Below are positions 1 to 64,000 of a DNA stretch of 64,000 nt, one piece after another. A program made the position numbers and the translations under genes. The notes beneath the pieces were generated by a model. It was not told the DNA's origin. It saw only the letters and a list, made by a program, of their open reading frames with translations, and searched no databases. Numbering within the stretch: position 1 is the first letter of the stretch; each line of letters starts with the position of its first letter. The stretch covers positions 1 to 64,000 of the forward strand of contig NZ_PVTL01000005.1 in NCBI RefSeq assembly GCF_003003265.1. Reading direction: 5' to 3'. Origin of the DNA: Glaciihabitans tibetensis (GTDB taxonomy: Bacteria > Actinomycetota > Actinomycetes > Actinomycetales > Microbacteriaceae).

Positions 1-480
1 CAGCTGTTGCGTCTCGGCAAGCTGGGGTCGTTCGACTTCAACTCCCGTTTCTACGCCGATGACGACCTCATCGTCGGGGCAGCGGACCCGTTCCAACTGT
101 TCCGTATCCTCTACGAAGTCATCCGCGGCGGCGGACTGGCCGAAGACTCCCCGGTCGCGTTCATGCTCGACCAGTGCCACAACGTCGAAGACAAAATCCC
201 CGGGCAGATCCGCTCGGTCCTGAACGTGCAGGAAATGACCGCGCGGGCCTTGCTCGTCGACCGGGAGGCACTGACCGCGGCGCAACTCGCCGGCGACGTT
301 CTCGGCGCCAACGGGATCCTGATGGACGCGTTCTACACCGACGTGCGACCCGACCTCGCGACCTGGCGACAGTCGCGGGGACTCGACGGCGACCCGATGG
401 CCGCCTACGCGGCATCCGGCTACCAACAATCCATCGCCGACACCCGCGTCGGGGGCCAACAAGCCTCCTGGGGCGCCTAA
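1..480 (+). CDS. rhaI: L-rhamnose isomerase, 3' part
   Basis: This is the last 159 residues of a rhamnose isomerase; the reading frame is open at the first base, so the start lies before the window. The enzyme converts L-rhamnose to L-rhamnulose in the cytoplasm. The stretch FNSRFYADDDLIVG and the metal-site segment DQCHNVEDKIP resemble the RhaI (Pseudomonas stutzeri) type rather than E. coli RhaA. The following genes encode the next three steps of rhamnose use on the same strand, which supports the call. A 353-bp spacer separates it from the aldolase/dehydrogenase gene, so the two may or may not share one transcript. Confidence 0.9.
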   Translation, partial: QLLRLGKLGSFDFNSRFYADDDLIVGAADPFQLFRILYEVIRGGGLAEDSPVAFMLDQCHNVEDKIPGQIRSVLNVQEMTARALLVDREALTAAQLAGDVLGANGILMDAFYTDVRPDLATWRQSRGLDGDPMAAYAASGYQQSIADTRVGGQQASWGA

Positions 481-833
481 CCCACACGCCCGGCGCGGAG
501 AAACCGGCACCCGGACGAAGAAACCTGCCCTCCCGGACGGAGATACCCGCTCCCGGACGGAGTTACAACTCCCTCTGGGAGCCGGTTTCTCCCTCCGGGA
601 GCTAGCGGGACCAGCCACCCGACATCCGCCCCACACCGCAGCGACCGCACCGCCGGCACCGCACAGCTCACCCGCACCGCGCCGCACCCAGACCTAGACC
701 CAGACCCACACCCACACCCACACCCACCAACGCAGCACCGCACCAACGCCGCACCGCACCGCACCGCACCGCACAGCCTCCACCTTCACCGCTCACCGCC
801 GCAGCAGCCGTCACGAACCGAAGGACACCCGCA
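481..833. repeat. Repeat-filled spacer between rhaI and rhaEW
   Basis: No gene is visible in these 353 bp. From about 490 to 605 a motif like CCGGACGGAG recurs at 490, 511, 533 and 553, which is 20 to 22 bp apart, followed by inverted copies near 570-601. GGAGTTACAACTCC (559-572) is a palindrome. From about 700 to 775 the sequence becomes simple repeats of CCCACA and then CCGCA units. AAGGA at about 822-826 is the likely ribosome binding site of the next gene. Whether the hairpins terminate rhaI transcription cannot be told from sequence. Confidence 0.7.
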
Positions 834-3035
834 ATGACGAATTCGCAGACCCCGCAACCGACTCCCCCGCAGACTCTTCCGCAGACTCCCCCGCAGACCG
901 CCCAGACGACATCCCAGACGAACCCCGCCGCGGCCGACCTGATCGCGCGGAGCAATCGCCTCGGGTCCGACCCGCGCATCACCAACTACGCCGGCGGTAA
1001 CACCTCCGCGAAGGGTTCCGAGATCGATCCGGTCACGGGCGAGCAGGTGGAGCTGCTCTGGGTGAAGGGATCCGGCGGCGACCTCGGAACCCTGAAGGAG
1101 TCGGGGCTCGCGGTGCTGCGCCTCGATCGGCTTCGCGCGCTGAGCTCGGTGTATCCCGGGGTGGAGCGCGAGGACGAGATGGTCAGCGCCTTCGACTTCA
1201 CGCTTCACGGCAAGGGAGGCGCCGCGCCCTCGATCGACACGGCCATGCACGGCCTCGTCGACGCGGCCCACGTTGACCACCTGCATCCCGACTCGGGAAT
1301 CGCGTTCGCGACCGCTGCTGACGGCGAGGCGCTCACCGCGAAGGCCTTCGGAGACAAGGTCGTCTGGGTGCCGTGGCGACGTCCCGGGTTTCAGCTCGGA
1401 CTCGACATCGCCGAGATCAAGCGCAGCAACCCGCAGGCGATCGGAGTAATCCTCGGCGGCCACGGCATCACCGCTTGGGGCGACACCAGCGACGAAGCCG
1501 AAACGAACTCGCGCTGGATCATCGACACCGCCGAGCAGTTCATCGCGGCAGAGGGACGCGAACAGCCGTTCGGCCCCGCACTCGACGGCTACGGCGCCCT
1601 GCCCGAGGCCGAACGCCGGGCGAAGGCCGCGGCACTGGCGGCGCACCTGCGCGGCATCGCATCCAGCGACCGCGCCCAGGTCGGCTCCTTCACTGACGCC
1701 GCGGTGGTCACCGACTTCCTGGCCAGCGCCGAGCACCCCCGCCTGGCGGCACTCGGCACAAGCTGCCCCGACCACTTCCTGCGCACCAAGGTGCGTCCTC
1801 TCGTACTCGACCTGCCCGCGGACGCCTCTGTCGAGGAGTCGATCGCGCGTCTCGACGAGCTCCACGCGCAGTACCGCACCGATTACGAGGCCTACTACGC
1901 GGCCTACGCACCCCTGCTTGAATCCGAGCTCGCAGGCTCGCTCGGCACTGGCGTCGCGGGATCGCTTCGCGCTCCCCATAGCTCCAGCGTGCCCGCCATC
2001 CGCGGCGCGGACCCTGCCATCATCCTCATCCCCGGGGTGGGCATGTTCAGCTACGGCGCGACGGCGCAGACCGCGCGCGTCGCCGGCGAGTTCTACATCA
2101 ACGCCATCAATGTGATGCGCGGCGCGGAGTCCCTCTCCACCTACGCGCCCATTTCCGACGAGGAAAAGTTCCGCATCGAGTACTGGGCGCTGGAGGAGGC
2201 AAAGCTCAAGCGCCTTCCCGCGCCGAAACCCCTCGCCTCCCGAATCGCCCTGGTGACGGGAGCAGCCTCCGGCATCGGCAAGGCGATCGCCACCCGTCTC
2301 GCCGCCGAGGGCGCCTGCGTGGTCATCGCCGACCTCGACCTGGAGAAGGCGCAGGCCGCGGCAGCCGAGATCAGCGCTGGCTCCCCGAACCCGGGCGACG
2401 TGGCCATCGGCGTGCAGGCGAACGTCACAGATGAGACGCAGGTGCAGCAGGCGGTGGATGCCGCGTTGCTCACGTTCGGCGGCCTCGACCTCGTCGTCAA
2501 CAACGCGGGACTCTCTCTGTCGAAGTCGCTGCTCGAGACCACCGTCGCGGACTGGGACCTCCAGCACAACGTCATGGCAAAGGGCTCCTTCCTGGTCTCC
2601 CGTGCCGCGGCGAAGGTGCTGATCGACCAAAAGCTCGGTGGGGACATCATCTACATCTCGTCGAAGAACTCCGTTTTCGCCGGCCCGAATAACATCGCCT
2701 ACTCCGCGACGAAGGCCGACCAGGCACACCAGGTGCGGTTGCTCGCCGCGGAGCTTGGTGAGTACGGGGTCAAGGTCAACGGCATCAACCCCGACGGGGT
2801 GGTGCGCGGATCCGGCATCTTCGCCGGCGGCTGGGGAGCCAAGCGCGCCGCGGTCTACGGGGTACCGGAGGAGGAGCTCGGCAAGTACTACGCCCAGCGC
2901 ACCCTGCTGAAGCGCGAGGTGCTGCCGGAGAACGTCGCGAACGCGGTGTTTGTGCTCTGCACGTCTGACCTCAGCCACACCACCGGACTGCATATCCCGG
3001 TGGACGCCGGCGTCGCCGCTGCCTTCTTGCGATGA
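834..3035 (+). CDS. rhaEW: Bifunctional rhamnulose-1-phosphate aldolase / lactaldehyde dehydrogenase
   Basis: A 733-residue fusion. The N-terminal half (about residues 31-430) is a class II aldolase-like domain with NYAGGNTSAKG at 51-61 and histidine-rich metal-site segments (HVDHLHPDSG, ILGGHGITAWG). The C-terminal part (about 465-733) is a short-chain dehydrogenase with the TGAASGIG cofactor motif near 474, NNAG, and the catalytic pair Tyr623/Lys627. Known RhaEW proteins split rhamnulose-1-phosphate into DHAP and L-lactaldehyde and oxidise the latter to L-lactate with NAD. The first 30 residues are a proline/glutamine/threonine-rich tail outside the fold. AAGGA precedes the start. The stop overlaps the rhaB start as ATGA, so the two are translationally coupled. 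Confidence 0.92.
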   Translation: MTNSQTPQPTPPQTLPQTPPQTAQTTSQTNPAAADLIARSNRLGSDPRITNYAGGNTSAKGSEIDPVTGEQVELLWVKGSGGDLGTLKESGLAVLRLDRLRALSSVYPGVEREDEMVSAFDFTLHGKGGAAPSIDTAMHGLVDAAHVDHLHPDSGIAFATAADGEALTAKAFGDKVVWVPWRRPGFQLGLDIAEIKRSNPQAIGVILGGHGITAWGDTSDEAETNSRWIIDTAEQFIAAEGREQPFGPALDGYGALPEAERRAKAAALAAHLRGIASSDRAQVGSFTDAAVVTDFLASAEHPRLAALGTSCPDHFLRTKVRPLVLDLPADASVEESIARLDELHAQYRTDYEAYYAAYAPLLESELAGSLGTGVAGSLRAPHSSSVPAIRGADPAIILIPGVGMFSYGATAQTARVAGEFYINAINVMRGAESLSTYAPISDEEKFRIEYWALEEAKLKRLPAPKPLASRIALVTGAASGIGKAIATRLAAEGACVVIADLDLEKAQAAAAEISAGSPNPGDVAIGVQANVTDETQVQQAVDAALLTFGGLDLVVNNAGLSLSKSLLETTVADWDLQHNVMAKGSFLVSRAAAKVLIDQKLGGDIIYISSKNSVFAGPNNIAYSATKADQAHQVRLLAAELGEYGVKVNGINPDGVVRGSGIFAGGWGAKRAAVYGVPEEELGKYYAQRTLLKREVLPENVANAVFVLCTSDLSHTTGLHIPVDAGVAAAFLR

Positions 3036-4477
3036 GTGCCCGCACGAGCTCCAGTGCGGTCGCGGCCGTCGACCTCGGCGCCACGAGCGGCCGGGTCATC
3101 CTGGGCCACGTTTCGCACAACGAGCTGAGCATCATGCCGGTCGCCCGGTTTCCGAACACCCCGGTGCGCACAATCGACGGGCTGCACTGGAACATCCTCG
3201 AGCTGTACCGCAGCGTGCTCGCCGGGCTGACCGTCGCCGCCCGCGAGGAGCCGGCGCTCTCGAGCATCGCCGTCGACTCCTGGGCGGTCGACTACGCGCT
3301 GATGCGGGGCGGGCGCATGCTCGGCGTTCCCTACCATTACCGCGACGAGCGCACCGCGGCCGGAGTGGATGCGGCCCACCGTCGGGTCGACCCGCAAACC
3401 CTGTACGCGACGAACGGCCTGCAGCACCTCCCCTTTAACACCCTGTTCCAGCTGGAGGCAGACCAGATCGCGGGCAGCCTCGACGCGGCAGACGGGCTCC
3501 TGCTCGTGCCCGACCTGATCAACTACTGGCTCACGGGGGTGGCCGCCGCCGAACGCACCAACGCGTCCACCACCGGCCTGCTTGGGGTGCAAAGCGGCGA
3601 GTGGGACGACGACCTGATCGCCGCGCTCGAGCTTCCGCGCGCTATTTTTCCTAAACTGGTGGATGCCGGCACCTCACTCGGACCCGTGCTCGGCCGGGTC
3701 GCCGACGATCTCCAGCTCGGCCCGCACACGCGGGTCACCGCGGTCGGGTCGCACGACACCGCCTCCGCGGTGGTCGCCGTTCCCGCCACCGGCGATGACT
3801 TCGCCTTCATCTCCTGCGGCACCTGGGGTCTGGTCGGGGTCGAGTTGCCCTCCCCGGTGCTCACAGCCGAAGGACGGCTCGCGAACTTCACCAACGAGGG
3901 CGGTGTCGACGGCCGGGTTCGATACCTGCACAACGTGATGGGGCTGTGGCTGCTGAGCGAGTCGGTGCGGATCTGGGAGAAGGACGGCGAGAGCATCGAC
4001 CTTGCCGCGCTCCTCGCTGGGGCTGCTGCGCTGACCACCCCGGTGAGCGTATTCGACGCCAACGACCCCGTTTTCCTCTCGCCGGGCGATATGCCCGCAC
4101 GGATCGCGCAGTGGTGCAGCGAGCACGGCGTCGGCGCACCGGGTTCCCGGGTCGAGTTTGTGCGCAGCATCGTCGAGTCACTCGCCGAGGCTTTTGCGAG
4201 CGCCGTGCGGCGGGCCAGCGAACTGTCGGGGAAAACCGTGTCCGTCATCCACATCGTGGGCGGAGGCTCGCTGAATTCGCTGCTCTGCCAACGCACCGCC
4301 GACCGCAGCGGGCTCCCGGTGCTCGCCGGTCCGGTCGAGGCGACCGCGATTGGCAACGTGCTCGTGCAGGCGCGCGCGCAGGGCATGGTGAGCGGCTCGC
4401 TCGAGTCGCTGCGTTCACTCGTGGCGCTTGCTTTTGCACCGCTGCGCTACACGCCGACGGCCGACCGGGCACGGTAG
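3032..4477 (+). CDS. rhaB: Rhamnulokinase
   Basis: A 481-residue FGGY-family sugar kinase that would phosphorylate L-rhamnulose at C1 with ATP. The N-terminal phosphate-binding segment [15 protein letters not shown] (about 12-26), LHWNILELY and the C-terminal [14 protein letters not shown] with the EATAIGN segment are typical of RhaB. The length matches the family. Its ATG overlaps the rhaEW stop by four bases. In the pathway it acts between RhaI and the aldolase. Only 70 bp separate it from the downstream lldD gene, so it is probably in the same operon. Confidence 0.93.
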
Positions 4478-4547
4478 CCGACATCCGCCTTCATTAATCA
4501 CGAAGAATAAAGCCAGAAGACCACGAGAAGACCAGCTAAGGAATCCC

Positions 4548-5786
4548 ATGCTCGAGCGACGTATCCCCAAAGTGCGCGACCTCGCACCCCTGATGCACTT
4601 CAAAACCCCCGAGCTCAACGGGCGCAAGCGTCGCCTGGCGGGCGCCCTCACCATCGAGGACCTGCGCACCATCGCCAAACGCCGCACGCCCAAGGCCGCG
4701 TTCGACTACACCGATGGGTCGGCCGAGGCGGAGCTGTCGCTGCGGCGCGCGCGCCAGTCGTTCCGGGACGTGGAGTTTCACCCGGCGATCCTGCGGGACG
4801 TGTCATCCGTCGACCTGTCCTCAACCGTTCTCGGGGCCCCGTCCGCGCTGCCCTTCGGAATCGCGCCCACCGGCTTCACGCGCATGATGCACGCCGAGGG
4901 TGAGGTCGCCGGAGCGGGTGCCGCCGGGGCAGCGGGCATTCCGTTCAGCCTCTCGACCATGGGCACCTCGTCGATCGAAGACGTCGCCGCGGCCAACCCC
5001 CACGGCCGCAACTGGTTTCAGCTCTACATGTGGAAGGACCGCGAACGCTCGATGGCGCTCGTCGACCGAGCAGCGAAAGCCGGGTTTGACACCCTCCTTG
5101 TCACGGTGGATGTCCCGGTCGCGGGCGCTCGGCTGCGTGACAAGCGCAACGGCTTCTCCATCCCCCCGCAGCTCACGCTCGGCACCGTGATCAATGCGCT
5201 GCCGCGTCCGGAATGGTGGATCAACTTTCTCACCACCGAACCGCTCGCCTTCGCGTCGATCGACCGCTGGTCGGGCACGGTGGCCGAGCTCATCGACACG
5301 ATGTTCGACCCCACGGTCACCTACGACGACCTCGCGTGGATCAAAGACCAGTGGCCGGGAAAGCTCGTGGTCAAGGGCATCCAGACGGTGGACGACGCGA
5401 AACGAGTCACCGCTCTGGGCGTCGACGGCCTCGTGCTCTCCAACCACGGCGGGCGCCAGCTCGACCGAGCACCGATCCCGTTCCACCTGCTGCCGGAGGT
5501 CGTGCGCGAGGTCGGCGGCGACACCGAGGTTCACCTCGACACGGGCATCATGTCCGGCGCCGACATCGTCGCCTCGATCGCCCTCGGCGCGAAGTTCACC
5601 CTCATCGGCCGCGCCTACCTCTACGGGCTGATGGCAGGCGGACGCGAGGGCGTCGACCGCACCATCGAGATCCTCGCCGAGCAGATCGCCCGCACCATGC
5701 GCCTGCTCGGGGTCACCAGCCTCGCCGAACTCACTCCGGAGCACGTCACCCAGCTCGAGCGACTGGTGCCGCGCGCCCGGTCATAG
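4548..5786 (+). CDS. lldD: FMN-dependent alpha-hydroxy-acid (L-lactate) dehydrogenase
   Basis: A 412-residue flavoprotein of the LldD/glycolate oxidase family. TDGSAEAEL near the N-terminus, the catalytic-histidine motif [10 protein letters not shown] (His300) and the FMN phosphate site ([27 protein letters not shown]) are all present. The family oxidises L-lactate to pyruvate and passes electrons to the respiratory chain. I chose ATG 4548 because AAGGA lies 5 nt before it; upstream in-frame codons lie inside rhaB or lack a binding site. Its place at the end of a rhaEW operon fits removal of the L-lactate made from rhamnose. A different 2-hydroxy acid as substrate cannot be excluded. Confidence 0.88.
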
Positions 5787-6013
5787 CTGGGGCCGCAGTC
5801 CCGTTCGTCGCGGGGGCCGCAACCCTGTTCGGTTGGGCCCTCGCGGTGGTGGACGCACCCCCAGTTCTGGGAGCGCGTCCCCCATTTCGCCTCCGCCATG
5901 TCCCCCATTCGCCCTCAATGACGGGTTTTGATCCCCTCACAGTGCATGCGCGGGTTCTGGGGCGTTGTGAGCGGTGTCACCGCACCCTAAGCTGACGGAA
6001 ATTCGCCTCCAGA
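5787..6013. repeat. Spacer with short direct repeats after lldD
   Basis: No gene is visible. GGGGCCGCA recurs at 5789 and 5813, and GTCCCCCATT recurs at 5877 and 5900, so weak units of about 23 to 24 bp are repeated. I could not identify a clear terminator or promoter. Confidence 0.5.
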
Positions 6014-6742
6014 GTGGTGTGGCGTCGAATCACACACCTGGGGGCCATCGTGATCCGTGCTGCGTTAGACGTGTGCTCCGTGACGGTTCCGTCGGCATCC
6101 GGCACCACAAACTCCGGGGTGGCAGGAGGGCTCGCATCCACCGGTCTGGGCAATGTTGTCACCGTTCTCGTTGTCGCCGCGCTTCTGTTGCTCGCAGGCA
6201 CACTCGTGTTTGTTGTTCGCCCCCGGTTGGCCGCCCGCACGCATAAGCGTCAGGGCGCAGGCGCCGCCCTCGGCCTACTCCTGGTGGCCCTGGTCGCCGG
6301 TGGTGTTGTACTCACCCCGCAACCCGCCTCCGCCGTGACCACCACCGCCACCGCCACCCAATCGTGCGAGCTGTTCACCATCGACGACGTTGTGCGCGCC
6401 ACCAGCGCGGGTGCCGGGGCACTTCCCGGCGACACGGTGGAGCCCCTGGCTTTCACCATCAGCAACCCCACCCGCTTCCCCATCACGGTTGTTGTCGACA
6501 CCACGGTAACCCTGGATCCGGCCGGTGCCGCTGCGCTGTACCTGGCCGAGCTGTCCGACGGCGGCTCCGCGGTGCTCACCCGCGGCCCCCTCGACGCGGT
6601 GCCCTCCACCGCAGCCATCACCATCGCTGCGGGCGCCGAGCTCACCGTGAGCTATGCGCTCACCCTCGACCCCGCCGCAACCAACGCGGTGCAGGGTTCC
6701 GTTGTCGCATTCGACTCATTGATTTCCGCCTCGTCCGAGTAG
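6014..6742 (+). CDS. Membrane/secreted protein with sorting-signal-like N-terminus
   Basis: A 242-residue protein I cannot name. Residues 40-44 read LASTG and are followed by a strong membrane segment (47-68) and a basic run ending in RTHKR, which looks like a cell-wall sorting signal placed at the wrong end of the protein. A second membrane or signal-like segment (83-100) ends in PASA. The rest (about 108-242) is a beta-rich extracellular-type domain with one cysteine. The start is uncertain: GTG 6014 gives the longest form and GTG 6050 is an alternative. It is the first gene of the surface module and is followed closely by a SipW-type secreted protein, so export and a surface role are inferred from context. 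Confidence 0.55.
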   Translation: MVWRRITHLGAIVIRAALDVCSVTVPSASGTTNSGVAGGLASTGLGNVVTVLVVAALLLLAGTLVFVVRPRLAARTHKRQGAGAALGLLLVALVAGGVVLTPQPASAVTTTATATQSCELFTIDDVVRATSAGAGALPGDTVEPLAFTISNPTRFPITVVVDTTVTLDPAGAAALYLAELSDGGSAVLTRGPLDAVPSTAAITIAAGAELTVSYALTLDPAATNAVQGSVVAFDSLISASSE

Positions 6743-6797
6743 TCCAGACAACCCCACACTCCCGTTGCTCCTCGTGCTCCCCTTGAAAGGTTTACTC

Positions 6798-7385
6798 ATG
6801 ACTCCCACTTCCCCAGCCGCAGACACCACCACCGAGTCCGTCATTACGACTTCCCCCACCCGCGGCCGCCGACGCGCAGTTGTCGGCGCAAGCGCCGCAG
6901 CCGCGGTTGTGGCGATCGGCGCCGGTGGTTTTGCCGTCACCTCGGCCTACTTCACCGACCAGGAGACCATCACCGGCAACACAGTGGGCACGGCGACCCT
7001 CACCATCGGCACGGTGACCGGCATCCCCATCACGGTCGCCGACCTTCTCCCCGACCAGACGAGCGGCCCGGAGACCTTCACCTTCACCAACTCCGGCAGC
7101 GTCGACTTTGACTACAGCATCACCCTCGACAACGTTGTGGTCAGCCCCACCCAGACCCCCACCGACCTCGCCACAATCACCAGCTGGCTCGAAGTCACGC
7201 TTGCCTCGGGCACCAGCACCGACAGCGGTTCGCTCGCGAGCGTGCCGGAACTGGTGGGCGCCGGTACCGTCGCCCCCGGTGCCAGCGGAACCGCCACCAT
7301 CGAGGTTGGCCTCAGCGATACCGCCACCAACCTCGCCCAGGGACTCGACATCACGTTCGACGTCATCATCGACGCCGCCCAGTAA
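6798..7385 (+). CDS. SipW-dependent (TasA/camelysin-like) secreted protein
   Basis: A 195-residue secreted protein. After a basic patch RGRRR come a hydrophobic stretch (about 27-48) and the sequence AYFTDQETITGNTVGTATL. This is the hallmark of signal peptides handled by SipW-type signal peptidases, and the matching peptidase lies three kilobases downstream. The mature part is rich in Thr, Ser and Val and looks like the beta-sandwich of TasA-like proteins, which form surface fibres in Bacillus; fibre formation here is inference. ATG 6798 is preceded by GAAAGG. The protein has no cysteine. Confidence 0.75.
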   Translation: MTPTSPAADTTTESVITTSPTRGRRRAVVGASAAAAVVAIGAGGFAVTSAYFTDQETITGNTVGTATLTIGTVTGIPITVADLLPDQTSGPETFTFTNSGSVDFDYSITLDNVVVSPTQTPTDLATITSWLEVTLASGTSTDSGSLASVPELVGAGTVAPGASGTATIEVGLSDTATNLAQGLDITFDVIIDAAQ

Positions 7386-7442
7386 CAGCACCACCGCTGG
7401 CGCCCCTGATCACACACTCGTTTCTGCCTGGAAGGCATCCCC

Positions 7443-10400
7443 ATGATTCGCATTCGCACACGCGGTCGTCTTCGCGCAGCGCTGCCCACCGTGCTGACGG
7501 TGGCCTTTGGGGTGAGCCAGGTACTCGGTGGTGGTGGCGGCTTCACCGACCAGGCGACACTATCCGGAAGTAGCGCCGGCACCGCCACTCTGGCCGCCAG
7601 CACCCCCGCGCCGACAGGCGCCACGGCAACCTCCCTCGACCTGGCCTGGGACGCAGTTCCCGCGGGCAACACCGCTGCCGAATTTGCGCTGCAACGCTCC
7701 GCCAGCGCCGACGGCGCCAACCCCGCGACCGTCTACACCGGCACCGACTCGTCCGCGATCGACCCGGGCAACATACCCACGGAATTAGGCGCTAGAACCG
7801 TCACGGCCGTCAGCGTCAGCTCGTCGCGCGCCTGCGCCATCGCCGACGGTGCCGTGTATTGCTGGGGTGACAACTACTGGGGTGATCTCGGAGACGGAAC
7901 ATCCACTAACTCCTCGATCCCCGTCGCCGTTCTTGGACTCACCGGCAAAACAGCCACCGCAGTCTCCTCCAGCGACTATCACTCCTGCGCGATCGTCGAC
8001 GGCGCCGCGTACTGCTGGGGTTACAATTACCGCGGAATTCTCGGAGACGGCACAACCACCAATCCCTTCTCCGCAGTCGCCGTGGTCGGTCTTTCCGGAA
8101 AAACTATCACCGCGATTACGGTTGCCAGATACCACGCATGCGCCTTGGCCTCCGGTAGCGCTTACTGCTGGGGGATAAATTCGTCTGGCCAACTTGGAAA
8201 CGGAACCACCACCGACTCCATTACCCCGGTCGCCGTCACCAACCTCAGTGGCAAAACCATTACCGCAATCAGTGCCGGTCCCTTACATACCTGTGCAGTT
8301 GCCGACGGCATTCTCTACTGCTGGGGTGAAAACCGACTCGGGCAGCTCGGCAACGGCACAACCACAAACTCCACCACCCCGGTCGCCGTCACCAACCTCA
8401 GTGGCAAAACCATTACCGCAATCAGTGCCGGTTCCGACCATACCTGTGCGACTGCGGACGCAATCCTCTACTGCTGGGGAAACAACTCCTACGGGCAGCT
8501 CGGCAACGGCACAACCACACAGTCCCCGACCCCCGTCGCCGTCCCCGGCGTCAGCGGCAGAAACGTTAGCGTGATCTCCGCGAGCAATTACTACACCTGC
8601 GCGGTCGCTGATAGCACCGCGTACTGCTGGGGAAGGGATTGGCGCGACCAACTCGCCGGTGGAATGGTCTTCAGCTCGCTCACCCCCGTCGCCGTCCCCG
8701 GCCTCATTGGTGAAAACATCACCACCATCAGTGGCGGCGGAAGCAGCGCCTGCGTGCTCTTTGAGGGGTCGTCGTATTGCTGGGGCTACAACTCCTCGGG
8801 GGCTCTCGGAGATGGTTCGACAACCAACTCGTTTGTGCCCGTCGCGACATCTCCGATACCTGGCCAAGTCTGCGCCGCGGGTGCCACGTCGCTGACCTCA
8901 ACCCTTTGTTCGCTCACCCCGGACACCACCTACTACTACAAGGTCGACTACGGCATTGCGAACTGGACCGCCCCCCCTAGCGCCTGGGTCGCTGCCCGCA
9001 CCGCACCAGTGACGCTCACCGCGAGCGCTCCCGCGGCGGCGACCAGCGGCACCACGACCGTTGGCCTCGCCTGGGACGCGGCGCCCGCCGGCACCACTGG
9101 TGCCGAGTACACCGTGCAGCGCTCCACCTCGCCCGACGGCTCCGATCCCGAAACGGTGTACACCGGCACGTCGACCAGCACCACAGACCTGGGCAACATT
9201 CCGCCGGAGTTGCGCACCAAGGCCGTATCCACAATCGCCGTCGGCGATTACCAAACCTGCGCGGTCGCGGACGGCGCCGCCTATTGCTGGGGTGACAACT
9301 ACGCCGGACAACTCGGCAACGGCACCACCACAAACTCCAGCACCCCCGTCGCGGTCACCGGCCTCGCCAACAAAACCGTCACCAGCATCAGCACGGGAAT
9401 CAACCACTCCTGCGCGATCGCAGATGGCACCCCGTACTGCTGGGGCAGCAACGGCTATGGGCAACTGGGCAACGGCACCACCACAAACTCCAGCGTCCCC
9501 GTCGCCGTCTCCGTCCCCACGGTCGGGGCCGTCACGGAACTCGCCACAGGCTTGTCCCACTCGTGCGTACTCACCGCCGACGGTGCCGCCTACTGCTGGG
9601 GCTTTAACCGGACCGGGCAGCTCGGAAACGGCACAACAACAGACTCCAGCATTCCCGTCGCTGTTACCGGCCTCGCGGGCGAGGCCATCACCGACATCGC
9701 CGTCGGAAGCATCCACTCCTGTGCCGTGGCCACCAACGGCACCGGCTACTGCTGGGGATACAACGAATACGGGCAGCTCGGAAATGGCACAACCACAAAC
9801 TCCAGTACCCCCGTCGCTGTCACCGGGCTCGCCGGCACAACCATCACCGACATCGCCGCGGGGAACTCGAGCGCGTGTGCACTCACCTCCGACGGCATTG
9901 TCTCCTGCTGGGGCTATAACCTCGTCGGGCAGCTGGGCGACGGAACAACGGGGTATCCCACCGCTCCCGTCACCACGCCTGTCACCGTCGCCGGGCTCAC
10001 CGCCAAGTCCGTCACCGGCATCACCGTGGGCGGCGACAGCGCCTGCGCACTTATATCCGACGGCACCGCCTACTGCTGGGGTAACAACAATTACGGCCAA
10101 GTTGGCGACGGTAAGATCCAACACGTCAGAACCGCCGTGCCCGTCATCGGCCTCGCCGATGTGGTCGGCACAACCATCACGACCGTCACCACCGGCCAAT
10201 ACCACTCCTGCGCCGTGACCTCCGACGGCATCGCCTACTGCTGGGGCTTCAACGGGCGCGGCGAGGTCGGAAACGGTACAGCGGGACAGCCGGTGCGGGC
10301 TCCGGTGCGGATGACTCCGATAGCCGGCGTCGCGTGTGAGACGGGCGCAACGCAGTTCACCGCCACCACCTGCTCCCTCACCCCGGGCACCACCTATTAC

Positions 10401-10475
10401 TACCGAGTCGACTACACCGTCGGCACGCGCACGTCCCCGGCTGGTGCCTGGACCGCGGTGGCGACCCAGCCCTGA
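7443..10475 (+). CDS. Secreted RCC1-repeat protein with two seven-repeat propellers
   Basis: A 1010-residue exported protein. The N-terminus has a signal segment followed by GFTDQATLSGSSAGTATL, again the SipW-dependent type. It holds fourteen RCC1-like repeats, each with a YCWGxNxxGQLGNGT core, in two sets of seven (about residues 115-475 and 600-962), as expected for two seven-bladed beta-propellers. Each set is flanked by two halves of one fibronectin-III-like domain: LDLAWDAVPAGN...TVYTG before and CSLTPDTTYYYKVDY after. Each repeat carries two regularly placed cysteines that could form disulphides outside the cell. GGAAGG precedes the ATG. The stop overlaps the start of the signal peptidase gene. 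The ligand is unknown. Confidence 0.85.
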   Translation: MIRIRTRGRLRAALPTVLTVAFGVSQVLGGGGGFTDQATLSGSSAGTATLAASTPAPTGATATSLDLAWDAVPAGNTAAEFALQRSASADGANPATVYTGTDSSAIDPGNIPTELGARTVTAVSVSSSRACAIADGAVYCWGDNYWGDLGDGTSTNSSIPVAVLGLTGKTATAVSSSDYHSCAIVDGAAYCWGYNYRGILGDGTTTNPFSAVAVVGLSGKTITAITVARYHACALASGSAYCWGINSSGQLGNGTTTDSITPVAVTNLSGKTITAISAGPLHTCAVADGILYCWGENRLGQLGNGTTTNSTTPVAVTNLSGKTITAISAGSDHTCATADAILYCWGNNSYGQLGNGTTTQSPTPVAVPGVSGRNVSVISASNYYTCAVADSTAYCWGRDWRDQLAGGMVFSSLTPVAVPGLIGENITTISGGGSSACVLFEGSSYCWGYNSSGALGDGSTTNSFVPVATSPIPGQVCAAGATSLTSTLCSLTPDTTYYYKVDYGIANWTAPPSAWVAARTAPVTLTASAPAAATSGTTTVGLAWDAAPAGTTGAEYTVQRSTSPDGSDPETVYTGTSTSTTDLGNIPPELRTKAVSTIAVGDYQTCAVADGAAYCWGDNYAGQLGNGTTTNSSTPVAVTGLANKTVTSISTGINHSCAIADGTPYCWGSNGYGQLGNGTTTNSSVPVAVSVPTVGAVTELATGLSHSCVLTADGAAYCWGFNRTGQLGNGTTTDSSIPVAVTGLAGEAITDIAVGSIHSCAVATNGTGYCWGYNEYGQLGNGTTTNSSTPVAVTGLAGTTITDIAAGNSSACALTSDGIVSCWGYNLVGQLGDGTTGYPTAPVTTPVTVAGLTAKSVTGITVGGDSACALISDGTAYCWGNNNYGQVGDGKIQHVRTAVPVIGLADVVGTTITTVTTGQYHSCAVTSDGIAYCWGFNGRGEVGNGTAGQPVRAPVRMTPIAGVACETGATQFTATTCSLTPGTTYYYRVDYTVGTRTSPAGAWTAVATQP

Positions 10476-10984
10476 TGACCCCACGGTTTGCCCTGCCGGT
10501 GTGGCCGCGGGTGATTCTGTTGGCGCTCATCGCGCTTGTTGTGGTGACGCCCGTTGCGCTGCCGTCGGTCACCGGTACCCGTTGGATCGTGGTCGACGGC
10601 GGCTCCATGGAGCCCACTTTTGCGGTCGGCGACATCGTGATGGTCGCCCCACTGAACGCGCGACCGCTCGAGGTTGGGGAGGTCGTAACGGTGCGGCGCC
10701 GCGACGGCCAGCTCTACACGCACCGCATTACCGAGATCGCCAGTGCTGGCGCGATGACCACCAGGGGAGACGCCAATACGTTCAACGACCGCGACCCGGT
10801 GAGCCCCGCGGACATCGCGGGACGGGTGACCGGCGTGCTCACCGGTGCGCCAGCCGCCGTGGTGCGGGCTTCGGGTGAGCTGCCGCTGCGCCTCGCGCTG
10901 GCTCTCGGTGTGCTCGCGTTGTTTGTGCTTCCGGTTCGGAAACTCGAAAGCATACCGATCGGCGTTGCCGCGTCAAGCGCTTGA
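10475..10984 (+). CDS. sipW: SipW-type signal peptidase I
   Basis: A 169-residue membrane-bound signal peptidase of the endoplasmic-reticulum/archaeal type. The nucleophile is Ser44 in GGSMEPTF. The general base is His83 in LYTHRITE, in place of the lysine of ordinary bacterial enzymes. The acidic residue is probably Asp99 in RGDAN. Membrane segments are at about 12-32 and 138-157. In Bacillus SipW processes TasA and TapA. Here the two upstream genes carry matching signal peptides, so they are the likely substrates. The start codon overlaps the stop of the RCC1 gene (TGATG), showing coupled translation. Confidence 0.9.
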   Translation: MTPRFALPVWPRVILLALIALVVVTPVALPSVTGTRWIVVDGGSMEPTFAVGDIVMVAPLNARPLEVGEVVTVRRRDGQLYTHRITEIASAGAMTTRGDANTFNDRDPVSPADIAGRVTGVLTGAPAAVVRASGELPLRLALALGVLALFVLPVRKLESIPIGVAASSA

Positions 10985-11157
10985 GGCGTTGAGGGCTCAA
11001 AGTTAGCCTTTTTCACCTACCCGCTTACCTGTTTACCCGAGCCGCGATACCAAAGGAACCCGAAGCTGATGGTCGCTAGAACTCCCTTCGCTCTGCCCTG
11101 TCCCCATCTATCCCCCACCCGTTCGTTGCTGCACCCAGGTTTGGTGCGGGTGATCGA

Positions 11158-12069
11158 ATGTTCTGGCTTGGCATAGTTTTTGTCAGTGCCTTTCTCGTCC
11201 TTCTCGTCGGCGCAATCACCCAGGCCGTCTGGATTCAGAGGCACATCCGTCATCCCCGCACCGTGATGGCGCTGATCGTGTTGGCGTCGTTAGTTGCCAT
11301 TCCGGCGAGCCTGTCGATTGCGCTGGCTGAACCCGATCACTTCGTGGGATGGGCTCAGTACGTCATCGGTGCCCAGACTATTTTTCTCGTGGGTATCACG
11401 GTCGTGGTGTTTGCCCTGCGGCATCCCACGATCCAGCCTCCCAAGGTGCGCCGCGTGCTCGCGATTGGGGCCCACCCCGACGACCTGGAACTCGCCTGCG
11501 GCGGCTCCCTCGCCCGATTCGCAGACGAAGGTCACGAAGTCATGGCCATCGTGATGAGTCACGGCGCGAACGGCGGCCGCGACGAGGTGCGCGAGAACGA
11601 GGCGCGCTTGGGGGCCGACACCCTTGAGGTCGCGAGCGTGTCGGTGCAGGACTTCACCGACACCAAGATGGCCACCGAGATGGAACGGATGGTGAAGGTC
11701 ATCGAGCTGGCGGTCGAGCTGTTCAAACCCGATGTGATCCTCACGCACTCCGAACACGACCAGCACCAGGATCACCACGCGGTGCACCTGGCAACGCTGC
11801 GTGCGGGTCGGCGCAGCTCGACGATCCTGTGTTACGAGTCTCCATCAGCGACCCGGGACTTCGCACCGAACTACTTCGTCGACGTGGCGCCGTACATGGA
11901 TGCGAAAGTGGCGGCGGTGAAGCGCCACAAGGACCAGGCCGGCAAGCCCTACATGGGTGCGAAGGTGTTGCGCGGCGCCGCGGTATTCCGCGGCAGCCAG
12001 GCGCGCACGGAGCAGGCAGAGGGATTCGAGGTGGTCCGGGCGTTGTCGTCCGGACTCGGCGACCTGTAA
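11158..12069 (+). CDS. Membrane-anchored PIG-L family deacetylase
   Basis: A 303-residue protein with three N-terminal membrane segments (about 3-24, 37-57, 68-88) followed by a LmbE/PIG-L zinc deacetylase domain. The AHPDDLELACGG motif (Asp and His ligands, 105-116) and the HSEHDQHQDHH segment supply the metal ligands and catalytic residues. Relatives remove acetyl groups from N-acetylglucosamine-type sugars, for example in mycothiol or glycan synthesis. The membrane anchor suggests a lipid-linked or envelope substrate, but the substrate is unknown. ATG 11158 is the first possible start after an in-frame stop. The 173-bp spacer before it shows nothing I recognise. Confidence 0.85.
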   Translation: MFWLGIVFVSAFLVLLVGAITQAVWIQRHIRHPRTVMALIVLASLVAIPASLSIALAEPDHFVGWAQYVIGAQTIFLVGITVVVFALRHPTIQPPKVRRVLAIGAHPDDLELACGGSLARFADEGHEVMAIVMSHGANGGRDEVRENEARLGADTLEVASVSVQDFTDTKMATEMERMVKVIELAVELFKPDVILTHSEHDQHQDHHAVHLATLRAGRRSSTILCYESPSATRDFAPNYFVDVAPYMDAKVAAVKRHKDQAGKPYMGAKVLRGAAVFRGSQARTEQAEGFEVVRALSSGLGDL

Positions 12070-12104
12070 CGCGCTGCCGGGGGCCGTCCTCCGAGAGGCG
12101 ACCA

Positions 12105-12138
12105 CCGTAGGCCGGGCCGTGCAGGGTCCGGCCTACGG
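12105..12138 (+). terminator. Hairpin between convergent genes
   Basis: A perfect 11-bp stem, CCGTAGGCCGG pairing with CCGGCCTACGG around a 12-nt loop, lies between the stops of the PIG-L gene and the convergent acyl-CoA dehydrogenase-like gene. A second copy of the loop and right arm (12145-12167, one base changed) overlaps the latter gene's stop. It probably works as a two-way terminator. There is no U-tract. Confidence 0.65.
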
Positions 12139-12161
12139 TTGTGCGCCGTGCAGGGTCCGGT

Positions 12162-13277
12162 CTACGGAAGCGGACCGAGCAGATTCGCCGCCACCGTGGC
12201 GTGCACCGACTCCGGGTCGCTCGGGTGAAAGATGCCCGCGGCGACATCGCGATACAGCCTGGCCAGTTCGCTGTCCGCCCGGTAAGAGCTGCCGCCCGAC
12301 ACCCGGATCGCCTGGTCAACCACCCGCCGCGCAACCTCGGTCGAGTGATGTTTCACACCCACCAGCCGACGAAACCAGTCGCGCCCGTGGTCGACGAGTC
12401 CGTCGACGTCGGCGGCAACCCGTTCAAGCTGCGGACCGACGGCGTCCAGCGCGAGCGCCGCGTCTGCAATTCTCCAGCGGATGTCGGGGTCCTCGGCATA
12501 GGGACGGCCCCCACTTTTGCGGCTGATGCGACGCTGCACCGCGGCCACGGCAAGCTCGAGCGCGCGATCCGCGATCCCGGCGTAGACGGCGGCGATCAGG
12601 GTCTCGAACGCGGCGAAGATCGCGAAGATGAATGGGTCTGCGCTGGGGCCGACGGGCACCGTGCGCACGATCCTGGCTGCCGGAACGACCGCTCCCTCGA
12701 GCACCGTCGTGTGACTCTGGGTAGCGCGCTGGCCGAGGGTGTCCCAGTCCGCCAGGATCCGGTAACCGGGATCGCGGCGCAGCAGAAACCCGTGCACCAG
12801 GACCGGATTGTTTGGGTCGCTGTCGTCGCGGCCAAATACACCTAGACGGGTCCACGCGGGCGACAAGGACGTGAAGATCTTGGTGCCGGTAAAGCGGTAG
12901 CCGCCGGCGCCATCGGGCACAGCTGCGGTGACGGAGTCCTGCAGCACCAGGTCGTTGCCCGGTTCGCTGTTGCCGAACGCGAAGACTTCACCCGCCTCGG
13001 CGTCCGCGAGAATCCAGGCGAGCGAATCGTCGCCGCGCTCACGCAAGATGCGGGCGACCGCCGTCCAGACCAGGTGCATATTGATGCCCAGCGCGGTCGC
13101 GGGCGCGTAGGCGGCGAGCAGTCGCTGGTCGGCCGACGCGTCGGCAAGGCTGCGGTCGCAGAGGTATCCGGCGGCGGTGAGTTCCGCGAGGTCATCCGTA
13201 AAAAAGGCATTGTCTCGGTCGTACCCCGCCGCGCGCGAACGGATGCGGTCGAGGAGGTCGCCATCGAGTACGGACAC
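12162..13277 (-). CDS. Acyl-CoA dehydrogenase family protein
   Basis: A 371-residue flavoprotein of the acyl-CoA dehydrogenase fold. It shows the middle-domain segment GGYRFTGTKIFTSLSPAW, a helical C-terminal domain and the late VSGGSSYRADSELARLYRD segment. It lacks an obvious catalytic glutamate in the usual place, and several relatives of this size are flavin monooxygenases (DszC/IBR-like) instead. The substrate is therefore open. The GTG start at 13277 has TAAACT exactly 6 nt before it, which indicates a leaderless transcript. It is divergent from a small membrane protein gene. Confidence 0.72.
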   Translation of the reverse strand: MSVLDGDLLDRIRSRAAGYDRDNAFFTDDLAELTAAGYLCDRSLADASADQRLLAAYAPATALGINMHLVWTAVARILRERGDDSLAWILADAEAGEVFAFGNSEPGNDLVLQDSVTAAVPDGAGGYRFTGTKIFTSLSPAWTRLGVFGRDDSDPNNPVLVHGFLLRRDPGYRILADWDTLGQRATQSHTTVLEGAVVPAARIVRTVPVGPSADPFIFAIFAAFETLIAAVYAGIADRALELAVAAVQRRISRKSGGRPYAEDPDIRWRIADAALALDAVGPQLERVAADVDGLVDHGRDWFRRLVGVKHHSTEVARRVVDQAIRVSGGSSYRADSELARLYRDVAAGIFHPSDPESVHATVAANLLGPLP

Positions 13278-13325
13278 AACCCAAGTTTATCTCGACGGCG
13301 CCCGCGCACACCCTAGGCTGCGACC

Positions 13326-13499
13326 ATGAACGAAACAGTGATCTACAACGGCGGTGGGTGGTGGTTCGCGCTCGCTCTGGTCAACGCGGGTCTGGCAGAG
13401 GGAAAGGGCAGAGGCAGGTTGGCGTGGTTCCTGCTGTCGCTGCTCCTTGGACCGTTTGCAACACTCATCATTGTTGCGTCAGCCCCGTCGCGACGCTGA
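13326..13499 (+). CDS. Small membrane protein, 57 residues
   Basis: A short open frame beginning MNETVIYNGGGWWFALALV and ending ASAPSRR. It has two hydrophobic segments (about 11-24 and 33-51) separated by a basic loop EGKGRGR, so it is a likely two-span membrane protein. The -10-like TAGGCT lies exactly 6 nt before the ATG, the same leaderless arrangement as many genes here, which supports expression. I do not recognise the family beyond a small actinobacterial membrane protein. The first copies of a GCTGAC hexamer run begin shortly after its stop. Confidence 0.65.
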   Translation: MNETVIYNGGGWWFALALVNAGLAEGKGRGRLAWFLLSLLLGPFATLIIVASAPSRR

Positions 13500-13527
13500 C
13501 GGAACGCTCACGCAACACCGTCGCAAC

Positions 13528-13563
13528 GCTGACGCTGACGCTGACGCTGACGCTGACGCTGAC
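13528..13563. repeat. (GCTGAC)6 hexanucleotide run
   Basis: Six perfect tandem copies of GCTGAC lie between the small membrane protein gene and the convergent ltrA stop. The same hexamer begins to appear just before (13494-13499). No function is evident. Confidence 0.9.
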
Positions 13564-13601
13564 TGAGCTTGCCCCTGCTGGATCAGACCGCCTCCCCAAC
13601 G

Positions 13602-14780
13602 CTATGGTTTCGCGCGGCTCGCGATCGTGAGCGCGATCACCAGCACGCAGACGAGTGCAATGCCGATCACTTCGGGGCCAACGCCCCATTGCGCGGTGAG
13701 CAGCGGCATCGCCAGCACGAGCGCCGCAGCCGGCAGGATCACCGCTGGGCGGATCACCGGTTGCTCGACCACCGGAGCGTGAATCGCCCAGAGTAAAACG
13801 AGAAAGAGCGCGACCGGAATCGCGAGGGCGAAGCCGACGACGAGCGCCGACACGTCCAGGTGATGGCCGGAGTACTCCACCGCCACCTCGAGCCCGGCGC
13901 CGAGTGCGGCGAGCGACGCGAACACCCCGTAGTGACCGTATCCCCAGAAGTAGGCGCGATGTCGTCTCGCGGCCAGGCCATCGGCGGCCGGTTCGAGAAA
14001 GTACAACCACCACAGCGCGAAGAGCAGCACGAGGCCGCTCAATGAGATCGCGACCAACTCGGCGCTAAGGCCGTCATTTTGAACAGCCGCCTGCACGCCG
14101 GTCGTAGCCGCGAACACGCTCTCGCCGAGCACGATGATCGTGAACAGGCCGTACCGTTCGGCGATGTGATGGGGATGCCAGCTCGGCTCTCCCTTGCGCG
14201 CCGCCCAGATCGGCACGGCCAGTTCGAACGCCACCAGAACAGCGAAGGACGCAACACCGAAACCCTCCGGGAGCAGCTGGCGCAGCAACCAGCCGACCTG
14301 CACAACGGCGATGCCGCCGGCGTAACGCAATGCCGTCGCCCGGCCCGCCGGATGTTCTATCGCAACGCGCAGCCACTGCGCGACGAGCCCGATCCGCATG
14401 ATCACGTACCCCATGACCACCATGATGAAGTTGCCCTCGGCGAACGCGGTGGGCACTCCAGCGGCAAGCGTCAGAACGCCCGCCATCTGCACCATCGTCA
14501 GCACGCGGTAGGGAACGTCGTCGGTGTCGTAGGCGGAGGCGAACCAGGTGCAGGTCACCCACGCCCACCAAATCGCAAAAAAGACCATGAGGTAGGGCAC
14601 GAGCACCTCGCCCGCGTGCCCGTCCGCGATGCCGTGGGCCAGCTCCGCCGCGATCTGCGCGATCGCCACAACAAAGGTCAGGTCGAACAGCAACTCGAGC
14701 GGGCTCGACGCTCGGTGCGGCTCGGTCTGACTGCGGGCAACCATGGGTACGCGAAAGCGGGGAGCGGGAGCGTGCGTCAT
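13602..14780 (-). CDS. ltrA: Low temperature requirement protein A (LtrA) family
   Basis: A 392-residue polytopic membrane protein with about ten to twelve hydrophobic segments. The diagnostic N-terminal SSPLELLFDLTFVVAIAQIA and the later HIAERYGLFTIIVLGESV match the LtrA family. The biochemical role of the family is not settled; it was first linked to growth of Listeria at low temperature. I chose ATG 14780 because TATGCT lies 6 nt before it, a leaderless signal; the longer upstream frame lacks a binding site. Confidence 0.88.
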   Translation of the reverse strand: MTHAPAPRFRVPMVARSQTEPHRASSPLELLFDLTFVVAIAQIAAELAHGIADGHAGEVLVPYLMVFFAIWWAWVTCTWFASAYDTDDVPYRVLTMVQMAGVLTLAAGVPTAFAEGNFIMVVMGYVIMRIGLVAQWLRVAIEHPAGRATALRYAGGIAVVQVGWLLRQLLPEGFGVASFAVLVAFELAVPIWAARKGEPSWHPHHIAERYGLFTIIVLGESVFAATTGVQAAVQNDGLSAELVAISLSGLVLLFALWWLYFLEPAADGLAARRHRAYFWGYGHYGVFASLAALGAGLEVAVEYSGHHLDVSALVVGFALAIPVALFLVLLWAIHAPVVEQPVIRPAVILPAAALVLAMPLLTAQWGVGPEVIGIALVCVLVIALTIASRAKP

Positions 14781-14845
14781 CCGCCCAGCATATTGACGAC
14801 GGGATGCCGGGGCGACGCCCAATTGCGGTGGTAAACGAAACGATC

Positions 14846-14887
14846 GCGACGGTCAGGCCAGACGCTTCTTGACGGTCGGGCGAGACG
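14846..14887. repeat. Short repeat pair downstream of the monooxygenase gene
   Basis: GCGACGGTCAGGCCAGACG (14846-14864) is followed 23 bp later by a degenerate copy with GACGGTCGGGCGAGACG (14871-14887). The same 19-mer with one change occurs at 23263-23281, at the end of another gene. Confidence 0.7.
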
Positions 14888-14902
14888 CGGCGATTCGGAT
14901 GA

Positions 14903-16264
14903 TCAAACCAGGCTTGCCGCTTCCCAAATACGGGCGCCCGGGTGATCCGGAGCCAGCCGGGCACGGCCGTCACCGCGGATTCGGCCGCGCAGGGTCTCCC
15001 CGACCTGAGGCTCCACGACGAGCCCGCGAGCTCGCAGCTCCGGCATGACGAGCTCGAGGAAGCTGTCGAACGTGCCGGTCGCATCGGGCTGCACGAGGAA
15101 GCCGTCGGCCCCCGTCGCGGCCATGGCGGCCTCGGCCTGGTCGACCACCTCTCCGGGATCACCGATAAAGGGGGCGCCCATAACACTGTTGCGCTGGAAC
15201 TCTTCAAGCACCTCCCGTACCGTCGGCGCATTCGGCCCGAGGAATCGCTCCAGGTTGGTACGCCCGGTCTCGGTTACCGTCGACGGGTCGATGGGCTTGT
15301 CCGGATCCATTACGGAAAGGTCGACGCCGGTATAAAAGGAATAGGACGCGGCGGCCTCATCGAGGGTTCGTGTGGCGATCTGTCGGGCGCGGAGCTGATG
15401 CGCCTCTTCGCTGGTGGGCGCGACAATGAAGGTGCCGGCCATGAGGAACTTGATCGACTGCGCGTCCCGTCCAAACTCGGTGGCACGGCGGCGCATATCG
15501 CTGATCTGCTCGGTCATCGCCGACACTTCGGCCGCGAGGAAGACCCCCTCCGCGTACTTTGCCGCGAGATCGCGGCCGGGACCCGATGCTCCGGCTTGGA
15601 AGAGCATCGGCGTGCGCTGCGGCCCCGGGGGAACGTTGAGTAGGCCCTTGGATCGGAAGTGCGGCCCGTCGTGCTCGATCTCACGCACCTTCGCCGGGTC
15701 GGCGTAGACGCCGGCCTCACGGTCGAGGACGATCGCGTCGTCATCCCAGCATCCCTCCCAGAGCTTCAGCGAGAGCTCGACGTGATCGGTCGCGATCTCA
15801 TAGCGGCGGTCGTGCTCCACCATCGGCGCGCCGAACAGGCGGGCAGAGGCATTTTGCCCGGCACCCGTGACGATGTTCCAGCCGATGCGACCCTTCGTCA
15901 GGTGGTCGAGGGTCGCCATCTTGCGCGCCACCATGGGCGGCTTCTCGACGGAGGTGGACAACGTCGTGACCAGGCCGAGCCGCTCGGTGACGGCGGCCAG
16001 TGCGGGCAGGATCATCGAAGGATCAGCCTTCGGGGTCTGTATGCCGTTGCGGATTGCCGCCGGCGGGATGGTGTCGTTCACGACGGGGTAGCCGTAATCG
16101 TCGGCGAGGAAGAGGAAGTCCACCCCCGCGGCCTCGCAGCGCTTCGCCATGTCGATCCAGTGGGCGAGATCGAGGAAATCGGTCGAGGTGTTCTCCGGCA
16201 ACCTCCACGAACCCATCAACATCGCAGATTGGAACATCCCGATTTTCCAAGGTGTCGTCATCAT
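14903..16264 (-). CDS. NtaA/SnaA/DszA-type FMN-dependent monooxygenase
   Basis: A 453-residue class C (LLM) flavin monooxygenase. DYGYPVVNDTIPPAAIRNG, the RIGWNIVTGAGQNASARLFG core and QAGASGPGRDLAAKYAEGVF define the NtaA/SnaA/DszA branch. Known members use FMNH2 supplied by a separate reductase to oxidise C-N or C-S bonds or ring carbons (nitrilotriacetate, dibenzothiophene sulfone). Two ATG codons are adjacent; the second (16261) has better spacing from AGGAG. An 18-bp palindrome lies 20 nt upstream. In the cluster it would act on the imported compound or on its deaminated product, with reducing flavin from the two reductases encoded at 21912-23008. Confidence 0.87.
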   Translation of the reverse strand: MMTTPWKIGMFQSAMLMGSWRLPENTSTDFLDLAHWIDMAKRCEAAGVDFLFLADDYGYPVVNDTIPPAAIRNGIQTPKADPSMILPALAAVTERLGLVTTLSTSVEKPPMVARKMATLDHLTKGRIGWNIVTGAGQNASARLFGAPMVEHDRRYEIATDHVELSLKLWEGCWDDDAIVLDREAGVYADPAKVREIEHDGPHFRSKGLLNVPPGPQRTPMLFQAGASGPGRDLAAKYAEGVFLAAEVSAMTEQISDMRRRATEFGRDAQSIKFLMAGTFIVAPTSEEAHQLRARQIATRTLDEAAASYSFYTGVDLSVMDPDKPIDPSTVTETGRTNLERFLGPNAPTVREVLEEFQRNSVMGAPFIGDPGEVVDQAEAAMAATGADGFLVQPDATGTFDSFLELVMPELRARGLVVEPQVGETLRGRIRGDGRARLAPDHPGARIWEAASLV

Positions 16265-16283
16265 TCTCTCCTGTCGTCAGGGT

Positions 16284-16301
16284 TGTGAACTGAATAGTTC
16301 A
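16284..16301. promoter_or_regulatory. Palindromic operator before the monooxygenase gene
   Basis: GTGAACTGAATAGTTCAC is a palindrome with 7-bp arms and a 4-bp centre, 20 nt upstream of the monooxygenase start. A copy matching at 15 of 18 positions lies before the ABC transporter genes at 21738-21755. The TetR regulator encoded just upstream is the natural candidate to bind both. Confidence 0.75.
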
Positions 16302-16401
16302 CACTGTAGGTGGCGGATGTTTCGCTCACGTCACGGCTGCGTGACAGTGCGGGTCACACGCTCGAATATCCGTGTGACCTGCGCACGGACGAGGCACCTG
16401 A

Positions 16402-17058
16402 TTAGTCGCGCGTCGCGCCCGGAGTGCGGATCGCGTCGAGTTCCTCGACCAGTGTGCGCACCCGCGCCGCGTAGGCGAGCGTCAGCTCGTCAACGCTCAG
16501 GCCGGTCAGGAGCAGGATTTGGAGGCCGCGCCAGAGCGACAGGATCTCGATCGCCGCGGTGCGGCTGCGCTCTTCGCCGTATCCGTCACGGCGAAGCTGG
16601 CCTGCCAACAGGTCAAGCCACTGCGTCGCCGAACGGGTCATAAACGGTGCCCAGGCGTGGGTGGCATGGATAGCGATCCCCAGCTGCTGAAAGTAAAGCC
16701 GCAGGTACGGCAGGTGCTCCGGCGCCGACAGATCCTCCCAGGCGCGGATGAGGCGCCCTTCGAGACCGCCGGGTTCGCTGAATCTCACGAACAGGTCGCG
16801 CAGACGGGGGAAGCGTTCGAACGCACGCACGGCGGCCTCGTCGAGCAAGTCTTCCCGGGACCCGAAGTAGTACAGCAACATCCGATTGTTTGAGCCGATG
16901 CTCCTCGCGATACCGCTCAGGCTCATCTGAATCATGGTCTCATCGAGGATCCGATCCACCACGAGATCGAGAAGTCGATTCCTCTCCGCTGTGCCTGCTC
17001 CGCCGTCGGCGCGACCCGGTGCGCGCAGCCGGGCAGAGACTCCCAGTGACTCGCTCAC
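16402..17058 (-). CDS. TetR/AcrR family regulator
   Basis: A 218-residue repressor-type protein. The helix-turn-helix is at about residues 45-66 (MSLSGIARSIGSNNRMLLYY), followed by the usual FGSREDLLDEAAVRAF and an all-helical ligand domain. GTG 17058 overlaps the stop of the deaminase gene as GTGA, so I prefer it to the longer upstream frame. Its position inside the cluster and the two matching palindromes at 16284 and 21738 suggest that it controls both the monooxygenase and the importer operon, with the imported compound or a product as inducer (inference). Confidence 0.85.
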   Translation of the reverse strand: MSESLGVSARLRAPGRADGGAGTAERNRLLDLVVDRILDETMIQMSLSGIARSIGSNNRMLLYYFGSREDLLDEAAVRAFERFPRLRDLFVRFSEPGGLEGRLIRAWEDLSAPEHLPYLRLYFQQLGIAIHATHAWAPFMTRSATQWLDLLAGQLRRDGYGEERSRTAAIEILSLWRGLQILLLTGLSVDELTLAYAARVRTLVEELDAIRTPGATRD

Positions 17059-18059
17059 AACAACCAGGCGTCGATGCGTCGACGCGCGGCGCTTTTGACT
17101 TCGTCGGGCGCAGCGGTCGTCTCGATCGACGTCCACGCGCAGTCCGCGAGCTGTTCGTCGGTGAGACCGAGTTCGGCGCGGCAGAGCTCATACTCGGCGA
17201 GGATGTTCGGCCCGAAGATAATCGGGTCGTCCGCGTTGATCGAGCAGCGCACGCCCGCGGCAAGCAGGCGGGGCAGCGGGTGCTCCGCGATGGTATCGAC
17301 TACGTCCAGCAGCACGTTCGAGGTCGGGCATACGTCAAGCGTGATGCCTCGCGCGGCGAGTTCCGCGACCAGTTCAGGGTCTTCGATCGCGCGCACTCCG
17401 TGAAGTACGCGGTCGGCGTGGAGTACATCAATGGCCTCGCGGACCGACGGCGGACCGACCAGCTCGCCCGCATGGGGGGTCGAGTGCAGTCCCGCCGCCT
17501 TCGCGATCGCGAATGCCTCGGCGAAATCGGCGCACGGGTGTCCGCGTTCGTCGCTCGCGAGCCCAAGAGAGACGACTCCCTCTCCGGCGAAAAGCGCCGC
17601 TGCCTCCGCGATGAGTATCGAGTGCTCGATGCTGGCTGTCCGGTCTATCGTGACCATGAACCCGAAGGCAAGTCCGTGACGTTCGGACGCCGTGCGCGCG
17701 AGCCCCAGCATGACCTCAAGCGCTCGGGAATGAGATCCATAGCGCTCCACATAGAACGACGAGTCGACCCCAAGCTCGAGGTAGACCACCCCGTTGGCGA
17801 CCTGATCTTCGAAGATTTGGTCCATGAGCGTGGCCAAATGCGTCGGTTCCTGCAGCACAGCCAGGAGCGTGCGGTACACAATATCGAACTGGCTAAACCC
17901 GCTGAAGACAGTGGTGTTTGGCGGCTCAATGCCCAGCGTCGCTGCCATCTCATTCAGGGTGGATGGTCGGATTGCCGCCTCCATGTGGAGGTGAAGATGG
18001 CCCTTCGGGAGGTCCCTCAGGTTGCGAGGGGCAGTCTGGGTGGGCGGGATCACGGTCAT
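17055..18059 (-). CDS. Adenosine/adenine deaminase family aminohydrolase
   Basis: A 334-residue metal-dependent aminohydrolase of the ADA family. Metal and catalytic motifs are all present: HLH (His23/His25), HAGE near 196, RVLHGVR, CPTSN and ADDP. In adenosine deaminases the first motif continues LDG, whose Asp contacts the ribose 5'-hydroxyl. Here it reads HMEAA, with Glu27 and Ala28. Bacterial adenine deaminases carry Glu at this point, so a free base or other N-heterocyclic amine is a more likely substrate than adenosine (inference). It lies between a binding-protein gene and the TetR gene, consistent with a catabolic rather than housekeeping role. Confidence 0.82.
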   Translation of the reverse strand: MTVIPPTQTAPRNLRDLPKGHLHLHMEAAIRPSTLNEMAATLGIEPPNTTVFSGFSQFDIVYRTLLAVLQEPTHLATLMDQIFEDQVANGVVYLELGVDSSFYVERYGSHSRALEVMLGLARTASERHGLAFGFMVTIDRTASIEHSILIAEAAALFAGEGVVSLGLASDERGHPCADFAEAFAIAKAAGLHSTPHAGELVGPPSVREAIDVLHADRVLHGVRAIEDPELVAELAARGITLDVCPTSNVLLDVVDTIAEHPLPRLLAAGVRCSINADDPIIFGPNILAEYELCRAELGLTDEQLADCAWTSIETTAAPDEVKSAARRRIDAWLL

Positions 18060-18110
18060 GGTCTAGAGCTCTCTCATTGGTCCGGGTGCAACGCTGGGGT
18101 GTTCGGGGAG

Positions 18111-18146
18111 CGGGTGGGGCAGCGCGCCGGGCGCGTGCCCCACCCA
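18111..18146 (-). terminator. Strong intercistronic hairpin after the binding-protein gene
   Basis: GGGTGGGGCA (18112-18121) pairs with TGCCCCACCC (18136-18145), and the inner bases extend the stem. It begins just past the stop of the binding-protein gene and before the deaminase start. There is no U-tract, so it may be a partial terminator or a 3' stabiliser that lets the binding protein be made in excess. Confidence 0.6.
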
Positions 18147-18152
18147 CTCCTC

Positions 18153-19202
18153 TCATTCAGGGCCGGCAGCCGCCGCTTCAAGATATGACATGTCGATGTA
18201 GTCGGATGGAGCGGGGAGGTCCTCATACCCCGCGGCCTCGAGGCCCGGGTACATCTCGTCGGTCATCCTATCGACGTCCATCGTGAACAGCGGGTCTCCG
18301 GTCGTGCCTTCGACCAGCGGCTGTTGTAGCTCGTTTTCCCGCGTCTGCTGGGTAAGGTCGAGGCCAAGGTCGGCGCCATACTCGTTCACCGACAGCTCCG
18401 CCGCCACGGCCGGGTCAGTGCCGTTCTCCTGCCACCCGCGAACGGACGCCCGCAGGAAGCCCTCCATGTCGTCACCGTTGTCCTCGACGTACGCCGAGTC
18501 GCCGTAGATGATGTTGCCGTATGTCGGAATACCGAGGTCGGAGTAGAGCGTGACGACGTATTCGTCGGACTCGAGGCCGTATTGCTCTTCCAGCGTGATG
18601 GGCTGGTTCGTGGCGTACGCGGTGTAGGCGACGCCCTGCCCTTCAACCAGTGGCGCGATGTCGAAACCGGCCGGAATGAACTCATAATCCGGCTCAAGGC
18701 CGGCGACCTTAAAAATCGCGTCGTAGTCGATCTGCGTACCTTCCTGTCCAAGCACGGTCTTGCCCACGAGGTCCTCGGCCGACGTGACCGGATCACTCGC
18801 GAGCGACACAATGGAGGCAGGGCTGTCCTGGTACAGGGCGCCGATGGCCGTCCAGTCGTTGCCGTCGGCGAAGCTCGCGAGCCAGGCCTGCGCGCCCGGC
18901 TGGATGCCGAGGTCGGCGTCACCGGCGGCGACGGTCGCCATGGTGGTCGGCGCGTTGGGGCCGCCACCGATCCATTCGATATCGAGGCCCTCCTCGGCGT
19001 AGTAGCCGTTGGCATCGGCGAGCCAGAAACCAGCCCACTCGACGTTGGTAATCCATCCGAGCGAGACGCGAACGGTCTTGAGGTCTCCGGCCCCGGGTTC
19101 GGCGGGCTCGGCGCTCGAGCAACCGGCGAGAGCGGCGGCGACGGCGGCGACAAGACCGACGCCGGCGGCGCGGATGACGCGCGGCGAAGTAGTGGCGAAC
19201 AT
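18153..19202 (-). CDS. ABC transporter substrate-binding lipoprotein (NMT1/SsuA/ThiY-like)
   Basis: A 349-residue lipoprotein with a lipobox LAGC (Cys28) and an NMT1/THI5-like periplasmic-binding fold. It opens VRVSLGWITNVEWAGFWLAD and contains GGGPNAPTTMATVAAGDADLG. This family feeds importers for nitrate, sulfonates, taurine or pyrimidine and flavin precursors. The sequence is closest in style to the pyrimidine/N-heterocycle group, which fits the deaminase and monooxygenase next to it, but the ligand cannot be read off. AAGGAG lies 5 nt before the ATG. The 144-bp gap from the permease gene is larger than the other spacings in the cluster. Confidence 0.85.
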   Translation of the reverse strand: MFATTSPRVIRAAGVGLVAAVAAALAGCSSAEPAEPGAGDLKTVRVSLGWITNVEWAGFWLADANGYYAEEGLDIEWIGGGPNAPTTMATVAAGDADLGIQPGAQAWLASFADGNDWTAIGALYQDSPASIVSLASDPVTSAEDLVGKTVLGQEGTQIDYDAIFKVAGLEPDYEFIPAGFDIAPLVEGQGVAYTAYATNQPITLEEQYGLESDEYVVTLYSDLGIPTYGNIIYGDSAYVEDNGDDMEGFLRASVRGWQENGTDPAVAAELSVNEYGADLGLDLTQQTRENELQQPLVEGTTGDPLFTMDVDRMTDEMYPGLEAAGYEDLPAPSDYIDMSYLEAAAAGPE

Positions 19203-19346
19203 GGTGCTCCTTCTGGGACTAGTGGTGCAGATGGTGTTGTGGGTGGGCAGGCGGCGCCGTAGTAGCCGGCAGCGCTCTGTATCCGGCTGCGTTTTGCGCG
19301 ACCGGCATTGAGGGTCTCGTCACATCGGCGACGCGAACCAGATTTG

Positions 19347-20102
19347 TCAGGTCACCCGGGCGACGACGCGATTCTCCAGGGCTCGGGCGCCAAGGAAAAC
19401 GAAGACCGACACCGTGGTCGCAACAAGGGCGACGCCCCAAGCGCGTTCCATATCCATGTAGCTCCGCGACTCAGAAAACAACGCCCCAAGGCCGTGCGCG
19501 CCCATCAGGAACTCGGCGAGCATTGCCGCAAGAACGGCCGTCGGAGCGGTGATCCGCACCGAAACCATCAGGTTAGGCACGGCATAGAGCACCCCGAGGC
19601 GCGCGAGCACCTGCAGCTTGTTCCCGCCGAGTACCCGAAAGAGGTCATGTCCAGACGCGGGAATTGCAGCGAGCCCGGACAACGTGAACACAAACGCGGG
19701 AAAGAAACAGATGAGCACCGTAGAAGTGAGCACAGCCGGGTCCCCATAACCAACGATCCGCGCGATGATCGGTATCAGCGCGGTGATCGGTACCGATCGG
19801 ATGATCAGTGCGGCCGGCGTCACGACACCGGCGAGAGCCGCGGACGACCAGACGACAACCGCTGCGGCAAACCCGACAAGCGTTCCTCCCAGCAAACCCA
19901 CGAGGGCGACGCCGAGGGTGTAACTGATGTACGGCAGGTATTCCCCGAATCCGATGACCACGTCGGTCACGACCGGAAACGGTCGAGGTGCGACAGTCGA
20001 GGTGTATCCGTTGAGGACGACCCAGGCATCCCATGCAACGAAGACCAGGACCACGGGCCACAGGTGCACGAGGCCCCGTAGGAACGAGAGGGCGCGAGTC
20101 AT
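19347..20102 (-). CDS. ABC transporter permease (SsuC/TauC type), second subunit
   Basis: A 251-residue inner-membrane permease with about six spans and the BPD-type loop ending GGNKLQVLARLGVLYAVPN. The ATG at 20102 overlaps the previous permease stop as ATGA, which decides the start over a long upstream frame. With the neighbouring permease it would form a heterodimer, unlike SsuC or TauC, which usually work as homodimers. Confidence 0.85.
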   Translation of the reverse strand: MTRALSFLRGLVHLWPVVLVFVAWDAWVVLNGYTSTVAPRPFPVVTDVVIGFGEYLPYISYTLGVALVGLLGGTLVGFAAAVVVWSSAALAGVVTPAALIIRSVPITALIPIIARIVGYGDPAVLTSTVLICFFPAFVFTLSGLAAIPASGHDLFRVLGGNKLQVLARLGVLYAVPNLMVSVRITAPTAVLAAMLAEFLMGAHGLGALFSESRSYMDMERAWGVALVATTVSVFVFLGARALENRVVARVT

Positions 20103-20857
20103 CCGAATCTCCTGACGGCGATGCGCTGAAATTGCACGAAAACGATGTACGCCGCGAGCGACAGTGCGGTCGCGACGAGTGCCGCAGACCACAGCAGCGG
20201 CATCTGGTAGTTCTGCATCGCGCTCACGAGGAGAAGGCCCAGCCCTTTCGGAGCACCGAACCACTCGCCGATGGTCGCCCCGAGAATGGCGGCGGGGGCG
20301 CTGAGGGTTAACCCGTCAAAGAAGGACGGCACGGCCCGGGGGAGTTCGAGGCGCACCAGGCGCTGCACTCGACTCGATCCCAGCACAGTAAGGACGTCCG
20401 AGTGGGCAGCGGGAACGTTCGCGAATCCCGAGGTCATCGTCACGAACATCACGAATCCAACGCTGAGCGCCGCGATTACCATTGGTGTGTCTTCCCGACC
20501 GGCTGTGGTGATGAGTAGCGGCGCGAGCGCGATCGTTGGGAACGCGTTGAGGATCGCGGCGAAGCGCTCAAACCCGGGACGCAGCATAGGAACTACAAGA
20601 GCTAGGGCGGCTCCGAACACGGCAACCACCACTCCCAGCAGGAGACCCTGTGCCGCCGCGGTCAGCGTCACCAGCCCGTTGCGAAGCAGCAGGCCCGATC
20701 CCGCGGGCGTCGTGACATAGGCGAGGACGTCGGTGAGGGGAGGCCATGCCCGCCCTGCGAGCTGGAACTGACCGACAAGCTGCGCGGCCACCACGACAAG
20801 GAGCGCGCCGCCTATTCCGAATAGGGCCGCCGTCCCGGGACGCGCGGCCGCGGTCAA
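20099..20857 (-). CDS. ABC transporter permease (SsuC/TauC type), first subunit
   Basis: A 252-residue permease of the same family, with the cytoplasmic coupling loop GSSRVQRLVRLELPRAVPSF and about six membrane segments. It starts at TTG 20857 inside the stop of the ATPase gene (TTGA overlap) and ends in the start of the second permease, so the three transporter genes are tightly coupled. Confidence 0.85.
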   Translation of the reverse strand: MTAAARPGTAALFGIGGALLVVVAAQLVGQFQLAGRAWPPLTDVLAYVTTPAGSGLLLRNGLVTLTAAAQGLLLGVVVAVFGAALALVVPMLRPGFERFAAILNAFPTIALAPLLITTAGREDTPMVIAALSVGFVMFVTMTSGFANVPAAHSDVLTVLGSSRVQRLVRLELPRAVPSFFDGLTLSAPAAILGATIGEWFGAPKGLGLLLVSAMQNYQMPLLWSAALVATALSLAAYIVFVQFQRIAVRRFG

Positions 20858-21687
20858 TCGTCTACCCCCTCGACCTGGTCGAGCAGAGCGGTGAGCTCGT
20901 CGACGAGGTCGTGGAACTCGGGGCTCCGCGTTGTCTCGAACCCACGAGGGCGCGGGAAGTCGACTTTGGCGATTTTGCGGATCCGGCCTGGCCGGCCCGT
21001 CATGACAACCACTCGGTCGGCGAGGATGAGAGCTTCGTCCACATCGTGGGTGACGAGAATCGTGGTGATCTTCTCTTCGCCCCAGATGCGAGCAAGCTCC
21101 GCGTTCATCCGGCGACGGGTCACCGCATCCAAAGCGCCAAAGGGCTCGTCGAGCAGGAGAAGGTCGGGGCTGAGCGCTAGTGCACGAGCAATCGAGGCGC
21201 GCTGGCGCATTCCTCCCGAGAGCTGCTTTGGTCGCGCGTCCTCGAATCCGACAAGTCCGACAAGCTGAATCAGTTCGTCCACCCGGGCCTTGTCAACGCG
21301 GCGACCGGCGACCTGGAACGGCAGCGCGATGTTCGCGCGCACCGATGCCCACGGCAGGAGCGCGTGCTCTTGGAACGCAACGCCGAGACGGTGCTGTTTC
21401 GCGAGCCGGTGAGGGTCGTCTCCGAACACCTCGATTGCCCCGTTAGTGGGTGTGTCGAGTCCAGCTGCGAGGCGCAACACAGTTGACTTGCCGCAACCCG
21501 AGGGCCCGATGATGGCCACAAACTCCCCTTCGGCGATCTCGAGGTCCACCTCGGCGAGGGCCTGAAGAGTGCGACCGCGGCCGAGCGAAAAAACCTTTTC
21601 GGCCCCGCGGATGGTGACCGCCGCGCCGGGACGCGCCGCTGGGCGGTCGACTTCGGCTTGAGCCGTGCGTATGGTGCTCGTGGACAT
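20854..21687 (-). CDS. ABC transporter ATPase (SsuB/TauB type)
   Basis: A 277-residue ATPase with Walker A GPSGCGKST (61-69), Q-loop QEHALLPW, signature LSGGMRQR (156-163) and Walker B LLLLDEPFGALD (176-187). The class imports nitrate, sulfonates, taurine or heterocycles with NMT1-type binding proteins. ATG 21687 is preceded by GGAG at 7 nt. It is the first gene of the importer operon, and an 18-bp palindrome lies 51 nt upstream, matching the one before the monooxygenase gene. Confidence 0.9.
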   Translation of the reverse strand: MSTSTIRTAQAEVDRPAARPGAAVTIRGAEKVFSLGRGRTLQALAEVDLEIAEGEFVAIIGPSGCGKSTVLRLAAGLDTPTNGAIEVFGDDPHRLAKQHRLGVAFQEHALLPWASVRANIALPFQVAGRRVDKARVDELIQLVGLVGFEDARPKQLSGGMRQRASIARALALSPDLLLLDEPFGALDAVTRRRMNAELARIWGEEKITTILVTHDVDEALILADRVVVMTGRPGRIRKIAKVDFPRPRGFETTRSPEFHDLVDELTALLDQVEGVDD

Positions 21688-21737
21688 TCCACTTCTCCGT
21701 CGGGTTTGATACAGCAGAAGCACCTAAGCGCCAGCGA

Positions 21738-21755
21738 GTGAATCGAATAGTTCAA
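21738..21755. promoter_or_regulatory. Palindrome-like operator before the importer operon
   Basis: GTGAATCGAATAGTTCAA agrees with the palindrome at 16284-16301 at 15 of 18 positions, including the whole GAATAGTTCA right half. It sits 51 nt before the ATPase start and is a likely binding site of the cluster's TetR regulator. Confidence 0.72.
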
Positions 21756-21911
21756 CCGTAAGAGCCGACTGTTTCCGATAGATTTCAGTTCGGTGCGGAG
21801 TGTGTTACATGTCGATCGCGGGGCGATCCAACCAACGCGCGCGTCAATTTTGCGTGGTCGTGGGCCCGGGCAGTCCGGCTTTCGAGGGGTGTTTCTCGTC
21901 CCCCGCGGCGC

Positions 21912-22442
21912 TTATGAAGCGAGTTGGCGAAAGGTGGCGCCGTGGTAAATGAGTGGCTCCTGGTCGGCTTCCACTTTGAGCGCCTTAACTTCAAGGAGAA
22001 CGATGTGGTGGTCGCCCGCTGCCGTTTCCGACAAGATCTCACAGTCCAGCCAGAGCGCGGAACCGTCGATAAATAGCGCTCCTTCATCCGTCGCGACGAC
22101 GGGGACTCCCGCGAATCGGTCTCCGGAACGCGAGGCCAGCTGATAGCACAGCTGGGCGTGTTCGCTTCCGAGAACCGAGACGCCGATCCGTCCGTGGCGG
22201 CGCAGGGTCGGCCACGTGGTTGAGCTGTTCTGGACTGAAAACATCACCAATGGGGGGTCGAATGACGCTCCCACTGAAAAGGACGACGCAACTATCCCTA
22301 CCGGGGCCCCGTCAACGAGAGCGCTCAGCGCGGCGATACCGGAGGGGAACCGTCCGAACGCTGTGCGTATGACGGCGGGATCTGTGCTGACGGCTTCAAA
22401 ACCGTGCTGAAACTGCTGGTCGAGAGGCTGGAGGTACGTCAT
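21912..22442 (-). CDS. Flavin reductase domain protein (RutF/HpaC/NtaB-like)
   Basis: A 176-residue flavin reductase with the FGRFPSGIAALSALVDGAPVG and VASSFSVGASFDPPLVMFSV signature of small NAD(P)H:flavin reductases that serve two-component monooxygenases. It is translationally coupled to the FMN reductase gene (ATGA overlap at 22439-22442). As the partner of the NtaA-type monooxygenase at 14903-16264 it would supply reduced FMN. The 224-bp gap to the importer operon includes the second operator. Confidence 0.88.
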   Translation of the reverse strand: MTYLQPLDQQFQHGFEAVSTDPAVIRTAFGRFPSGIAALSALVDGAPVGIVASSFSVGASFDPPLVMFSVQNSSTTWPTLRRHGRIGVSVLGSEHAQLCYQLASRSGDRFAGVPVVATDEGALFIDGSALWLDCEILSETAAGDHHIVLLEVKALKVEADQEPLIYHGATFRQLAS

Positions 22443-23008
22443 CGGTGGGCTCCCGCCGGCTCAAGTGCTGGTTCAGTGCCATCGGTGTAGGCCGCGGCGC
22501 CGTGGATGAGCGGGAGCAGCAGGTTGAGGACCTCGCTGGCTTCACGAGCCCAGGCGTCGGCGATCTCATCGAGGTGGTCCATTTGGCTTGCAACGAAGTA
22601 CAGCCCGCTGGTCGGAACGCTGGCGCCTAGCTCGACAAGCAGGGGTCGCAGATGAACATCGGGGCCCATGGAGTGGCTGAGGTCGGCGCCGGTCATCACG
22701 GGAATGGCGATGACCCCGCGGAGGCCCTTGTTGGAGTAGCGATCGAGGAACGCCTTCAGTAGGCCGGTGTAGGTGGCTTTGTACGTCGGGGATGCAACGA
22801 CCAGCAGGTCGCTATCGGCCGCTGCCTGCGTGAGTTCGTTCATCTCGGCGGAGGGCCACGTGAAGATAGTCGACGAATAGTTCGCCAGGTCGATGACCGT
22901 GAGCGTGTAGCTGTCCTCCGCGAGGAGCTTCACGACCAGGGTTTTCGCTATGCGCAGAGTGCGCGAATCGGCTTTGGGATTACCAACAAGAAGGGTTACT
23001 TTCAGCAC
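22439..23008 (-). CDS. NADPH-dependent FMN reductase family protein
   Basis: A 189-residue flavodoxin-fold reductase with the N-terminal LLVGNPKADSRTLRIA and the SPTYKATYTGLLKAFLDR active-site segment typical of the SsuE/MsuE type. I chose GTG 23008 because GGAG lies 5 nt before it. Such enzymes provide FMNH2 to flavin-dependent monooxygenases of sulfur or carbon scavenging, usually beside ABC importers of this class. Having it in tandem with a second, unrelated flavin reductase is unusual and may mean that two oxygenase steps, or two electron donors, are served. Confidence 0.85.
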   Translation of the reverse strand: MLKVTLLVGNPKADSRTLRIAKTLVVKLLAEDSYTLTVIDLANYSSTIFTWPSAEMNELTQAAADSDLLVVASPTYKATYTGLLKAFLDRYSNKGLRGVIAIPVMTGADLSHSMGPDVHLRPLLVELGASVPTSGLYFVASQMDHLDEIADAWAREASEVLNLLLPLIHGAAAYTDGTEPALEPAGAHR

Positions 23009-23240
23009 TATGTCTCCAGCGTTTGAGCGGGCGGTCAGAAGTGTCACAGACTCAATCGCCCGGAAGTCGCCGAGGGTCAGCGATAAGCCGGATGATCAAT
23101 GTCTTTGACGCATCGTCGAGTTTTTTTGTCCCGACGGGCCACAACGGCTTACGCTGCGATCCCAACGTAACCGCAGAATGTAACGCCCACCCACGATTTA
23201 CGTTTCACGTGTGTTTCTTTTTGCTGAGAAGGAGACCGAG

Positions 23241-23281
23241 GCGACGGTCAGGAAAGACCGGCGCGACGGTCAGGCCAGGCG
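23241..23281. repeat. Short direct repeat at the end of the MFS gene
   Basis: GCGACGGTCAGG occurs at 23241-23252 and 23263-23274, 22 bp apart. The second copy continues as GCGACGGTCAGGCCAGGCG, matching 14846-14864 with one change. It overlaps the MFS stop codon. Confidence 0.7.
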
Positions 23282-24484
23282 GCGGCGCGACCGTCGCGCG
23301 AACAGCGCGTAGCCGATAACGCTGACCGAAAGCCCGACCACGAGAAACGCGATCTCGACGTAGGGCAGGGCCTCGAGCCCGACCCCGTCGAGCAGCAGCC
23401 CACCGAGCAGGGCGCCGCCGCCGATGCCGACGTTGAACGCGGTCGTCTGCAGCGCCGCAGCCAGGTCCCGTGCCCGGGGCGATGCGGTGCGCAGCAGCCG
23501 GGTCTGCAGCATGGCGGGCACTCCCCCGAACGCGATTCCCCAGACAACAAAGGCGACCAGAACCGCCGCGGTGGTGCCGGAGGCCAGGGCGAGCGCCAGC
23601 ACGGACGCCATCACCGCGAGAATTCCGACCGCGAAGCCCCGCTCGGGAAAGCGGTCGGCGGCGAATCCCGCCAGGAACAATCCCACCACGCCTGCACCGC
23701 CGAACAGAAACAGCAGCCCCGCGATGGAACCGGATTCGAACCCTGCTACGTCGGTCAGCCAGGGGGCGATGTAGGTATAGAAGGTGTTCTGACCGGTCAG
23801 CACGATCAGGATCACAACACACACGATGATCACCCCGGCCAGCGTGGGATCCTTGCGCATCGGTAGCGCGATCTCGCCTGTCGCGAGCGGCACATGGTGG
23901 TCGACCGGCGGCAGGAACTTTGCGACAGCGAGCACCAGCACAACCACGACGACAGCGATGATGATGAACGCCACGCGCCAGCCGAGCCAGTGGCCGAGCG
24001 CCGTGCCCACGGGAACACCGAGAACAAACGCGGCCGATCCGCCACCAGCGGTGATCGCGACGGCGCGACCGAGCTGGTGCTTGGGAACCAGGTGGGCCGA
24101 GTATGCGGCGACCACGGCCCAGAACAGTCCGTGCGCGAGGCCCCCGAGGATCCGCGCCCCCACGAGGAACGCGTAGCTGGGCGCAATCGCCGCGAGCACG
24201 TTGGCCGTGGCGATCACCAGGAGCACCACGATCACCAGCTTCTTCCGAGAGTAGCGGCGGGTGAGGGCGGCGAGTGGGGTAGTGGCAACCACGACGGTGC
24301 CCGCGAACACGGTGACCAGGTACCCCGCGGTCGACAGCCTCACGTCGAGGTCGCGGGCCATGTCGGGCAGCAGTCCGGTCGGCAGAAATTCACTCGTCAC
24401 CGACACGAAGATGGCCCCCGCCAGAGTCAGCAACCCGATCCACGGGAAGGGCGCTGTGGTGGTCTGCGTCGAAGGCACGGACAT
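23270..24484 (-). CDS. MFS transporter, DHA1-like (AraJ/YdhP-type)
   Basis: A 404-residue transporter with twelve predicted membrane segments. SVTSEFLPTGLLPDMARDL and PLAALTRRYSRKKLV (motif A region) mark it as a DHA1-type drug or metabolite exporter of the AraJ group. The substrate is unknown. It begins with ATG 24484 and reads toward the flavin reductases on the same strand. The 261-bp spacer argues against one transcript. Confidence 0.85.
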   Translation of the reverse strand: MSVPSTQTTTAPFPWIGLLTLAGAIFVSVTSEFLPTGLLPDMARDLDVRLSTAGYLVTVFAGTVVVATTPLAALTRRYSRKKLVIVVLLVIATANVLAAIAPSYAFLVGARILGGLAHGLFWAVVAAYSAHLVPKHQLGRAVAITAGGGSAAFVLGVPVGTALGHWLGWRVAFIIIAVVVVVLVLAVAKFLPPVDHHVPLATGEIALPMRKDPTLAGVIIVCVVILIVLTGQNTFYTYIAPWLTDVAGFESGSIAGLLFLFGGAGVVGLFLAGFAADRFPERGFAVGILAVMASVLALALASGTTAAVLVAFVVWGIAFGGVPAMLQTRLLRTASPRARDLAAALQTTAFNVGIGGGALLGGLLLDGVGLEALPYVEIAFLVVGLSVSVIGYALFARRSRRRLA

Positions 24485-24594
24485 TCAAGGGTCCAATCGA
24501 GGGGGGCGGATGCCGGCGGCCGCCACCACGGAGCAGCACACACCAACCGCCAACACTAGCGACACCCGGTGACGCAGGTGTGGATCTGCGCAGC

Positions 24595-26064
24595 TCAGCG
24601 CACCCCGCGCATCAGCTTGAGCACGGGTCGTGCGCCGACGATGAGGGCAGCACCCAGCACGATCGCGACCGTACCAAGAACTCCGAAGTAGGGCGCTTCG
24701 TTGTCTGGGTCGTAGTAGCCGGCGAGGGAACCCGACAACGCGGTCCCGAGCGCGACAGACAGGAAAAACAGGGCAACCATCTGGGCCCGAAAACGCTCGG
24801 GCGCAAGCTTCGTCGAGATCGACAGCCCCACGGGAGACAGCAGCAATTCGGCGATGGTGAACAGCAGCAGTATCACGAGGATCGCGTACAGCGGCGTGCC
24901 GTTGTCCCCGGTTCCACTGAACGGGATGAACAGCAAAAAGGCCACGCCCATCCCGATTGTGCCGAGGGCGAATTTGACCGGGGTCGAGGGTTGGCGTGTA
25001 CCGAGCTTGGTCCACAGCGCCGCGAAGACTCCCGACAGCACGATGATGTAGACGGGGTTGATCGACTGCACCCACGAGACCGGAAACTCCCACCCGAACA
25101 CGTCGCGGTTGAGCCGTTGGTCGGCGTAGAGGGTGAGCACGGTGAATTGCTGTTGGTAGAGCGCCCAGAATGCGACACTCGCGATGAACAGCGGGATAAA
25201 CGCGTACACACGACTGCGCTCGTCCGCGTTGATAACCCGGGACCGCAGAATCACCACGAAGTACGCGATCGACGCGATTGTCGTGAGGCCAACCACGATG
25301 GTGGCGAGGTTGTCGACGGTGATCCACCCCAGCGCAACCGCGACGACGATGATCACGATCGCCGCGGCAAAGATGGTTGCCATGCGCGGGTAGTCCTTGC
25401 GCGGAAGCGGGCTCGGCACCGTGCGCGCCTGCGCCGGAAGCCGCTTGCGCCCCACCGAGTACTGGATGAGCCCGATCGCCATCCCCACCGCTGCAAGTCC
25501 GAAGCCCAGGTGGAACCCCGCGGTGGTTTGCAGCAGTCCCGTAAGCAGAGGGCCCAAGAAGGCACCCAGATTGATGCCGAGGTAGTAGAGCGAGAATCCA
25601 GCGTCCCGACGGGTGTCGCCGGGCGAGTAAAGCGCGCCCACCAGGGTCGTCGCCGTCGCCTTCACGCCGCCGCTGCCGATGGCGATGGCGATAAGCCCGA
25701 CCGCCACCCCGGGAACCCCGGGAATCACGGCGAGCGCGATGTGGCCGAACATCACCACGGTCGCGCTGATAAAGAGGGTGCGCTCGGCACTGAGCACCCG
25801 GTCGGCGATCCAGGCGCCGAGGATGGTTGAGAGGTACACCCCACCGCCGTACGCGCCGACGATGCCGGCCGCCGTCGCCTCCGGGATCGCCAGACCACCG
25901 TCGGCTACTGAGTAGTACAGGTAGAGGAGCAGGATGCCCTGCATGCCGTAGAAGGAGAAACGCTCCCACAGCTCGACCCCGAACAGCGTGGCCAGCGCCC
26001 GCGGCTGACCGAAGAAACCCGTGTCTGGGCCGTCCTGGGTCTCCGCGGACGGCTCAACACTCAT
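24595..26064 (-). CDS. dtpT: Proton-dependent oligopeptide transporter (POT/PTR2 family)
   Basis: A 489-residue transporter of about fourteen spans. The hallmark ELWERFSFYGMQGILLLY (the ExxERFxYYG motif), AWIADRVLSAERTL and FSLYYLGINLGAFLGPLLTG are present. POT transporters import di- and tripeptides with protons. ATG 26064 gives the usual length; the longer upstream frame adds a cysteine-containing tail not seen in the family. Confidence 0.9.
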   Translation of the reverse strand: MSVEPSAETQDGPDTGFFGQPRALATLFGVELWERFSFYGMQGILLLYLYYSVADGGLAIPEATAAGIVGAYGGGVYLSTILGAWIADRVLSAERTLFISATVVMFGHIALAVIPGVPGVAVGLIAIAIGSGGVKATATTLVGALYSPGDTRRDAGFSLYYLGINLGAFLGPLLTGLLQTTAGFHLGFGLAAVGMAIGLIQYSVGRKRLPAQARTVPSPLPRKDYPRMATIFAAAIVIIVVAVALGWITVDNLATIVVGLTTIASIAYFVVILRSRVINADERSRVYAFIPLFIASVAFWALYQQQFTVLTLYADQRLNRDVFGWEFPVSWVQSINPVYIIVLSGVFAALWTKLGTRQPSTPVKFALGTIGMGVAFLLFIPFSGTGDNGTPLYAILVILLLFTIAELLLSPVGLSISTKLAPERFRAQMVALFFLSVALGTALSGSLAGYYDPDNEAPYFGVLGTVAIVLGAALIVGARPVLKLMRGVR

Positions 26065-26217
26065 AGGTACATGGTCGCACCGACGACACGATCCGACAAT
26101 CTCTGGCAGCTGGCCGGCGCCCACCTCCGACAATCCCCTGCCCGCCGTCCAGAGCCCACCTCCGACAATCCCCGGCGGTGGCTGGCGCCCGCGTCTGGGC
26201 CGTGCCTAGGGTGATTT

Positions 26218-26655
26218 ATGACCGAGACAAACCGCACGGCTGCAGCTGCACTGCGTGGCCTCGCCACCGTCAGCCTCTGGGCCGAAGACCTCCCTGCCGC
26301 CGTCGAGTGGTACCGCACGGTGCTCGCGGTTGATCCATACTTCGTGCGCCCCGAGCCGCCCGAAGCCCCAATGTACGTCGAGTTTCGCATCGGTGACAGC
26401 GAGGACGAGCTCGGCATCATCGACCGCCGCTTCGGCCCGCCCGCAGCTCCCACCGCGCCGGGAGGTGCCGTGGTCTACTGGCACGTCGACGACCTCCAGG
26501 GCACCTACGACCGATTACTCGAGGCGGGCGCGACAGAGTATGAACCACCCACCCCGCGCGAGGCGGGCTTTGTTACCGCCGCGGTTGTCGATCCATTCGG
26601 CAACGTCCTCGGCGTGATGTACAACCCGCACTGGCTGGAGCACTCGAAGCTCTAG
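26218..26655 (+). CDS. VOC superfamily (glyoxalase/bleomycin resistance-like) protein
   Basis: A 145-residue VOC protein with two beta-alpha-beta-beta-beta modules. The first begins LATVSLWAEDLPAAVEWYRTVL and the second ends VVDPFGNVLGVMYNP. The specific reaction is unknown. TAGGGT lies 5 nt before the ATG, suggesting a leaderless message. Its TAG stop and the stop of the convergent rocD gene both fall in one CTAG tetranucleotide. Confidence 0.82.
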   Translation: MTETNRTAAAALRGLATVSLWAEDLPAAVEWYRTVLAVDPYFVRPEPPEAPMYVEFRIGDSEDELGIIDRRFGPPAAPTAPGGAVVYWHVDDLQGTYDRLLEAGATEYEPPTPREAGFVTAAVVDPFGNVLGVMYNPHWLEHSKL

Positions 26656-27881
26656 CCGCGAAGCTCCTCGAGCACGGCGGAGAGCTGTTCGACGGCCCAC
26701 GTAAGGTCCGCGGCATCCACCACAATCGGCGGCGCGAGCCTGATCGTCGAGCCGTGCGTGTCCTTCGCGAGCACGCCGCGGGCCATGAGCATCTCGCATA
26801 CCGTGCGTCCGGTCGCCAGCGAAGGATCGATGTCGATGCCCGCCCAGAGTCCGGCCCCGCGCACGGCAACCACACCGTGTCCGACGAGGGCGCGCAGGTT
26901 CTTCAGCAGATCCTCGCCCAGCACGCGGGCGCGCTCCTGCATTTCGCCGGTCTCGAGCAACTCGACCACGGCCAGCCCCACTGCTGTCGCGAGCGGGTTG
27001 CCGCCGAAGGTCGAGCCGTGTTCGCCGGGGCGCAATACCCCGAGGATGTCGCGATTGCCAACGACCGCGCTGAGCGGCACGATCCCGCCGCCAAGCGCCT
27101 TGCCGAGCAGGTACAGGTCGGGAACAACGCCCGCGTTGTCGCACTGGAACGTCGCCCCGGTGCGCCCGAGGCCCGACTGGATCTCGTCCGCGATGAACAA
27201 CACGTTGTTCTCCGTGGTGATGCGGCGCACCTCGGGCAGGTAGTCGGCGGGCGGAACCACGATGCCCGCCTCACCCTGGATCGGTTCGAGAAGTACGGCC
27301 ACGGTGTTCTCGTCGATCGCGGCCGCCAGCGCCGCGGCATCCCCATATGGCACGCTGATAAATCCCGGCGTGAACGGCCCGAAGTCCGCACGTGCCTGCT
27401 CGTCGTCGGAGAAGCTGATGATGGTGGTCGTGCGTCCGTGGAAGTTGCCGTCGGCGACGATGATGTTTGCCCGGTTCTGCTCGACCCCCTTCACGCGGTA
27501 GCCCCAGGCCCGCGCGACCTTGATGGCCGACTCGACGGCTTCGGCGCCGGTGTTCATCGGCAGAACCATGTCCTTATGGGCGAGGCGGCTGAGCGCGGCG
27601 ACGAACGGTCCGAGCCGGTCGTTGTGAAACGCCCGGCTGGTCAAAGTGATCCGGCCGAGCTGGTCTTTGGCGGCGGCGATGAGGGTGGGATGCCCGTGTC
27701 CGAAGTTCACGGCGGAATAAGCCGCGAGACAATCGAGATACCTGTTGCCGTCGACATCCGTCACCCAGGCACCTTCACCGTGGCTGACCACCACTTCGAG
27801 CGGGTGGTAGTTGTGGGCGGCGTGCTCGTTCTCGTCGCGGAGGAACGCTGCCGCGGTGGACGACTCCCGCACTGCGCTCAT
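26652..27881 (-). CDS. rocD: Ornithine--oxo-acid transaminase
   Basis: A 409-residue class III aminotransferase. NYHPLEVVVSHGEGAWVTDV, LAAYSAVNFGHGHP, the cofactor region MNTGAEAVESAIKVARAWGY and the lysine segment YLLGKALGGGIVPLSAV are typical of ornithine aminotransferase, which makes glutamate-5-semialdehyde and glutamate. ATG 27881 overlaps the ddaH stop as ATGA. With DDAH upstream and an Lrp regulator divergent, it fits an arginine or ornithine catabolic operon whose product would feed the proline/P5C enzyme PutA encoded at 34999. Confidence 0.93.
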   Translation of the reverse strand: MSAVRESSTAAAFLRDENEHAAHNYHPLEVVVSHGEGAWVTDVDGNRYLDCLAAYSAVNFGHGHPTLIAAAKDQLGRITLTSRAFHNDRLGPFVAALSRLAHKDMVLPMNTGAEAVESAIKVARAWGYRVKGVEQNRANIIVADGNFHGRTTTIISFSDDEQARADFGPFTPGFISVPYGDAAALAAAIDENTVAVLLEPIQGEAGIVVPPADYLPEVRRITTENNVLFIADEIQSGLGRTGATFQCDNAGVVPDLYLLGKALGGGIVPLSAVVGNRDILGVLRPGEHGSTFGGNPLATAVGLAVVELLETGEMQERARVLGEDLLKNLRALVGHGVVAVRGAGLWAGIDIDPSLATGRTVCEMLMARGVLAKDTHGSTIRLAPPIVVDAADLTWAVEQLSAVLEELRG

Positions 27882-28711
27882 GACCGCAGCTCCAGGGTGC
27901 AGCACTTCACTCCGCCGCCGCCGAGGAGCAGCTCGGAGAGGTCGACGCCGATCGGGTTGTAACCGTTCTCGCGCAGCTGGCGCTCGAAGTCGGTGGCGCG
28001 GGCGGCGATCACGACGTTGTAGCCGTCGCTGAAGGAGTTGAGTCCAAGGAAGGCGGCGTCGGTTTCGGTGACCAGGATCGCGTCCGGGTAGCGCTGCTCG
28101 AGGATGGCCAGGCTCACCGCGCTGAAAGCCGAGGGAAGGTACGCGATGTTGCGCTCGTCGAGCACAGCGATGGCGGTGTCGAGGTGGTAAAAACTGGGGT
28201 TTACCAGCTCGAGCGTGATCACCGGGCGGCCGAAGATGTCGGCCAGTTCGGCGTGGCTGTCCGAGGCGCTACGGAAACCGGTGCCCGCGAGAATCACGTC
28301 GCCGACCAGCAGGAAGTCGCCCTCGCCCTCGTTGATGTTTGCCGGTTCGCGAACGTCGAACCCGGCGCCGCGGAACCAATCCATGTAAGCGGGACCCTCC
28401 GGCTGGCGCTCGGGGTGAGTGAAGCTGGCGCCGTAGGCGATCCCGTCGAGCACAAACCCGCCGTTGGCCGCGTAAACCATGTCGGGCAGGCCGACCACGG
28501 GATCGACCAGCTTGACGTCGAATCCGAGGTCGAGGTAGGTCTGGTACAGCGTTTCCCACTGGCGCACCGCGAGGGCGGTGTCGGTCGGCAGGGCGGGGTC
28601 CATCCACGGATTGATCCGGTAGACGACGGTGAAGTGGGTGGGGCGGCACATCAGCACGGTGCGCGCACTGGGCACGCGCACGGGCGCGGCAGAGGTGTCA
28701 GTCAAGGTCAT
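27878..28711 (-). CDS. ddaH: Dimethylarginine dimethylaminohydrolase / arginine deiminase superfamily
   Basis: A 277-residue amidinotransferase-fold hydrolase. MCRPTHFTVVYRINPWMDP at the start, EGEGDFLLVGD, SFYHLDTAIAVL (catalytic His) and the C-terminal GGGVKCCTLEL (catalytic Cys) match bacterial DDAH-like proteins. The annotated reaction releases citrulline from methylated arginine. In an operon with rocD and an Lrp regulator it may act on arginine itself, which sequence cannot settle. I prefer ATG 28711, just after MTLTD-type residues begin, over a longer unsupported upstream frame. Confidence 0.85.
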   Translation of the reverse strand: MTLTDTSAAPVRVPSARTVLMCRPTHFTVVYRINPWMDPALPTDTALAVRQWETLYQTYLDLGFDVKLVDPVVGLPDMVYAANGGFVLDGIAYGASFTHPERQPEGPAYMDWFRGAGFDVREPANINEGEGDFLLVGDVILAGTGFRSASDSHAELADIFGRPVITLELVNPSFYHLDTAIAVLDERNIAYLPSAFSAVSLAILEQRYPDAILVTETDAAFLGLNSFSDGYNVVIAARATDFERQLRENGYNPIGVDLSELLLGGGGVKCCTLELRS

Positions 28712-28762
28712 GCCCTCAGTGTCACACGCATCTATTGACAGTTTCTCGCCATTACGCGCACA

Positions 28763-28803
28763 TATTCGCCGTCTTTGTCTGGTCGGACACAACTATTCGC
28801 CGT
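28763..28803. promoter_or_regulatory. Paired direct repeats between ddaH and lrp
   Basis: TATTCGCCGT occurs at 28763-28772 and 28794-28803, 31 bp apart (three helical turns), in the 103-bp divergent promoter region. The second copy touches the TAGAGT -10 box of the lrp gene. They are candidate Lrp/AsnC binding sites for autoregulation and operon control. TTGACA at 28735-28740 could be a -35 element. Confidence 0.55.
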
Positions 28804-28814
28804 AGAGTGAGGCG

Positions 28815-29252
28815 ATGGACAGTCTTGACTACGGCATCATCGACCTTCTTCGCCAGAACTCGCGGGCGGGTTACGGCGACATCGGCGAAACGATCGGGCT
28901 GTCTGCTTCCGCCGTCAAGAGAAGGGTAGACCGCCTTGTGGCCGACGGAGTCATCCGCTCCTTCACAATCCAGGTTGACCCCGCCGTCGACGGAATGAGC
29001 ACCGAGGCGTACGTCGAACTGTTCTGCCGTGGCACCGTCGCACCGGACGAGCTGAAACGCATCCTGTCCGGTATCCCGGAGGTCGTCGACGCGGGAACGG
29101 TAACCGGCTCAGCCGACGCGATCGTGCACATGCGGTCGCGGGACATCCCGTCGCTCGAGATGGCGCTCGAGATGGTGCGCGTCGCCCCCAACGTCGATCA
29201 CACCCGCAGCGCGATCGTGCTGTCCAAGCTCATCCACCGTCCGCACGAGTAG
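28815..29252 (+). CDS. Lrp/AsnC family regulator
   Basis: A 145-residue regulator with an N-terminal winged helix (MDSLDYGIIDLLRQNSRAGY, IGLSASAVKRRVDRL) and a RAM ligand domain. It is divergent from ddaH-rocD and is therefore the likely amino-acid-responsive regulator of that operon. TAGAGT lies exactly 6 nt before the ATG, indicating a leaderless transcript. The stop is followed by a repeat-filled spacer. Confidence 0.88.
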   Translation: MDSLDYGIIDLLRQNSRAGYGDIGETIGLSASAVKRRVDRLVADGVIRSFTIQVDPAVDGMSTEAYVELFCRGTVAPDELKRILSGIPEVVDAGTVTGSADAIVHMRSRDIPSLEMALEMVRVAPNVDHTRSAIVLSKLIHRPHE

Positions 29253-29266
29253 GGCGCGAGCGGCAG

Positions 29267-29440
29267 GAGTAGAGCGTCGCTTGAGTACAGCGTCGCTCGA
29301 GCAGAGCGTCGCTTGAGCAGAGCGTCGCTTGAGCAGAGCGTCGACCCGGCTAGAGCGCGGCTCGAGTAGAGCGTCGCTTGAGCAGAGCGCGGCTCGAGTA
29401 GAGCGTCGCTTGAGCAGAGCGCGGCAGGAGCAGAGCGCGG
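29267..29440. repeat. 16-bp minisatellite after lrp
   Basis: About eleven imperfect tandem copies of a 16-bp unit near AGCAGAGCGTCGCTTG follow the lrp stop. Individual units vary at a few positions (GTCGCTTG or GCGGCTCG). The array is non-coding in any frame that makes sense. Confidence 0.85.
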
Positions 29441-29456
29441 CGCGCGTCCCGCCGGT

Positions 29457-29683
29457 CGACAAGTCGTGACACTTCAACCCCACGAGGGCCGCCGCCGCGG
29501 CGAAGGGTCTCACGTGGTCGCAACTCGTCGTGAAGTTACGACGAATCGTGTCACGTCAGCGTTGACACTCGACCAATCGGGACACTTCACCCGTGGCGCT
29601 TCGACGAATCCTGACACTTCAGATTCCGGCAGAGACACAACGCGACACCTCGGTTCAGGGGCAGAGACCAATCGCGACACCTC
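29457..29683 (+). repeat. Phased 19-bp motif array (CGACnnAAnnnGACACTTC)
   Basis: Six degenerate copies of a 19-bp motif start at 29457, 29539, 29570, 29602, 29633 and 29665. The last five are 31 or 32 bp apart, which is three helical turns. An example is CGACGAATCCTGACACTTC at 29602. The same motif in reverse orientation recurs near 53184-53470. The whole 446-bp spacer 29253-29698 holds no gene. Confidence 0.8.
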
Positions 29684-29698
29684 ACCCCACGCGCGGGG

Positions 29699-30586
29699 TC
29701 ACTCGGCGTCGGCCGGGCCAAACGTGTACGCGAGGCGGCCGCGAGTCGCGGTCGGGATCGCGAAAATCGCACCGGAGAGCGGATTGCCGCGCAGCTCCTG
29801 GTCGCTGAGGTTCTCGCGCGCCGAAGCCACGAACAGCGTCGAGAGGTCATCCCCGCCGAAGGCGACCGAGGTCACATTCGGAGCGGGCAGTGGGATCGAG
29901 AGGTCTTCCCGTCCGTCTGAGGAATAGCGGATGACTCGTCCGCCACCGTAAATGCCGCTCCAGAGGTACCCCTGCTCGTCCATGACGAGGCCGTCGAACA
30001 TTTCGCCCGCGACAAACACCTCGACGTCCGTCAGTCCGGTGTCGCGACTGTATGCCCCGCGGTAAATCGTCTGCACCGCGGTGTCGGTGAAGTACATCGT
30101 GGTGCCGTCGGGAGTCCACTCGAACCCGTTGGCCGTCCCCAACCCGCCAATGAGCTCGGTCGTGCCGCCCTCAGCATCGATGACGTAGATCGCGCCGTTA
30201 GGTTCGCCGTCGGGATCCAGCGATCCGGTCACCCAGCGCCCAAACGGGTCGACCTTGCCCTCGTTGAGGCGCATGCCGTCGTTGGCGTGGTCAATGGCGG
30301 CGAGCTCGCGCAGTTCGACGCCCGCCTCGTCGATCAGGATGACGCGGGACCCAAGCGACACCACGTGGCCACCCGCTGTCGCGCGGTGGAATGACGCTAC
30401 GGGTGCGGGCAGCGCGGCCGTGCCGTCTTCCGCGCCGAATGGTGATCCGTTGGAGGGACTGCGGTGCAGCGTCCCCTCGGTGATGTCGCACCAGAGCAGG
30501 TCACCCACCGGATCCCAGACCAGGCTCTCGCCCAGGGTCGCTTTGGCGCTGCGGAACAATCGGGCCTCGCCCGTGACAATCGGCAT
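29699..30586 (-). CDS. SMP-30/gluconolactonase/LRE family protein
   Basis: A 295-residue six-bladed propeller hydrolase. ATLGESLVWDPVGDLLWCDI, RLNEGKVDPFGRWVTGSLDP and GLGTANGFEWTPDGTTMYFTDT carry the metal-site Glu, Asn and Asp of the family. Members hydrolyse sugar lactones such as gluconolactone. The start at ATG 30586 has TAGGCT 6 nt before it (leaderless). It is divergent from a lipoprotein gene, with only 39 bp between the two start codons. Confidence 0.85.
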   Translation of the reverse strand: MPIVTGEARLFRSAKATLGESLVWDPVGDLLWCDITEGTLHRSPSNGSPFGAEDGTAALPAPVASFHRATAGGHVVSLGSRVILIDEAGVELRELAAIDHANDGMRLNEGKVDPFGRWVTGSLDPDGEPNGAIYVIDAEGGTTELIGGLGTANGFEWTPDGTTMYFTDTAVQTIYRGAYSRDTGLTDVEVFVAGEMFDGLVMDEQGYLWSGIYGGGRVIRYSSDGREDLSIPLPAPNVTSVAFGGDDLSTLFVASARENLSDQELRGNPLSGAIFAIPTATRGRLAYTFGPADAE

Positions 30587-30625
30587 TGGTCCAGCCTACG
30601 AAACCGCGCTGGGTACCCTGTGAAG

Positions 30626-31540
30626 ATGAAGCTAGATCGTCGCCTCGTGGCCTGCAGTGCGCTCGTTGCTGCGGCCGCGCTGCTCGGGGGGTGCGCGAGT
30701 ACGCCCGCGACATCCACCGCCACAAATCCCAGCGAAGCTGATGCCGGCCAAAGTGATGCCGGCGAAACGCGGACGCTGCCCACCGACGTGCAGGCCGACT
30801 ACCAGCTCGGCGGAAGCTACGAGCCGCCCGCCGGCGTTGGCCTGGTCGTTCGGGACAGCGGCGATTACCCGGCCGAGGGCATGTACTCGATTTGTTACGT
30901 GAACGGGTTCCAGACGCAGCCGCAGGATGCCGCGGTCTGGCTGGCTGAGCACCCCGAGCTGATCCTGTGGGAGGGCGGCGGCAGGGCGGAAGGCGTGGAC
31001 GGGGCAGGCCAGCCGGTCATCGACCCCAACTGGCCGGACGAGATGATCCTCGACACGTCCACGGAGTCGAATCGCACGGCCATCGCCGAGGTCATCGGCG
31101 AGACCATCGCTCAGTGCGGCGAGCGCGGATTCGACGCGGTGGAGTTCGACAACCTTGACTCCTGGTCGCGGTCGTCCGGCGCCCTCACCCTCGACGACAG
31201 CATCGCCCTGGCCACTCTTCTCGTCGACAAGGCCGCGGATGCGGGACTCGCCGCCGGACAGAAGAACAGCGCCGAACTCGCCACCCGCGGACGCGACGAG
31301 GCCGGCTTTCTCTTTGCCATCGCGGAGGAGTGCGCGGCGTTCGACGAATGTGACGCCTATTCCGACGTCTATGGCACGAATGTGATCGACATCGAGTACC
31401 TCGAGACCAAATATGCAGATGAGATGGATGTCGCCTTCGCCGAAGTCTGCGCCGACCCCTCAAGCATTCCGTTGACGACCCTCCGCGACCGCGACCTCGT
31501 CACCCCGGACAACCCCGACTACGTCTTCGACGCCTGCTGA
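30626..31540 (+). CDS. GH114-like (endo-alpha-1,4-polygalactosaminidase type) lipoprotein
   Basis: A 304-residue lipoprotein with lipobox LGGC and a Ser/Thr/Ala-rich linker. The catalytic domain resembles TM1410/GH114 proteins: ICYVNGFQTQPQDAAVWLAEHPELIL, then CGERGFDAVEFDNLDSWSRS with the conserved acidic EFDN segment. Family members cleave galactosaminoglycan. Five or so cysteines in the mature part fit a folded extracellular protein. ATG 30626 is set by TACCCT 6 nt upstream (leaderless). The substrate is inferred only from the family. Confidence 0.78.
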   Translation: MKLDRRLVACSALVAAAALLGGCASTPATSTATNPSEADAGQSDAGETRTLPTDVQADYQLGGSYEPPAGVGLVVRDSGDYPAEGMYSICYVNGFQTQPQDAAVWLAEHPELILWEGGGRAEGVDGAGQPVIDPNWPDEMILDTSTESNRTAIAEVIGETIAQCGERGFDAVEFDNLDSWSRSSGALTLDDSIALATLLVDKAADAGLAAGQKNSAELATRGRDEAGFLFAIAEECAAFDECDAYSDVYGTNVIDIEYLETKYADEMDVAFAEVCADPSSIPLTTLRDRDLVTPDNPDYVFDAC

Positions 31541-31588
31541 GTTTGGGGCACTGCGAGCGCGACGCGCACGGCTGGTTGCCGTCGACAT

Positions 31589-31718
31589 ATGCACGAATAT
31601 TCTTGCATACAGCTATGCCGTAATATTCTTGCATCGCTCAATGCAAGAATATCGCCACATTGAGCCATGCACGGATATAGTTGCTTGCGGGGATGCAAGA
31701 ATATTGAGGCATTGAGGA
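31589..31718. promoter_or_regulatory. Five-operator array of the hipBA promoter
   Basis: Five 20-bp sites of the form ATGC-N12-GCAT begin at 31589, 31615, 31641, 31667 and 31693, exactly 26 bp apart. The consensus is near ATGCAAGAATATTCTTGCAT; the third and fourth sites are degraded on the right side. Between sites 2 and 3, 12-bp arms (31623-31634 and 31641-31652) also form a perfect inverted repeat. The array ends at the GAGGAGG ribosome binding site of hipB. These are probably HipB binding sites. Confidence 0.85.
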
Positions 31719-31728
31719 GGGATAGACG

Positions 31729-32013
31729 ATGACCACGACGATACGTGTGGGTAAATTTCGCGATCTTGGCGCGATAATCAAAGCTGTCCGCGAGTCGCGT
31801 GGCATTCGGCAGGAAGACCTGGCGGAACAGTTGGCGATGTCGCGAAACTATCTTCAAGACCTGGAGAAGGGGAAACCCACCCTCTACATCACCCGGCTCT
31901 TCCGGGCCATGAACGTGCTGGGCATCACCGTCAGTGTGACCTACACCCTCAAGCGGGAGATCCATCCGCCGGCCGAACGACCGGAAGCTCCCGAGGCAAT
32001 CGACCGTGACTGA
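31729..32013 (+). CDS. hipB: HipB-like antitoxin, XRE family
   Basis: A 94-residue helix-turn-helix protein (FRDLGAIIKAVRESRGIRQE, then LAEQLAMSRNYLQDLEKGKP). In type II HipBA systems HipB neutralises the kinase HipA and represses the operon by binding tandem operators. GAGGAGG lies 8 nt before the ATG. The gene overlaps hipA by eight bases (GTGACTGA). Five regularly spaced operators upstream point to tight cooperative autorepression. Confidence 0.9.
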   Translation: MTTTIRVGKFRDLGAIIKAVRESRGIRQEDLAEQLAMSRNYLQDLEKGKPTLYITRLFRAMNVLGITVSVTYTLKREIHPPAERPEAPEAIDRD

Positions 32014-33301
32014 CGCACTCGCAGTTTTTCTGCACGACGACTTCCTCGGCGAGGTCACCCCTTATCGCCGAGCCAAGAACGACAAGTCGCGCATCTCGTT
32101 TGACTGGGGCAGCAGCTACGCGCCCGGAGAGATCACGCTTACCGAGTCATTTGCGGCAATCCCGGGCGTCACCCCCAATGCGTCACTCGTGTCGAACTTT
32201 TTCGGTGGGTACACCCCCGACGGCAATCAGCGAGTTGCGATGGCGAAGCATCGGGGGATCGATCCGGACGACCTCTTCGCCGTTCTCCGTGAGTTCGGTG
32301 GGTCTCTTGGCGGGGCGCTGACATTCCGTGACCCCGCCGAGCCAGCGAATTACACACCCAGCTACCGCCTGCTGGACGACGACAGCGTCAGCAAGCGGCT
32401 CCGACAAGCAATCGAGAAGCACGACCTGGGCGTGCAGGACGATGGCCGGTCGATGATTCCTGGTTTCCAGCCAAAGCTACTGCTGGCTCGGTTTGATGGC
32501 GACTGGTATGAACCGCACGGCCGCGCTCATTCAACCCACATCCTCAAGCCGCAGCTCCCATCGCGCCCAGGCAATATCTACAACGAGTTCTACAGCCATG
32601 AACTTGCGCGCCATATGGGACTGTCTCATTTCGCGAGCGAGATCGCGACTGCTGGGCAGACCACATTTCTCGCCATCGAGAGGTTCGACCGGAAAGTAGA
32701 CAATCACGCGGTGAGTCTCGTGCACCAGGAAGATGCCGCGCAGGCTCTCGGCCTCGATTGGAAGGATTCTGCGGTGAAGTTTCAGGACCCGGATCGACCT
32801 AACCTGCGGTCGCGGCCCAGTGCATTTCGAATCGCCGAATTGACCGGCAGCCTGCCCGAGTCGTCAGCGGCCACAACGAGGTGGCTCGAGCAATTGGTGT
32901 TCCACGTTCTCGTGGGAAACAACGACGCTCATGCGAAAAACGTCGCGTTCCTTCACACCACTGCAGGCACAACTATCTCGGAGCTGTACGACGCGGTGCC
33001 GAACTTTTTTCAATCCGGACGGATCGACTGGAGTCTGGCGATGGCCGTCGATGGGATCTTCGATCACCGTCGCATCAGCACCGAGCGGCTTGTCGCGGAG
33101 GCAACATCGTGGTCCGTGCTCGGACGCAGCGCCATCGAGTCCACGGTCGAGTCGACGATTCGCGCCTTTAGGGAGGCGCAGGCGGCGACCACTGCACTGG
33201 CACAGACTGATCCGGGGGTAGTCGAGAGGCTCGACTGGAACGCCGCGCGCCTCGCCGCCGGAGACGAGATCAGTCAGCCCAAGGAGCGGGCTACACCGTA
33301 G
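32006..33301 (+). CDS. hipA: HipA family serine/threonine kinase toxin
   Basis: A 431-residue HipA-type kinase. MIPGFQPKLLLARFDGDWY, the nucleotide-binding STHILKPQLP, the catalytic GNNDAHAKN (Asp307, Asn312) and the metal-site ELYDAVPNF are present, so it looks active. E. coli HipA phosphorylates glutamyl-tRNA synthetase and causes dormancy. The target here is unknown. It starts at GTG 32006 inside the end of hipB. The protein is close to full family length. Confidence 0.9.
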   Translation: MTDALAVFLHDDFLGEVTPYRRAKNDKSRISFDWGSSYAPGEITLTESFAAIPGVTPNASLVSNFFGGYTPDGNQRVAMAKHRGIDPDDLFAVLREFGGSLGGALTFRDPAEPANYTPSYRLLDDDSVSKRLRQAIEKHDLGVQDDGRSMIPGFQPKLLLARFDGDWYEPHGRAHSTHILKPQLPSRPGNIYNEFYSHELARHMGLSHFASEIATAGQTTFLAIERFDRKVDNHAVSLVHQEDAAQALGLDWKDSAVKFQDPDRPNLRSRPSAFRIAELTGSLPESSAATTRWLEQLVFHVLVGNNDAHAKNVAFLHTTAGTTISELYDAVPNFFQSGRIDWSLAMAVDGIFDHRRISTERLVAEATSWSVLGRSAIESTVESTIRAFREAQAATTALAQTDPGVVERLDWNAARLAAGDEISQPKERATP

Positions 33302-33321
33302 AGCACACCCCGAGCACATCT

Positions 33322-33357
33322 GGAGCGCGTCACGGAGCACATCACGGAGCGCGTCAC
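33322..33357. repeat. Three 12-bp tandem units after hipA
   Basis: GGAGCGCGTCAC, GGAGCACATCAC and GGAGCGCGTCAC follow each other between hipA and the GntR gene. No function is apparent. Confidence 0.85.
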
Positions 33358-33403
33358 GTGCCCTCCATGATGAGGTAACGGCCGCACGCTACCATCGGGA
33401 TCC

Positions 33404-33757
33404 ATGGCTCTCTCACTCGACCCGAACTCGACGGTTCCGCCGTTCGAGCAATTGCGCGTGCAGTTAGTTGCGCAGATCGCCGATGGATCGTTGCTCGCCG
33501 GGACCCGGCTCCCGACCGTGCGCGGACTCGCCGATGAGCTGAACATCGCGCCCAACACCGTGCTGCGCGCCTACCGCGAGCTGGAGGCGGATGGCTTTCT
33601 CGAGTCGCGTGGGCGCAATGGCACGTTCGTGAATGCCCGGGCGGATGTCGCGGAGCAGCAAGCACAGCTCGCCGCCCGCGCGTACGCCGACCGCGTGCAG
33701 CAGCTCGGCATCAGCCCCGCTGCCGCCCTCGCGTATGTCACCACGGCACTGAAGTAA
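33404..33757 (+). CDS. GntR family regulator, YtrA-type
   Basis: A 117-residue regulator made of the GntR winged helix (PPFEQLRVQLVAQIADGSLL, LPTVRGLADELNIAPNTVLR, RGRNGTFVN) followed by only a short helical tail. That layout is the YtrA subfamily, whose members often control neighbouring ABC transporters. No transporter is adjacent here, so its target is unknown. TACCAT lies 8 nt before the ATG. Confidence 0.88.
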   Translation: MALSLDPNSTVPPFEQLRVQLVAQIADGSLLAGTRLPTVRGLADELNIAPNTVLRAYRELEADGFLESRGRNGTFVNARADVAEQQAQLAARAYADRVQQLGISPAAALAYVTTALK

Positions 33758-33782
33758 CGGCGGGCTAGCCGTTCTCGCGCGC

Positions 33783-33918
33783 CGAGAGGACAGCAACCGC
33801 TACCTCGCCACCGCTCCTCCGCATCGAGAGGACAGCCGTCGACCACTTTTTCGCGATTTCGCCCCCAGAAGTGGCCGGTCGACGAGGGTCGGAGTCGACA
33901 CGTGGCCGGTCGACGAGG
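33783..33918. repeat. Phased repeats after the GntR gene
   Basis: CGAGAGGACAGC recurs at 33783 and 33825 (42 bp apart), and GTGGCCGGTCGACGAGG recurs at 33871 and 33902 (31 bp apart). Both distances are whole helical turns. The second motif is related to the 31-bp repeats at 46244-46320. The rest of the 262-bp spacer 33758-34019 shows nothing else. Confidence 0.7.
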
Positions 33919-34019
33919 CGAGCGGCAGTGAAGCCTCACTCGGCCACCGTGACCGAGACTGAGACGGCGGCGGCATCGCGAAAGTGTCTGGTGCGGGCCC
34001 TTATGTCGCCCGAGTCTGG

Positions 34020-34949
34020 CTAGATCAGGCGGGCGAGTGCTTCCTCGACCGTGATCCCGTCGCGGGCGGCGATCGCGCGGAGCTTGTCGTACCGCGGACG
34101 GTCCAGAGTGAGCGAAACCTCGACCGCTGCGGCATCCTCGCCACTCGCTACCCCTCCTGAGGCGTCGAAGTCGAAGAGACTCGGGGCCGACTGCCCGGTG
34201 CGAGCCCGTCGCGCGGCGGTTGCCGGCTGAGTGGACGAAAGCGGCTGGCCCGCGGCAGCGTTGCGCGCGGCGCGGGCGGCCGCGGTTGCCCCCGGGACGA
34301 CGGCCGCGGAACTCGCGCCCGACGCAGAACCTGCGACCGAGGCAGAACCCCCGGCCGCGGAGCCAGTGCCCGACGCGGAGCGCGTGCCCAGCGAAGCGCT
34401 CGCGCGACCAGCGACCGCGCCACCGGCGTTTGCGGGGAGGCCGCTGCCGTCGGCGGGGGCGGAGACGGGCGCCGCGGCATCCCCCTCACGGGTCCAGCCG
34501 GGTCCGGTGGGAATCGGACGTCCGCGCTGGAACGCCTCCGACACGGCCCGCGCCCGCGAGTCGGCCGCCTCGTTCAGCGGGTGGTTCGCGTGGCCCTTGA
34601 CCCACTCGAAGCGGTATTTGCGTCCGACGAGGGCCGCATCGATCTCCTGCAGCAACTCGAGGTTCAAGACGGGCTTGCCGTCGGCCTTCTTCCAGCCCTT
34701 TTTCTTCCAGCCGGGCATCCACTTGGTCACCGAGTTGATCACGTATTGGCTGTCGCAGAGGATCAGCAGGTCGTCATCGAGATGCGCGGTCGCGCGGAAG
34801 AACTGCAACACCGCCATGAGCTCGCCCTGGTTGTTGGTGGCGTGGCGCCAACCGCCGGCCGCCCAACAGGCGTCGTCGACGTACCAGGCCCAGCCGGCCG
34901 GCCCGGGGTTGCCGAGCGCCGAACCGTCTGCCGCCGCGCGGATCGTCAT
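34020..34949 (-). CDS. rnhA: Ribonuclease HI with a long linker and a C-terminal ribbon-helix-helix-like segment
   Basis: A 309-residue protein. Residues 1-145 are a complete RNase HI with the active-site acids Asp8, Glu43, Asp66 and Asp130, and the handle region WMPGWKKKGWKKADGKPV. It removes RNA from RNA-DNA hybrids. Residues about 155-275 are an Ala/Gly/Ser-rich linker without fold. The last 35 residues (VEVSLTLDRPRYDKLRAIAA and on) look like a ribbon-helix-helix or similar small binding module. AAGGA precedes the ATG. Ordinary RNase HI is about 150 residues, so the extension is the odd part. Confidence 0.88.
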   Translation of the reverse strand: MTIRAAADGSALGNPGPAGWAWYVDDACWAAGGWRHATNNQGELMAVLQFFRATAHLDDDLLILCDSQYVINSVTKWMPGWKKKGWKKADGKPVLNLELLQEIDAALVGRKYRFEWVKGHANHPLNEAADSRARAVSEAFQRGRPIPTGPGWTREGDAAAPVSAPADGSGLPANAGGAVAGRASASLGTRSASGTGSAAGGSASVAGSASGASSAAVVPGATAAARAARNAAAGQPLSSTQPATAARRARTGQSAPSLFDFDASGGVASGEDAAAVEVSLTLDRPRYDKLRAIAARDGITVEEALARLI

Positions 34950-34998
34950 GGGGGTTCCTTCGTGCGTGAGGATGCAGAGCGTGATGATTAAGTCTGCC

Positions 34999-37900
34999 CT
35001 ACAGCCGAAGCCCGCTCAGCTCCGGGTCGAGGGTGCCGAACCGGTGCGCCGTGATGCTCACCGACTGCTCCCGCAGGAAGGTGAGGAGTTCGATCCGTCC
35101 CGCAGTGGTCACCGGACCCGCGTAAACCGCGATATCAACCCGGTCGCCGAGCGCGAATGCGAGCTGCGCGGGGTCACCTCCGATGAGTCTGATGCGGGAT
35201 GTCTCGACCGCACCGCCACGCACCCGCTCGAGCCACCGCGCATCACTCTCGACGGTGACCGAGTTCACGGCAACCGGGCTGGCCTTCGCCTCAAACAGCT
35301 CGACCAGGCTGGCGGGCAGGGGAAGCGCCGACGAGATCGTGAGCGGAGACCGGGTGCGGGCCGCGGCGGCAATGAGGCGCACGAGGTCGCCGAGCGCGTG
35401 CTTCTCCGACAGCCGCAGGGTCACCGGGGCCGGCCGGTAGCGCAGGACGTTGCGCTCGATGACGAGTCCGCTGACGTCGCGGGCGAGTCCGAACTCGCTC
35501 ACCCAGGCCGCCTCGTCGTTCTGTGCCGCGCGGCGCACCCGGTCGAACTCGTCGTACTGCATGCCGACCTGCGACACCTTGATGACCTTGCTCACCTGCC
35601 GACTGAGCCCGTCGAGCCGAAGGTCGTCGCTCGGGGGCGCCTCGAGGGGAGCCCAGTCGCCGAGGGCGAGCAGGTAGTTCGGACCGCCGGCCTTGGCGCC
35701 AGTGCCCACCGACGACCGCTTCCAGCCACCGAACGGCTGGCGCTGCACGATCGCTCCGGTGATGCCCCGGTTGACGTAGAGGTTGCCCGCCTCGACCGTG
35801 GCGAGCCAGCGCTCCACCTCGTCAACGTCGAGCGAGTGAATTCCGGCAGTGAGACCGAAGTCGGTGCCGTTTTGAAGAGCGATGGCATCCTCCAGGGTGT
35901 CCGCGGTCATCACACCGAGGACGGGACCGAAGTACTCGGTCTGGTGGAACGCGCTTCCCACCGCAACGCCGTCACGCACCCCGGGCGACCACAGTCGACC
36001 GGTGTCGTCGAGTTGCCGCGGGGTGACCAGCCAGCGTTCGCCGGGTTCGAGCGTGGTGAGGGCGCTGCGGAGCTTGCCTTCGGCCGGTTCGATGAGCGGG
36101 CCCATCTGCGCCGCGAGATCCTGGGGATAGCCCACCGGCAGCGACGTCACCGCGTCGACCAGCTGGCGGCGGAACCGGTCGGAGAGCGACGCGGTGCCCA
36201 CGAGAATGACGAGGGATGCCGCGGAGCATTTCTGGCCGGCGTGGCCGAACGCGCTCCTGACCACGTCGGCGACGGCGAGGTCGAAGTCGGCGCCCGGAGT
36301 GATGATGATCGCGTTTTTGCCGCTGGTCTCTCCGACCAGTCGCAGCTCCGGCCGCCAGCTGTGGAACAGTTGCGCGGTCTCGAACGCGCCCGTGAGGATC
36401 ACCCGGTCGACCTGCGGCGATGACATCAGTTGCTGCCCGAGGTCCTCCTCCTCGACGTCGATCAGGGTGAGCAGATCCTGCGGCACCCCGGCCTCCCACA
36501 GGGCCTCCATCAGCACCGCGGCCGAACGCCGGGCGAGCGGCGCGGGCTTGAGGATCACGCCGCTGCCCACCGCAAGCGCGGCGAGCACTCCCCCGGCGGG
36601 GATCGCGACGGGAAAGTTCCAGGGCGGTGCGACCACGGTCAGGCGCGGCGACACAAAGCGCGCGCCGGTGATGCCGTCGAGGTCGAGGGCCCGCTCGGCG
36701 TAGTAGTGCGCGAAATCCACGGCTTCGCTCACCTCGGCGTCGGCCTCGGCGATGGTCTTGCCGGTCTCGATCGCCATTACCTCGACGAGGCGCCCGCGGA
36801 ACGCCGCGAGCACGTCGCCGACGTCGTGGAGGAGGCGGCTGCGGGTGATCGCCGGAGTCTGCGCCCAGCTCTCGCCGGCGCGGGCGGTCACGTCGATGAG
36901 CCGGTCGAGCCGGTCGGCGCTGACCACGCGCGCGACCGCGATGGTCGCCCGCCCGATGGTCGAGTGCCGGCTGCGCTCCATGACCCTGCGCCCCCAGGCC
37001 CGGTTCGCCGCGATCGCGGGGTCGGTGTCGCGCTCGTTGCCGAATCCGCGAGGCCCATCGCCAGTGGGAGCGACCGGGGCCTCCAGCGCGACCGGATCGT
37101 CCGCGGCGACCGCGGGAGCCCCGGGCGCCCCGGGAGCCACGGCGTGCTCGCGATGCTGCACCCGGTGCGACGCCGGAACCTCGCCATCGAGCTGCGCCAG
37201 TGAGGCACGGAAACGGTCGGCTTCCCGTTGGAACAGCCCCGCATCATCCGCCAGTGAAAAGACGGCACTCATAAAGTTCTCGCTGCTCGCGTTTTCTTCG
37301 AGGCGGCGCACCAGGTAGCTGATCGCCGAGTCGAACTCGCGCGCGTGCACGACGGGCGTGTAGAGCACGAGCGTGCCGACATCCCGCCGCACCGCCTCGG
37401 CCTGCGCGGTCGCCATGCCCAGCAGCATCTCGAAGCCGACCGCGTCCTCGACCCCTCGCCGTTTGGCGAGCAGCCAGGCGAACGCCACGTCGAACAGGTT
37501 GTGGCCGGCAACGCCGATGTGCACGGCGGCGGCGCGCTCGGGCGTGAGCGCCCAGTCGAGCACGCGTTTGTAGTTCGTGTCGGTGTCGACCTTCGCCGAA
37601 TAGGTGGCGAGCGGCCACCCGTGCAGCGTCGCGTCGACGCGCTCCATCGCGAGGTTGGCACCCTTCACGAGGCGCACCTTGATGGGCGCACCCCCGGCGG
37701 CGCGGCGGGCCGTAGCCCAGGCGGTGAGGCGCTGCAGTGCGGCGAGCGCGTCGGGAAGGTACGCCTGCAGAACAATCCCGGCCTCGAGCGCGCGCAGTTG
37801 CGGCTGGTCGAGCAACCGCTGGAACACCGCGATCGTGAGGTCGAGGTCGCGGAATTCCTCCATGTCGAGGTTGATGAATTTAGGGGTGGATGCCGCGGCC

Positions 37901-38613
37901 GCCAGTTCATAGAGCGGAATCAACCGCGCCACCACGCGGTCCACGGTGGCGTCGAAGCCCCACAGGGAGAGCCCGCTCGCGATCGCCGACACCTTGATCG
38001 AGACGTAGTCCACGTCGTCGCGCTTCAGCAGGGCGACGTTGCCGGCCAGGCGGCGGTCGGCTTCCTTGGTGCCGAGCACGGCCTCGCCCAGCAGGTTGAG
38101 ATTCAGCCGGGTTCGCTTTCCGGGCGTTCCCTCGCTCGGCGTTCCCTTGCTCGGCGTTCCCTCGCCCGGCGTGCCTTCTCCCTCGCCGCGGAGCCGCGCG
38201 AGCGTCGCTCCGAGCTGGGCGTCGCTCGCGTCGACCACGAGGTGGCCGACCATCCGGCGCAGTACCCTCCGCGCCAGGGGAACCACGAGCCAGGGGAACT
38301 GCGGAGCGAAGCCGCCGCCGAACGAGATCGCAGCGCGCTCGTACCAGGGCAGGAACGAGGGGATGCTGCGGCTCAGCCGTTCGAGATTGCGAGCGGCAAC
38401 GCGCTGGTCTTCCGGCCGCACGACCCGGTCGACGAATCCCAGGGTGAAGTCCAGCCCGCGGGGGTCGGCGAGCAGACCCGCGAGACGACGCGCACCCGGA
38501 TCGGGGGTGGCCTCAGCGGATTCGGACAGCCAGCGGCGCACCACTCGGATGGCATCTTCGCCGAGCTCCGCGAAGAGCGACCCTGCGTCCGGCTGCTGCG
38601 TAGACATGCTCAC
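34999..38613 (-). CDS. putA: Bifunctional proline dehydrogenase / glutamate-semialdehyde dehydrogenase
   Basis: A 1204-residue PutA. The proline dehydrogenase barrel spans about 170-480. The aldehyde dehydrogenase follows (about 520-1010) with VGETSGKNAI and the catalytic cysteine in GHAGQKCSA (about residue 796). The last 190 residues are a further domain found in long PutA proteins. It oxidises proline to glutamate with FAD and NAD. Residues about 142-164 hold a five-residue repeat (EGTPG/EGTPS/KGTPS) encoded by 15-bp units, inserted inside the N-terminal helical region. GTG 38613 has GAGAGG upstream; ATG 38607 is an alternative. A MarR gene is divergent. Confidence 0.93.
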   Translation of the reverse strand: MSMSTQQPDAGSLFAELGEDAIRVVRRWLSESAEATPDPGARRLAGLLADPRGLDFTLGFVDRVVRPEDQRVAARNLERLSRSIPSFLPWYERAAISFGGGFAPQFPWLVVPLARRVLRRMVGHLVVDASDAQLGATLARLRGEGEGTPGEGTPSKGTPSEGTPGKRTRLNLNLLGEAVLGTKEADRRLAGNVALLKRDDVDYVSIKVSAIASGLSLWGFDATVDRVVARLIPLYELAAAASTPKFINLDMEEFRDLDLTIAVFQRLLDQPQLRALEAGIVLQAYLPDALAALQRLTAWATARRAAGGAPIKVRLVKGANLAMERVDATLHGWPLATYSAKVDTDTNYKRVLDWALTPERAAAVHIGVAGHNLFDVAFAWLLAKRRGVEDAVGFEMLLGMATAQAEAVRRDVGTLVLYTPVVHAREFDSAISYLVRRLEENASSENFMSAVFSLADDAGLFQREADRFRASLAQLDGEVPASHRVQHREHAVAPGAPGAPAVAADDPVALEAPVAPTGDGPRGFGNERDTDPAIAANRAWGRRVMERSRHSTIGRATIAVARVVSADRLDRLIDVTARAGESWAQTPAITRSRLLHDVGDVLAAFRGRLVEVMAIETGKTIAEADAEVSEAVDFAHYYAERALDLDGITGARFVSPRLTVVAPPWNFPVAIPAGGVLAALAVGSGVILKPAPLARRSAAVLMEALWEAGVPQDLLTLIDVEEEDLGQQLMSSPQVDRVILTGAFETAQLFHSWRPELRLVGETSGKNAIIITPGADFDLAVADVVRSAFGHAGQKCSAASLVILVGTASLSDRFRRQLVDAVTSLPVGYPQDLAAQMGPLIEPAEGKLRSALTTLEPGERWLVTPRQLDDTGRLWSPGVRDGVAVGSAFHQTEYFGPVLGVMTADTLEDAIALQNGTDFGLTAGIHSLDVDEVERWLATVEAGNLYVNRGITGAIVQRQPFGGWKRSSVGTGAKAGGPNYLLALGDWAPLEAPPSDDLRLDGLSRQVSKVIKVSQVGMQYDEFDRVRRAAQNDEAAWVSEFGLARDVSGLVIERNVLRYRPAPVTLRLSEKHALGDLVRLIAAAARTRSPLTISSALPLPASLVELFEAKASPVAVNSVTVESDARWLERVRGGAVETSRIRLIGGDPAQLAFALGDRVDIAVYAGPVTTAGRIELLTFLREQSVSITAHRFGTLDPELSGLRL

Positions 38614-38752
38614 CGCACTAGCCTCTCACTGCGCCCCCCAAAAGTCGGTCGATTGTCGTCCCGGGTGTGCCCGCGTGTCACCGGCCCAGGCCCGTTGCTG
38701 AGCGTTTGTCCAGCACTGGGTGACGCGTCAACCAGCGCCCTAAGCTGAGGTT

Positions 38753-39265
<513 letters not shown>

Positions 39266-39296
39266 CGGCACGCTGATCGCGCAAACACGCGCGCAA

Positions 39297-39344
39297 TCGC
39301 AATATATAGCGGTCGGCTCCCACAATAGGGACTAAATATAGTAT
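39297..39344. promoter_or_regulatory. Pair of NrdR boxes before nrdD
   Basis: TCGCAATATATAGCGG (39297-39312) and GGACTAAATATAGTAT (39329-39344) both resemble the NrdR consensus ACACTATATATAGTGT, the second at 12 of 16 positions. Their 16-bp separation (32 bp centre to centre) is the known geometry of NrdR box pairs. NrdR would repress nrdDG when deoxynucleotides are plentiful. Confidence 0.78.
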
Positions 39345-39377
39345 TTTGACGAGCCGCCGGTTCCTAGGCTGGAGCGC

Positions 39378-41579
39378 ATGAACCCGCGCTCCACAGAACT
39401 AGCCCCCGCGACATCCGCCTCACAAGCAAGCACCGTCACCGTGATCAAGCGTGACGGACGCCGCACCACCTTCGACAATACGAAGGTCTACGACGCTCTC
39501 GTCAAGGCCGCGGCCGGGGTGCACGAGGTGATGACGCCGCTGGTGTACCGCGCGATCACCGACATCGTCACCGCGGTGGATCGCGAGATCGCCACTCGGT
39601 TCAGTGCCGACATCAAGATCTACGAGATCCAGAACATCGTCGAGCATGCCCTGCTGGAGAGCCGCGAGTACGACCTGGCCGAGGCCTACATCGGCTACCG
39701 CACGCAGCGCGACTTCGCCCGCAGCAAGTCGACCGACATCAACCACTCGATCACCACCCTGCTGAGCAAAGACTCGGCCGTGGTCAATGAGAACGCCAAT
39801 AAAGACAGCGACGTCTTCAACACCCAGCGCGACCTGACCGCCGGAGCCGTGGGCAAGGCCATCGGCCTCAAGATGCTGCCACCCCACGTCGCCAACGCCC
39901 ACCAGAAGGGCGACATCCACTTTCACGATCTCGACTACAGCCCCTACGCGCCCATGACCAACTGCTGCCTGATCGACTTCGCGGGCATGCTCAGCCGCGG
40001 CTTCCGCATCGGCAACGCCGACGTCGAGCCGCCCCGGTCGATCCAGACCGCGACGGCTCAGATCTCGCAGATCATCGCGAACGTCGCATCGAGCCAGTAC
40101 GGCGGGTGCTCGGCGAACCGCGCGGACGAACTGCTCGCCCCCTACGCCGAGGCCAACTTCGCCAAGCACCTGGCCGACGCCGAGCGCTGGATCGACGACG
40201 CCGCCAAGCGCCGCCCGTATGCGGAGGAGAAGACGCGCAAGGACATCTATGACGCGATGCAGAGCCTCGAGTACGAGATCAACACCCTCTTCACCTCGAA
40301 CGGCCAGACACCGTTCGTCTCGCTGGGATTCGGCCTCGGCACCACCTGGTTCGAGCGCGAGATCCAACGCGCCATCCTGCAGATCCGCATCGACGGACTC
40401 GGCAGCGAGAAGCGCACCGCCATCTTCCCGAAACTGATCTTCACCCTCCGGCGCGGCCTCAACCTCGAGCCCGACGACCCGAACTACGACATCAAGCAGC
40501 TGGCGCTGGAGTGCTCGACCAAGCGCATGTACCCCGACGTTCTCAGCTACGACAAGATCGTCGAGATCACCGGCAGCTTCAAGGTGCCGATGGGCTGCCG
40601 CTCGTTTTTGCAGGGCTGGACCGACGAGAACGGCATTGACGTGTCCGAGGGGCGGATGAATCTGGGCGTAGTCACCCTGAACCTGCCCAGAATCGCGCTC
40701 GAAGCCGCGGGCGACCCGGCCAAGTTCTGGAAGATCCTCGAAGACCGGCTCGGGATTTCCCGTGACGCCCTCGTCTACCGGATCGAGCGCAGCAAGCAGG
40801 CGATCCCCGCGAACGCCCCGATTTTGTACGTCTACGGGGCATTCGGGCAAACGCTGGACCGCGCCGACTCGGTCGACACCCTCTTCGCGAACGGACGCGC
40901 CACGGTCTCGCTCGGCTACATCGGCCTGTACGAGGTTGCGGCGGCGTTCTTCGGAGGCGCCTGGGAAGACAACTCGGAGGCGAAGGACTTCACCCTCCAG
41001 ATTCTGCGGACTCTCGACATCCACACGAAAAAATGGAGCAGGGAGTACGGCTACCAGTTCAGCGTCTACTCCACGCCGAGCGAGAGCCTCACCGACCGGT
41101 TCTGCCGCCTCGACACGGCGAAGTTCGGCCGGGTGGAGAACATCACCGACAAGGATTACTACACCAACAGCTTCCACTACGACGTGCGCAAGAACCCGAC
41201 GCCGTTCGAGAAGCTCGACTTTGAGAAGGACTACCCGCCCCTGTCCTCGGGCGGGTTTATCCACTACTGCGAATACCCCGTTCTGCAGCAGAACCCGAAG
41301 GCACTCGAGGCGGTCTGGGACTACGCCTACGACCGGGTCGGCTACCTCGGCACCAACACCCCCATCGACCGCTGCTACGCCTGCGGCTTCTCCGGCGACT
41401 TCGACGCCACCGCGCGGGGATTCGAGTGCCCGGACTGCGGCAACGGCGACCCGCAGTCCTGCGATGTCGTCAAGCGCACCTGCGGCTACCTCGGCAACCC
41501 GCAGGCACGGCCGATGGTGCACGGTCGCCACCAGGAGATCGTGTCCCGGGTCAAGCACATGACCGGCGCGGCTGGCTGA
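39378..41579 (+). CDS. nrdD: Anaerobic ribonucleoside-triphosphate reductase
   Basis: A 733-residue class III reductase. An ATP-cone lies at the N-terminus (VIKRDGRRTTFDNTKVYDAL). The zinc site is Cys666/Cys669 and Cys684/Cys687, and the glycyl-radical loop is RTCGYLG with Gly703. It makes deoxynucleotides without oxygen after activation by NrdG, encoded next. The ATG has TAGGCT 7 nt upstream, and two NrdR boxes lie just before. The presence of class III enzymes implies growth or survival under low oxygen. Confidence 0.95.
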   Translation: MNPRSTELAPATSASQASTVTVIKRDGRRTTFDNTKVYDALVKAAAGVHEVMTPLVYRAITDIVTAVDREIATRFSADIKIYEIQNIVEHALLESREYDLAEAYIGYRTQRDFARSKSTDINHSITTLLSKDSAVVNENANKDSDVFNTQRDLTAGAVGKAIGLKMLPPHVANAHQKGDIHFHDLDYSPYAPMTNCCLIDFAGMLSRGFRIGNADVEPPRSIQTATAQISQIIANVASSQYGGCSANRADELLAPYAEANFAKHLADAERWIDDAAKRRPYAEEKTRKDIYDAMQSLEYEINTLFTSNGQTPFVSLGFGLGTTWFEREIQRAILQIRIDGLGSEKRTAIFPKLIFTLRRGLNLEPDDPNYDIKQLALECSTKRMYPDVLSYDKIVEITGSFKVPMGCRSFLQGWTDENGIDVSEGRMNLGVVTLNLPRIALEAAGDPAKFWKILEDRLGISRDALVYRIERSKQAIPANAPILYVYGAFGQTLDRADSVDTLFANGRATVSLGYIGLYEVAAAFFGGAWEDNSEAKDFTLQILRTLDIHTKKWSREYGYQFSVYSTPSESLTDRFCRLDTAKFGRVENITDKDYYTNSFHYDVRKNPTPFEKLDFEKDYPPLSSGGFIHYCEYPVLQQNPKALEAVWDYAYDRVGYLGTNTPIDRCYACGFSGDFDATARGFECPDCGNGDPQSCDVVKRTCGYLGNPQARPMVHGRHQEIVSRVKHMTGAAG

Positions 41580-41600
41580 GCGACCGGCCTGCACACCGCA

Positions 41601-42161
41601 ATGCGTACTCCAAAGCCCCGCCAGTGGCGATCAGACACCCTCAGCCAGCGCTACATCGCGGACTACAAACCGTTCGTGTTCGTCGACGGCGAGGGCGTGC
41701 GCTGCAGCCTGTATGTGAGCGGATGCCTCTTCGCCTGTGACGGGTGCTTCAACCAGTCCACCTGGAACTTTCGCTACGGCACGCCCTACACCGCAGAGCT
41801 CGGGGACCGCATCATCGAGGATCTCCGCCAGCCCTACGTGCAGGGGCTCACGCTGCTCGGCGGGGAGCCGTTCCTCAATACCGGCGTCTGCCTCGAGCTC
41901 GTCCGCCGGGTGCGCGCGGAGTTCGGCGACAGCAAGGACATCTGGTCGTGGTCGGGCTATACCTACGAGCAGCTTTTGCTCGACACCGACGACAAGGTGG
42001 AGCTGCTTCGCGGCATCGACGTGCTCGTCGACGGCCCCTTCGAGATCGGCAAGAAGGACCTGGGGCTGCGATTTCGGGGCAGCAGCAACCAGCGGGTCAT
42101 CGACGTGGCGAGTTCGCTGCGCACCGGAAACGCCGTGCCGTATTTCACCCCGGGCAGGTGA
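41601..42161 (+). CDS. nrdG: Anaerobic ribonucleotide reductase activating protein
   Basis: A 186-residue radical SAM protein with the cluster motif CLFACDGC (Cys42, Cys46, Cys49) and the LLGGEPFLN SAM-binding loop. It generates the glycyl radical on NrdD. It begins 21 bp after nrdD and is surely in its operon. The length is usual. Confidence 0.95.
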   Translation: MRTPKPRQWRSDTLSQRYIADYKPFVFVDGEGVRCSLYVSGCLFACDGCFNQSTWNFRYGTPYTAELGDRIIEDLRQPYVQGLTLLGGEPFLNTGVCLELVRRVRAEFGDSKDIWSWSGYTYEQLLLDTDDKVELLRGIDVLVDGPFEIGKKDLGLRFRGSSNQRVIDVASSLRTGNAVPYFTPGR

Positions 42162-42233
42162 CGATCTTCGCGACCCGACCGTCCACGATGGCCGTGGCAC
42201 ACGCCTACCAACGAAGAAGAAGCGGAGTTACTC

Positions 42234-42752
42234 ATGACATCCGACATCGATACACCGGTGGACCTCTACATCGCGACCTATCCCGACCCGGACTCGGCAA
42301 AGGGCGACTGGGAGGCGATCAAGCAACTCGCAGACGATGACCTCATCGAGGTGAAGGGGCTCATCCTGGTCAGCCGCCAGAAAGACGGCAAGATCCACGT
42401 CGACGACGACTTCCACACCGCGCGCAAGGGTTCGGCCTGGGGCGCAGTCGGCGGCGCTGTAGTCGGACTCATCTTCCCGCCGACCCTGCTCGCCGGCGCG
42501 CTCGTCGGTGCGGCAGCGGGCCTCGGTATCGGCGGACTTGTTTCCCACCGGGAGAAGGCCGAGATCAAGGCCGACGTCGAAGAGGCCCTTCCCCCGGGCA
42601 GCTCCGGGATCGTCGCGCTCATCGAAGAGAAGTGGGCCGCCGAGGTGAAGAAGTCACTGGCGAAGGCGACCAAGGTCACCCAGGAAAAGGTCGACGCGGA
42701 GAACGCGAAGCAGGTCGAAACCGAAGCGCAGATCGGCTCGGTGCAGAACTAA
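42234..42752 (+). CDS. DUF1269 family membrane-associated protein
   Basis: A 172-residue protein of the DUF1269 type. An N-terminal alpha/beta part begins LYIATYPDPDSAKGDWEAI. A glycine-rich hydrophobic hairpin (AWGAVGGAVVGLIFPPTLLA and on, about 67-105) follows, and the C-terminus is a charged helix. The function of the family is unknown; many members are stress-induced. GGAG lies 6 nt before the ATG. It follows nrdG by 72 bp and might be co-transcribed. Confidence 0.8.
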   Translation: MTSDIDTPVDLYIATYPDPDSAKGDWEAIKQLADDDLIEVKGLILVSRQKDGKIHVDDDFHTARKGSAWGAVGGAVVGLIFPPTLLAGALVGAAAGLGIGGLVSHREKAEIKADVEEALPPGSSGIVALIEEKWAAEVKKSLAKATKVTQEKVDAENAKQVETEAQIGSVQN

Positions 42753-42798
42753 GGCAACTCACGGCGCAGTGTCAGACTTGCGAGCCTAGACTCGCGCA

Positions 42799-43770
42799 AT
42801 GACGACTGCTCAACTCAAAATCCCGTCCGGATTCGGCGCACGCACCACGGCCACCGAAGTACTCGAAGGAATCGACCTCACCGGCAAAATCGCCGTCGTA
42901 ACCGGCGGCTACTCCGGCCTCGGCATCGAAACGGTTGCGGCCCTAAGCCACGCCGGGGCGCACGTGATCGTTCCCGCGCGGCGCCCCGAGGTGGCCCGCG
43001 AAGCTCTCGCCGAGCGTGGCCTCATCGGCGTGACGGTGGAGGAACTCGACCTGGGCGACCTCGCCAGCGTTCGTGCGTTCGCGGAGCGTTTTCTCGCCAG
43101 TGACCGCAGCATCGACATCCTGATCAACGATGCCGCCATCATGGCCGCTCCCGAGGCACGGGTCGGCGACGGCTGGGAATCGCAGTTCGCCGTCAACCAC
43201 CTCGGCCACTTCGTATTGACCAACCTGCTCTGGCCCGCCCTCGTCGCCGACGGAGGAGCCCGCGTCGTTGCGCTGTCGTCCACCGGGCACAAGCTCTCCG
43301 GCATCCGCTTCGACGACCCGCAGTTCACCACCGGCTACGACAAGTGGCTCGCCTACGGGCAGGCCAAGACGGCGAACAGCCTCTTCGCTGTGCAGCTCGA
43401 CAAGCTGGGTGTCGAGCACGGCGTGCGGGCGTTCGCCGCCCACCCCGGCGGCATCATGACCCCGCTCCAGCGTCACCTCCCCCGCGAAGAAATGATCGCC
43501 TCCGGGTGGATGACCGAGGACGGCACCGTCAGCGACCGGTTCAAGACGCCGCAACAGGGCGCCGCCACCGCAACCTGGGCCGCGACATCCCCCCTCCTCG
43601 ACGGCAAGGGCGGGGTCTACTGCGAAGACTGCGACATCGCCGAGCCGACCGTGGCCGATTCCCCGGATGCGAAGATCGCCGGCGTAAACCCGCATGCGAT
43701 TGACGCGGATGCCGCGGCTCGCCTCTGGGCGTACTCCGCCGAGCTCACCGGGGTGAACGCCTTCGCGTAG
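42799..43770 (+). CDS. Short-chain dehydrogenase/reductase
   Basis: A 323-residue SDR of the retinol-dehydrogenase/WWOX-like group with VVTGGYSGLGIETV, INDAA and the catalytic Tyr186/Lys190 (YGQAK). The substrate is unknown. TAGACT lies exactly 6 nt before the ATG (leaderless), which fixes the start. It converges on the flavin reductase-like gene; between the stops a unit near ACGCGCTAGC is repeated twice. Confidence 0.88.
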   Translation: MTTAQLKIPSGFGARTTATEVLEGIDLTGKIAVVTGGYSGLGIETVAALSHAGAHVIVPARRPEVAREALAERGLIGVTVEELDLGDLASVRAFAERFLASDRSIDILINDAAIMAAPEARVGDGWESQFAVNHLGHFVLTNLLWPALVADGGARVVALSSTGHKLSGIRFDDPQFTTGYDKWLAYGQAKTANSLFAVQLDKLGVEHGVRAFAAHPGGIMTPLQRHLPREEMIASGWMTEDGTVSDRFKTPQQGAATATWAATSPLLDGKGGVYCEDCDIAEPTVADSPDAKIAGVNPHAIDADAAARLWAYSAELTGVNAFA

Positions 43771-43791
43771 ACGCGCTAGCCGTACCACGCG

Positions 43792-44466
43792 CTAGCGGTA
43801 CCACTCCTCGTCGATGGTCGCGAGACGCGACGGGTGCACCTGCGCGCCGAGTCCATAGAACTTCTGGAAACTCATCACCAGCGGACGCCACCGGTCTGGG
43901 TCCACACGATTAGTGGTCCCGGGCTGGCGGACAGAGGGCAGAACGTGCTCCCGCTCGATCGCCACCTCAAAGAGGTAGGTCGCAGGGTCGTCGAGCATCG
44001 CGGGCGCGAGATCGGCTGGCGCGAGTTTGTGGTGCGCGACGAGCCGCCCCTCGAGATTCACGGGGCACTCCGCGATTCGCGGCGCGCGCCCTGAGACGGC
44101 AGGCACGGGAGTCAGGCCGGCCCAGCCGAACTTGTCCGATTCGTGCCGGTAGCCCACCGATCGTTTCGACGCGGCCACGTCCGCGCGCCCGGTGGTCAGA
44201 GCGAGTCGGTCCACCGCGTCGACCTGGTCAACCGACGGCAGGTTGAGAACACACTCGCCCGTGGCGAGAAGATTCCGCGCGGTCTGCGATCGGCCGCCCA
44301 TGCCGAGGATCGCGGTCTTTCCCAGCCAGAATACGGATGACATCGGCGCCAGGTTCGGCGTGCCATCACCCGCGACGGTACTGAGCAACACCACCGGAGT
44401 GCCGAAGTTGAGGATGGCGGGATCAATGACGTCATGCGTCACAGCGGCAGAGAGGTTTGTCTTCAC
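43792..44466 (-). CDS. Flavin reductase-like (flavoredoxin family) protein
   Basis: A 224-residue protein of the DIM6/NTAB flavin-binding fold: NFGTPVVLLSTVAGDGTPNL, APMSSVFWLGKTAILGM and NLEGRLVAHHKL. Family members bind FMN and act as reductases or flavoredoxins. The partner is unknown. GTG 44466 is preceded at 6 nt by AAGACT, consistent with the leaderless pattern. The 217-bp region between it and the insertion sequence shows no gene. Confidence 0.78.
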   Translation of the reverse strand: MKTNLSAAVTHDVIDPAILNFGTPVVLLSTVAGDGTPNLAPMSSVFWLGKTAILGMGGRSQTARNLLATGECVLNLPSVDQVDAVDRLALTTGRADVAASKRSVGYRHESDKFGWAGLTPVPAVSGRAPRIAECPVNLEGRLVAHHKLAPADLAPAMLDDPATYLFEVAIEREHVLPSVRQPGTTNRVDPDRWRPLVMSFQKFYGLGAQVHPSRLATIDEEWYR

Positions 44467-44683
44467 TCCGTCAGTCTTGTGAACAGCTCACCTCTGCGCT
44501 GGCGGAAAACGGCCCTCACGCTGCGGATGCGCTGTCCTCACCCCACGCCACCGAACCTTCAACCCAGCCAGCGGGCAGTTGTCGACCCGACCCGCTCATT
44601 TCGCGCGCCCAGCGGACAAGAATCGACGGCTTTTCGCAGAAAATGCGACGGGACTGGCCGCTCGGTGAAGGGTCCGGTGTTTG

Positions 44684-45661
44684 TCAACCTGTGTGAGACA
44701 GGGTGAGGGTTGGGGTTGGTGTGGTTTTGCCGCGTGGGTCGTTGATCGCGGAGTGTGTGGGCACCCGTGGTGGTGTGGGTGGGGTAGTAAACCGTTCCGG
44801 ATGGATCGCGTAGGCCAGATTTAGGGTTCTGGTTCGTGCAGTGTCGATTTCGAGTGTGAGGCCTTCGTGGACATCGTTCGGGGTGTGATATCCGATCCCG
44901 GAATGGCGGTGGTTCATGTTGTATTCGTGGACGAACCAGCCCGCCCACTCGCGGGCGTGGGTGATGTTGTCGAAGACTTCGGGGAACTGGGGAACATACT
45001 TTCCGGTGCGGAACAACGCCTCAGAAAATGGGTTGTCGTTCGAGACCTTCGGGCGGGAAAATGACCGCGTGATGCCCAACCGTTCTAAGAGCAACGCGAC
45101 AGGTTTACTGATCATCGCTGCGCCATTGTCGGAATGAAAGAACCGAGGTTCGGCGCCGTTGCTGGCAACAGCAGCGGTGATCATTTGCTGGGCGAAGGTG
45201 CCGTCTTCGTATTCGTCGAGCCGCCAGCCAACGATCTTGCGGGAGAAGATATCGATGATGACATACCAGTGGAACCACTGCCCATAACGGGGCCCCTTCA
45301 GCTTCGTGATGTCCCACGACCACACCTGGGTGGGTGCTGACGCGATCAGTTCCGGAATCTTCCGCGGGTTCTTGCTGGCCCGCTTTCTGTGTTTGCGTAA
45401 CTCGAGCCGTGCGGCGCGGGCGATGCGATACCAGGTCGATTTCGACGCCACCCAGTGGCCGTCGTCCCAGGCGCGGAAGAAGATCTGTGACAGCGACAGG
45501 CCCGCATATTTACTGTCGCTGATCAACGCCAACACCCGGTCACGTTCGGTCTGGTCCAGCATCGCGGGCTGCGGGCGCAGGCGCTGCGGGATCGGATCGG
45601 TGACCGGGATGGCGGGGCCGGCGCGGTCGCGATAAAACGAGCCCCGGGGGTATCCGGCCAA
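44684..45661 (-). CDS. IS3-family transposase OrfB (DDE integrase domain)
   Basis: At least 325 residues with a DDE catalytic core: Asp in WSWDITKLKG, Asp in FFHSDNGAAM, and Glu in SNDNPFSEALFRTG. An HTH_21 region precedes it. The first ordinary start codon (TTG 45661) lies after sequence that still reads as the family's N-terminus (LFALVCALIAAGTSTVAACA, to about 45727). The real product is therefore probably an OrfA-OrfB fusion made by a -1 frameshift near the end of OrfA. It appears intact. Confidence 0.88.
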   Translation of the reverse strand: MAGYPRGSFYRDRAGPAIPVTDPIPQRLRPQPAMLDQTERDRVLALISDSKYAGLSLSQIFFRAWDDGHWVASKSTWYRIARAARLELRKHRKRASKNPRKIPELIASAPTQVWSWDITKLKGPRYGQWFHWYVIIDIFSRKIVGWRLDEYEDGTFAQQMITAAVASNGAEPRFFHSDNGAAMISKPVALLLERLGITRSFSRPKVSNDNPFSEALFRTGKYVPQFPEVFDNITHAREWAGWFVHEYNMNHRHSGIGYHTPNDVHEGLTLEIDTARTRTLNLAYAIHPERFTTPPTPPRVPTHSAINDPRGKTTPTPTLTLSHTG

Positions 45662-45723
45662 AGCGCACGCAGCGACCGTGCTGGTACCGGCGGCGATCAG
45701 CGCGCAGACCAGCGCGAACAGGA

Positions 45724-46164
45724 TTACTTGCCGCGCCGCCGCAGTGGCGGCAACGGCGGCGTCGGTGCCATCCGTTGCGGGGTGGGTTTCGAGCTCTTGG
45801 CCAGCGCGGTCAAGAGCTCGGATGCTTTTCCCAACGCATCCACCGCACCCTCAGCGCGGGCCAGCTCACGCCGCAAGGTGTCGTTTTCCTTCGCGAGAAG
45901 TTTCAGCTGCGCGGCTTGGTCGCGCTGCACGACTGCACTGCGGTGCTTAGCTTCGCGGCGGATGAGGGTGCCCTCGCGTCGCCGTTTCGCCCAGCCAGCC
46001 ACTGTCGCGGGCCTGATCCCGAGACGGTGACACAGTGCGGTTTTCAGGCCCGGCTCTCCCGCCCTGTCCCACACCTGAAGGATGCGGATCTTCTCGTCAT
46101 AGGAAAATCGTTGCTTGGGTGTGACCTGATGGGGTAGCTCTGCTGCCTCAATATCAAGATCCAT
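45724..46164 (-). CDS. IS3-family transposase OrfA (helix-turn-helix)
   Basis: A 146-residue protein with a transposase HTH (YDEKIRILQVWDRAGEPGL, LGIRPATVAGWAKRRREG) and a coiled-coil segment (LKLLAKENDTLRRELARAEG) that mediates multimerisation. The OrfB frame overlaps its 3' end in the -1 phase. Confidence 0.85.
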   Translation of the reverse strand: MDLDIEAAELPHQVTPKQRFSYDEKIRILQVWDRAGEPGLKTALCHRLGIRPATVAGWAKRRREGTLIRREAKHRSAVVQRDQAAQLKLLAKENDTLRRELARAEGAVDALGKASELLTALAKSSKPTPQRMAPTPPLPPLRRRGK

Positions 46165-46243
46165 TATGGGTACTCATTTCCCCGCCAACGTCGTCATCCC
46201 CGAGAGACTAACTGTCTCGCTGCGGGCTGGCACAGAGGGGTCA

Positions 46244-46320
46244 CCTCGACAACTGGCCTCTCGACGGAGGGATGCCTCGACAACTGGCCTCTCGACGGAG
46301 GGATGCGTCGACAACTGACC
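46244..46320. repeat. 31-bp direct repeats after the insertion sequence
   Basis: Two perfect 31-bp units (46244-46274 and 46275-46305), containing CTCGACAACTGGCCTCTCG, are followed by a partial third. Just beyond, GCGCGTCCTTTCGAC is repeated at about 46386-46415. The motif AACTGGCCTCTCGACG resembles AAGTGGCCGGTCGACG in the spacer after the GntR gene (33870). Confidence 0.8.
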
Positions 46321-46450
46321 GGTCGAGGGCCGGTATCGCGGTCAGCCACCGGGCGTCCGGGGCAATCGACCGCGAGATTGGTAGACGCGCGTCCTTTCGA
46401 CGCGCGTCCTTTCGACGCGTCCAGCGGCGCGTCCGAGGGCGGCTGCGCGA

Positions 46451-47452
46451 TCAGTGGCCGCGGTGGTCCTGGATGGTGATTCTGGGACCAAAGCGGGGCT
46501 TCGAGACGCCGCTGGCCGCAATCAACCGCATGATGCGCTGCCGGTGGCCGGCCCATGGGGCCAGTAGCTCGAGCATGCCGTCGTCGTCGACCGGTTTGCC
46601 GATTAGAGCCCAACCGACGAGCGACGGCAGGTGATAGTCGCCGACGCTCGGGGCGTCCGCGTCGCCGTGGGAGCGCTGGGTTGTCTCCGCGGCGGTCCAG
46701 ATTCCGACGCCGGGCAGTGATCGCAGCCGTTTCGCCACCTCGGGTCCGCCGCGGCCGAGCGTGAGCGTTCGTTCGAGAGAGGAAGCCACCGCAGCGACAC
46801 GCAGAATCGTCTGTGAACGCTGCGGACCAACGCCCGCCCGGTGCCATTCCCAGGATGGAATATGTCGCCAGGTGTGCGCATCGGGGATTACCCTCATCCC
46901 GTCCGGGGCAGGGCCGGGTGCGGGGGTGCCGTGAGACAAGACGAGCTGGCGCCAACTCCGGCGGGCCTCGACACCCGTCACCTTTTGCTCGAGGATCGCC
47001 GGCACGAGTGCCTCGAACACCGCGTTGGTGCGCAGCAGTTTCAGGCCCGGCGCGCGACGGCGGGCCTCGGCGAGGAACGGCGACCCCGAGACATCCAACT
47101 CGCTCCAATCATCGCCGTGCCCGCACAATTCGGGCACTCCCGCGATCGCCCGTTCGGCGCCCGGGCCCCAGGCGGTTGCGGTAATGCCGTCGGCCTGCGC
47201 GAGGTGCAGCGTTGCCGGGCCGTCCGCGGTGGCGAGGGTGCGCCAGACGCCGCGACCGTCCCAGCGAAGTGTCGGGTCGCCCGCCCCGCGGCTCAGTGGG
47301 CCGAGCGTCTGCCGCAGGTTCACGGGGTCGGCGGGTTCGTAGACGGTCGAGAGCGGCGGTGACGGCTGCAAGAACGACTGCGACGATGGGGGAGAGGCCA
47401 GCTGAACGCGCACGTTAGGAAAGGTTGCTGGCGTCACCGTCTTTCCGTACAT
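46451..47452 (-). CDS. AlkA-type DNA-3-methyladenine glycosylase family protein
   Basis: A 333-residue helix-hairpin-helix glycosylase. FEALVPAILEQKVTGVEARR, the hairpin LRSLPGVGIWTAAETTQR and the catalytic aspartate in SVGDYHLPSLVG (HhH-GPD arrangement) are present. It would excise alkylated bases in base excision repair. ATG 47452 is supported by TACGCT 6 nt upstream (leaderless); the upstream Arg-rich codons are not part of the protein. It is longer than E. coli AlkA, with an extra N-terminal domain. Confidence 0.87.
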   Translation of the reverse strand: MYGKTVTPATFPNVRVQLASPPSSQSFLQPSPPLSTVYEPADPVNLRQTLGPLSRGAGDPTLRWDGRGVWRTLATADGPATLHLAQADGITATAWGPGAERAIAGVPELCGHGDDWSELDVSGSPFLAEARRRAPGLKLLRTNAVFEALVPAILEQKVTGVEARRSWRQLVLSHGTPAPGPAPDGMRVIPDAHTWRHIPSWEWHRAGVGPQRSQTILRVAAVASSLERTLTLGRGGPEVAKRLRSLPGVGIWTAAETTQRSHGDADAPSVGDYHLPSLVGWALIGKPVDDDGMLELLAPWAGHRQRIMRLIAASGVSKPRFGPRITIQDHRGH

Positions 47453-47600
47453 CCTCCGAGCGTACGTGCATCCGCGCCGCCTGCGGCGCACCAGCCCGAG
47501 GAATCAAACTCTGCGCGCGCTAGTCGGATAATTGAGCCGCCGCTCGCTACCGACTTGGGCTGTTGGCCTGCTGGGCGATGACGAAGTCACCCGCGCCGAG

Positions 47601-47918
47601 TCAATGAACTCCGACAGCCCGCAGGCCTGCGGTAATGGCGGCCGCAACCAGCACGACAACGACGAATGGAGCCCGGATCGCGGCCGCGAGGGCGGTTACT
47701 GCCACTCCGGCGACGCGGGCCCACCCGGCGAATTCCTGTCCGTCGTAGAGCGCCCCAGTGGTCGCGACCCCCGCGAGAAGCACGATCACGGCCGGTTCGG
47801 TCCATTGCTCGAATTGTCGGGCCAGGCGAGACCCGCCAAAGCCGACCCCACCGAGTCTGGTGGCGTAGGTGCCGACAGCTAGAACGAGCACCGCGAGAAA
47901 AAGATTGACGTCAGGCAC
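47601..47918 (-). CDS. azlD: AzlD-type branched-chain amino acid exporter subunit
   Basis: A 105-residue membrane protein with about four spans, opening PDVNLFLAVLVLAVGTYATR as in AzlD. With AzlC it forms an exporter of branched-chain amino acids and analogues. GTG 47918 overlaps the azlC stop by eight bases. Confidence 0.85.
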   Translation of the reverse strand: MPDVNLFLAVLVLAVGTYATRLGGVGFGGSRLARQFEQWTEPAVIVLLAGVATTGALYDGQEFAGWARVAGVAVTALAAAIRAPFVVVVLVAAAITAGLRAVGVH

Positions 47919-48582
47919 GATTCTTGCGCTTTCGAACAGATGTCAGGAGACCGGCTAGGCCCAGGATCGGGGCGAGGCCAGTCGCGACGAACGGGGTCAG
48001 GGCTGCGGCAATTGTCGCGCCAGCTGCTGCGGGCGCTAGTGCGCTGCGCCTGATGCATCCGCTGAGGATCGCAACAAAGATCGCCGGGAAGGCAGCATCC
48101 AAACCAAGATGGGCGGGGTCGGGCACGACGTATCCGACAAGCACGCCAATCGCCGCACCGACTGGCCAAGCGATCAAGATAGCGACCCCAACCATTCGAA
48201 AGGCGGCAAGTCGCTGTGCCGGTTTCTGCTGGGTCAACGCAAACGCCACCGTCTCGTCGTTGACAAGATGCGCGGTCAGATATCGCGCGATGCGCGGCGT
48301 CGGGAGGAACGAGGACGCGGAAATTCCGTAGACGATATTGCGAAGGTTCACCAGTAGTGCTGCTGCGACGGCGACCCCGGGCAGACCGCCGGCCGCAATG
48401 ACCCCGACAAACAGCAACTCCGACGATGCACTGAGCACAAGAATCGCCGCGAGGATGACGAGCCAGGGTGGAAAGCCGGCTGCGAGCGCGGTCAATCCAT
48501 ACGCCACCCCCACTACAAGCACTGCGGTCGCGATGGCTATCGCGGACGCAACCGGGCTGGCCGTTCGATTGGATGAACGCAT
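47911..48582 (-). CDS. azlC: AzlC-type branched-chain amino acid exporter
   Basis: A 223-residue membrane protein of the AzlC family (VGVAYGLTALAAGFPPWL, SASSELLFVGVIAAGG, LVNLRNIVYGISAS). ATG 48582 has AGGA at 8 nt and keeps a short N-terminus; the longer frame runs through the divergent promoter. The XRE-cupin regulator starts 66 bp away in the other direction and is the likely regulator of azlCD. Confidence 0.87.
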   Translation of the reverse strand: MRSSNRTASPVASAIAIATAVLVVGVAYGLTALAAGFPPWLVILAAILVLSASSELLFVGVIAAGGLPGVAVAAALLVNLRNIVYGISASSFLPTPRIARYLTAHLVNDETVAFALTQQKPAQRLAAFRMVGVAILIAWPVGAAIGVLVGYVVPDPAHLGLDAAFPAIFVAILSGCIRRSALAPAAAGATIAAALTPFVATGLAPILGLAGLLTSVRKRKNRA

Positions 48583-48611
48583 GCTAGTTATCCTGAACGG
48601 TCGGAGAGTGT

Positions 48612-48641
48612 TTGTCAAACTAATCATCCGTTCGATATAAT
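48612..48641 (+). promoter_or_regulatory. Consensus promoter of the XRE-cupin gene
   Basis: TTGTCA (48612-48617) and TATAAT (48636-48641) are 18 bp apart. The expected transcription start coincides with the A of the ATG at 48648, giving a leaderless mRNA. The palindrome GTTTGTCAAAC (48610-48620) overlaps the -35 box and is a possible autorepression site. Confidence 0.8.
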
Positions 48642-48647
48642 GGGCCA

Positions 48648-49199
48648 ATGGTTGAACAGCTCGGCTCCCGAATCGGATCAGCCATCAAGCGCGAGCGCAC
48701 TGCGGCAGGTCTGACGGTGTCGGAACTCGCCAGGCGCGCGGGTATATCAAAGGCCACCGTCTCTCAGCTTGAATCAGGTGGCGGCAATCCGAGCGTGGAA
48801 ACGCTGTGGGCACTCGGCGATGCGCTCGGCGTGCCATTTGCGCGTCTGGTCGATGAAACACCCGAACCCGTCACCTTGATTCGCGCGGCCGATGCGCCGC
48901 GTATCAGCTCGGCAAACAGCAGCTACGTGGCGGCGCTCCTGTCCGCCAGTCCCCCGAACGCGCGCCGGGACATTTACCTGGTGCACGTTGAACCCGGCAG
49001 TCCCAAATCGTCTCTTCCCCACACCCGCGGCACAGTCGAACACGTGATCCTGATGACCGGGACCGCGCTCGTCGGCCCCGCGGCATCCCCCCTCGCCATG
49101 TCTCCCGGCGACTACCTCTGTTACCCAGGAGACGCTCCTCACATCTTTGACGCGCAGGACGAAGGCACGACCGCGGTTCTCATCTCGGAAATCCGCTAG
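48648..49199 (+). CDS. XRE family regulator with C-terminal cupin domain
   Basis: A 183-residue regulator. The helix-turn-helix (LTVSELARRAGISKATVSQL) is followed from about residue 75 by a small beta-barrel cupin (LVHVEPGSPKSSLPHTRGTV, MSPGDYLCYPGDAPHIF). This layout is common in regulators of amino-acid exporters of the azlCD type. It is divergent from azlCD. A near-consensus promoter ends 6 nt before the ATG. Confidence 0.88.
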   Translation: MVEQLGSRIGSAIKRERTAAGLTVSELARRAGISKATVSQLESGGGNPSVETLWALGDALGVPFARLVDETPEPVTLIRAADAPRISSANSSYVAALLSASPPNARRDIYLVHVEPGSPKSSLPHTRGTVEHVILMTGTALVGPAASPLAMSPGDYLCYPGDAPHIFDAQDEGTTAVLISEIR

Positions 49200-49290
49200 C
49201 ACCAACAGGCACGCGCTGCGAGGGCTGGGCGCCCACGCTAGCTCCGCGACGGGGTTCCGCTGGCCACTCTGTGCTGCATAGGCTGTCGAA

Positions 49291-49791
49291 ATGACCCTCC
49301 GGTGGCCCAATGGGCGTGTCATTCGGGACTCAGACGGTCTCGAATTGATCGTCGAGCGCGCCATCGAAGCCCCCGCCAGCGAGGTGTGGGAGTGGCTGAC
49401 AGCACCGAGTCGCCTGAGCCAATGGATTGGCTCCTGGGAGGGCGAGCCAGCCGTCGGGGGCACCCTGTCGTTCACCATGAGCGCCGAACAGGGCGCCGCG
49501 CCTGAGCCGCTGACCGTCTTGATCTGCGACCCCGGCGTTCACTTTCTCTGCGACATGGGCGAAAACCGCTGGCGGATCGGGTTCTCCCTCACCGAGGTAC
49601 AGGGACTGACCCTGGTCTTCTTCACCCAGCGAATGGCGGGCGCGGAGCAGGCGGGCAGCATCGGACCCGGCTGGGAGTACTACCTTGACCGCATGATCGC
49701 CGCCCGCTCGTCGCTGCCCCTACCCGTCTGGGCCGACTACTACCCGGCCTTCTCGCGCTACTACGCCCGCGTTGCGGCGACCCCGTCGTAG
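49291..49791 (+). CDS. SRPBCC/AHSA1 family protein
   Basis: A 166-residue START-like fold protein: VERAIEAPASEVWEWLTAPS, RLSQWIGSWEGEPAVGG and GWEYYLDRMI. Members bind hydrophobic ligands or assist Hsp90-type chaperones; the function here is unknown. TAGGCT lies exactly 6 nt before the ATG (leaderless). Confidence 0.82.
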   Translation: MTLRWPNGRVIRDSDGLELIVERAIEAPASEVWEWLTAPSRLSQWIGSWEGEPAVGGTLSFTMSAEQGAAPEPLTVLICDPGVHFLCDMGENRWRIGFSLTEVQGLTLVFFTQRMAGAEQAGSIGPGWEYYLDRMIAARSSLPLPVWADYYPAFSRYYARVAATPS

Positions 49792-49894
49792 TTGCGCGCG
49801 GGGAGCCCGTCGCCACGCCCGCCCCAGTTGGGCTCCGATCGGTTGAATGACGGATGACGGGCGCCGTGACATCCGCCTCACTTAAACTGAACTC

Positions 49895-50761
49895 GTGGCT
49901 GTCCCCAAAATCCTGCTCTTCTACTGCTTTACCCCGCTCGCCGACCCTGAGGCGATCCGGCTGTGGCAGCGCGACCTCTGTGAGTCGCTGGGCATCACCG
50001 GGCGCATCCTGCTCTCGAAGGACGGCATCAACGGCACCGTCGGCGGGGAGCTGGCCGACGTCAAACGCTACCTGCGTAAGACCCGCGACTACCCGCCCTT
50101 CAAGACGATGGACGTGAAGTGGAGCGAGGGCAACGGCGACGACTTTCCGCGACTGAGCGTCAAGGTGCGCGATGAGATCGTGAGCTTCGGCGCGCCACAC
50201 GAACTCGTCGTCGACGCCGACGGGGTCGTGGGCGGCGGCACACGATTGTCGCCCGAGCAGCTGCACACGCTGGTCGACGAGAAAGAGGTCACCTTCTTCG
50301 ACGGGCGCAATGCTTTCGAAGCGGAGATCGGACGGTTCCGTGACGCGGTCGTGCCGGATGTCGCAACCACCCGCGATTTCGTCGCCGAACTCGACAGCGG
50401 CCGCTACGACCACCTCAAAAACACCCCGATCGTCACCTACTGCACCGGCGGGATCCGCTGCGAGGTGCTGAGCTCGCTGATGGTGACCCGCGGCTTCTCC
50501 GAGGTGTACCAGCTCGAGGGCGGCATCGTGCGCTACGGCGAAAAATACGGCAACGACGGCCTGTGGGATGGCTCGCTCTACGTGTTCGACGACCGCAAAT
50601 CGATTGAATTTACGGGGGATGCCGCGGTGCTCGGTTCCTGTGTGGAATGCAGCACCGCGACCAAAAGAATGGAGAACTGTGGCGAGCCCTCGTGCCGCCA
50701 GCAGCTCGTGGTGTGCGACGAGCACGCCGACGCGATCCGGTGCGCGGTGCACCGAAACTAG
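49895..50761 (+). CDS. trhO: tRNA uridine-34 hydroxylase, rhodanese family
   Basis: A 288-residue UPF0176/TrhO protein. The N-terminal acylphosphatase-like domain ([20 protein letters not shown]) precedes a rhodanese domain with the active-site Cys183 in YCTGGIRCE, then a cysteine-rich tail ([20 protein letters not shown]) that could bind metal. TrhO hydroxylates U34 of certain tRNAs using prephenate-independent oxygen chemistry. GTG 49895 with TAAACT 6 nt upstream fits a leaderless message. Confidence 0.9.
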
Positions 50762-50880
50762 GCCTTCGGACTCTAGAGGGGGTTTCTGAGCCGCCACGGC
50801 CCCGAAACTAATCGAATGAGCCTGCCCAAGGACGGCAAAACGCTCATGTTCACCCCGGCTGCATGCAGCAGAATGGGGAC

Positions 50881-51906
50881 ATGAGAATCGGAATCCTGAC
50901 CAGCGGCGGCGATGCACCCGGACTGAATGCGGTTATTCGCGGAGCCGTACTGACGGGCTCGCAGACCGGCACGGCCGACTTTGTAGGGTTCCGTGACGGC
51001 TGGCGCGGACTGGTCGAAGAAGATCTCCTCCCCCTGGGCCGGCACGAGGTCAAGGGAATCAGCAAACAGGGCGGCACCATCATCGGCACCTCCCGCACGA
51101 ACCCGTTCGAAGGCATCGGCGGTGTGGACCGCGTCAACGAGGTCATGAAGCGCAACGGTATCGACGCGATCATGGCCATCGGCGGCGAGGGCACTCTGGC
51201 CGCAGCCAAGCGCCTCACCGACGCGGGCGTTCCCATCGTGGGTGTGCCGAAGACGGTCGACAACGACCTCGGCGCCACCGACTACTCCTTCGGTTTCGAC
51301 ACCGCCGTCGGCATTGCGACCGACGCCATGGACCGCCTGCGCACCACCGGCGACTCCCACGGCCGCTGCATGGTCGCCGAAGTTATGGGTCGCCACGTCG
51401 GCTGGATCGCCCTGCACTCCGGCATGGCCGCCGGCGCCCACGTCATCCTGATCCCGGAGCGCAAGACCTCCTTCGCGCAGATCACCGAGTGGGTCACCAG
51501 CGCCAAGGACCGCGGCCGCGCGCCGCTCGTCGTCGTTGCCGAGGGCTTCGCGCTCGACAACATGAGCGACGCCCACTCCGAGCGTGGACTCGACACCTTC
51601 GGCCGCCCGCGCCTCGGCGGCATTGGCGAGATGATCGCCCCCATGATCGAGGACGCCACGGGCATCGAAACCCGCGCCACCACCCTCGGTCACATCCAGC
51701 GCGGTGGAACGCCCTCCGCATTCGACCGCGTGCTCGCAACGCGACTGGGCATGGCAGCGCTGCAGTGCGCGCTCGACGAGAACTGGGGTCACATGGTCGC
51801 TCTCCAGCGCACCAACATCGTCTCCGTTCCTTTCGCTGAGGCCCTCGGCAAGCTCAACACCGTGCCGGACGACCGCTACGACGAGGCCCGCGTCCTCTTC
51901 GGCTAG
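50881..51906 (+). CDS. pfkA: 6-phosphofructokinase, group III
   Basis: A 341-residue phosphofructokinase. GILTSGGDAPGLNAVIRG, IGGEGT and PKTVDNDLGATDYSFGF (catalytic Asp127) are present. In E. coli numbering it has Gly104 with Lys124. Gly104 is typical of ATP use, while Lys124 is shared with pyrophosphate enzymes; actinobacterial ATP-dependent group III enzymes show this mix, so ATP is the likely donor. I chose ATG 50881 because CAGAAT lies 6 nt before it and the codons between 50863 and 50880 are not conserved in the family. Confidence 0.9.
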   Translation: MRIGILTSGGDAPGLNAVIRGAVLTGSQTGTADFVGFRDGWRGLVEEDLLPLGRHEVKGISKQGGTIIGTSRTNPFEGIGGVDRVNEVMKRNGIDAIMAIGGEGTLAAAKRLTDAGVPIVGVPKTVDNDLGATDYSFGFDTAVGIATDAMDRLRTTGDSHGRCMVAEVMGRHVGWIALHSGMAAGAHVILIPERKTSFAQITEWVTSAKDRGRAPLVVVAEGFALDNMSDAHSERGLDTFGRPRLGGIGEMIAPMIEDATGIETRATTLGHIQRGGTPSAFDRVLATRLGMAALQCALDENWGHMVALQRTNIVSVPFAEALGKLNTVPDDRYDEARVLFG

Positions 51907-51923
51907 GCCTGTTCTGCCCGCTT

Positions 51924-51977
51924 CACCTGCACCACTTGCACCATCTGCTCCACTTGCTCCACCTGCACCACCTGCTC
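51924..51977. repeat. Six tandem 9-bp units after pfkA
   Basis: Six copies of a CACYTGCWC-type 9-mer run without interruption, beginning CACCTGCAC-CACTTGCAC. They lie in the 168-bp spacer between pfkA and the reductase gene. Confidence 0.88.
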
Positions 51978-52074
51978 CGTCGGGTCGGCCGTGCACGTCG
52001 CGGCCGGCCCTTCCGCATCCACCCGCCAGGGCTGGCCCCGACGCGATGCCGAGGCAGCCAGAAACCAGGTTGCA

Positions 52075-53142
52075 ATGTTCCGATCGATCTTCGTCACCCG
52101 AGCGGAAGACAAGTCGGTTCACGCCGCCCTCCGCGAGAACACCACGGACGACGACCTCGGACCGGGCGATGTCCTCATCGACGTGACCTGGTCGGGCATC
52201 AACTACAAAGACGGCATGGCACTCGCGGGCGACCGCGGCGTCATGCGCACCAACGAATTGATTCCGGGCATCGACCTGGTGGGCACGATCGCGCAGATCG
52301 GCGCGGGCACTCGCGCCGATTCTCTCGCCGCGGACTCGGCCCCGGACGATCGTTCTCCTGAGGCGGATGCCGCGGGCCTCCGCGTCGGCGACGCCGTACT
52401 TCTCAACGGCTGGGGCATCGGCGAGACTCACAACGGCGGGCTCAGCGAACGCGCCCGAGTCGACAGCGACTGGCTGGTGCCGTTGCCGAAGGGCATCAGC
52501 CCGCGTCGCGCGGCAGCGATCGGAACCGCGGGCTTCACGGCCGCACTGAGTGTGCTCGCGCTCGAGCGCGGAGGCTTGGGCCGCGGCGCTGCCGATGGCT
52601 CTGGCGAAGTGTTGGTCACGGGAGCGTCTGGCGGCGTTGGGTCCATCGCGATCGCGCTGCTCGCCGCCGCGGGTCACCGCGTCGTCGCCTCGTCCGGTCG
52701 CCCGGAGCACCGTGACTACCTGCTCTCACTCGGCGCCTCAGAAGTCATCGGGCGTGACGAACTCGAGAGCGCCGGCCGCCCACTGCAATCTCAGCGTTGG
52801 GCCGGAGTGATCGACGGCGTCGGCGGCCAGACCCTCGCGGCGGCGCTCGCGCAAACCCAGTACGGCGCAACCGTCGCCGCCTGCGGTATGGTCGGCGGCG
52901 TCGAGCTGCCCACCACCGTGCTCCCCTTCATCCTCCGCGGCATCCACCTCTCTGGAATCAACTCGGTCGAGTGCCCGCGCGAGCTGCGCCTGGCCGCCTG
53001 GGGTCGCCTCGCCCGCGACCTCGACCTCGACCTGCTTGACTCCCTCACCACCGAGATCCCCCTCGCGGACGCGATCACCGCCGGCGAGCAGATCCTCGCG
53101 GGAAAGCTGCACGGCCGCACGGTAGTAAACGTCCGCGCGTAG
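52075..53142 (+). CDS. MDR family reductase (acrylyl-CoA reductase AcuI-like)
   Basis: A 355-residue zinc-free medium-chain reductase of the YhdH/AcuI type: TWSGINYKDGMALAGDRGVM, NGWGIGETHNGGLSERARVD, and the nucleotide-binding VLVTGASGGVGSIAIALLAA. Known members reduce acryloyl-CoA with NADPH. An acidic insertion (about residues 83-103, ADSLAADSAPDDRSPEADA) enlarges the loop before LRVGDAVLLNG. ATG 52075 starts at MFRSIF, as usual for the family. Confidence 0.87.
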   Translation: MFRSIFVTRAEDKSVHAALRENTTDDDLGPGDVLIDVTWSGINYKDGMALAGDRGVMRTNELIPGIDLVGTIAQIGAGTRADSLAADSAPDDRSPEADAAGLRVGDAVLLNGWGIGETHNGGLSERARVDSDWLVPLPKGISPRRAAAIGTAGFTAALSVLALERGGLGRGAADGSGEVLVTGASGGVGSIAIALLAAAGHRVVASSGRPEHRDYLLSLGASEVIGRDELESAGRPLQSQRWAGVIDGVGGQTLAAALAQTQYGATVAACGMVGGVELPTTVLPFILRGIHLSGINSVECPRELRLAAWGRLARDLDLDLLDSLTTEIPLADAITAGEQILAGKLHGRTVVNVRA

Positions 53143-53183
53143 CTGCCGCGAGGGCCCCTCCTCACGCGAGCGCCCCGACCGCT

Positions 53184-53507
53184 CACGTGTCAGCTTTTGT
53201 CGACTCCCCGAACCCACGGCCATGCTCCACCCGCTCACGTGTCAGCTTTTGTCGGCACGACTCCGCCCCGACCGGCCGAAGTGTCGCGTTTTGTCGGCAC
53301 GACTCCGCCCCGACCCGCCGAAGTGTCGCGTTTCGTCGCTTCGCCGCGGCGAGGGGACGGAATTAGTCGCTGCAGAAGCGATCCGAGCGACCATACGCGA
53401 CACGTCAGCTCCCGCGGAGCGAAGTGCCAAGTTCGGTCGCTCGGCGAAACTCAGGTCTCAACTTCTGTCGCTCTGACCGAAGCAGACCCGACAGAAGTTG
53501 AGACTTG
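53184..53507 (-). repeat. Second array of the phased 19-bp motif
   Basis: The reverse complement of the motif at 29457-29683 occurs at 53184, 53236, 53278, 53320, 53421 and 53452. The spacings are 52, 42, 42, 101 and 31 bp, mostly whole helical turns. A forward copy lies at 53489-53507. Two units at 53251 and 53293 form a 42-bp direct repeat with two differences. The 494-bp spacer 53143-53636 holds no gene I can support. Confidence 0.78.
53455..53504. terminator. Perfect 16-bp inverted repeat
   Basis: GTCTCAACTTCTGTCG (53455-53470) pairs perfectly with CGACAGAAGTTGAGAC (53489-53504) around an 18-nt loop, between the convergent reductase gene and the hemL stop. It could end transcripts from either side. 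It also consists of two facing copies of the dispersed motif. Confidence 0.65.
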
Positions 53508-53636
53508 GCCCGCGCGACGAGCCCGCAGGCTGCGAACTACCTGCTCGGGGCGGATGAGGCGGATGCCCCGGGGCAACGTCACGGCCCGAGCACGTTGCCG
53601 ACCCCGCGTGGTGGCCCCGCGTGGTGGCCCCGGCGG

Positions 53637-55067
53637 TTACGGCGCGGACGCGGCGGCCGCGGCCTTCGCCGCGGCGGGAAGCGCAGCGACGATCTGCCCG
53701 AGCGACTCGCCGTTGTGGGCCGCCGACACGAACCACGCCTCGAAGACTGACGGCGGCAGGGACACTCCCGCGTCGAGCATCGCGTGGAAGAACGGCGGAT
53801 ACCGGAACGCCTGCTGCGCACGCACCTGGTCGTAGGTGCGCGGGGGCTCGGCGGTGAACGCGAACGAGAAGAGGTTTCCCGCCCGCTGGACCACGTGCTC
53901 CACGCCCTCCGTCGACAGCGCGGCGGAGACCTCGGATGCGATCGTGTCCGCGGTGGCGTCGAGCCGGTCATAGACCGAGCGGTCGGCCGCGCGCAGGGTC
54001 GCGATTCCCGCGGCCACGGCCACGGGATTGCCGCTGAGCGTGCCGGCCTGGTACACCGGACCGAGGGGGGCGAGGAAGTCCATCACATCGGCACGACCGC
54101 CGAGGGCGGCCAGGGGTAGGCCTCCACCGATGACCTTGCCGTAGGTGATCAGGTCAGGTTCCCAGCCGCCGCCGTCCGGCACCACCAGCGACGATTCCAG
54201 GCCCCACCAGCCGGCGGGACCCACTCGGAATCCGGTGAGCACCTCGTCGATGATCAGCAGGGCACCAAACTCATGAGCTATCTGGGAGAGCGCGCGGTTG
54301 AAGCCGCGCGCCGGAGCGACAACGCCCATGTTGGCGGCGGCGGCCTCGACGATGATCGCCGCCACGTTGTGTCCGTGCTCCTCGAACGCCAGGCGTACCG
54401 CGTCGAGGTCGTTGTAGGGCAGCACGAGGGTCTGCGCGGCGGTTGCCGCGGTGACGCCGGCAGATCCGGGCATCGCCAAAGTCGCGAGTCCCGAGCCGGC
54501 CTCGGCCAGCAGGGCGTCGGAGTGGCCGTGGTAGTGGCCGGCGAACTTGATCAGCAGCTCACGCCCGGTGAAGCCGCGGGCCAGCCGGATCGCGGTCATC
54601 GTGGCCTCGGTGCCGGTGGAGACGAGGCGGATCTTCTCGACGGGGTTGCGAGTTTCTTTCGGGAGGCCGACAGCGCCGTCGCTTCGAACGCCGCCTCCGA
54701 GTCCAACGCCTCCGGGTCCGCCACTGCCGAGCCCTTCGCGACCGTGGTTGTTCACCCGGCCGCGCACCAGCTCCGCGAGTTCGGTCTCGCCGGGGGTGGA
54801 GGCGCCGAAGGAGAGGCCGCGAGCGGCGGCTTCCTGCACGGCGGCGACCACGGCGGGGTGGGCGTGCCCCAGGATGGCGGGGCCCCACGAGTTGACGAGG
54901 TCGGCGTAGCGGTGACCCTCAACGTCGGTGACGTAGGCGCCCTGCGCGGAGACCATAAAGCGGGGGGTTCCGCCGACGGAGCCGAACGCCCTCACCGGTG
55001 AGTTCACGCCACCCGGAATGGACTGCCGGGCACGAGCGAACTGGGTGTCATTGGCGCTGGCGTTCAT
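53637..55067 (-). CDS. hemL: Glutamate-1-semialdehyde 2,1-aminomutase
   Basis: A 476-residue PLP enzyme that makes 5-aminolevulinate. [52 protein letters not shown] and the lysine segment [19 protein letters not shown] are diagnostic. ATG 55067 overlaps the hemB stop as ATGA. Residues about 105-140 are a glycine-rich insertion ([17 protein letters not shown] and on) that normal HemL proteins of about 430-445 residues lack; it sits just before the VEKIRLV strand. It is the last gene of the haem operon. Confidence 0.93.
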
Positions 55068-56104
55068 TTGGCTCTCCGTCCGCCCTTGCGACCGCGGGTG
55101 GGCGTGCGCAGGGGTTTTTCTGACTGCAGCATTTGCGCGAACTCGACGGCGAAGTAGCTGAGCACCACGTCCGCTCCGGCTCGGCGGATGCTGACGATGC
55201 TCTCCGCGATGGCACGGTCCCGGTCGATCCAGCCGTTGGCCGCGGCGGCCTGGATCATGGCGTATTCGCCGCTCACCTGATACGCCCACACCGGCACCGG
55301 GCTGATCGCGGCGGTCTCTGCGAGAACGTCAAGATAGCTCATCGCTGGCTTGACCATGATGACGTCTGCGCCCTCGGCGATATCGAGCTCCACCTCGCGG
55401 AGCCCCTCCCGCCGGTTCGCGGGTTCGATCTGGTAGCTGCGGCGGTCGCCGACCAGCGACGAGTTCACCGCGTCGCGGAACGGGCCGTAGAACGCGGACG
55501 CATACTTGGCTGCGTAGGCGAGCACGGCGGTATCGGTGTACCCGTTGGCGTCGAGTACGTCGCGCACGGCGGCCACCTGGCCGTCCATCATCCCGCTGAG
55601 GCTCACCAGCTGGGATCCGGCGGCGGCCTGCGCCAGGGCCATGTCGCGATAGACCAGCAGGGAGGCGTCGTTGTCGACCCGTCCGGCGGCGTCCAACACT
55701 CCGCAGTGGCCGTGGTCGGTGAACTCGTCCAGGCACAGGTCGGTCTGCACCACGAGCGCGTCGCCGACCGCGGACGCCGCGATGCGTGTCGCGACGTTGA
55801 GGATGCCCTCGGGGTCGATCGCGCCCGAGCCGACGGCGTCCTTCTGCTCGGGGACTCCGAACAGCATCACTCCCCCGATTCCGGCTTCGGCGGCTTCGAC
55901 CAGTGCGCGTTCGAAGCTGTCGAGGCTGTGGTGTTGAACGCCGGGCATCGACGCGATGTTCACGGGTTCGGTGATGCCCTCGCGGATGAACATCGGCAGA
56001 ACCAGGTCTGCGGGGTGCACTCGGGTCTCGACGACGAGGCGTCGCATCGCCGGGGTGGAACGCAACCGTCGGGGACGGATGACGGGGTGGAGCGGGTCAG
56101 ACAA
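55064..56104 (-). CDS. hemB: Delta-aminolevulinic acid dehydratase (porphobilinogen synthase)
   Basis: A 346-residue Hem[18 protein letters not shown] shows a C-D-C metal site where E. coli has three cysteines, a common actinobacterial form. The Schiff-base lysines are in [14 protein letters not shown] and [12 protein letters not shown]. It joins two aminolevulinates into porphobilinogen. It starts 2 bp after the hemD stop and overlaps hemL. The C-terminal tail ([12 protein letters not shown]) is basic and outside the core. Confidence 0.94.
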
Positions 56105-56106
56105 AA

Positions 56107-57120
56107 TCAGGCCTCCGGGGCACGGTCGTTCGTTGCGGTGTCGCTGTGTGTGGTGTCACTCCGTGGGGCAGCGCCGTGTGTGGTGTCACTGTGTGGCGCG
56201 GCGCGATGTGTGGTGTCGCTGTGCGTGGTGTCAGTGTGCGTGGTGTCACTATGCGCGGCGGCGTCGAAGGGAGCAGTTCCGCGCGCCGCGTCGATGTGGG
56301 CGGCGTCGATCTGGGCGGTGTCGAGGGGGCTGCGGCCCCCGACATCCGCGCTCTGGGCATACTCGGCGAGCGCTTCAACCAGCGAGTCCGCGGCCCGGAA
56401 CTCGGCGATGATGTGCACCGACAACCCGGCCGCGCGCGCGTCGAACGCGGTGCGTGGTCCGATGCAGGCGACGGCGGTCTGCTCGGGAAGCGGCCCGAGT
56501 TGCAGCGCGATCTGGCGCGCGACGCTGCCCGAGGTGACCAGGATCGCCCGGATCCGCCCGGAGGCGACATCCGCTCGAATGGATTCTGTTACGGGCACCC
56601 CGACCGTGCGGTAGGCGGCAACGAATTGCACGTCGAGCCCGAGGTCGCTGAGGGCACTGACGAGGGTGGGGTCCGCGATGTCGGACTGCGGGATGAGGAC
56701 GCGACCCGTGATTTCTGTGCGGGGCCATTCCTTCACCAGCCCGCGCGCGGAGTTGTCGGCGTCGGGGACGTAGTCGACCTGATAGCCGGCGAGGGTGAGC
56801 GCGGCGCCGGTGGTCTCGCCGACCGCGGCGATCTTTGTGGACGCGGGAATTTTTACGCGCTGGCTCATCAACACGTCGACCGTTGTGGCGCTCGTGACGA
56901 CCAGCCAGTCGAAGCCGCCGTGCTGCAGCTCGGTAAGGGCAAGTTCGAGGGCCGGGGCGTCGTCCGCCGAGGCAAAGTTGATCATGGGCGCGATCACCGG
57001 CACGCCGCCGAAGCTGCGCAGGGTGGCGGCGACGCCGTCGCCCCACTTGCCGCCGCGGGGCACGAGTACGCGCCAGCCGGCGAGTGGTTTGGTGGCGGAG
57101 GCGGGGGTCTTCGCGGTCAC
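56107..57120 (-). CDS. hemD: Uroporphyrinogen-III synthase with repeat tail
   Basis: A 337-residue protein. Residues 1-275 are a HemD fold (GWRVLVPRGGKWGDGVAATL, WLVVTSATTVDVLM, VAAYRTVGVP, ILVTSGSVARQIALQLGPL). It closes hydroxymethylbilane into uroporphyrinogen III. The last 60 residues are a low-complexity tail with five copies of [S/T]DTTH separated by AAP-type spacers, coded by degenerate 15-bp units rich in GTGGTGTC on the plus strand. GTG 57120 overlaps the hemC stop. Confidence 0.88.
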   Translation of the reverse strand: MTAKTPASATKPLAGWRVLVPRGGKWGDGVAATLRSFGGVPVIAPMINFASADDAPALELALTELQHGGFDWLVVTSATTVDVLMSQRVKIPASTKIAAVGETTGAALTLAGYQVDYVPDADNSARGLVKEWPRTEITGRVLIPQSDIADPTLVSALSDLGLDVQFVAAYRTVGVPVTESIRADVASGRIRAILVTSGSVARQIALQLGPLPEQTAVACIGPRTAFDARAAGLSVHIIAEFRAADSLVEALAEYAQSADVGGRSPLDTAQIDAAHIDAARGTAPFDAAAHSDTTHTDTTHSDTTHRAAPHSDTTHGAAPRSDTTHSDTATNDRAPEA

Positions 57121-58082
57121 AGCGCTCCCCCGAGGGGCGCGAGCGTTGCGGCGCCATCATCCAGAAGCTCGCGGGCGACCCGGCTGGCTACGTCAAGGGA
57201 GGGCTTCGTCACATCCGAAACATACAGGGCATGGGAGCTGGTGAGGCTCTCGGACCCGTCTATTTTGTAGACCCGGGCAGAAAGGAACAGCATTCCCTCC
57301 TCGATCAGGGCATTTGCGCCAATCGGGGCAGCGCAACCCGCCTCGAGCAGGGCGAGGACGTGGCGTTCGGCTTCCACCACCACGCGGGTGGGGCGGTGGT
57401 CGAGACCGGCGACCAGCTTCTCGTCGCCGGCACGCACCTCGATCGCGAGGGCGCCCTGCCCGGGGGCGGTCGGCCAGCCACTGATTCCGAGGTACTCGGT
57501 GATCGCGCCGAGGCGACCCAGGCGGGTGAGTCCCGCAGCGGCGAGGATGACGGCGTCGAGGTCGACGCCGACCCGGCCGAGACGCGTGTCGATGTTGCCG
57601 CGGATGTCGACGACCTCAAGGTCGGGCCGAAGGGCGCGGAGCTGGGCCTGCCGGCGCGGAGAACCGGTGCCGACGCGGGAGCCCTCGGGGAGCGTGTCGA
57701 GCGTGAGTCCGTCGCGCGCGCAGAGAGCATCACGCGCGTCTTCTCGGCGCGGGATTGCGGCGATCACGAGACCGGGATGCGGCGCGGTGGGCAGGTCTTT
57801 CAGGGAGTGCACGATGGCGTCGCACTGCCCCGCGAGCAGCGCATCCCGCAGCGCGCTCGCGAATACACCCGTGCCACCGAGGCTCGCGAGCGATTCCTTC
57901 GAGCGGTCGCCCTCGGTGCTGATGGGTACGAGCTCGACCGGCACGCCGGAGCGCGCCGTCAGGGCGCGACCGACCGATCCGGTTTGGGCGAGCGCTAGGG
58001 CACTGCCCCGGGTGCCGATCCGGATCGGACCGGTGCCCGTGGTGCCCACCCGGGTGGATGGTGCTGGGTCGGACAGGGTCAT
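57117..58082 (-). CDS. hemC: Hydroxymethylbilane synthase (porphobilinogen deaminase)
   Basis: A 321-residue HemC: IRIGTRGSALALAQTGSVGR, IVHSLKDLPTAPHPGL, SRVGTGSPRRQAQLRALRPD and the cofactor cysteine in LEAGCAAPIGANALI. It polymerises four porphobilinogens. ATG 58082 overlaps the hemH stop as ATGA. Confidence 0.94.
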   Translation of the reverse strand: MTLSDPAPSTRVGTTGTGPIRIGTRGSALALAQTGSVGRALTARSGVPVELVPISTEGDRSKESLASLGGTGVFASALRDALLAGQCDAIVHSLKDLPTAPHPGLVIAAIPRREDARDALCARDGLTLDTLPEGSRVGTGSPRRQAQLRALRPDLEVVDIRGNIDTRLGRVGVDLDAVILAAAGLTRLGRLGAITEYLGISGWPTAPGQGALAIEVRAGDEKLVAGLDHRPTRVVVEAERHVLALLEAGCAAPIGANALIEEGMLFLSARVYKIDGSESLTSSHALYVSDVTKPSLDVASRVARELLDDGAATLAPLGGAL

Positions 58083-59242
58083 GGGGCCAATCCCGCGAGC
58101 GCGGGTTTGAACCCGAGCCGCACGTTCTCGCAGCACCCCGAGCGACAGACGTCGTACCAGGGTCCGAGGTCGGTCAGCGCCGGTCGTTCGGCCGTGGGGG
58201 TTCCCTGGACGCGTTCCAGCACGAGGTCGATCAGCCCGCTGACGTAGGCAGGGTGGATGCCGGGGGTAGGAACCCGCACCGCGAAGGCGCCGAGTTCTTC
58301 GGCGGTCTCCATGGCCTCGGTGTCGAGGTCCCACTTGACCTCCATGTGGTCGCTGACAAAGCCGAGCGGCACAATGACGAACGCCTTGGTGCCGGCAGCG
58401 GCGAGGTCGCGCATGGCATCGCTGATGTCGGGCTCGAGCCACGGCATGCTGGGCGGGCCCGAGCGCGACTGGTACACGAGCGACCAGGGCGCCGCGGTCT
58501 CTGCGGCGTCCATCACAACTTCGGCGACGGCCAGGTGCTGGGCCTCGTAGGCGCCGCCCGGTCCGAAGTTACGCGAGGCCGGGCCACTCTTGGCGGCGTC
58601 GGTGGAGGGGATGCTGTGCGTCGAGAAGAGCACGTGGGTCTCGGCCGGGGTGAAACCGGCGGCCGCGGCATCCGCAAGTCCCTGAATGACACCGTCGATG
58701 AAGGGGGTGACAAAGCCGGGGTGGTCGAAGAACTGGCGCACCTTGTCGATCTGGATGACGCCCGCGAGGCCGGTGGCGTCGAGTGCGTTCGCGTAGTCCT
58801 CGCGGTACTGGCGGCAGCTGGAGTACGAGCTGTATGCACTGGTGCCGATCGCGAGGAGCTTGGTGAAGCCGCGCTCGTGCGCTTCGGCGACGGCCTCGCG
58901 CGTGTACGGGGCCCAGTTTCGGTTACCCCACAGCACGGGAAGGTCGATGCCGCGCTGGGCGAGCTCCTCCTCGAGGGCGGCCTTCAGCGCGCGGTTCTGG
59001 GCGTTGATCGGGCTGATGCCGCCGAATGCACGGTAGTGGTGGGCCACCTCTTCGAGGCGCTCCTCGGGAATTCCGCGGCCGCCGGTGACGTTGCGCAGGA
59101 ACGGAATGACGTCGTCCTGGCCTTCCGGTCCGCCGAAGCTGGTCAGCAGGATGGCGTCGTAGGCGACCGCTTCCTCGACGTGCTCGGGGCCGCTGGCAGC
59201 CGCCGGGGTGGCACCGGCAACAAGACCGTTGGTGATAGTCAT
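58079..59242 (-). CDS. hemH: Coproporphyrin ferrochelatase
   Basis: A 387-residue ferrochelatase with YDAILLTSFGGPEGQDDVIP, the catalytic His in LLFSTHSIPSTD-like VLFSTHSIPSTD, and a C-terminal YDVCRSGCCENVR segment whose cysteines may bind an iron-sulfur cluster, as in other actinobacterial enzymes. Next to hemQ it would insert iron into coproporphyrin III, not protoporphyrin. It overlaps hemQ and hemC at both ends. Confidence 0.93.
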   Translation of the reverse strand: MTITNGLVAGATPAAASGPEHVEEAVAYDAILLTSFGGPEGQDDVIPFLRNVTGGRGIPEERLEEVAHHYRAFGGISPINAQNRALKAALEEELAQRGIDLPVLWGNRNWAPYTREAVAEAHERGFTKLLAIGTSAYSSYSSCRQYREDYANALDATGLAGVIQIDKVRQFFDHPGFVTPFIDGVIQGLADAAAAGFTPAETHVLFSTHSIPSTDAAKSGPASRNFGPGGAYEAQHLAVAEVVMDAAETAAPWSLVYQSRSGPPSMPWLEPDISDAMRDLAAAGTKAFVIVPLGFVSDHMEVKWDLDTEAMETAEELGAFAVRVPTPGIHPAYVSGLIDLVLERVQGTPTAERPALTDLGPWYDVCRSGCCENVRLGFKPALAGLAP

Positions 59243-60003
59243 CGCAGGACCTCTGCAATCTCCGTGACGGCGATGCGCCGGCCGGTATAGAAGGGGACTT
59301 CTTCGCGCACGTGACGACGTGCTTCGGTTTGGCGCAGGTCGCGCATGAGGTCGACCAGGTCAACCAGCTCGGGTGCCTCGAGGCCCAGGATCCACTCGTA
59401 GTCGCCGAGCGCGAATGAGGCGACCGTGTTCGCGAGCACCTGGCGGAACGCTGCACCCTGGCGGCCATGGTCGGCGAGCATCTGCCGGCGGTCGGCCTCG
59501 GGCAGCAGGTACCAGTCGTAGCTGCGCACGAAGGGGTAGACGCAGAGCCACGCCTCAGGCTCCTTACCGCGCATAAACGCGGGGAGGTGGTTGCTGGTGA
59601 ACTCCGCGTCGCGGTGAACCCCCATGGCGTTCCACGTGGGAATCAGCGGGCGCAGCAGCGTGGTGCGGCGCAGCTCCCGCAACGCCCATTGCACCTTCTC
59701 CGGGTTCTCTCCGTGCAGCCAAATCATCAGATCCGCGTCGGCGCGCATCGACGACACGTCGTAGAAGCCACGGATGGTTACCCCGGCGGCCGCGATCTCG
59801 ACGATCGCCGCATCGAGGTCGTGGGTGCTCGGGTCGGCGGCGGTGGCGTCGTGCACCTGGCCGTTGTGGTGGGGTGCCTGGAGGTCGTCGGTGGTGAGCG
59901 ACGCGGAGGAGTGTGCAGGGTCACGACGAAGGACTGCCCAGAGGGTATAACCCAGAACGGCAGTTGGGGCAGCTTCGGCGCGCGGTTCAGCGCTGGTGTT
60001 CAT
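59239..60003 (-). CDS. hemQ: Coproheme decarboxylase (ChdC/HemQ)
   Basis: A 254-residue chlorite dismutase-family protein: GFYDVSSMRADADLMIWLHG, YPFVRSYDWYLLP (catalytic Tyr region) and LADHGRQGAAFRQVLANTVA (proximal His). It turns coproheme III into haem b using peroxide. Its presence defines the coproporphyrin-dependent route. It is the first gene of a six-gene operon in which neighbours overlap or nearly touch. The upstream 171 bp hold the terminator of the HPS operon; I could not assign its promoter. Confidence 0.93.
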   Translation of the reverse strand: MNTSAEPRAEAAPTAVLGYTLWAVLRRDPAHSSASLTTDDLQAPHHNGQVHDATAADPSTHDLDAAIVEIAAAGVTIRGFYDVSSMRADADLMIWLHGENPEKVQWALRELRRTTLLRPLIPTWNAMGVHRDAEFTSNHLPAFMRGKEPEAWLCVYPFVRSYDWYLLPEADRRQMLADHGRQGAAFRQVLANTVASFALGDYEWILGLEAPELVDLVDLMRDLRQTEARRHVREEVPFYTGRRIAVTEIAEVLR

Positions 60004-60100
60004 GACCTCTATTCTCCCTCGCCGCGCGGAGTAAATCTAATTCACGCACCCCTTTGGGGCTGGGAGGTAGCCGAATGTCTCTCACTACGCCGAATGAGGC

Positions 60101-60134
60101 ACCCCGCAACCATCCGCGGAGCGGGTTGCGGGGT
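60101..60134 (-). terminator. Hairpin after the HPS gene
   Basis: ACCCCGCAACC (60101-60111) pairs perfectly with GGTTGCGGGGT (60124-60134) around a 12-nt loop, 40 bp past the stop of the HPS gene and before the hemQ promoter region. It is a likely terminator of the PHI-HPS unit. Confidence 0.72.
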
Positions 60135-60174
60135 ACCTCAAGCGTGGTCGGGTGGTGCGGAAGCGCCGCCTCTG

Positions 60175-60798
60175 TTAGACGATCGCGGCGCGGAGCTCTG
60201 CGGCAGCTGCCGCGGGGTCGCTCGCGCTGTAGATCGCTCCACCGGCGACCGCAACGGTGGCGCCGGCCGACTGCACGGAGGCGATGGTGCTGATGTTCAC
60301 GCCGCCGGCGACGGAGAAGTCGACGCCGGAGGTCTCGCCGTCGGAGAGCAGCGTCTGGAACGTGAAGCCCTCCTCCGCCTGCTCGTCCAGCCCGGCGTGC
60401 ATCTCAACGAACTCGGCGCCGAGGGCGACGACCTCGCGGGCGCGGGTCACCTTGTCGGCAACACCGATGAGGTCGACGACGACGCCCTTGCCGTGGGCCT
60501 TGCCTGCCGCGATCGCTCCGGAGATGGTGCTGTCGCCCGCAACACCGAGAACGGTGACCAGGTCAGCGCCCGCCTTGAACGCGATGTCGGCCTCGAGCTC
60601 GCCGGCGTCCATCGTCTTGAGGTCGGCGAACACGATCTTGTCGGGGTGCGCCTCCTTGATGGCGGTGACGGCGCTCAGGCCGGCAGCCTTGATCAGCGGG
60701 GTGCCGAGCTCGATGATGTCGACGTGCGGGGCAACCTTCGCCGCGAGGGCGAGAGCGTCGGCGGTGGTCAGAACGTCCATTGCTACCTGAAGCTTCAT
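60175..60798 (-). CDS. hxlA: 3-hexulose-6-phosphate synthase
   Basis: A 207-residue barrel of the orotidine-decarboxylase superfamily: KLQVAMDVLTTADALALAAK, VDIIELGTPLIKAAG, KIVFADLKTMDAGELEADIA and SVAGGVNISTI. It joins formaldehyde to ribulose-5-phosphate. The next step is encoded upstream. The 110-bp gap to PHI contains two 18-bp repeats and a T-run. Function is formaldehyde detoxification or assimilation by the ribulose monophosphate path. Confidence 0.92.
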   Translation of the reverse strand: MKLQVAMDVLTTADALALAAKVAPHVDIIELGTPLIKAAGLSAVTAIKEAHPDKIVFADLKTMDAGELEADIAFKAGADLVTVLGVAGDSTISGAIAAGKAHGKGVVVDLIGVADKVTRAREVVALGAEFVEMHAGLDEQAEEGFTFQTLLSDGETSGVDFSVAGGVNISTIASVQSAGATVAVAGGAIYSASDPAAAAAELRAAIV

Positions 60799-60825
60799 TG
60801 TGTTCCTTCGTGTTCGTGATGATTC

Positions 60826-60861
60826 GTGTGAGGCATGTAGGTCGTGTGAGTCATGTAGATC
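60826..60861. repeat. Two 18-bp direct repeats between HPS and PHI genes
   Basis: GTGTGAGGCATGTAGGTC is followed at once by GTGTGAGTCATGTAGATC (two differences). They lie in the intercistronic gap and end near a run of six T. Confidence 0.85.
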
Positions 60862-60908
60862 GTGGGTTTTTTGGGCGAGAGCGGATGTCTCGGTGCTCAC
60901 CCTCGCGA

Positions 60909-61562
60909 TTACTCGAGGTTTGCGTGCCGCGGCCAGAGCTCGTCTGCCGAAGCTCCCGACGCTTTCCAGAGCGAGTGAAATATGGCGTCGCCGATCAGCA
61001 CGACCGCCTGCTCGAACAGCCCGCCGGCGTACTGCACCGATAGCGTGCCGCCGTGGTCCTGTTTCTGGGCAGCGGGCACCACCACGGTCACGGCGGCGAG
61101 CTCGGCGAGCGCGGACTGCGGGTCGGTGGTGAGGCACACGATGGTGGCACCGACGTCTACGGCGGTCTGCGCCGAGCGCAGGATTCCGGCGGTAGCGCCC
61201 GAACCACTTGCGGCAACCAGCACGTCCCCACGGGCGATGGCGGGCGTGGTCACCTCGCCCACAACGTGAACGGTGAGCCCGAGGTGCATCAGGCGCATCG
61301 CGGTCATCTGCAGCGCAAGGCCCGAACGGCCCGCCCCGAGCAGGAACACGCGGGGAGCCGAGCCGATGTGCTGGGCGGCGGCGTCGAGCGCGGCCGCGGC
61401 ATCCGCTCCTGTAAAGGACTCGACGATGCGCGCGGTCTCCCCCGAAAAGATCCGGAGGGAGTCGGCGACACTGGGAGTAGCTGCGCTGGGAGCGGCTGCG
61501 CTGGGATTGGCTGCACTGGGATTGGCTGCACTGGGATTGGCTGCACGGGGAGCGGAAGGCAT
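60909..61562 (-). CDS. hxlB: 6-phospho-3-hexuloisomerase
   Basis: A 217-residue SIS-fold isomerase: RVFLLGAGRSGLALQMTAMR, LMHLGLTVHVVGEVTTPAIA and VLVAASGSGATAGI. It converts hexulose-6-phosphate to fructose-6-phosphate. Residues 7-31 are five tandem pentapeptides (AANPS three times, AAAPS, AATPS) coded by 15-bp units, an addition not needed for the fold. The ATG at 61562 has GGAG very close; the start is likely but not certain. Confidence 0.9.
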   Translation of the reverse strand: MPSAPRAANPSAANPSAANPSAAAPSAATPSVADSLRIFSGETARIVESFTGADAAAALDAAAQHIGSAPRVFLLGAGRSGLALQMTAMRLMHLGLTVHVVGEVTTPAIARGDVLVAASGSGATAGILRSAQTAVDVGATIVCLTTDPQSALAELAAVTVVVPAAQKQDHGGTLSVQYAGGLFEQAVVLIGDAIFHSLWKASGASADELWPRHANLE

Positions 61563-61674
61563 CTCTCCATCATTCGTCGCATTGGGTGGGCGTGCGGCCC
61601 GCCGAGAGGACGGAATCACCCACCCATTCGGGTAGGTCAGGCCGCGTCGTGGCGCGGATGAGTAGGCTTTGGCA

Positions 61675-62946
61675 ATGACTACCAGCGCCCGTCCCAGCCC
61701 GATCGAGCTGCTCGAGGGACTGCACGCCGTGTTGTCCCTGTCTCTGCTGGAGATCGCGGGCGCGTTTTCCGCAGTGCTTGCGCCGATGGTGGAGCACGGC
61801 GCGCTCGTGATCTTTACCGAGGATTGCACGGGCCGACCGCAGAAAAAGGCCGGCGACAAGCAGATCATCGAGGCGGTGTCGATCGCCGAGCTCGACGTCG
61901 TGCGTGCGGGTCAGCCGACCGACGGTTCCGCGCTCTGGGCCGTCGAGCGGACCGTCGGCGGTGCGCCGCGGCAGGTGGCGGTGTGGATGGCGCGCACCGG
62001 CGCACTGCTTGTGCTCACCGACCCCGTGCTGACGGAAGACACCGTGGGCGACGACGTCGTCGCGACCATCGGTAGTGCCTGGGAACTGGTGGCTCTGAGC
62101 ATCCGGCACCAGGTGGGTGCCGCTCCTCCTGCCTACCTCGTGGATTCGCGCGCGACATCCACCGAACGCACCCGCGTCATCGCCGAGATGACCGAGGCAC
62201 ACGCGACGACGCTGGAATCACTCCTCGCGGTGCTGCGATCACGCACCACGAGTGACGCGGCCGCCCGGCAGGTCACCGCGGATCTCGCCGCCGCAGCCAT
62301 GGTGCAGCTGCGCGCTGTCTCCGATCGAGACCGCGTGCTCAGCGAAGAACCGGTGGCACGCGCGTTCGAACGTCTGCGGGATGACCTGCGTCCGCTGGTG
62401 CGGTTCGGCGATCTCGATGTGCAATTTGTGGAACCGCCGGTGTCGGGCCGCGCGCTCCCCGGGGAGGTCGCCCACGCGGGCCGGGCGATCGTGCGCGGCG
62501 CCGTACTCGCGCTGGTCGAGCAACCGAACGTGGGCCGCGTGCGCGTGCAATGGGACTGCGACGGCAGCAACCTGCTCATCAACATCCGCGATGACGGGCC
62601 GGGAGACCTCAGCGAGGACGACCCATCGCTCCGCCAGCTGACGGCACGCGTGGCTGCCCTCGAGGGCAGCTTTTCGGTTGCGGCGACCGCCGGATGGGGA
62701 TCCGAGCTGGATGTGTCGCTCCCGCTCGACGCCCCGCAGGTCGCGAGCTCGGCCGCCGCCGCGACTGCCTGGGGGTTGTCCGCGCGGGAGCAGGAAGTGC
62801 TGCAGTGGGTTGCGACCGGCGCCCGCAATCGCAGGATCGCCGAAGAGCTGTCGATCAGCGAAAACACCGTGAAATTTCACGTCGCACGGCTACTCCGCAA
62901 GGTAGGCGCAACCACGCGAGCGGAACTTGCAGCGATCACCCGCTAA
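61675..62946 (+). CDS. Histidine-kinase-like ATPase fused to a LuxR DNA-binding domain
   Basis: A 423-residue regulator. The N-terminal 150 residues look like a GAF-type sensor without membrane segments. Next come a helical region with MTEAHATTLESLLAVLRS (about 172-190), which resembles a weak HisKA_3 dimerisation helix, and an HATPase-type domain with NIRDDGPGDL near 303-312. The C-terminus (about 366-423) is a LuxR helix-turn-helix (LSAREQEVLQWVATGARNRR). Kinase and response-regulator output in one chain with no receiver domain is unusual. ATG 61675 is set by TAGGCT exactly 6 nt upstream. It is divergent from the PHI gene and may regulate it (inference). Confidence 0.78.
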   Translation: MTTSARPSPIELLEGLHAVLSLSLLEIAGAFSAVLAPMVEHGALVIFTEDCTGRPQKKAGDKQIIEAVSIAELDVVRAGQPTDGSALWAVERTVGGAPRQVAVWMARTGALLVLTDPVLTEDTVGDDVVATIGSAWELVALSIRHQVGAAPPAYLVDSRATSTERTRVIAEMTEAHATTLESLLAVLRSRTTSDAAARQVTADLAAAAMVQLRAVSDRDRVLSEEPVARAFERLRDDLRPLVRFGDLDVQFVEPPVSGRALPGEVAHAGRAIVRGAVLALVEQPNVGRVRVQWDCDGSNLLINIRDDGPGDLSEDDPSLRQLTARVAALEGSFSVAATAGWGSELDVSLPLDAPQVASSAAAATAWGLSAREQEVLQWVATGARNRRIAEELSISENTVKFHVARLLRKVGATTRAELAAITR

Positions 62947-63050
62947 GCGATCACTTTGGCGACACCTGTCGGTTACCTAGTGTTCGCCGGTAGGTTGCCG
63001 AGGAAACGTCCGGTTTCCGTAGATTCAGAGGGCTCACTGACCAGAAAGTC

Positions 63051-64000
63051 ATGTCCTCCATGCTGCTTCCCCCCTCATCGCTGCTGCCCTCCCGCACCGT
63101 CGCCGTCCGCCTCGTCGCACTCGTCGCCGCAGCCACCGTCGCACTCGGGACCATCCCGGCCGGTTCGGCCTTCGCGGCAACGACGCCGGCGACGACGACA
63201 CAGATAGCCGCGGGCGCGCCCCTTGCTGCGCCTGCGCCCGGAGTCACCGCGGTTCCGGCGCTGGTCGTCAGCGAAATCGTTGCCGACAACGTCGGGTACG
63301 ACAACTTCGAGTACTTCGAAGTTCTCAACACCACCGACTCCGCGATCGTCACGGGAGCAGCTGGAGTGAGCTTCAGCTACATCTACGCGGACTCGGATGA
63401 TCGCGCTCGAGATGTTCCTCTCACGGTACCCGCGGGAACGAGCATCGCCGCTGGCGAAACAGTGACATTCTGGGTCGACTACAAGACCACTACGGTAGAC
63501 ACGTCCGCGTTCACCGTCGAGGACTTCCTGGCGCACTTCGGCTCGACGGACTCCCACCGGGTTATTCGGGTCTCCGGACAGGGCGGGCTGGCCAACGGCG
63601 GCGGCCGCGGCATCCGCGTACTCGACGCAGCGGGCGCATCAGTCAGCTGGGCGTTCTACCCCGCCGGGTCCGTCGGCGCAGATACCAGCGTGACGTTCCA
63701 AACCCCCGCGGCCTCGGATTCGGTCAGTCTGGCCGTTCGCGGAACACTGCAGGTTCCCACGCCCGGAATTGTTGACCCCGCGGCCTTCGCCGTGCAACCG
63801 TCCGTTCCGACGCCGACGCCGACCGAAACGGCCGCCCCCAGCCCGACTCCTACTCCTACCCCGGAGCCGACCACCACACCCGCGCCGCCCGTCACGCCGG
63901 TCGGATCGCGGTCACTCATTGTCACGGAGATCCTTGCGGACAGCACCGGTTACGACAACTTCGAGTTTGTCGAGATTTACAACGCCTCGACAGCACCGGT
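63051..64000 (+). CDS. Secreted lamin-tail-domain protein, 5' part
   Basis: An open frame runs to the end of the window (316 residues so far). A signal peptide (about 1-41, ending GSAFA) is followed by a lamin tail domain (LVVSEIVADNVGYDNFEYFE and on, about 71-235). A Pro/Thr-rich linker (TPTPTETAAPSPTPTPTPEP) follows, and then a second lamin tail domain (LIVTEILADSTGYDNFEFVE) cut by the window edge. Bacterial proteins of this sort are often extracellular nucleases or phosphoesterases with the catalytic domain further on; that part is not visible. GGAAAC/GTTTCC (63002-63018) form a small hairpin upstream. Confidence 0.8.
   Translation, partial: MSSMLLPPSSLLPSRTVAVRLVALVAAATVALGTIPAGSAFAATTPATTTQIAAGAPLAAPAPGVTAVPALVVSEIVADNVGYDNFEYFEVLNTTDSAIVTGAAGVSFSYIYADSDDRARDVPLTVPAGTSIAAGETVTFWVDYKTTTVDTSAFTVEDFLAHFGSTDSHRVIRVSGQGGLANGGGRGIRVLDAAGASVSWAFYPAGSVGADTSVTFQTPAASDSVSLAVRGTLQVPTPGIVDPAAFAVQPSVPTPTPTETAAPSPTPTPTPEPTTTPAPPVTPVGSRSLIVTEILADSTGYDNFEFVEIYNASTAP

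Follow-up and report, generated by a model that had tools for sequence, protein, structure and literature searches.

The open reading frame at positions 7443-10475 of the window, the 64,000-nucleotide stretch of Glaciihabitans tibetensis DNA analysed here, raises the question of whether a propeller can be housed within another domain. The initial annotation proposed that each of its two propellers is an insertion in one fibronectin-III-like (FN3-like) domain, with the front half of the domain before the repeats and the back half after them. From the sequence comparisons presented below, each set of RCC1 repeats very probably forms a complete seven-bladed ring that is inserted in a single FN3-like beta-sandwich. 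Taken together with a function in fibre display, this anatomy is the explanation that we consider best, although with distinctly less confidence in the whole than in the anatomy.

Two RCC1 rings and their flanking pieces

The frame is intact, starts with ATG on the forward strand and encodes 1010 amino acids. Fourteen stretches of the protein match RCC1 (PF00415) with 468.5 bits (E 8.5e-144), passing the Pfam cut-off of 21.7, and the [YS]CWG blade markers fall into two sets of seven, the first at residues 139-445 with a spacing of 51, and the second at residues 614-932 with a spacing of 51-56, with 169 residues from the last marker of the first set to the first marker of the second, in such a way that the protein belongs among the RCC1-repeat propellers with seven repeats per ring. 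Ahead of each set lies a piece of around 58 residues in which LAWDA and VYTGT occur, and behind it one of around 52 residues that has two cysteines and the motif CSLTPxTTYYYxVDY. This confirms the layout given in the initial annotation, in which sets of RCC1 repeats flanked by FN3-like front and back pieces occur twice in tandem. The positions of all these features, and of the genes around them, are collected in Table 1.

Table 1. Features of the propeller gene and its neighbours. The E values of the four FN3-like halves come from a joined profile that includes these same window sequences.
Feature	Positions	Strand	Residues	Basis
TasA/camelysin-like gene, SipW-dependent-type signal	6765-7385	+		TIGR04088, 25.9 bits (cut-off 19)
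Signal-peptide-like N-terminus	7443-7541	+	1-33	Basic, then hydrophobic stretch in the translation
Putative donor-strand-like mature start, FTDQATLSGSSAGTATL	7542-7592	+	34-50	Likeness to the TasA-like neighbour
FN3-like front half 1	7590-7763	+	50-107	Joined-profile match 7593-7763, E 2.2e-13
RCC1 propeller 1, 7 repeats	7779-8852	+	~113-470	Ring blocks mostly at pLDDT 87-98
FN3-like back half 1, Cys pair	8853-9011	+	471-523	Joined-profile match 8865-9005, E 2.2e-11
FN3-like front half 2	9015-9188	+	525-582	Joined-profile match 9018-9188, E 2.3e-15
RCC1 propeller 2, 7 repeats	9204-10316	+	~588-958	Model ring matches UVR8
FN3-like back half 2, Cys pair	10317-10472	+	959-1010 (chain end)	Joined-profile match 10347-10472, E 1.1e-11
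SipW-like signal peptidase I gene	10475-10984	+		TIGR02228, 77.8 bits (cut-off 51.85)

The two modules were compared part by part, and identical residues were found at 36 of 63 positions in the front pieces, 186 of 358 in the propellers and 29 of 52 in the back pieces. Because identity is 52-57% in all three parts, the whole FN3-plus-ring module was probably duplicated as a unit. At the DNA level, the repeats in the listed repeat families are 60-75% alike to their reference copies, and a search of the organism's own genome at E 1e-3 found no second relative. Every blade carries two cysteines in the sequence, and variability among the 14 repeats is highest at single residues next to the CWGxN core and in loops, where it would suit ligand binding.

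Both modules were also modelled with AlphaFold2, module 2 (residues 518-1010) with 42 sequences and module 1 (residues 45-526) with 34, giving mean pLDDT values of 84.9 and 83.7; values of 90 or above were reached by 341 of 493 residues in module 2 and by 333 of 482 in module 1. The predicted ring of module 2 (model residues 74-444) has a closed seven-bladed fold and superimposes on UVR8 with Z 58.6 over 363 aligned residues at an rmsd of 1.5, so that the ring appears complete without its flanks. Outside the ring, each of the two models has four strands of at least three residues, half of them in the front and half in the back, and the blocks that contain them have pLDDT 28-77. The flanks were covered in each alignment by only two FN3-bearing sequences, the two window modules themselves; when 12 intact FN3 domains were added to an alignment, all 12 were placed on the propeller. 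The FN3 part stays at low confidence in the models, which neither prove nor disprove a single sandwich, the feature that the initial annotation proposed to look for in a structure prediction.

Probable pairing of the halves across the ring

In the intact protein, the only FN3-like matches in Pfam are short ones at the end of the model Pur_ac_phosph_N (PF16656), itself FN3-like, with 28.2 bits in total against a cut-off of 30. When the halves of module 1 were joined in order, the same model was matched along positions 7-86 of 93 with 30.9 bits, a whole-domain match above the cut-off, in one form of the join, and with 22.8 bits in the other. The joined halves of module 2 reached 27.1 or 17.7 bits depending on the form of the join, as well as 20.7 bits for fn3 (PF00041), which was the best value of any tested join of window halves for that model and fell short of its cut-off of 25. 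Back halves alone scored 20.1 and 22.4 bits against Pur_ac_phosph_N, at the model end only, and front halves alone gave no match or a partial match to SusE. The gain from joining is thus modest for module 2, as its back half scores already. The swapped order and the natural stretch from back 1 to front 2 gave partial family matches only, so that full-length FN3-like Pfam matches were seen only after in-order joining. Among 11 units treated in the same way (E 0.1), eight matched Pur_ac_phosph_N and three fn3 when joined in order, against six and one when swapped.

The same layout was found in relatives. Among 398 genomes of the window's family, an RCC1-type match at E 1e-20 occurs in 40 and a match to the joined profile at E 1e-4 in 21, and both halves are present in 21 proteins of six genomes (one in the window's own, six in G132, eight in G231, two in G019, three in G024 and one in G003; G and L numbers are our labels for genomes and loci). 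These counts are lower bounds, as at most 12 candidates per genome were scored with the profile, and at most two with the protein, at the first look. They leave out an end-truncated duplicate of L156 (L114:14994-17000), a 115-residue frame with a back piece only (L150), a locus with cut-up reading frames (L113), and repeat loci of the same gene (L001, L083-L085, L118-L122, L125 and L139-L144). As the layout was demonstrated in only six of the 40 RCC1-matching genomes, it is a minority form among the RCC1-bearing members of the family. In the order, five of 396 genomes, counting that of the window, have a joined-profile match at E 1e-6, and the other four show near full-length matches and no pair of half matches at a sensitivity that weaker halves would escape. 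One weak relative was detected in viral contigs, and the 22 matches in phage records all lie below 60% identity.

The 21 proteins contain 22 units, and in all 22 the order is front, RCC1 repeats, back. Both pieces were recognised by the half-profiles at E < 0.01 in 11 of the 12 proteins outside the profile-building set, and two of the 22 fronts are weak (E 9e-3 in L156 and 2e-3 in L157, in a database of 21). Front and back are separated by 360-436 residues in 17 units and by 705-846 in the other five, and single-unit proteins have six to eight repeat hits with the short insert and 11-14 with the long one, the window's two-unit protein having 15. Because the longer insert comes with more repeat hits, insert length steps by about one whole ring, and some relatives hold two rings' worth of repeats in one putative FN3 domain. 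Every split reading frame was read, one of them (L152:8742-11285) only through half-profiles, repeat count and a partial print, and RCC1 repeats were the only kind of insert seen. A search pattern written for the back gave 21 matches, all with a second cysteine 5-14 residues upstream, and in the 22nd back, that of L152:8742-11285, which the pattern missed, both cysteines are present by eye. Except in the window's back 1, the chain ends 32-38 residues from the cysteine of the pattern in all the matched backs. A conserved cysteine pair is located where the chain is predicted to exit the ring.

The position of the insertion was addressed by building profiles joined after the last strand-like segment of the front (J1) or with the back's own upstream segment (J2), together with swapped and single-half profiles, and by scoring them against 33 intact FN3 domains. 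J1 scored above the swapped profile on all 33, above both single halves on 29 and above J2 on 27. Nineteen of these domains came from a search with the joined profile itself, which biases them in its favour, whereas a profile built on those 19 served to find the remaining 14 at other loci; on these 14 J1 won over the swapped profile in 14 of 14 cases, over both single halves in 10 and over J2 in nine. Six proteins with intact matches were examined for other domains: two have no Pfam match, and in four there are domains such as CBM96, laminin-G, metallophosphatase or endonuclease/exonuclease. The J1 junction lies directly before the LxPGTxY motif, at a place that is the E-F loop by the FN3 strand names. 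The best-fitting insertion site is thus the loop before LxPGTxY, with most strands of the putative sandwich preceding the ring and the last two coming after it.

Against solved structures, the best E values were 0.0021 for J1, 0.0024 for the back alone, 0.096 for the swapped profile, 0.16 for J2 and 0.17 for the front alone. That the back alone does about as well as J1 counts against the single-domain reading. Monobodies and fibronectin made up most of its hits, along with some adenovirus hexons, and judging from the fibronectin numbering of the chain positions they are presumably aligned to a different strand region. Since these controls are mixed, we put weight on the comparison with intact FN3 domains.

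Three other arrangements of the pieces have to be weighed. The front and back could each be a small domain of its own, or a disordered linker, on either side of an otherwise ordinary RCC1 ring, as could be thought from the low pLDDT of the flanks in both models and from the existence of RCC1 proteins that have intact FN3 domains next to their repeats (L027). We consider this improbable, for the back has just two predicted strands, too few for a sandwich, the two pieces co-occur in order in 22 of 22 units, and the in-order join behaves as an FN3 domain. Since all but one of the 21 proteins have just one front and one back, the halves complete each other across the propeller, or else between molecules. 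In the latter case, FN3-like sandwiches would be formed by domain swapping and the proteins linked into chains; a closed propeller brings its two ends near each other, which favours pairing within the chain and makes such swapping improbable as well. What speaks for it is the neighbouring TasA-like gene, whose product is of a kind that assembles by strand exchange, as described in the excerpts of PMC9674648 available to us. That back 1 and front 2 form one rearranged domain between the rings, leaving the outer pieces unpaired, is very improbable and not the rule, because a second front is absent from 20 of 21 proteins, the natural stretch yields only partial matches and the swapped order loses to the in-order join in 33 of 33 comparisons, against which stand the adjacency of the two pieces in the window protein (residues 471-582) and the weak FN3 matches of swapped profiles, with E 0.096 at best. 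The insertion of each ring in one FN3-like domain, as claimed in the initial annotation, is thus supported at the sequence level by the order of the pieces, the in-order join and the stepwise insert lengths, and also by the model rings, which match complete solved propellers when the flanks are disregarded.

A TasA-like neighbourhood and a candidate function

The TGA of the propeller gene overlaps the ATG of the signal peptidase gene (TGATG). The model matched by this peptidase, TIGR02228, is the archaeal-type one for signal peptidase I, and against the Bacillus SipW model (NF046067) the protein scored 58.1 bits, missing the cut-off of 190. The TasA-like gene lies directly upstream of the propeller gene, and its product just missed the cut-off of Peptidase_M73 (21.7 bits against 22.5). 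With a SipW-like peptidase alongside and a TasA-like gene with a SipW-dependent signal nearby, the surroundings resemble a SipW/TasA-type system in composition.

The start of the propeller protein shows a likeness to this neighbour. Residues 34-50, FTDQATLSGSSAGTATL, share 11 of 17 positions with FTDQETITGNTVGTATL of the TasA-like protein, a score reached in none of 2000 shuffles, and a longer front query matched the same neighbour with a tblastn E of 2e-6. The N-terminus thus resembles the donor strand of a fibre subunit, as far as the sequence can tell, and a shared cleavage-site motif could explain the likeness too. Residues 1-33 had no match among the NCBIfam family models, and the SipW-dependent-signal model matched neither the propeller protein (NCBIfam, E 0.1) nor any of 10 split relatives.

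The neighbourhoods of 15 loci in the six other genomes surveyed were compared. Relatives of the peptidase were found at L109, L112, L113, L114, L151, L154, L156 and weakly at L111, in five of the six genomes, the exception being G024, whose loci showed no SipW-like relative. Separate TasA-like relatives were found at L109, L113, L114, L151, L152, L154 and L156, and in three split proteins (two at L152, one at L153) the FN3 unit is preceded by a fused TasA-like domain. Together with the SipW-like gene that overlaps the propeller gene and with the TasA-like neighbour, these fusions suggest a fibre or surface setting.

In Bacillus subtilis, according to the excerpts available of PMC9674648 and PMC10151520, TasA polymerises through a donor strand at its N-terminus (residues 28-38). 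The proposed fibre starter is TapA, a protein with a complete Ig fold whose first residues resemble those of TasA. By analogy, a binding propeller displayed on a TasA-like fibre seems to us the most likely function, a tentative choice among several. On export, the protein would be cleaved by the SipW-like peptidase of the adjacent gene; the N-terminal strand released by this cut would plug into the TasA-like fibre by donor-strand complementation; and the FN3 frames would hold the rings out, in such a way that the variable blade positions could bind a ligand, be it on a surface, on a partner cell or in the matrix. Gene order, sequence likeness and fusions are observed, and from them we infer export, cleavage, strand complementation, display and ligand binding. 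It is possible, though rather doubtful in this general form, that the high-GC family builds TasA-like fibres ended or started by interchangeable RCC1 rings in FN3 sockets carrying an N-terminal donor strand, the socket variants being one ring, two rings in one socket, and two sockets in a row.

The same anatomy could also serve a free secreted binder or inhibitor like BLIP-II, with the ring taking no part in a fibre. BLIP-II is described as a secreted binder of the RCC1/BLIPII group in the part of PMC9218822 available to us, and the model ring resembles it with Z 29.7 over 249 aligned residues. We regard this alternative as unlikely, although the missing signal-model matches on the propeller protein and the 10 relatives speak for it to some degree. 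The rings of UVR8, HERC2 and RCC1 fit better (Z 58.6, 49.5 and 42.9), and the SipW-like overlap, the TasA-like neighbour and the TasA-like fusions point to a fibre or a surface instead.

Relation to known systems and significance

The window rings share with UVR8, HERC2, RCC1 and BLIP-II the ring fold, and with RCC1-like proteins the PF00415 repeats; the likeness to BLIP-II is limited to the fold, as predicted. They differ in that the solved chains match the ring only, whereas in the window protein FN3-like halves flank each ring, and in the two cysteines of each blade. Intact bacterial FN3 domains (for example in L123 and L133) are fitted by the in-order joined profile across the junction, and they are contiguous, whereas the window type has a ring of about 370-440 residues, or two, between the halves.

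Propellers inserted in another domain are known from the prolyl oligopeptidase family, in which the host is a hydrolase; both the host fold and the propeller family differ from those described here. An insert in an FN3 domain is also known, as the FnIII-2 domain of the insulin receptor features one, which, in the available excerpts of PMC2577065, resisted crystallisation and was taken as disordered, in contrast to the folded ring predicted in the window protein. Both kinds of insertion being known already, it is the combination of an RCC1 ring inside an FN3 domain that appears new, and our literature searches found no report of it. With the B. subtilis tapA-sipW-tasA system, as far as the excerpts cited above describe it, the locus shares a SipW-like peptidase, a TasA-like gene and an accessory protein with a TasA-like start, and it differs in gene order and in its accessory protein, which carries RCC1 rings and is unmatched by the SipW-dependent-signal model. 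TapA itself is likened to the window protein by its N-terminus and not by shown homology.

A domain split in this way is missed by routine annotation, in which the intact protein has no FN3-like Pfam model above cut-off and no NCBIfam match. The 21 proteins suggest that two common folds can be combined by insertion, besides being strung end to end, and doubling has apparently followed two routes, by the whole module or by the ring alone. An FN3 loop would serve as a natural attachment site for a large rigid cargo. With such a gene neighbourhood, a TasA-type display system can be tested directly outside Bacillus, and, if the fibre scheme is true, tandem gene copies with diverged rings would constitute a repertoire of fibre-borne binders.

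Cysteine pairs in the RCC1 blades

In the sequence of the propeller protein, two cysteines around nine residues apart were detected in each of the 14 RCC1 repeats, the pair being of the CA...YCWG type. In the AlphaFold2 model these blade cysteines lie on adjacent strands wherever strands were assigned. In such a predicted fold, the putatively exported RCC1 ring possibly holds one disulphide per blade.

Features described in the text
Feature	Sequence	Coordinates	Strand
ORF with LASTG-like segment at start	window	6014-6742	
Propeller gene	window	7443-10475	+
Broken RCC1 frames	L113	6500-13100	

Start of the LASTG-like ORF

From its N-terminus, this ORF shows the LASTG-like segment with a hydrophobic stretch; these are followed by another hydrophobic stretch and by a domain that looks secreted. 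Against residues 39-69, the NCBIfam sortase-anchor (LAVTG) model scored 14.9 bits, below its cut-off of 27. The real start may lie further inside, or the ORF may be two gene pieces fused.

Relatives and distribution within the genus

At four loci of two genomes of the family (L109, L114, L152 and L156; G132 and G231), at least two split FN3-RCC1 genes, with repeats between the apparent halves of one FN3-like domain, lie at short distance from each other, with multiple SipW-like peptidase genes nearby. At relative locus L113, frame changes break up the RCC1 reading frames, which adjoin TasA-like and SipW-like genes and include a weakly matching FN3-like back piece (E 9e-3); these are either decayed copies or sequencing errors, and were left out of the split FN3-RCC1 counts.

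As G052 and G122, two genomes of the window's genus, gave neither a relative of the propeller protein at E 1e-20 in the genome search nor a match at E 1e-4 to the profile of the joined FN3 halves, the propeller gene looks accessory.
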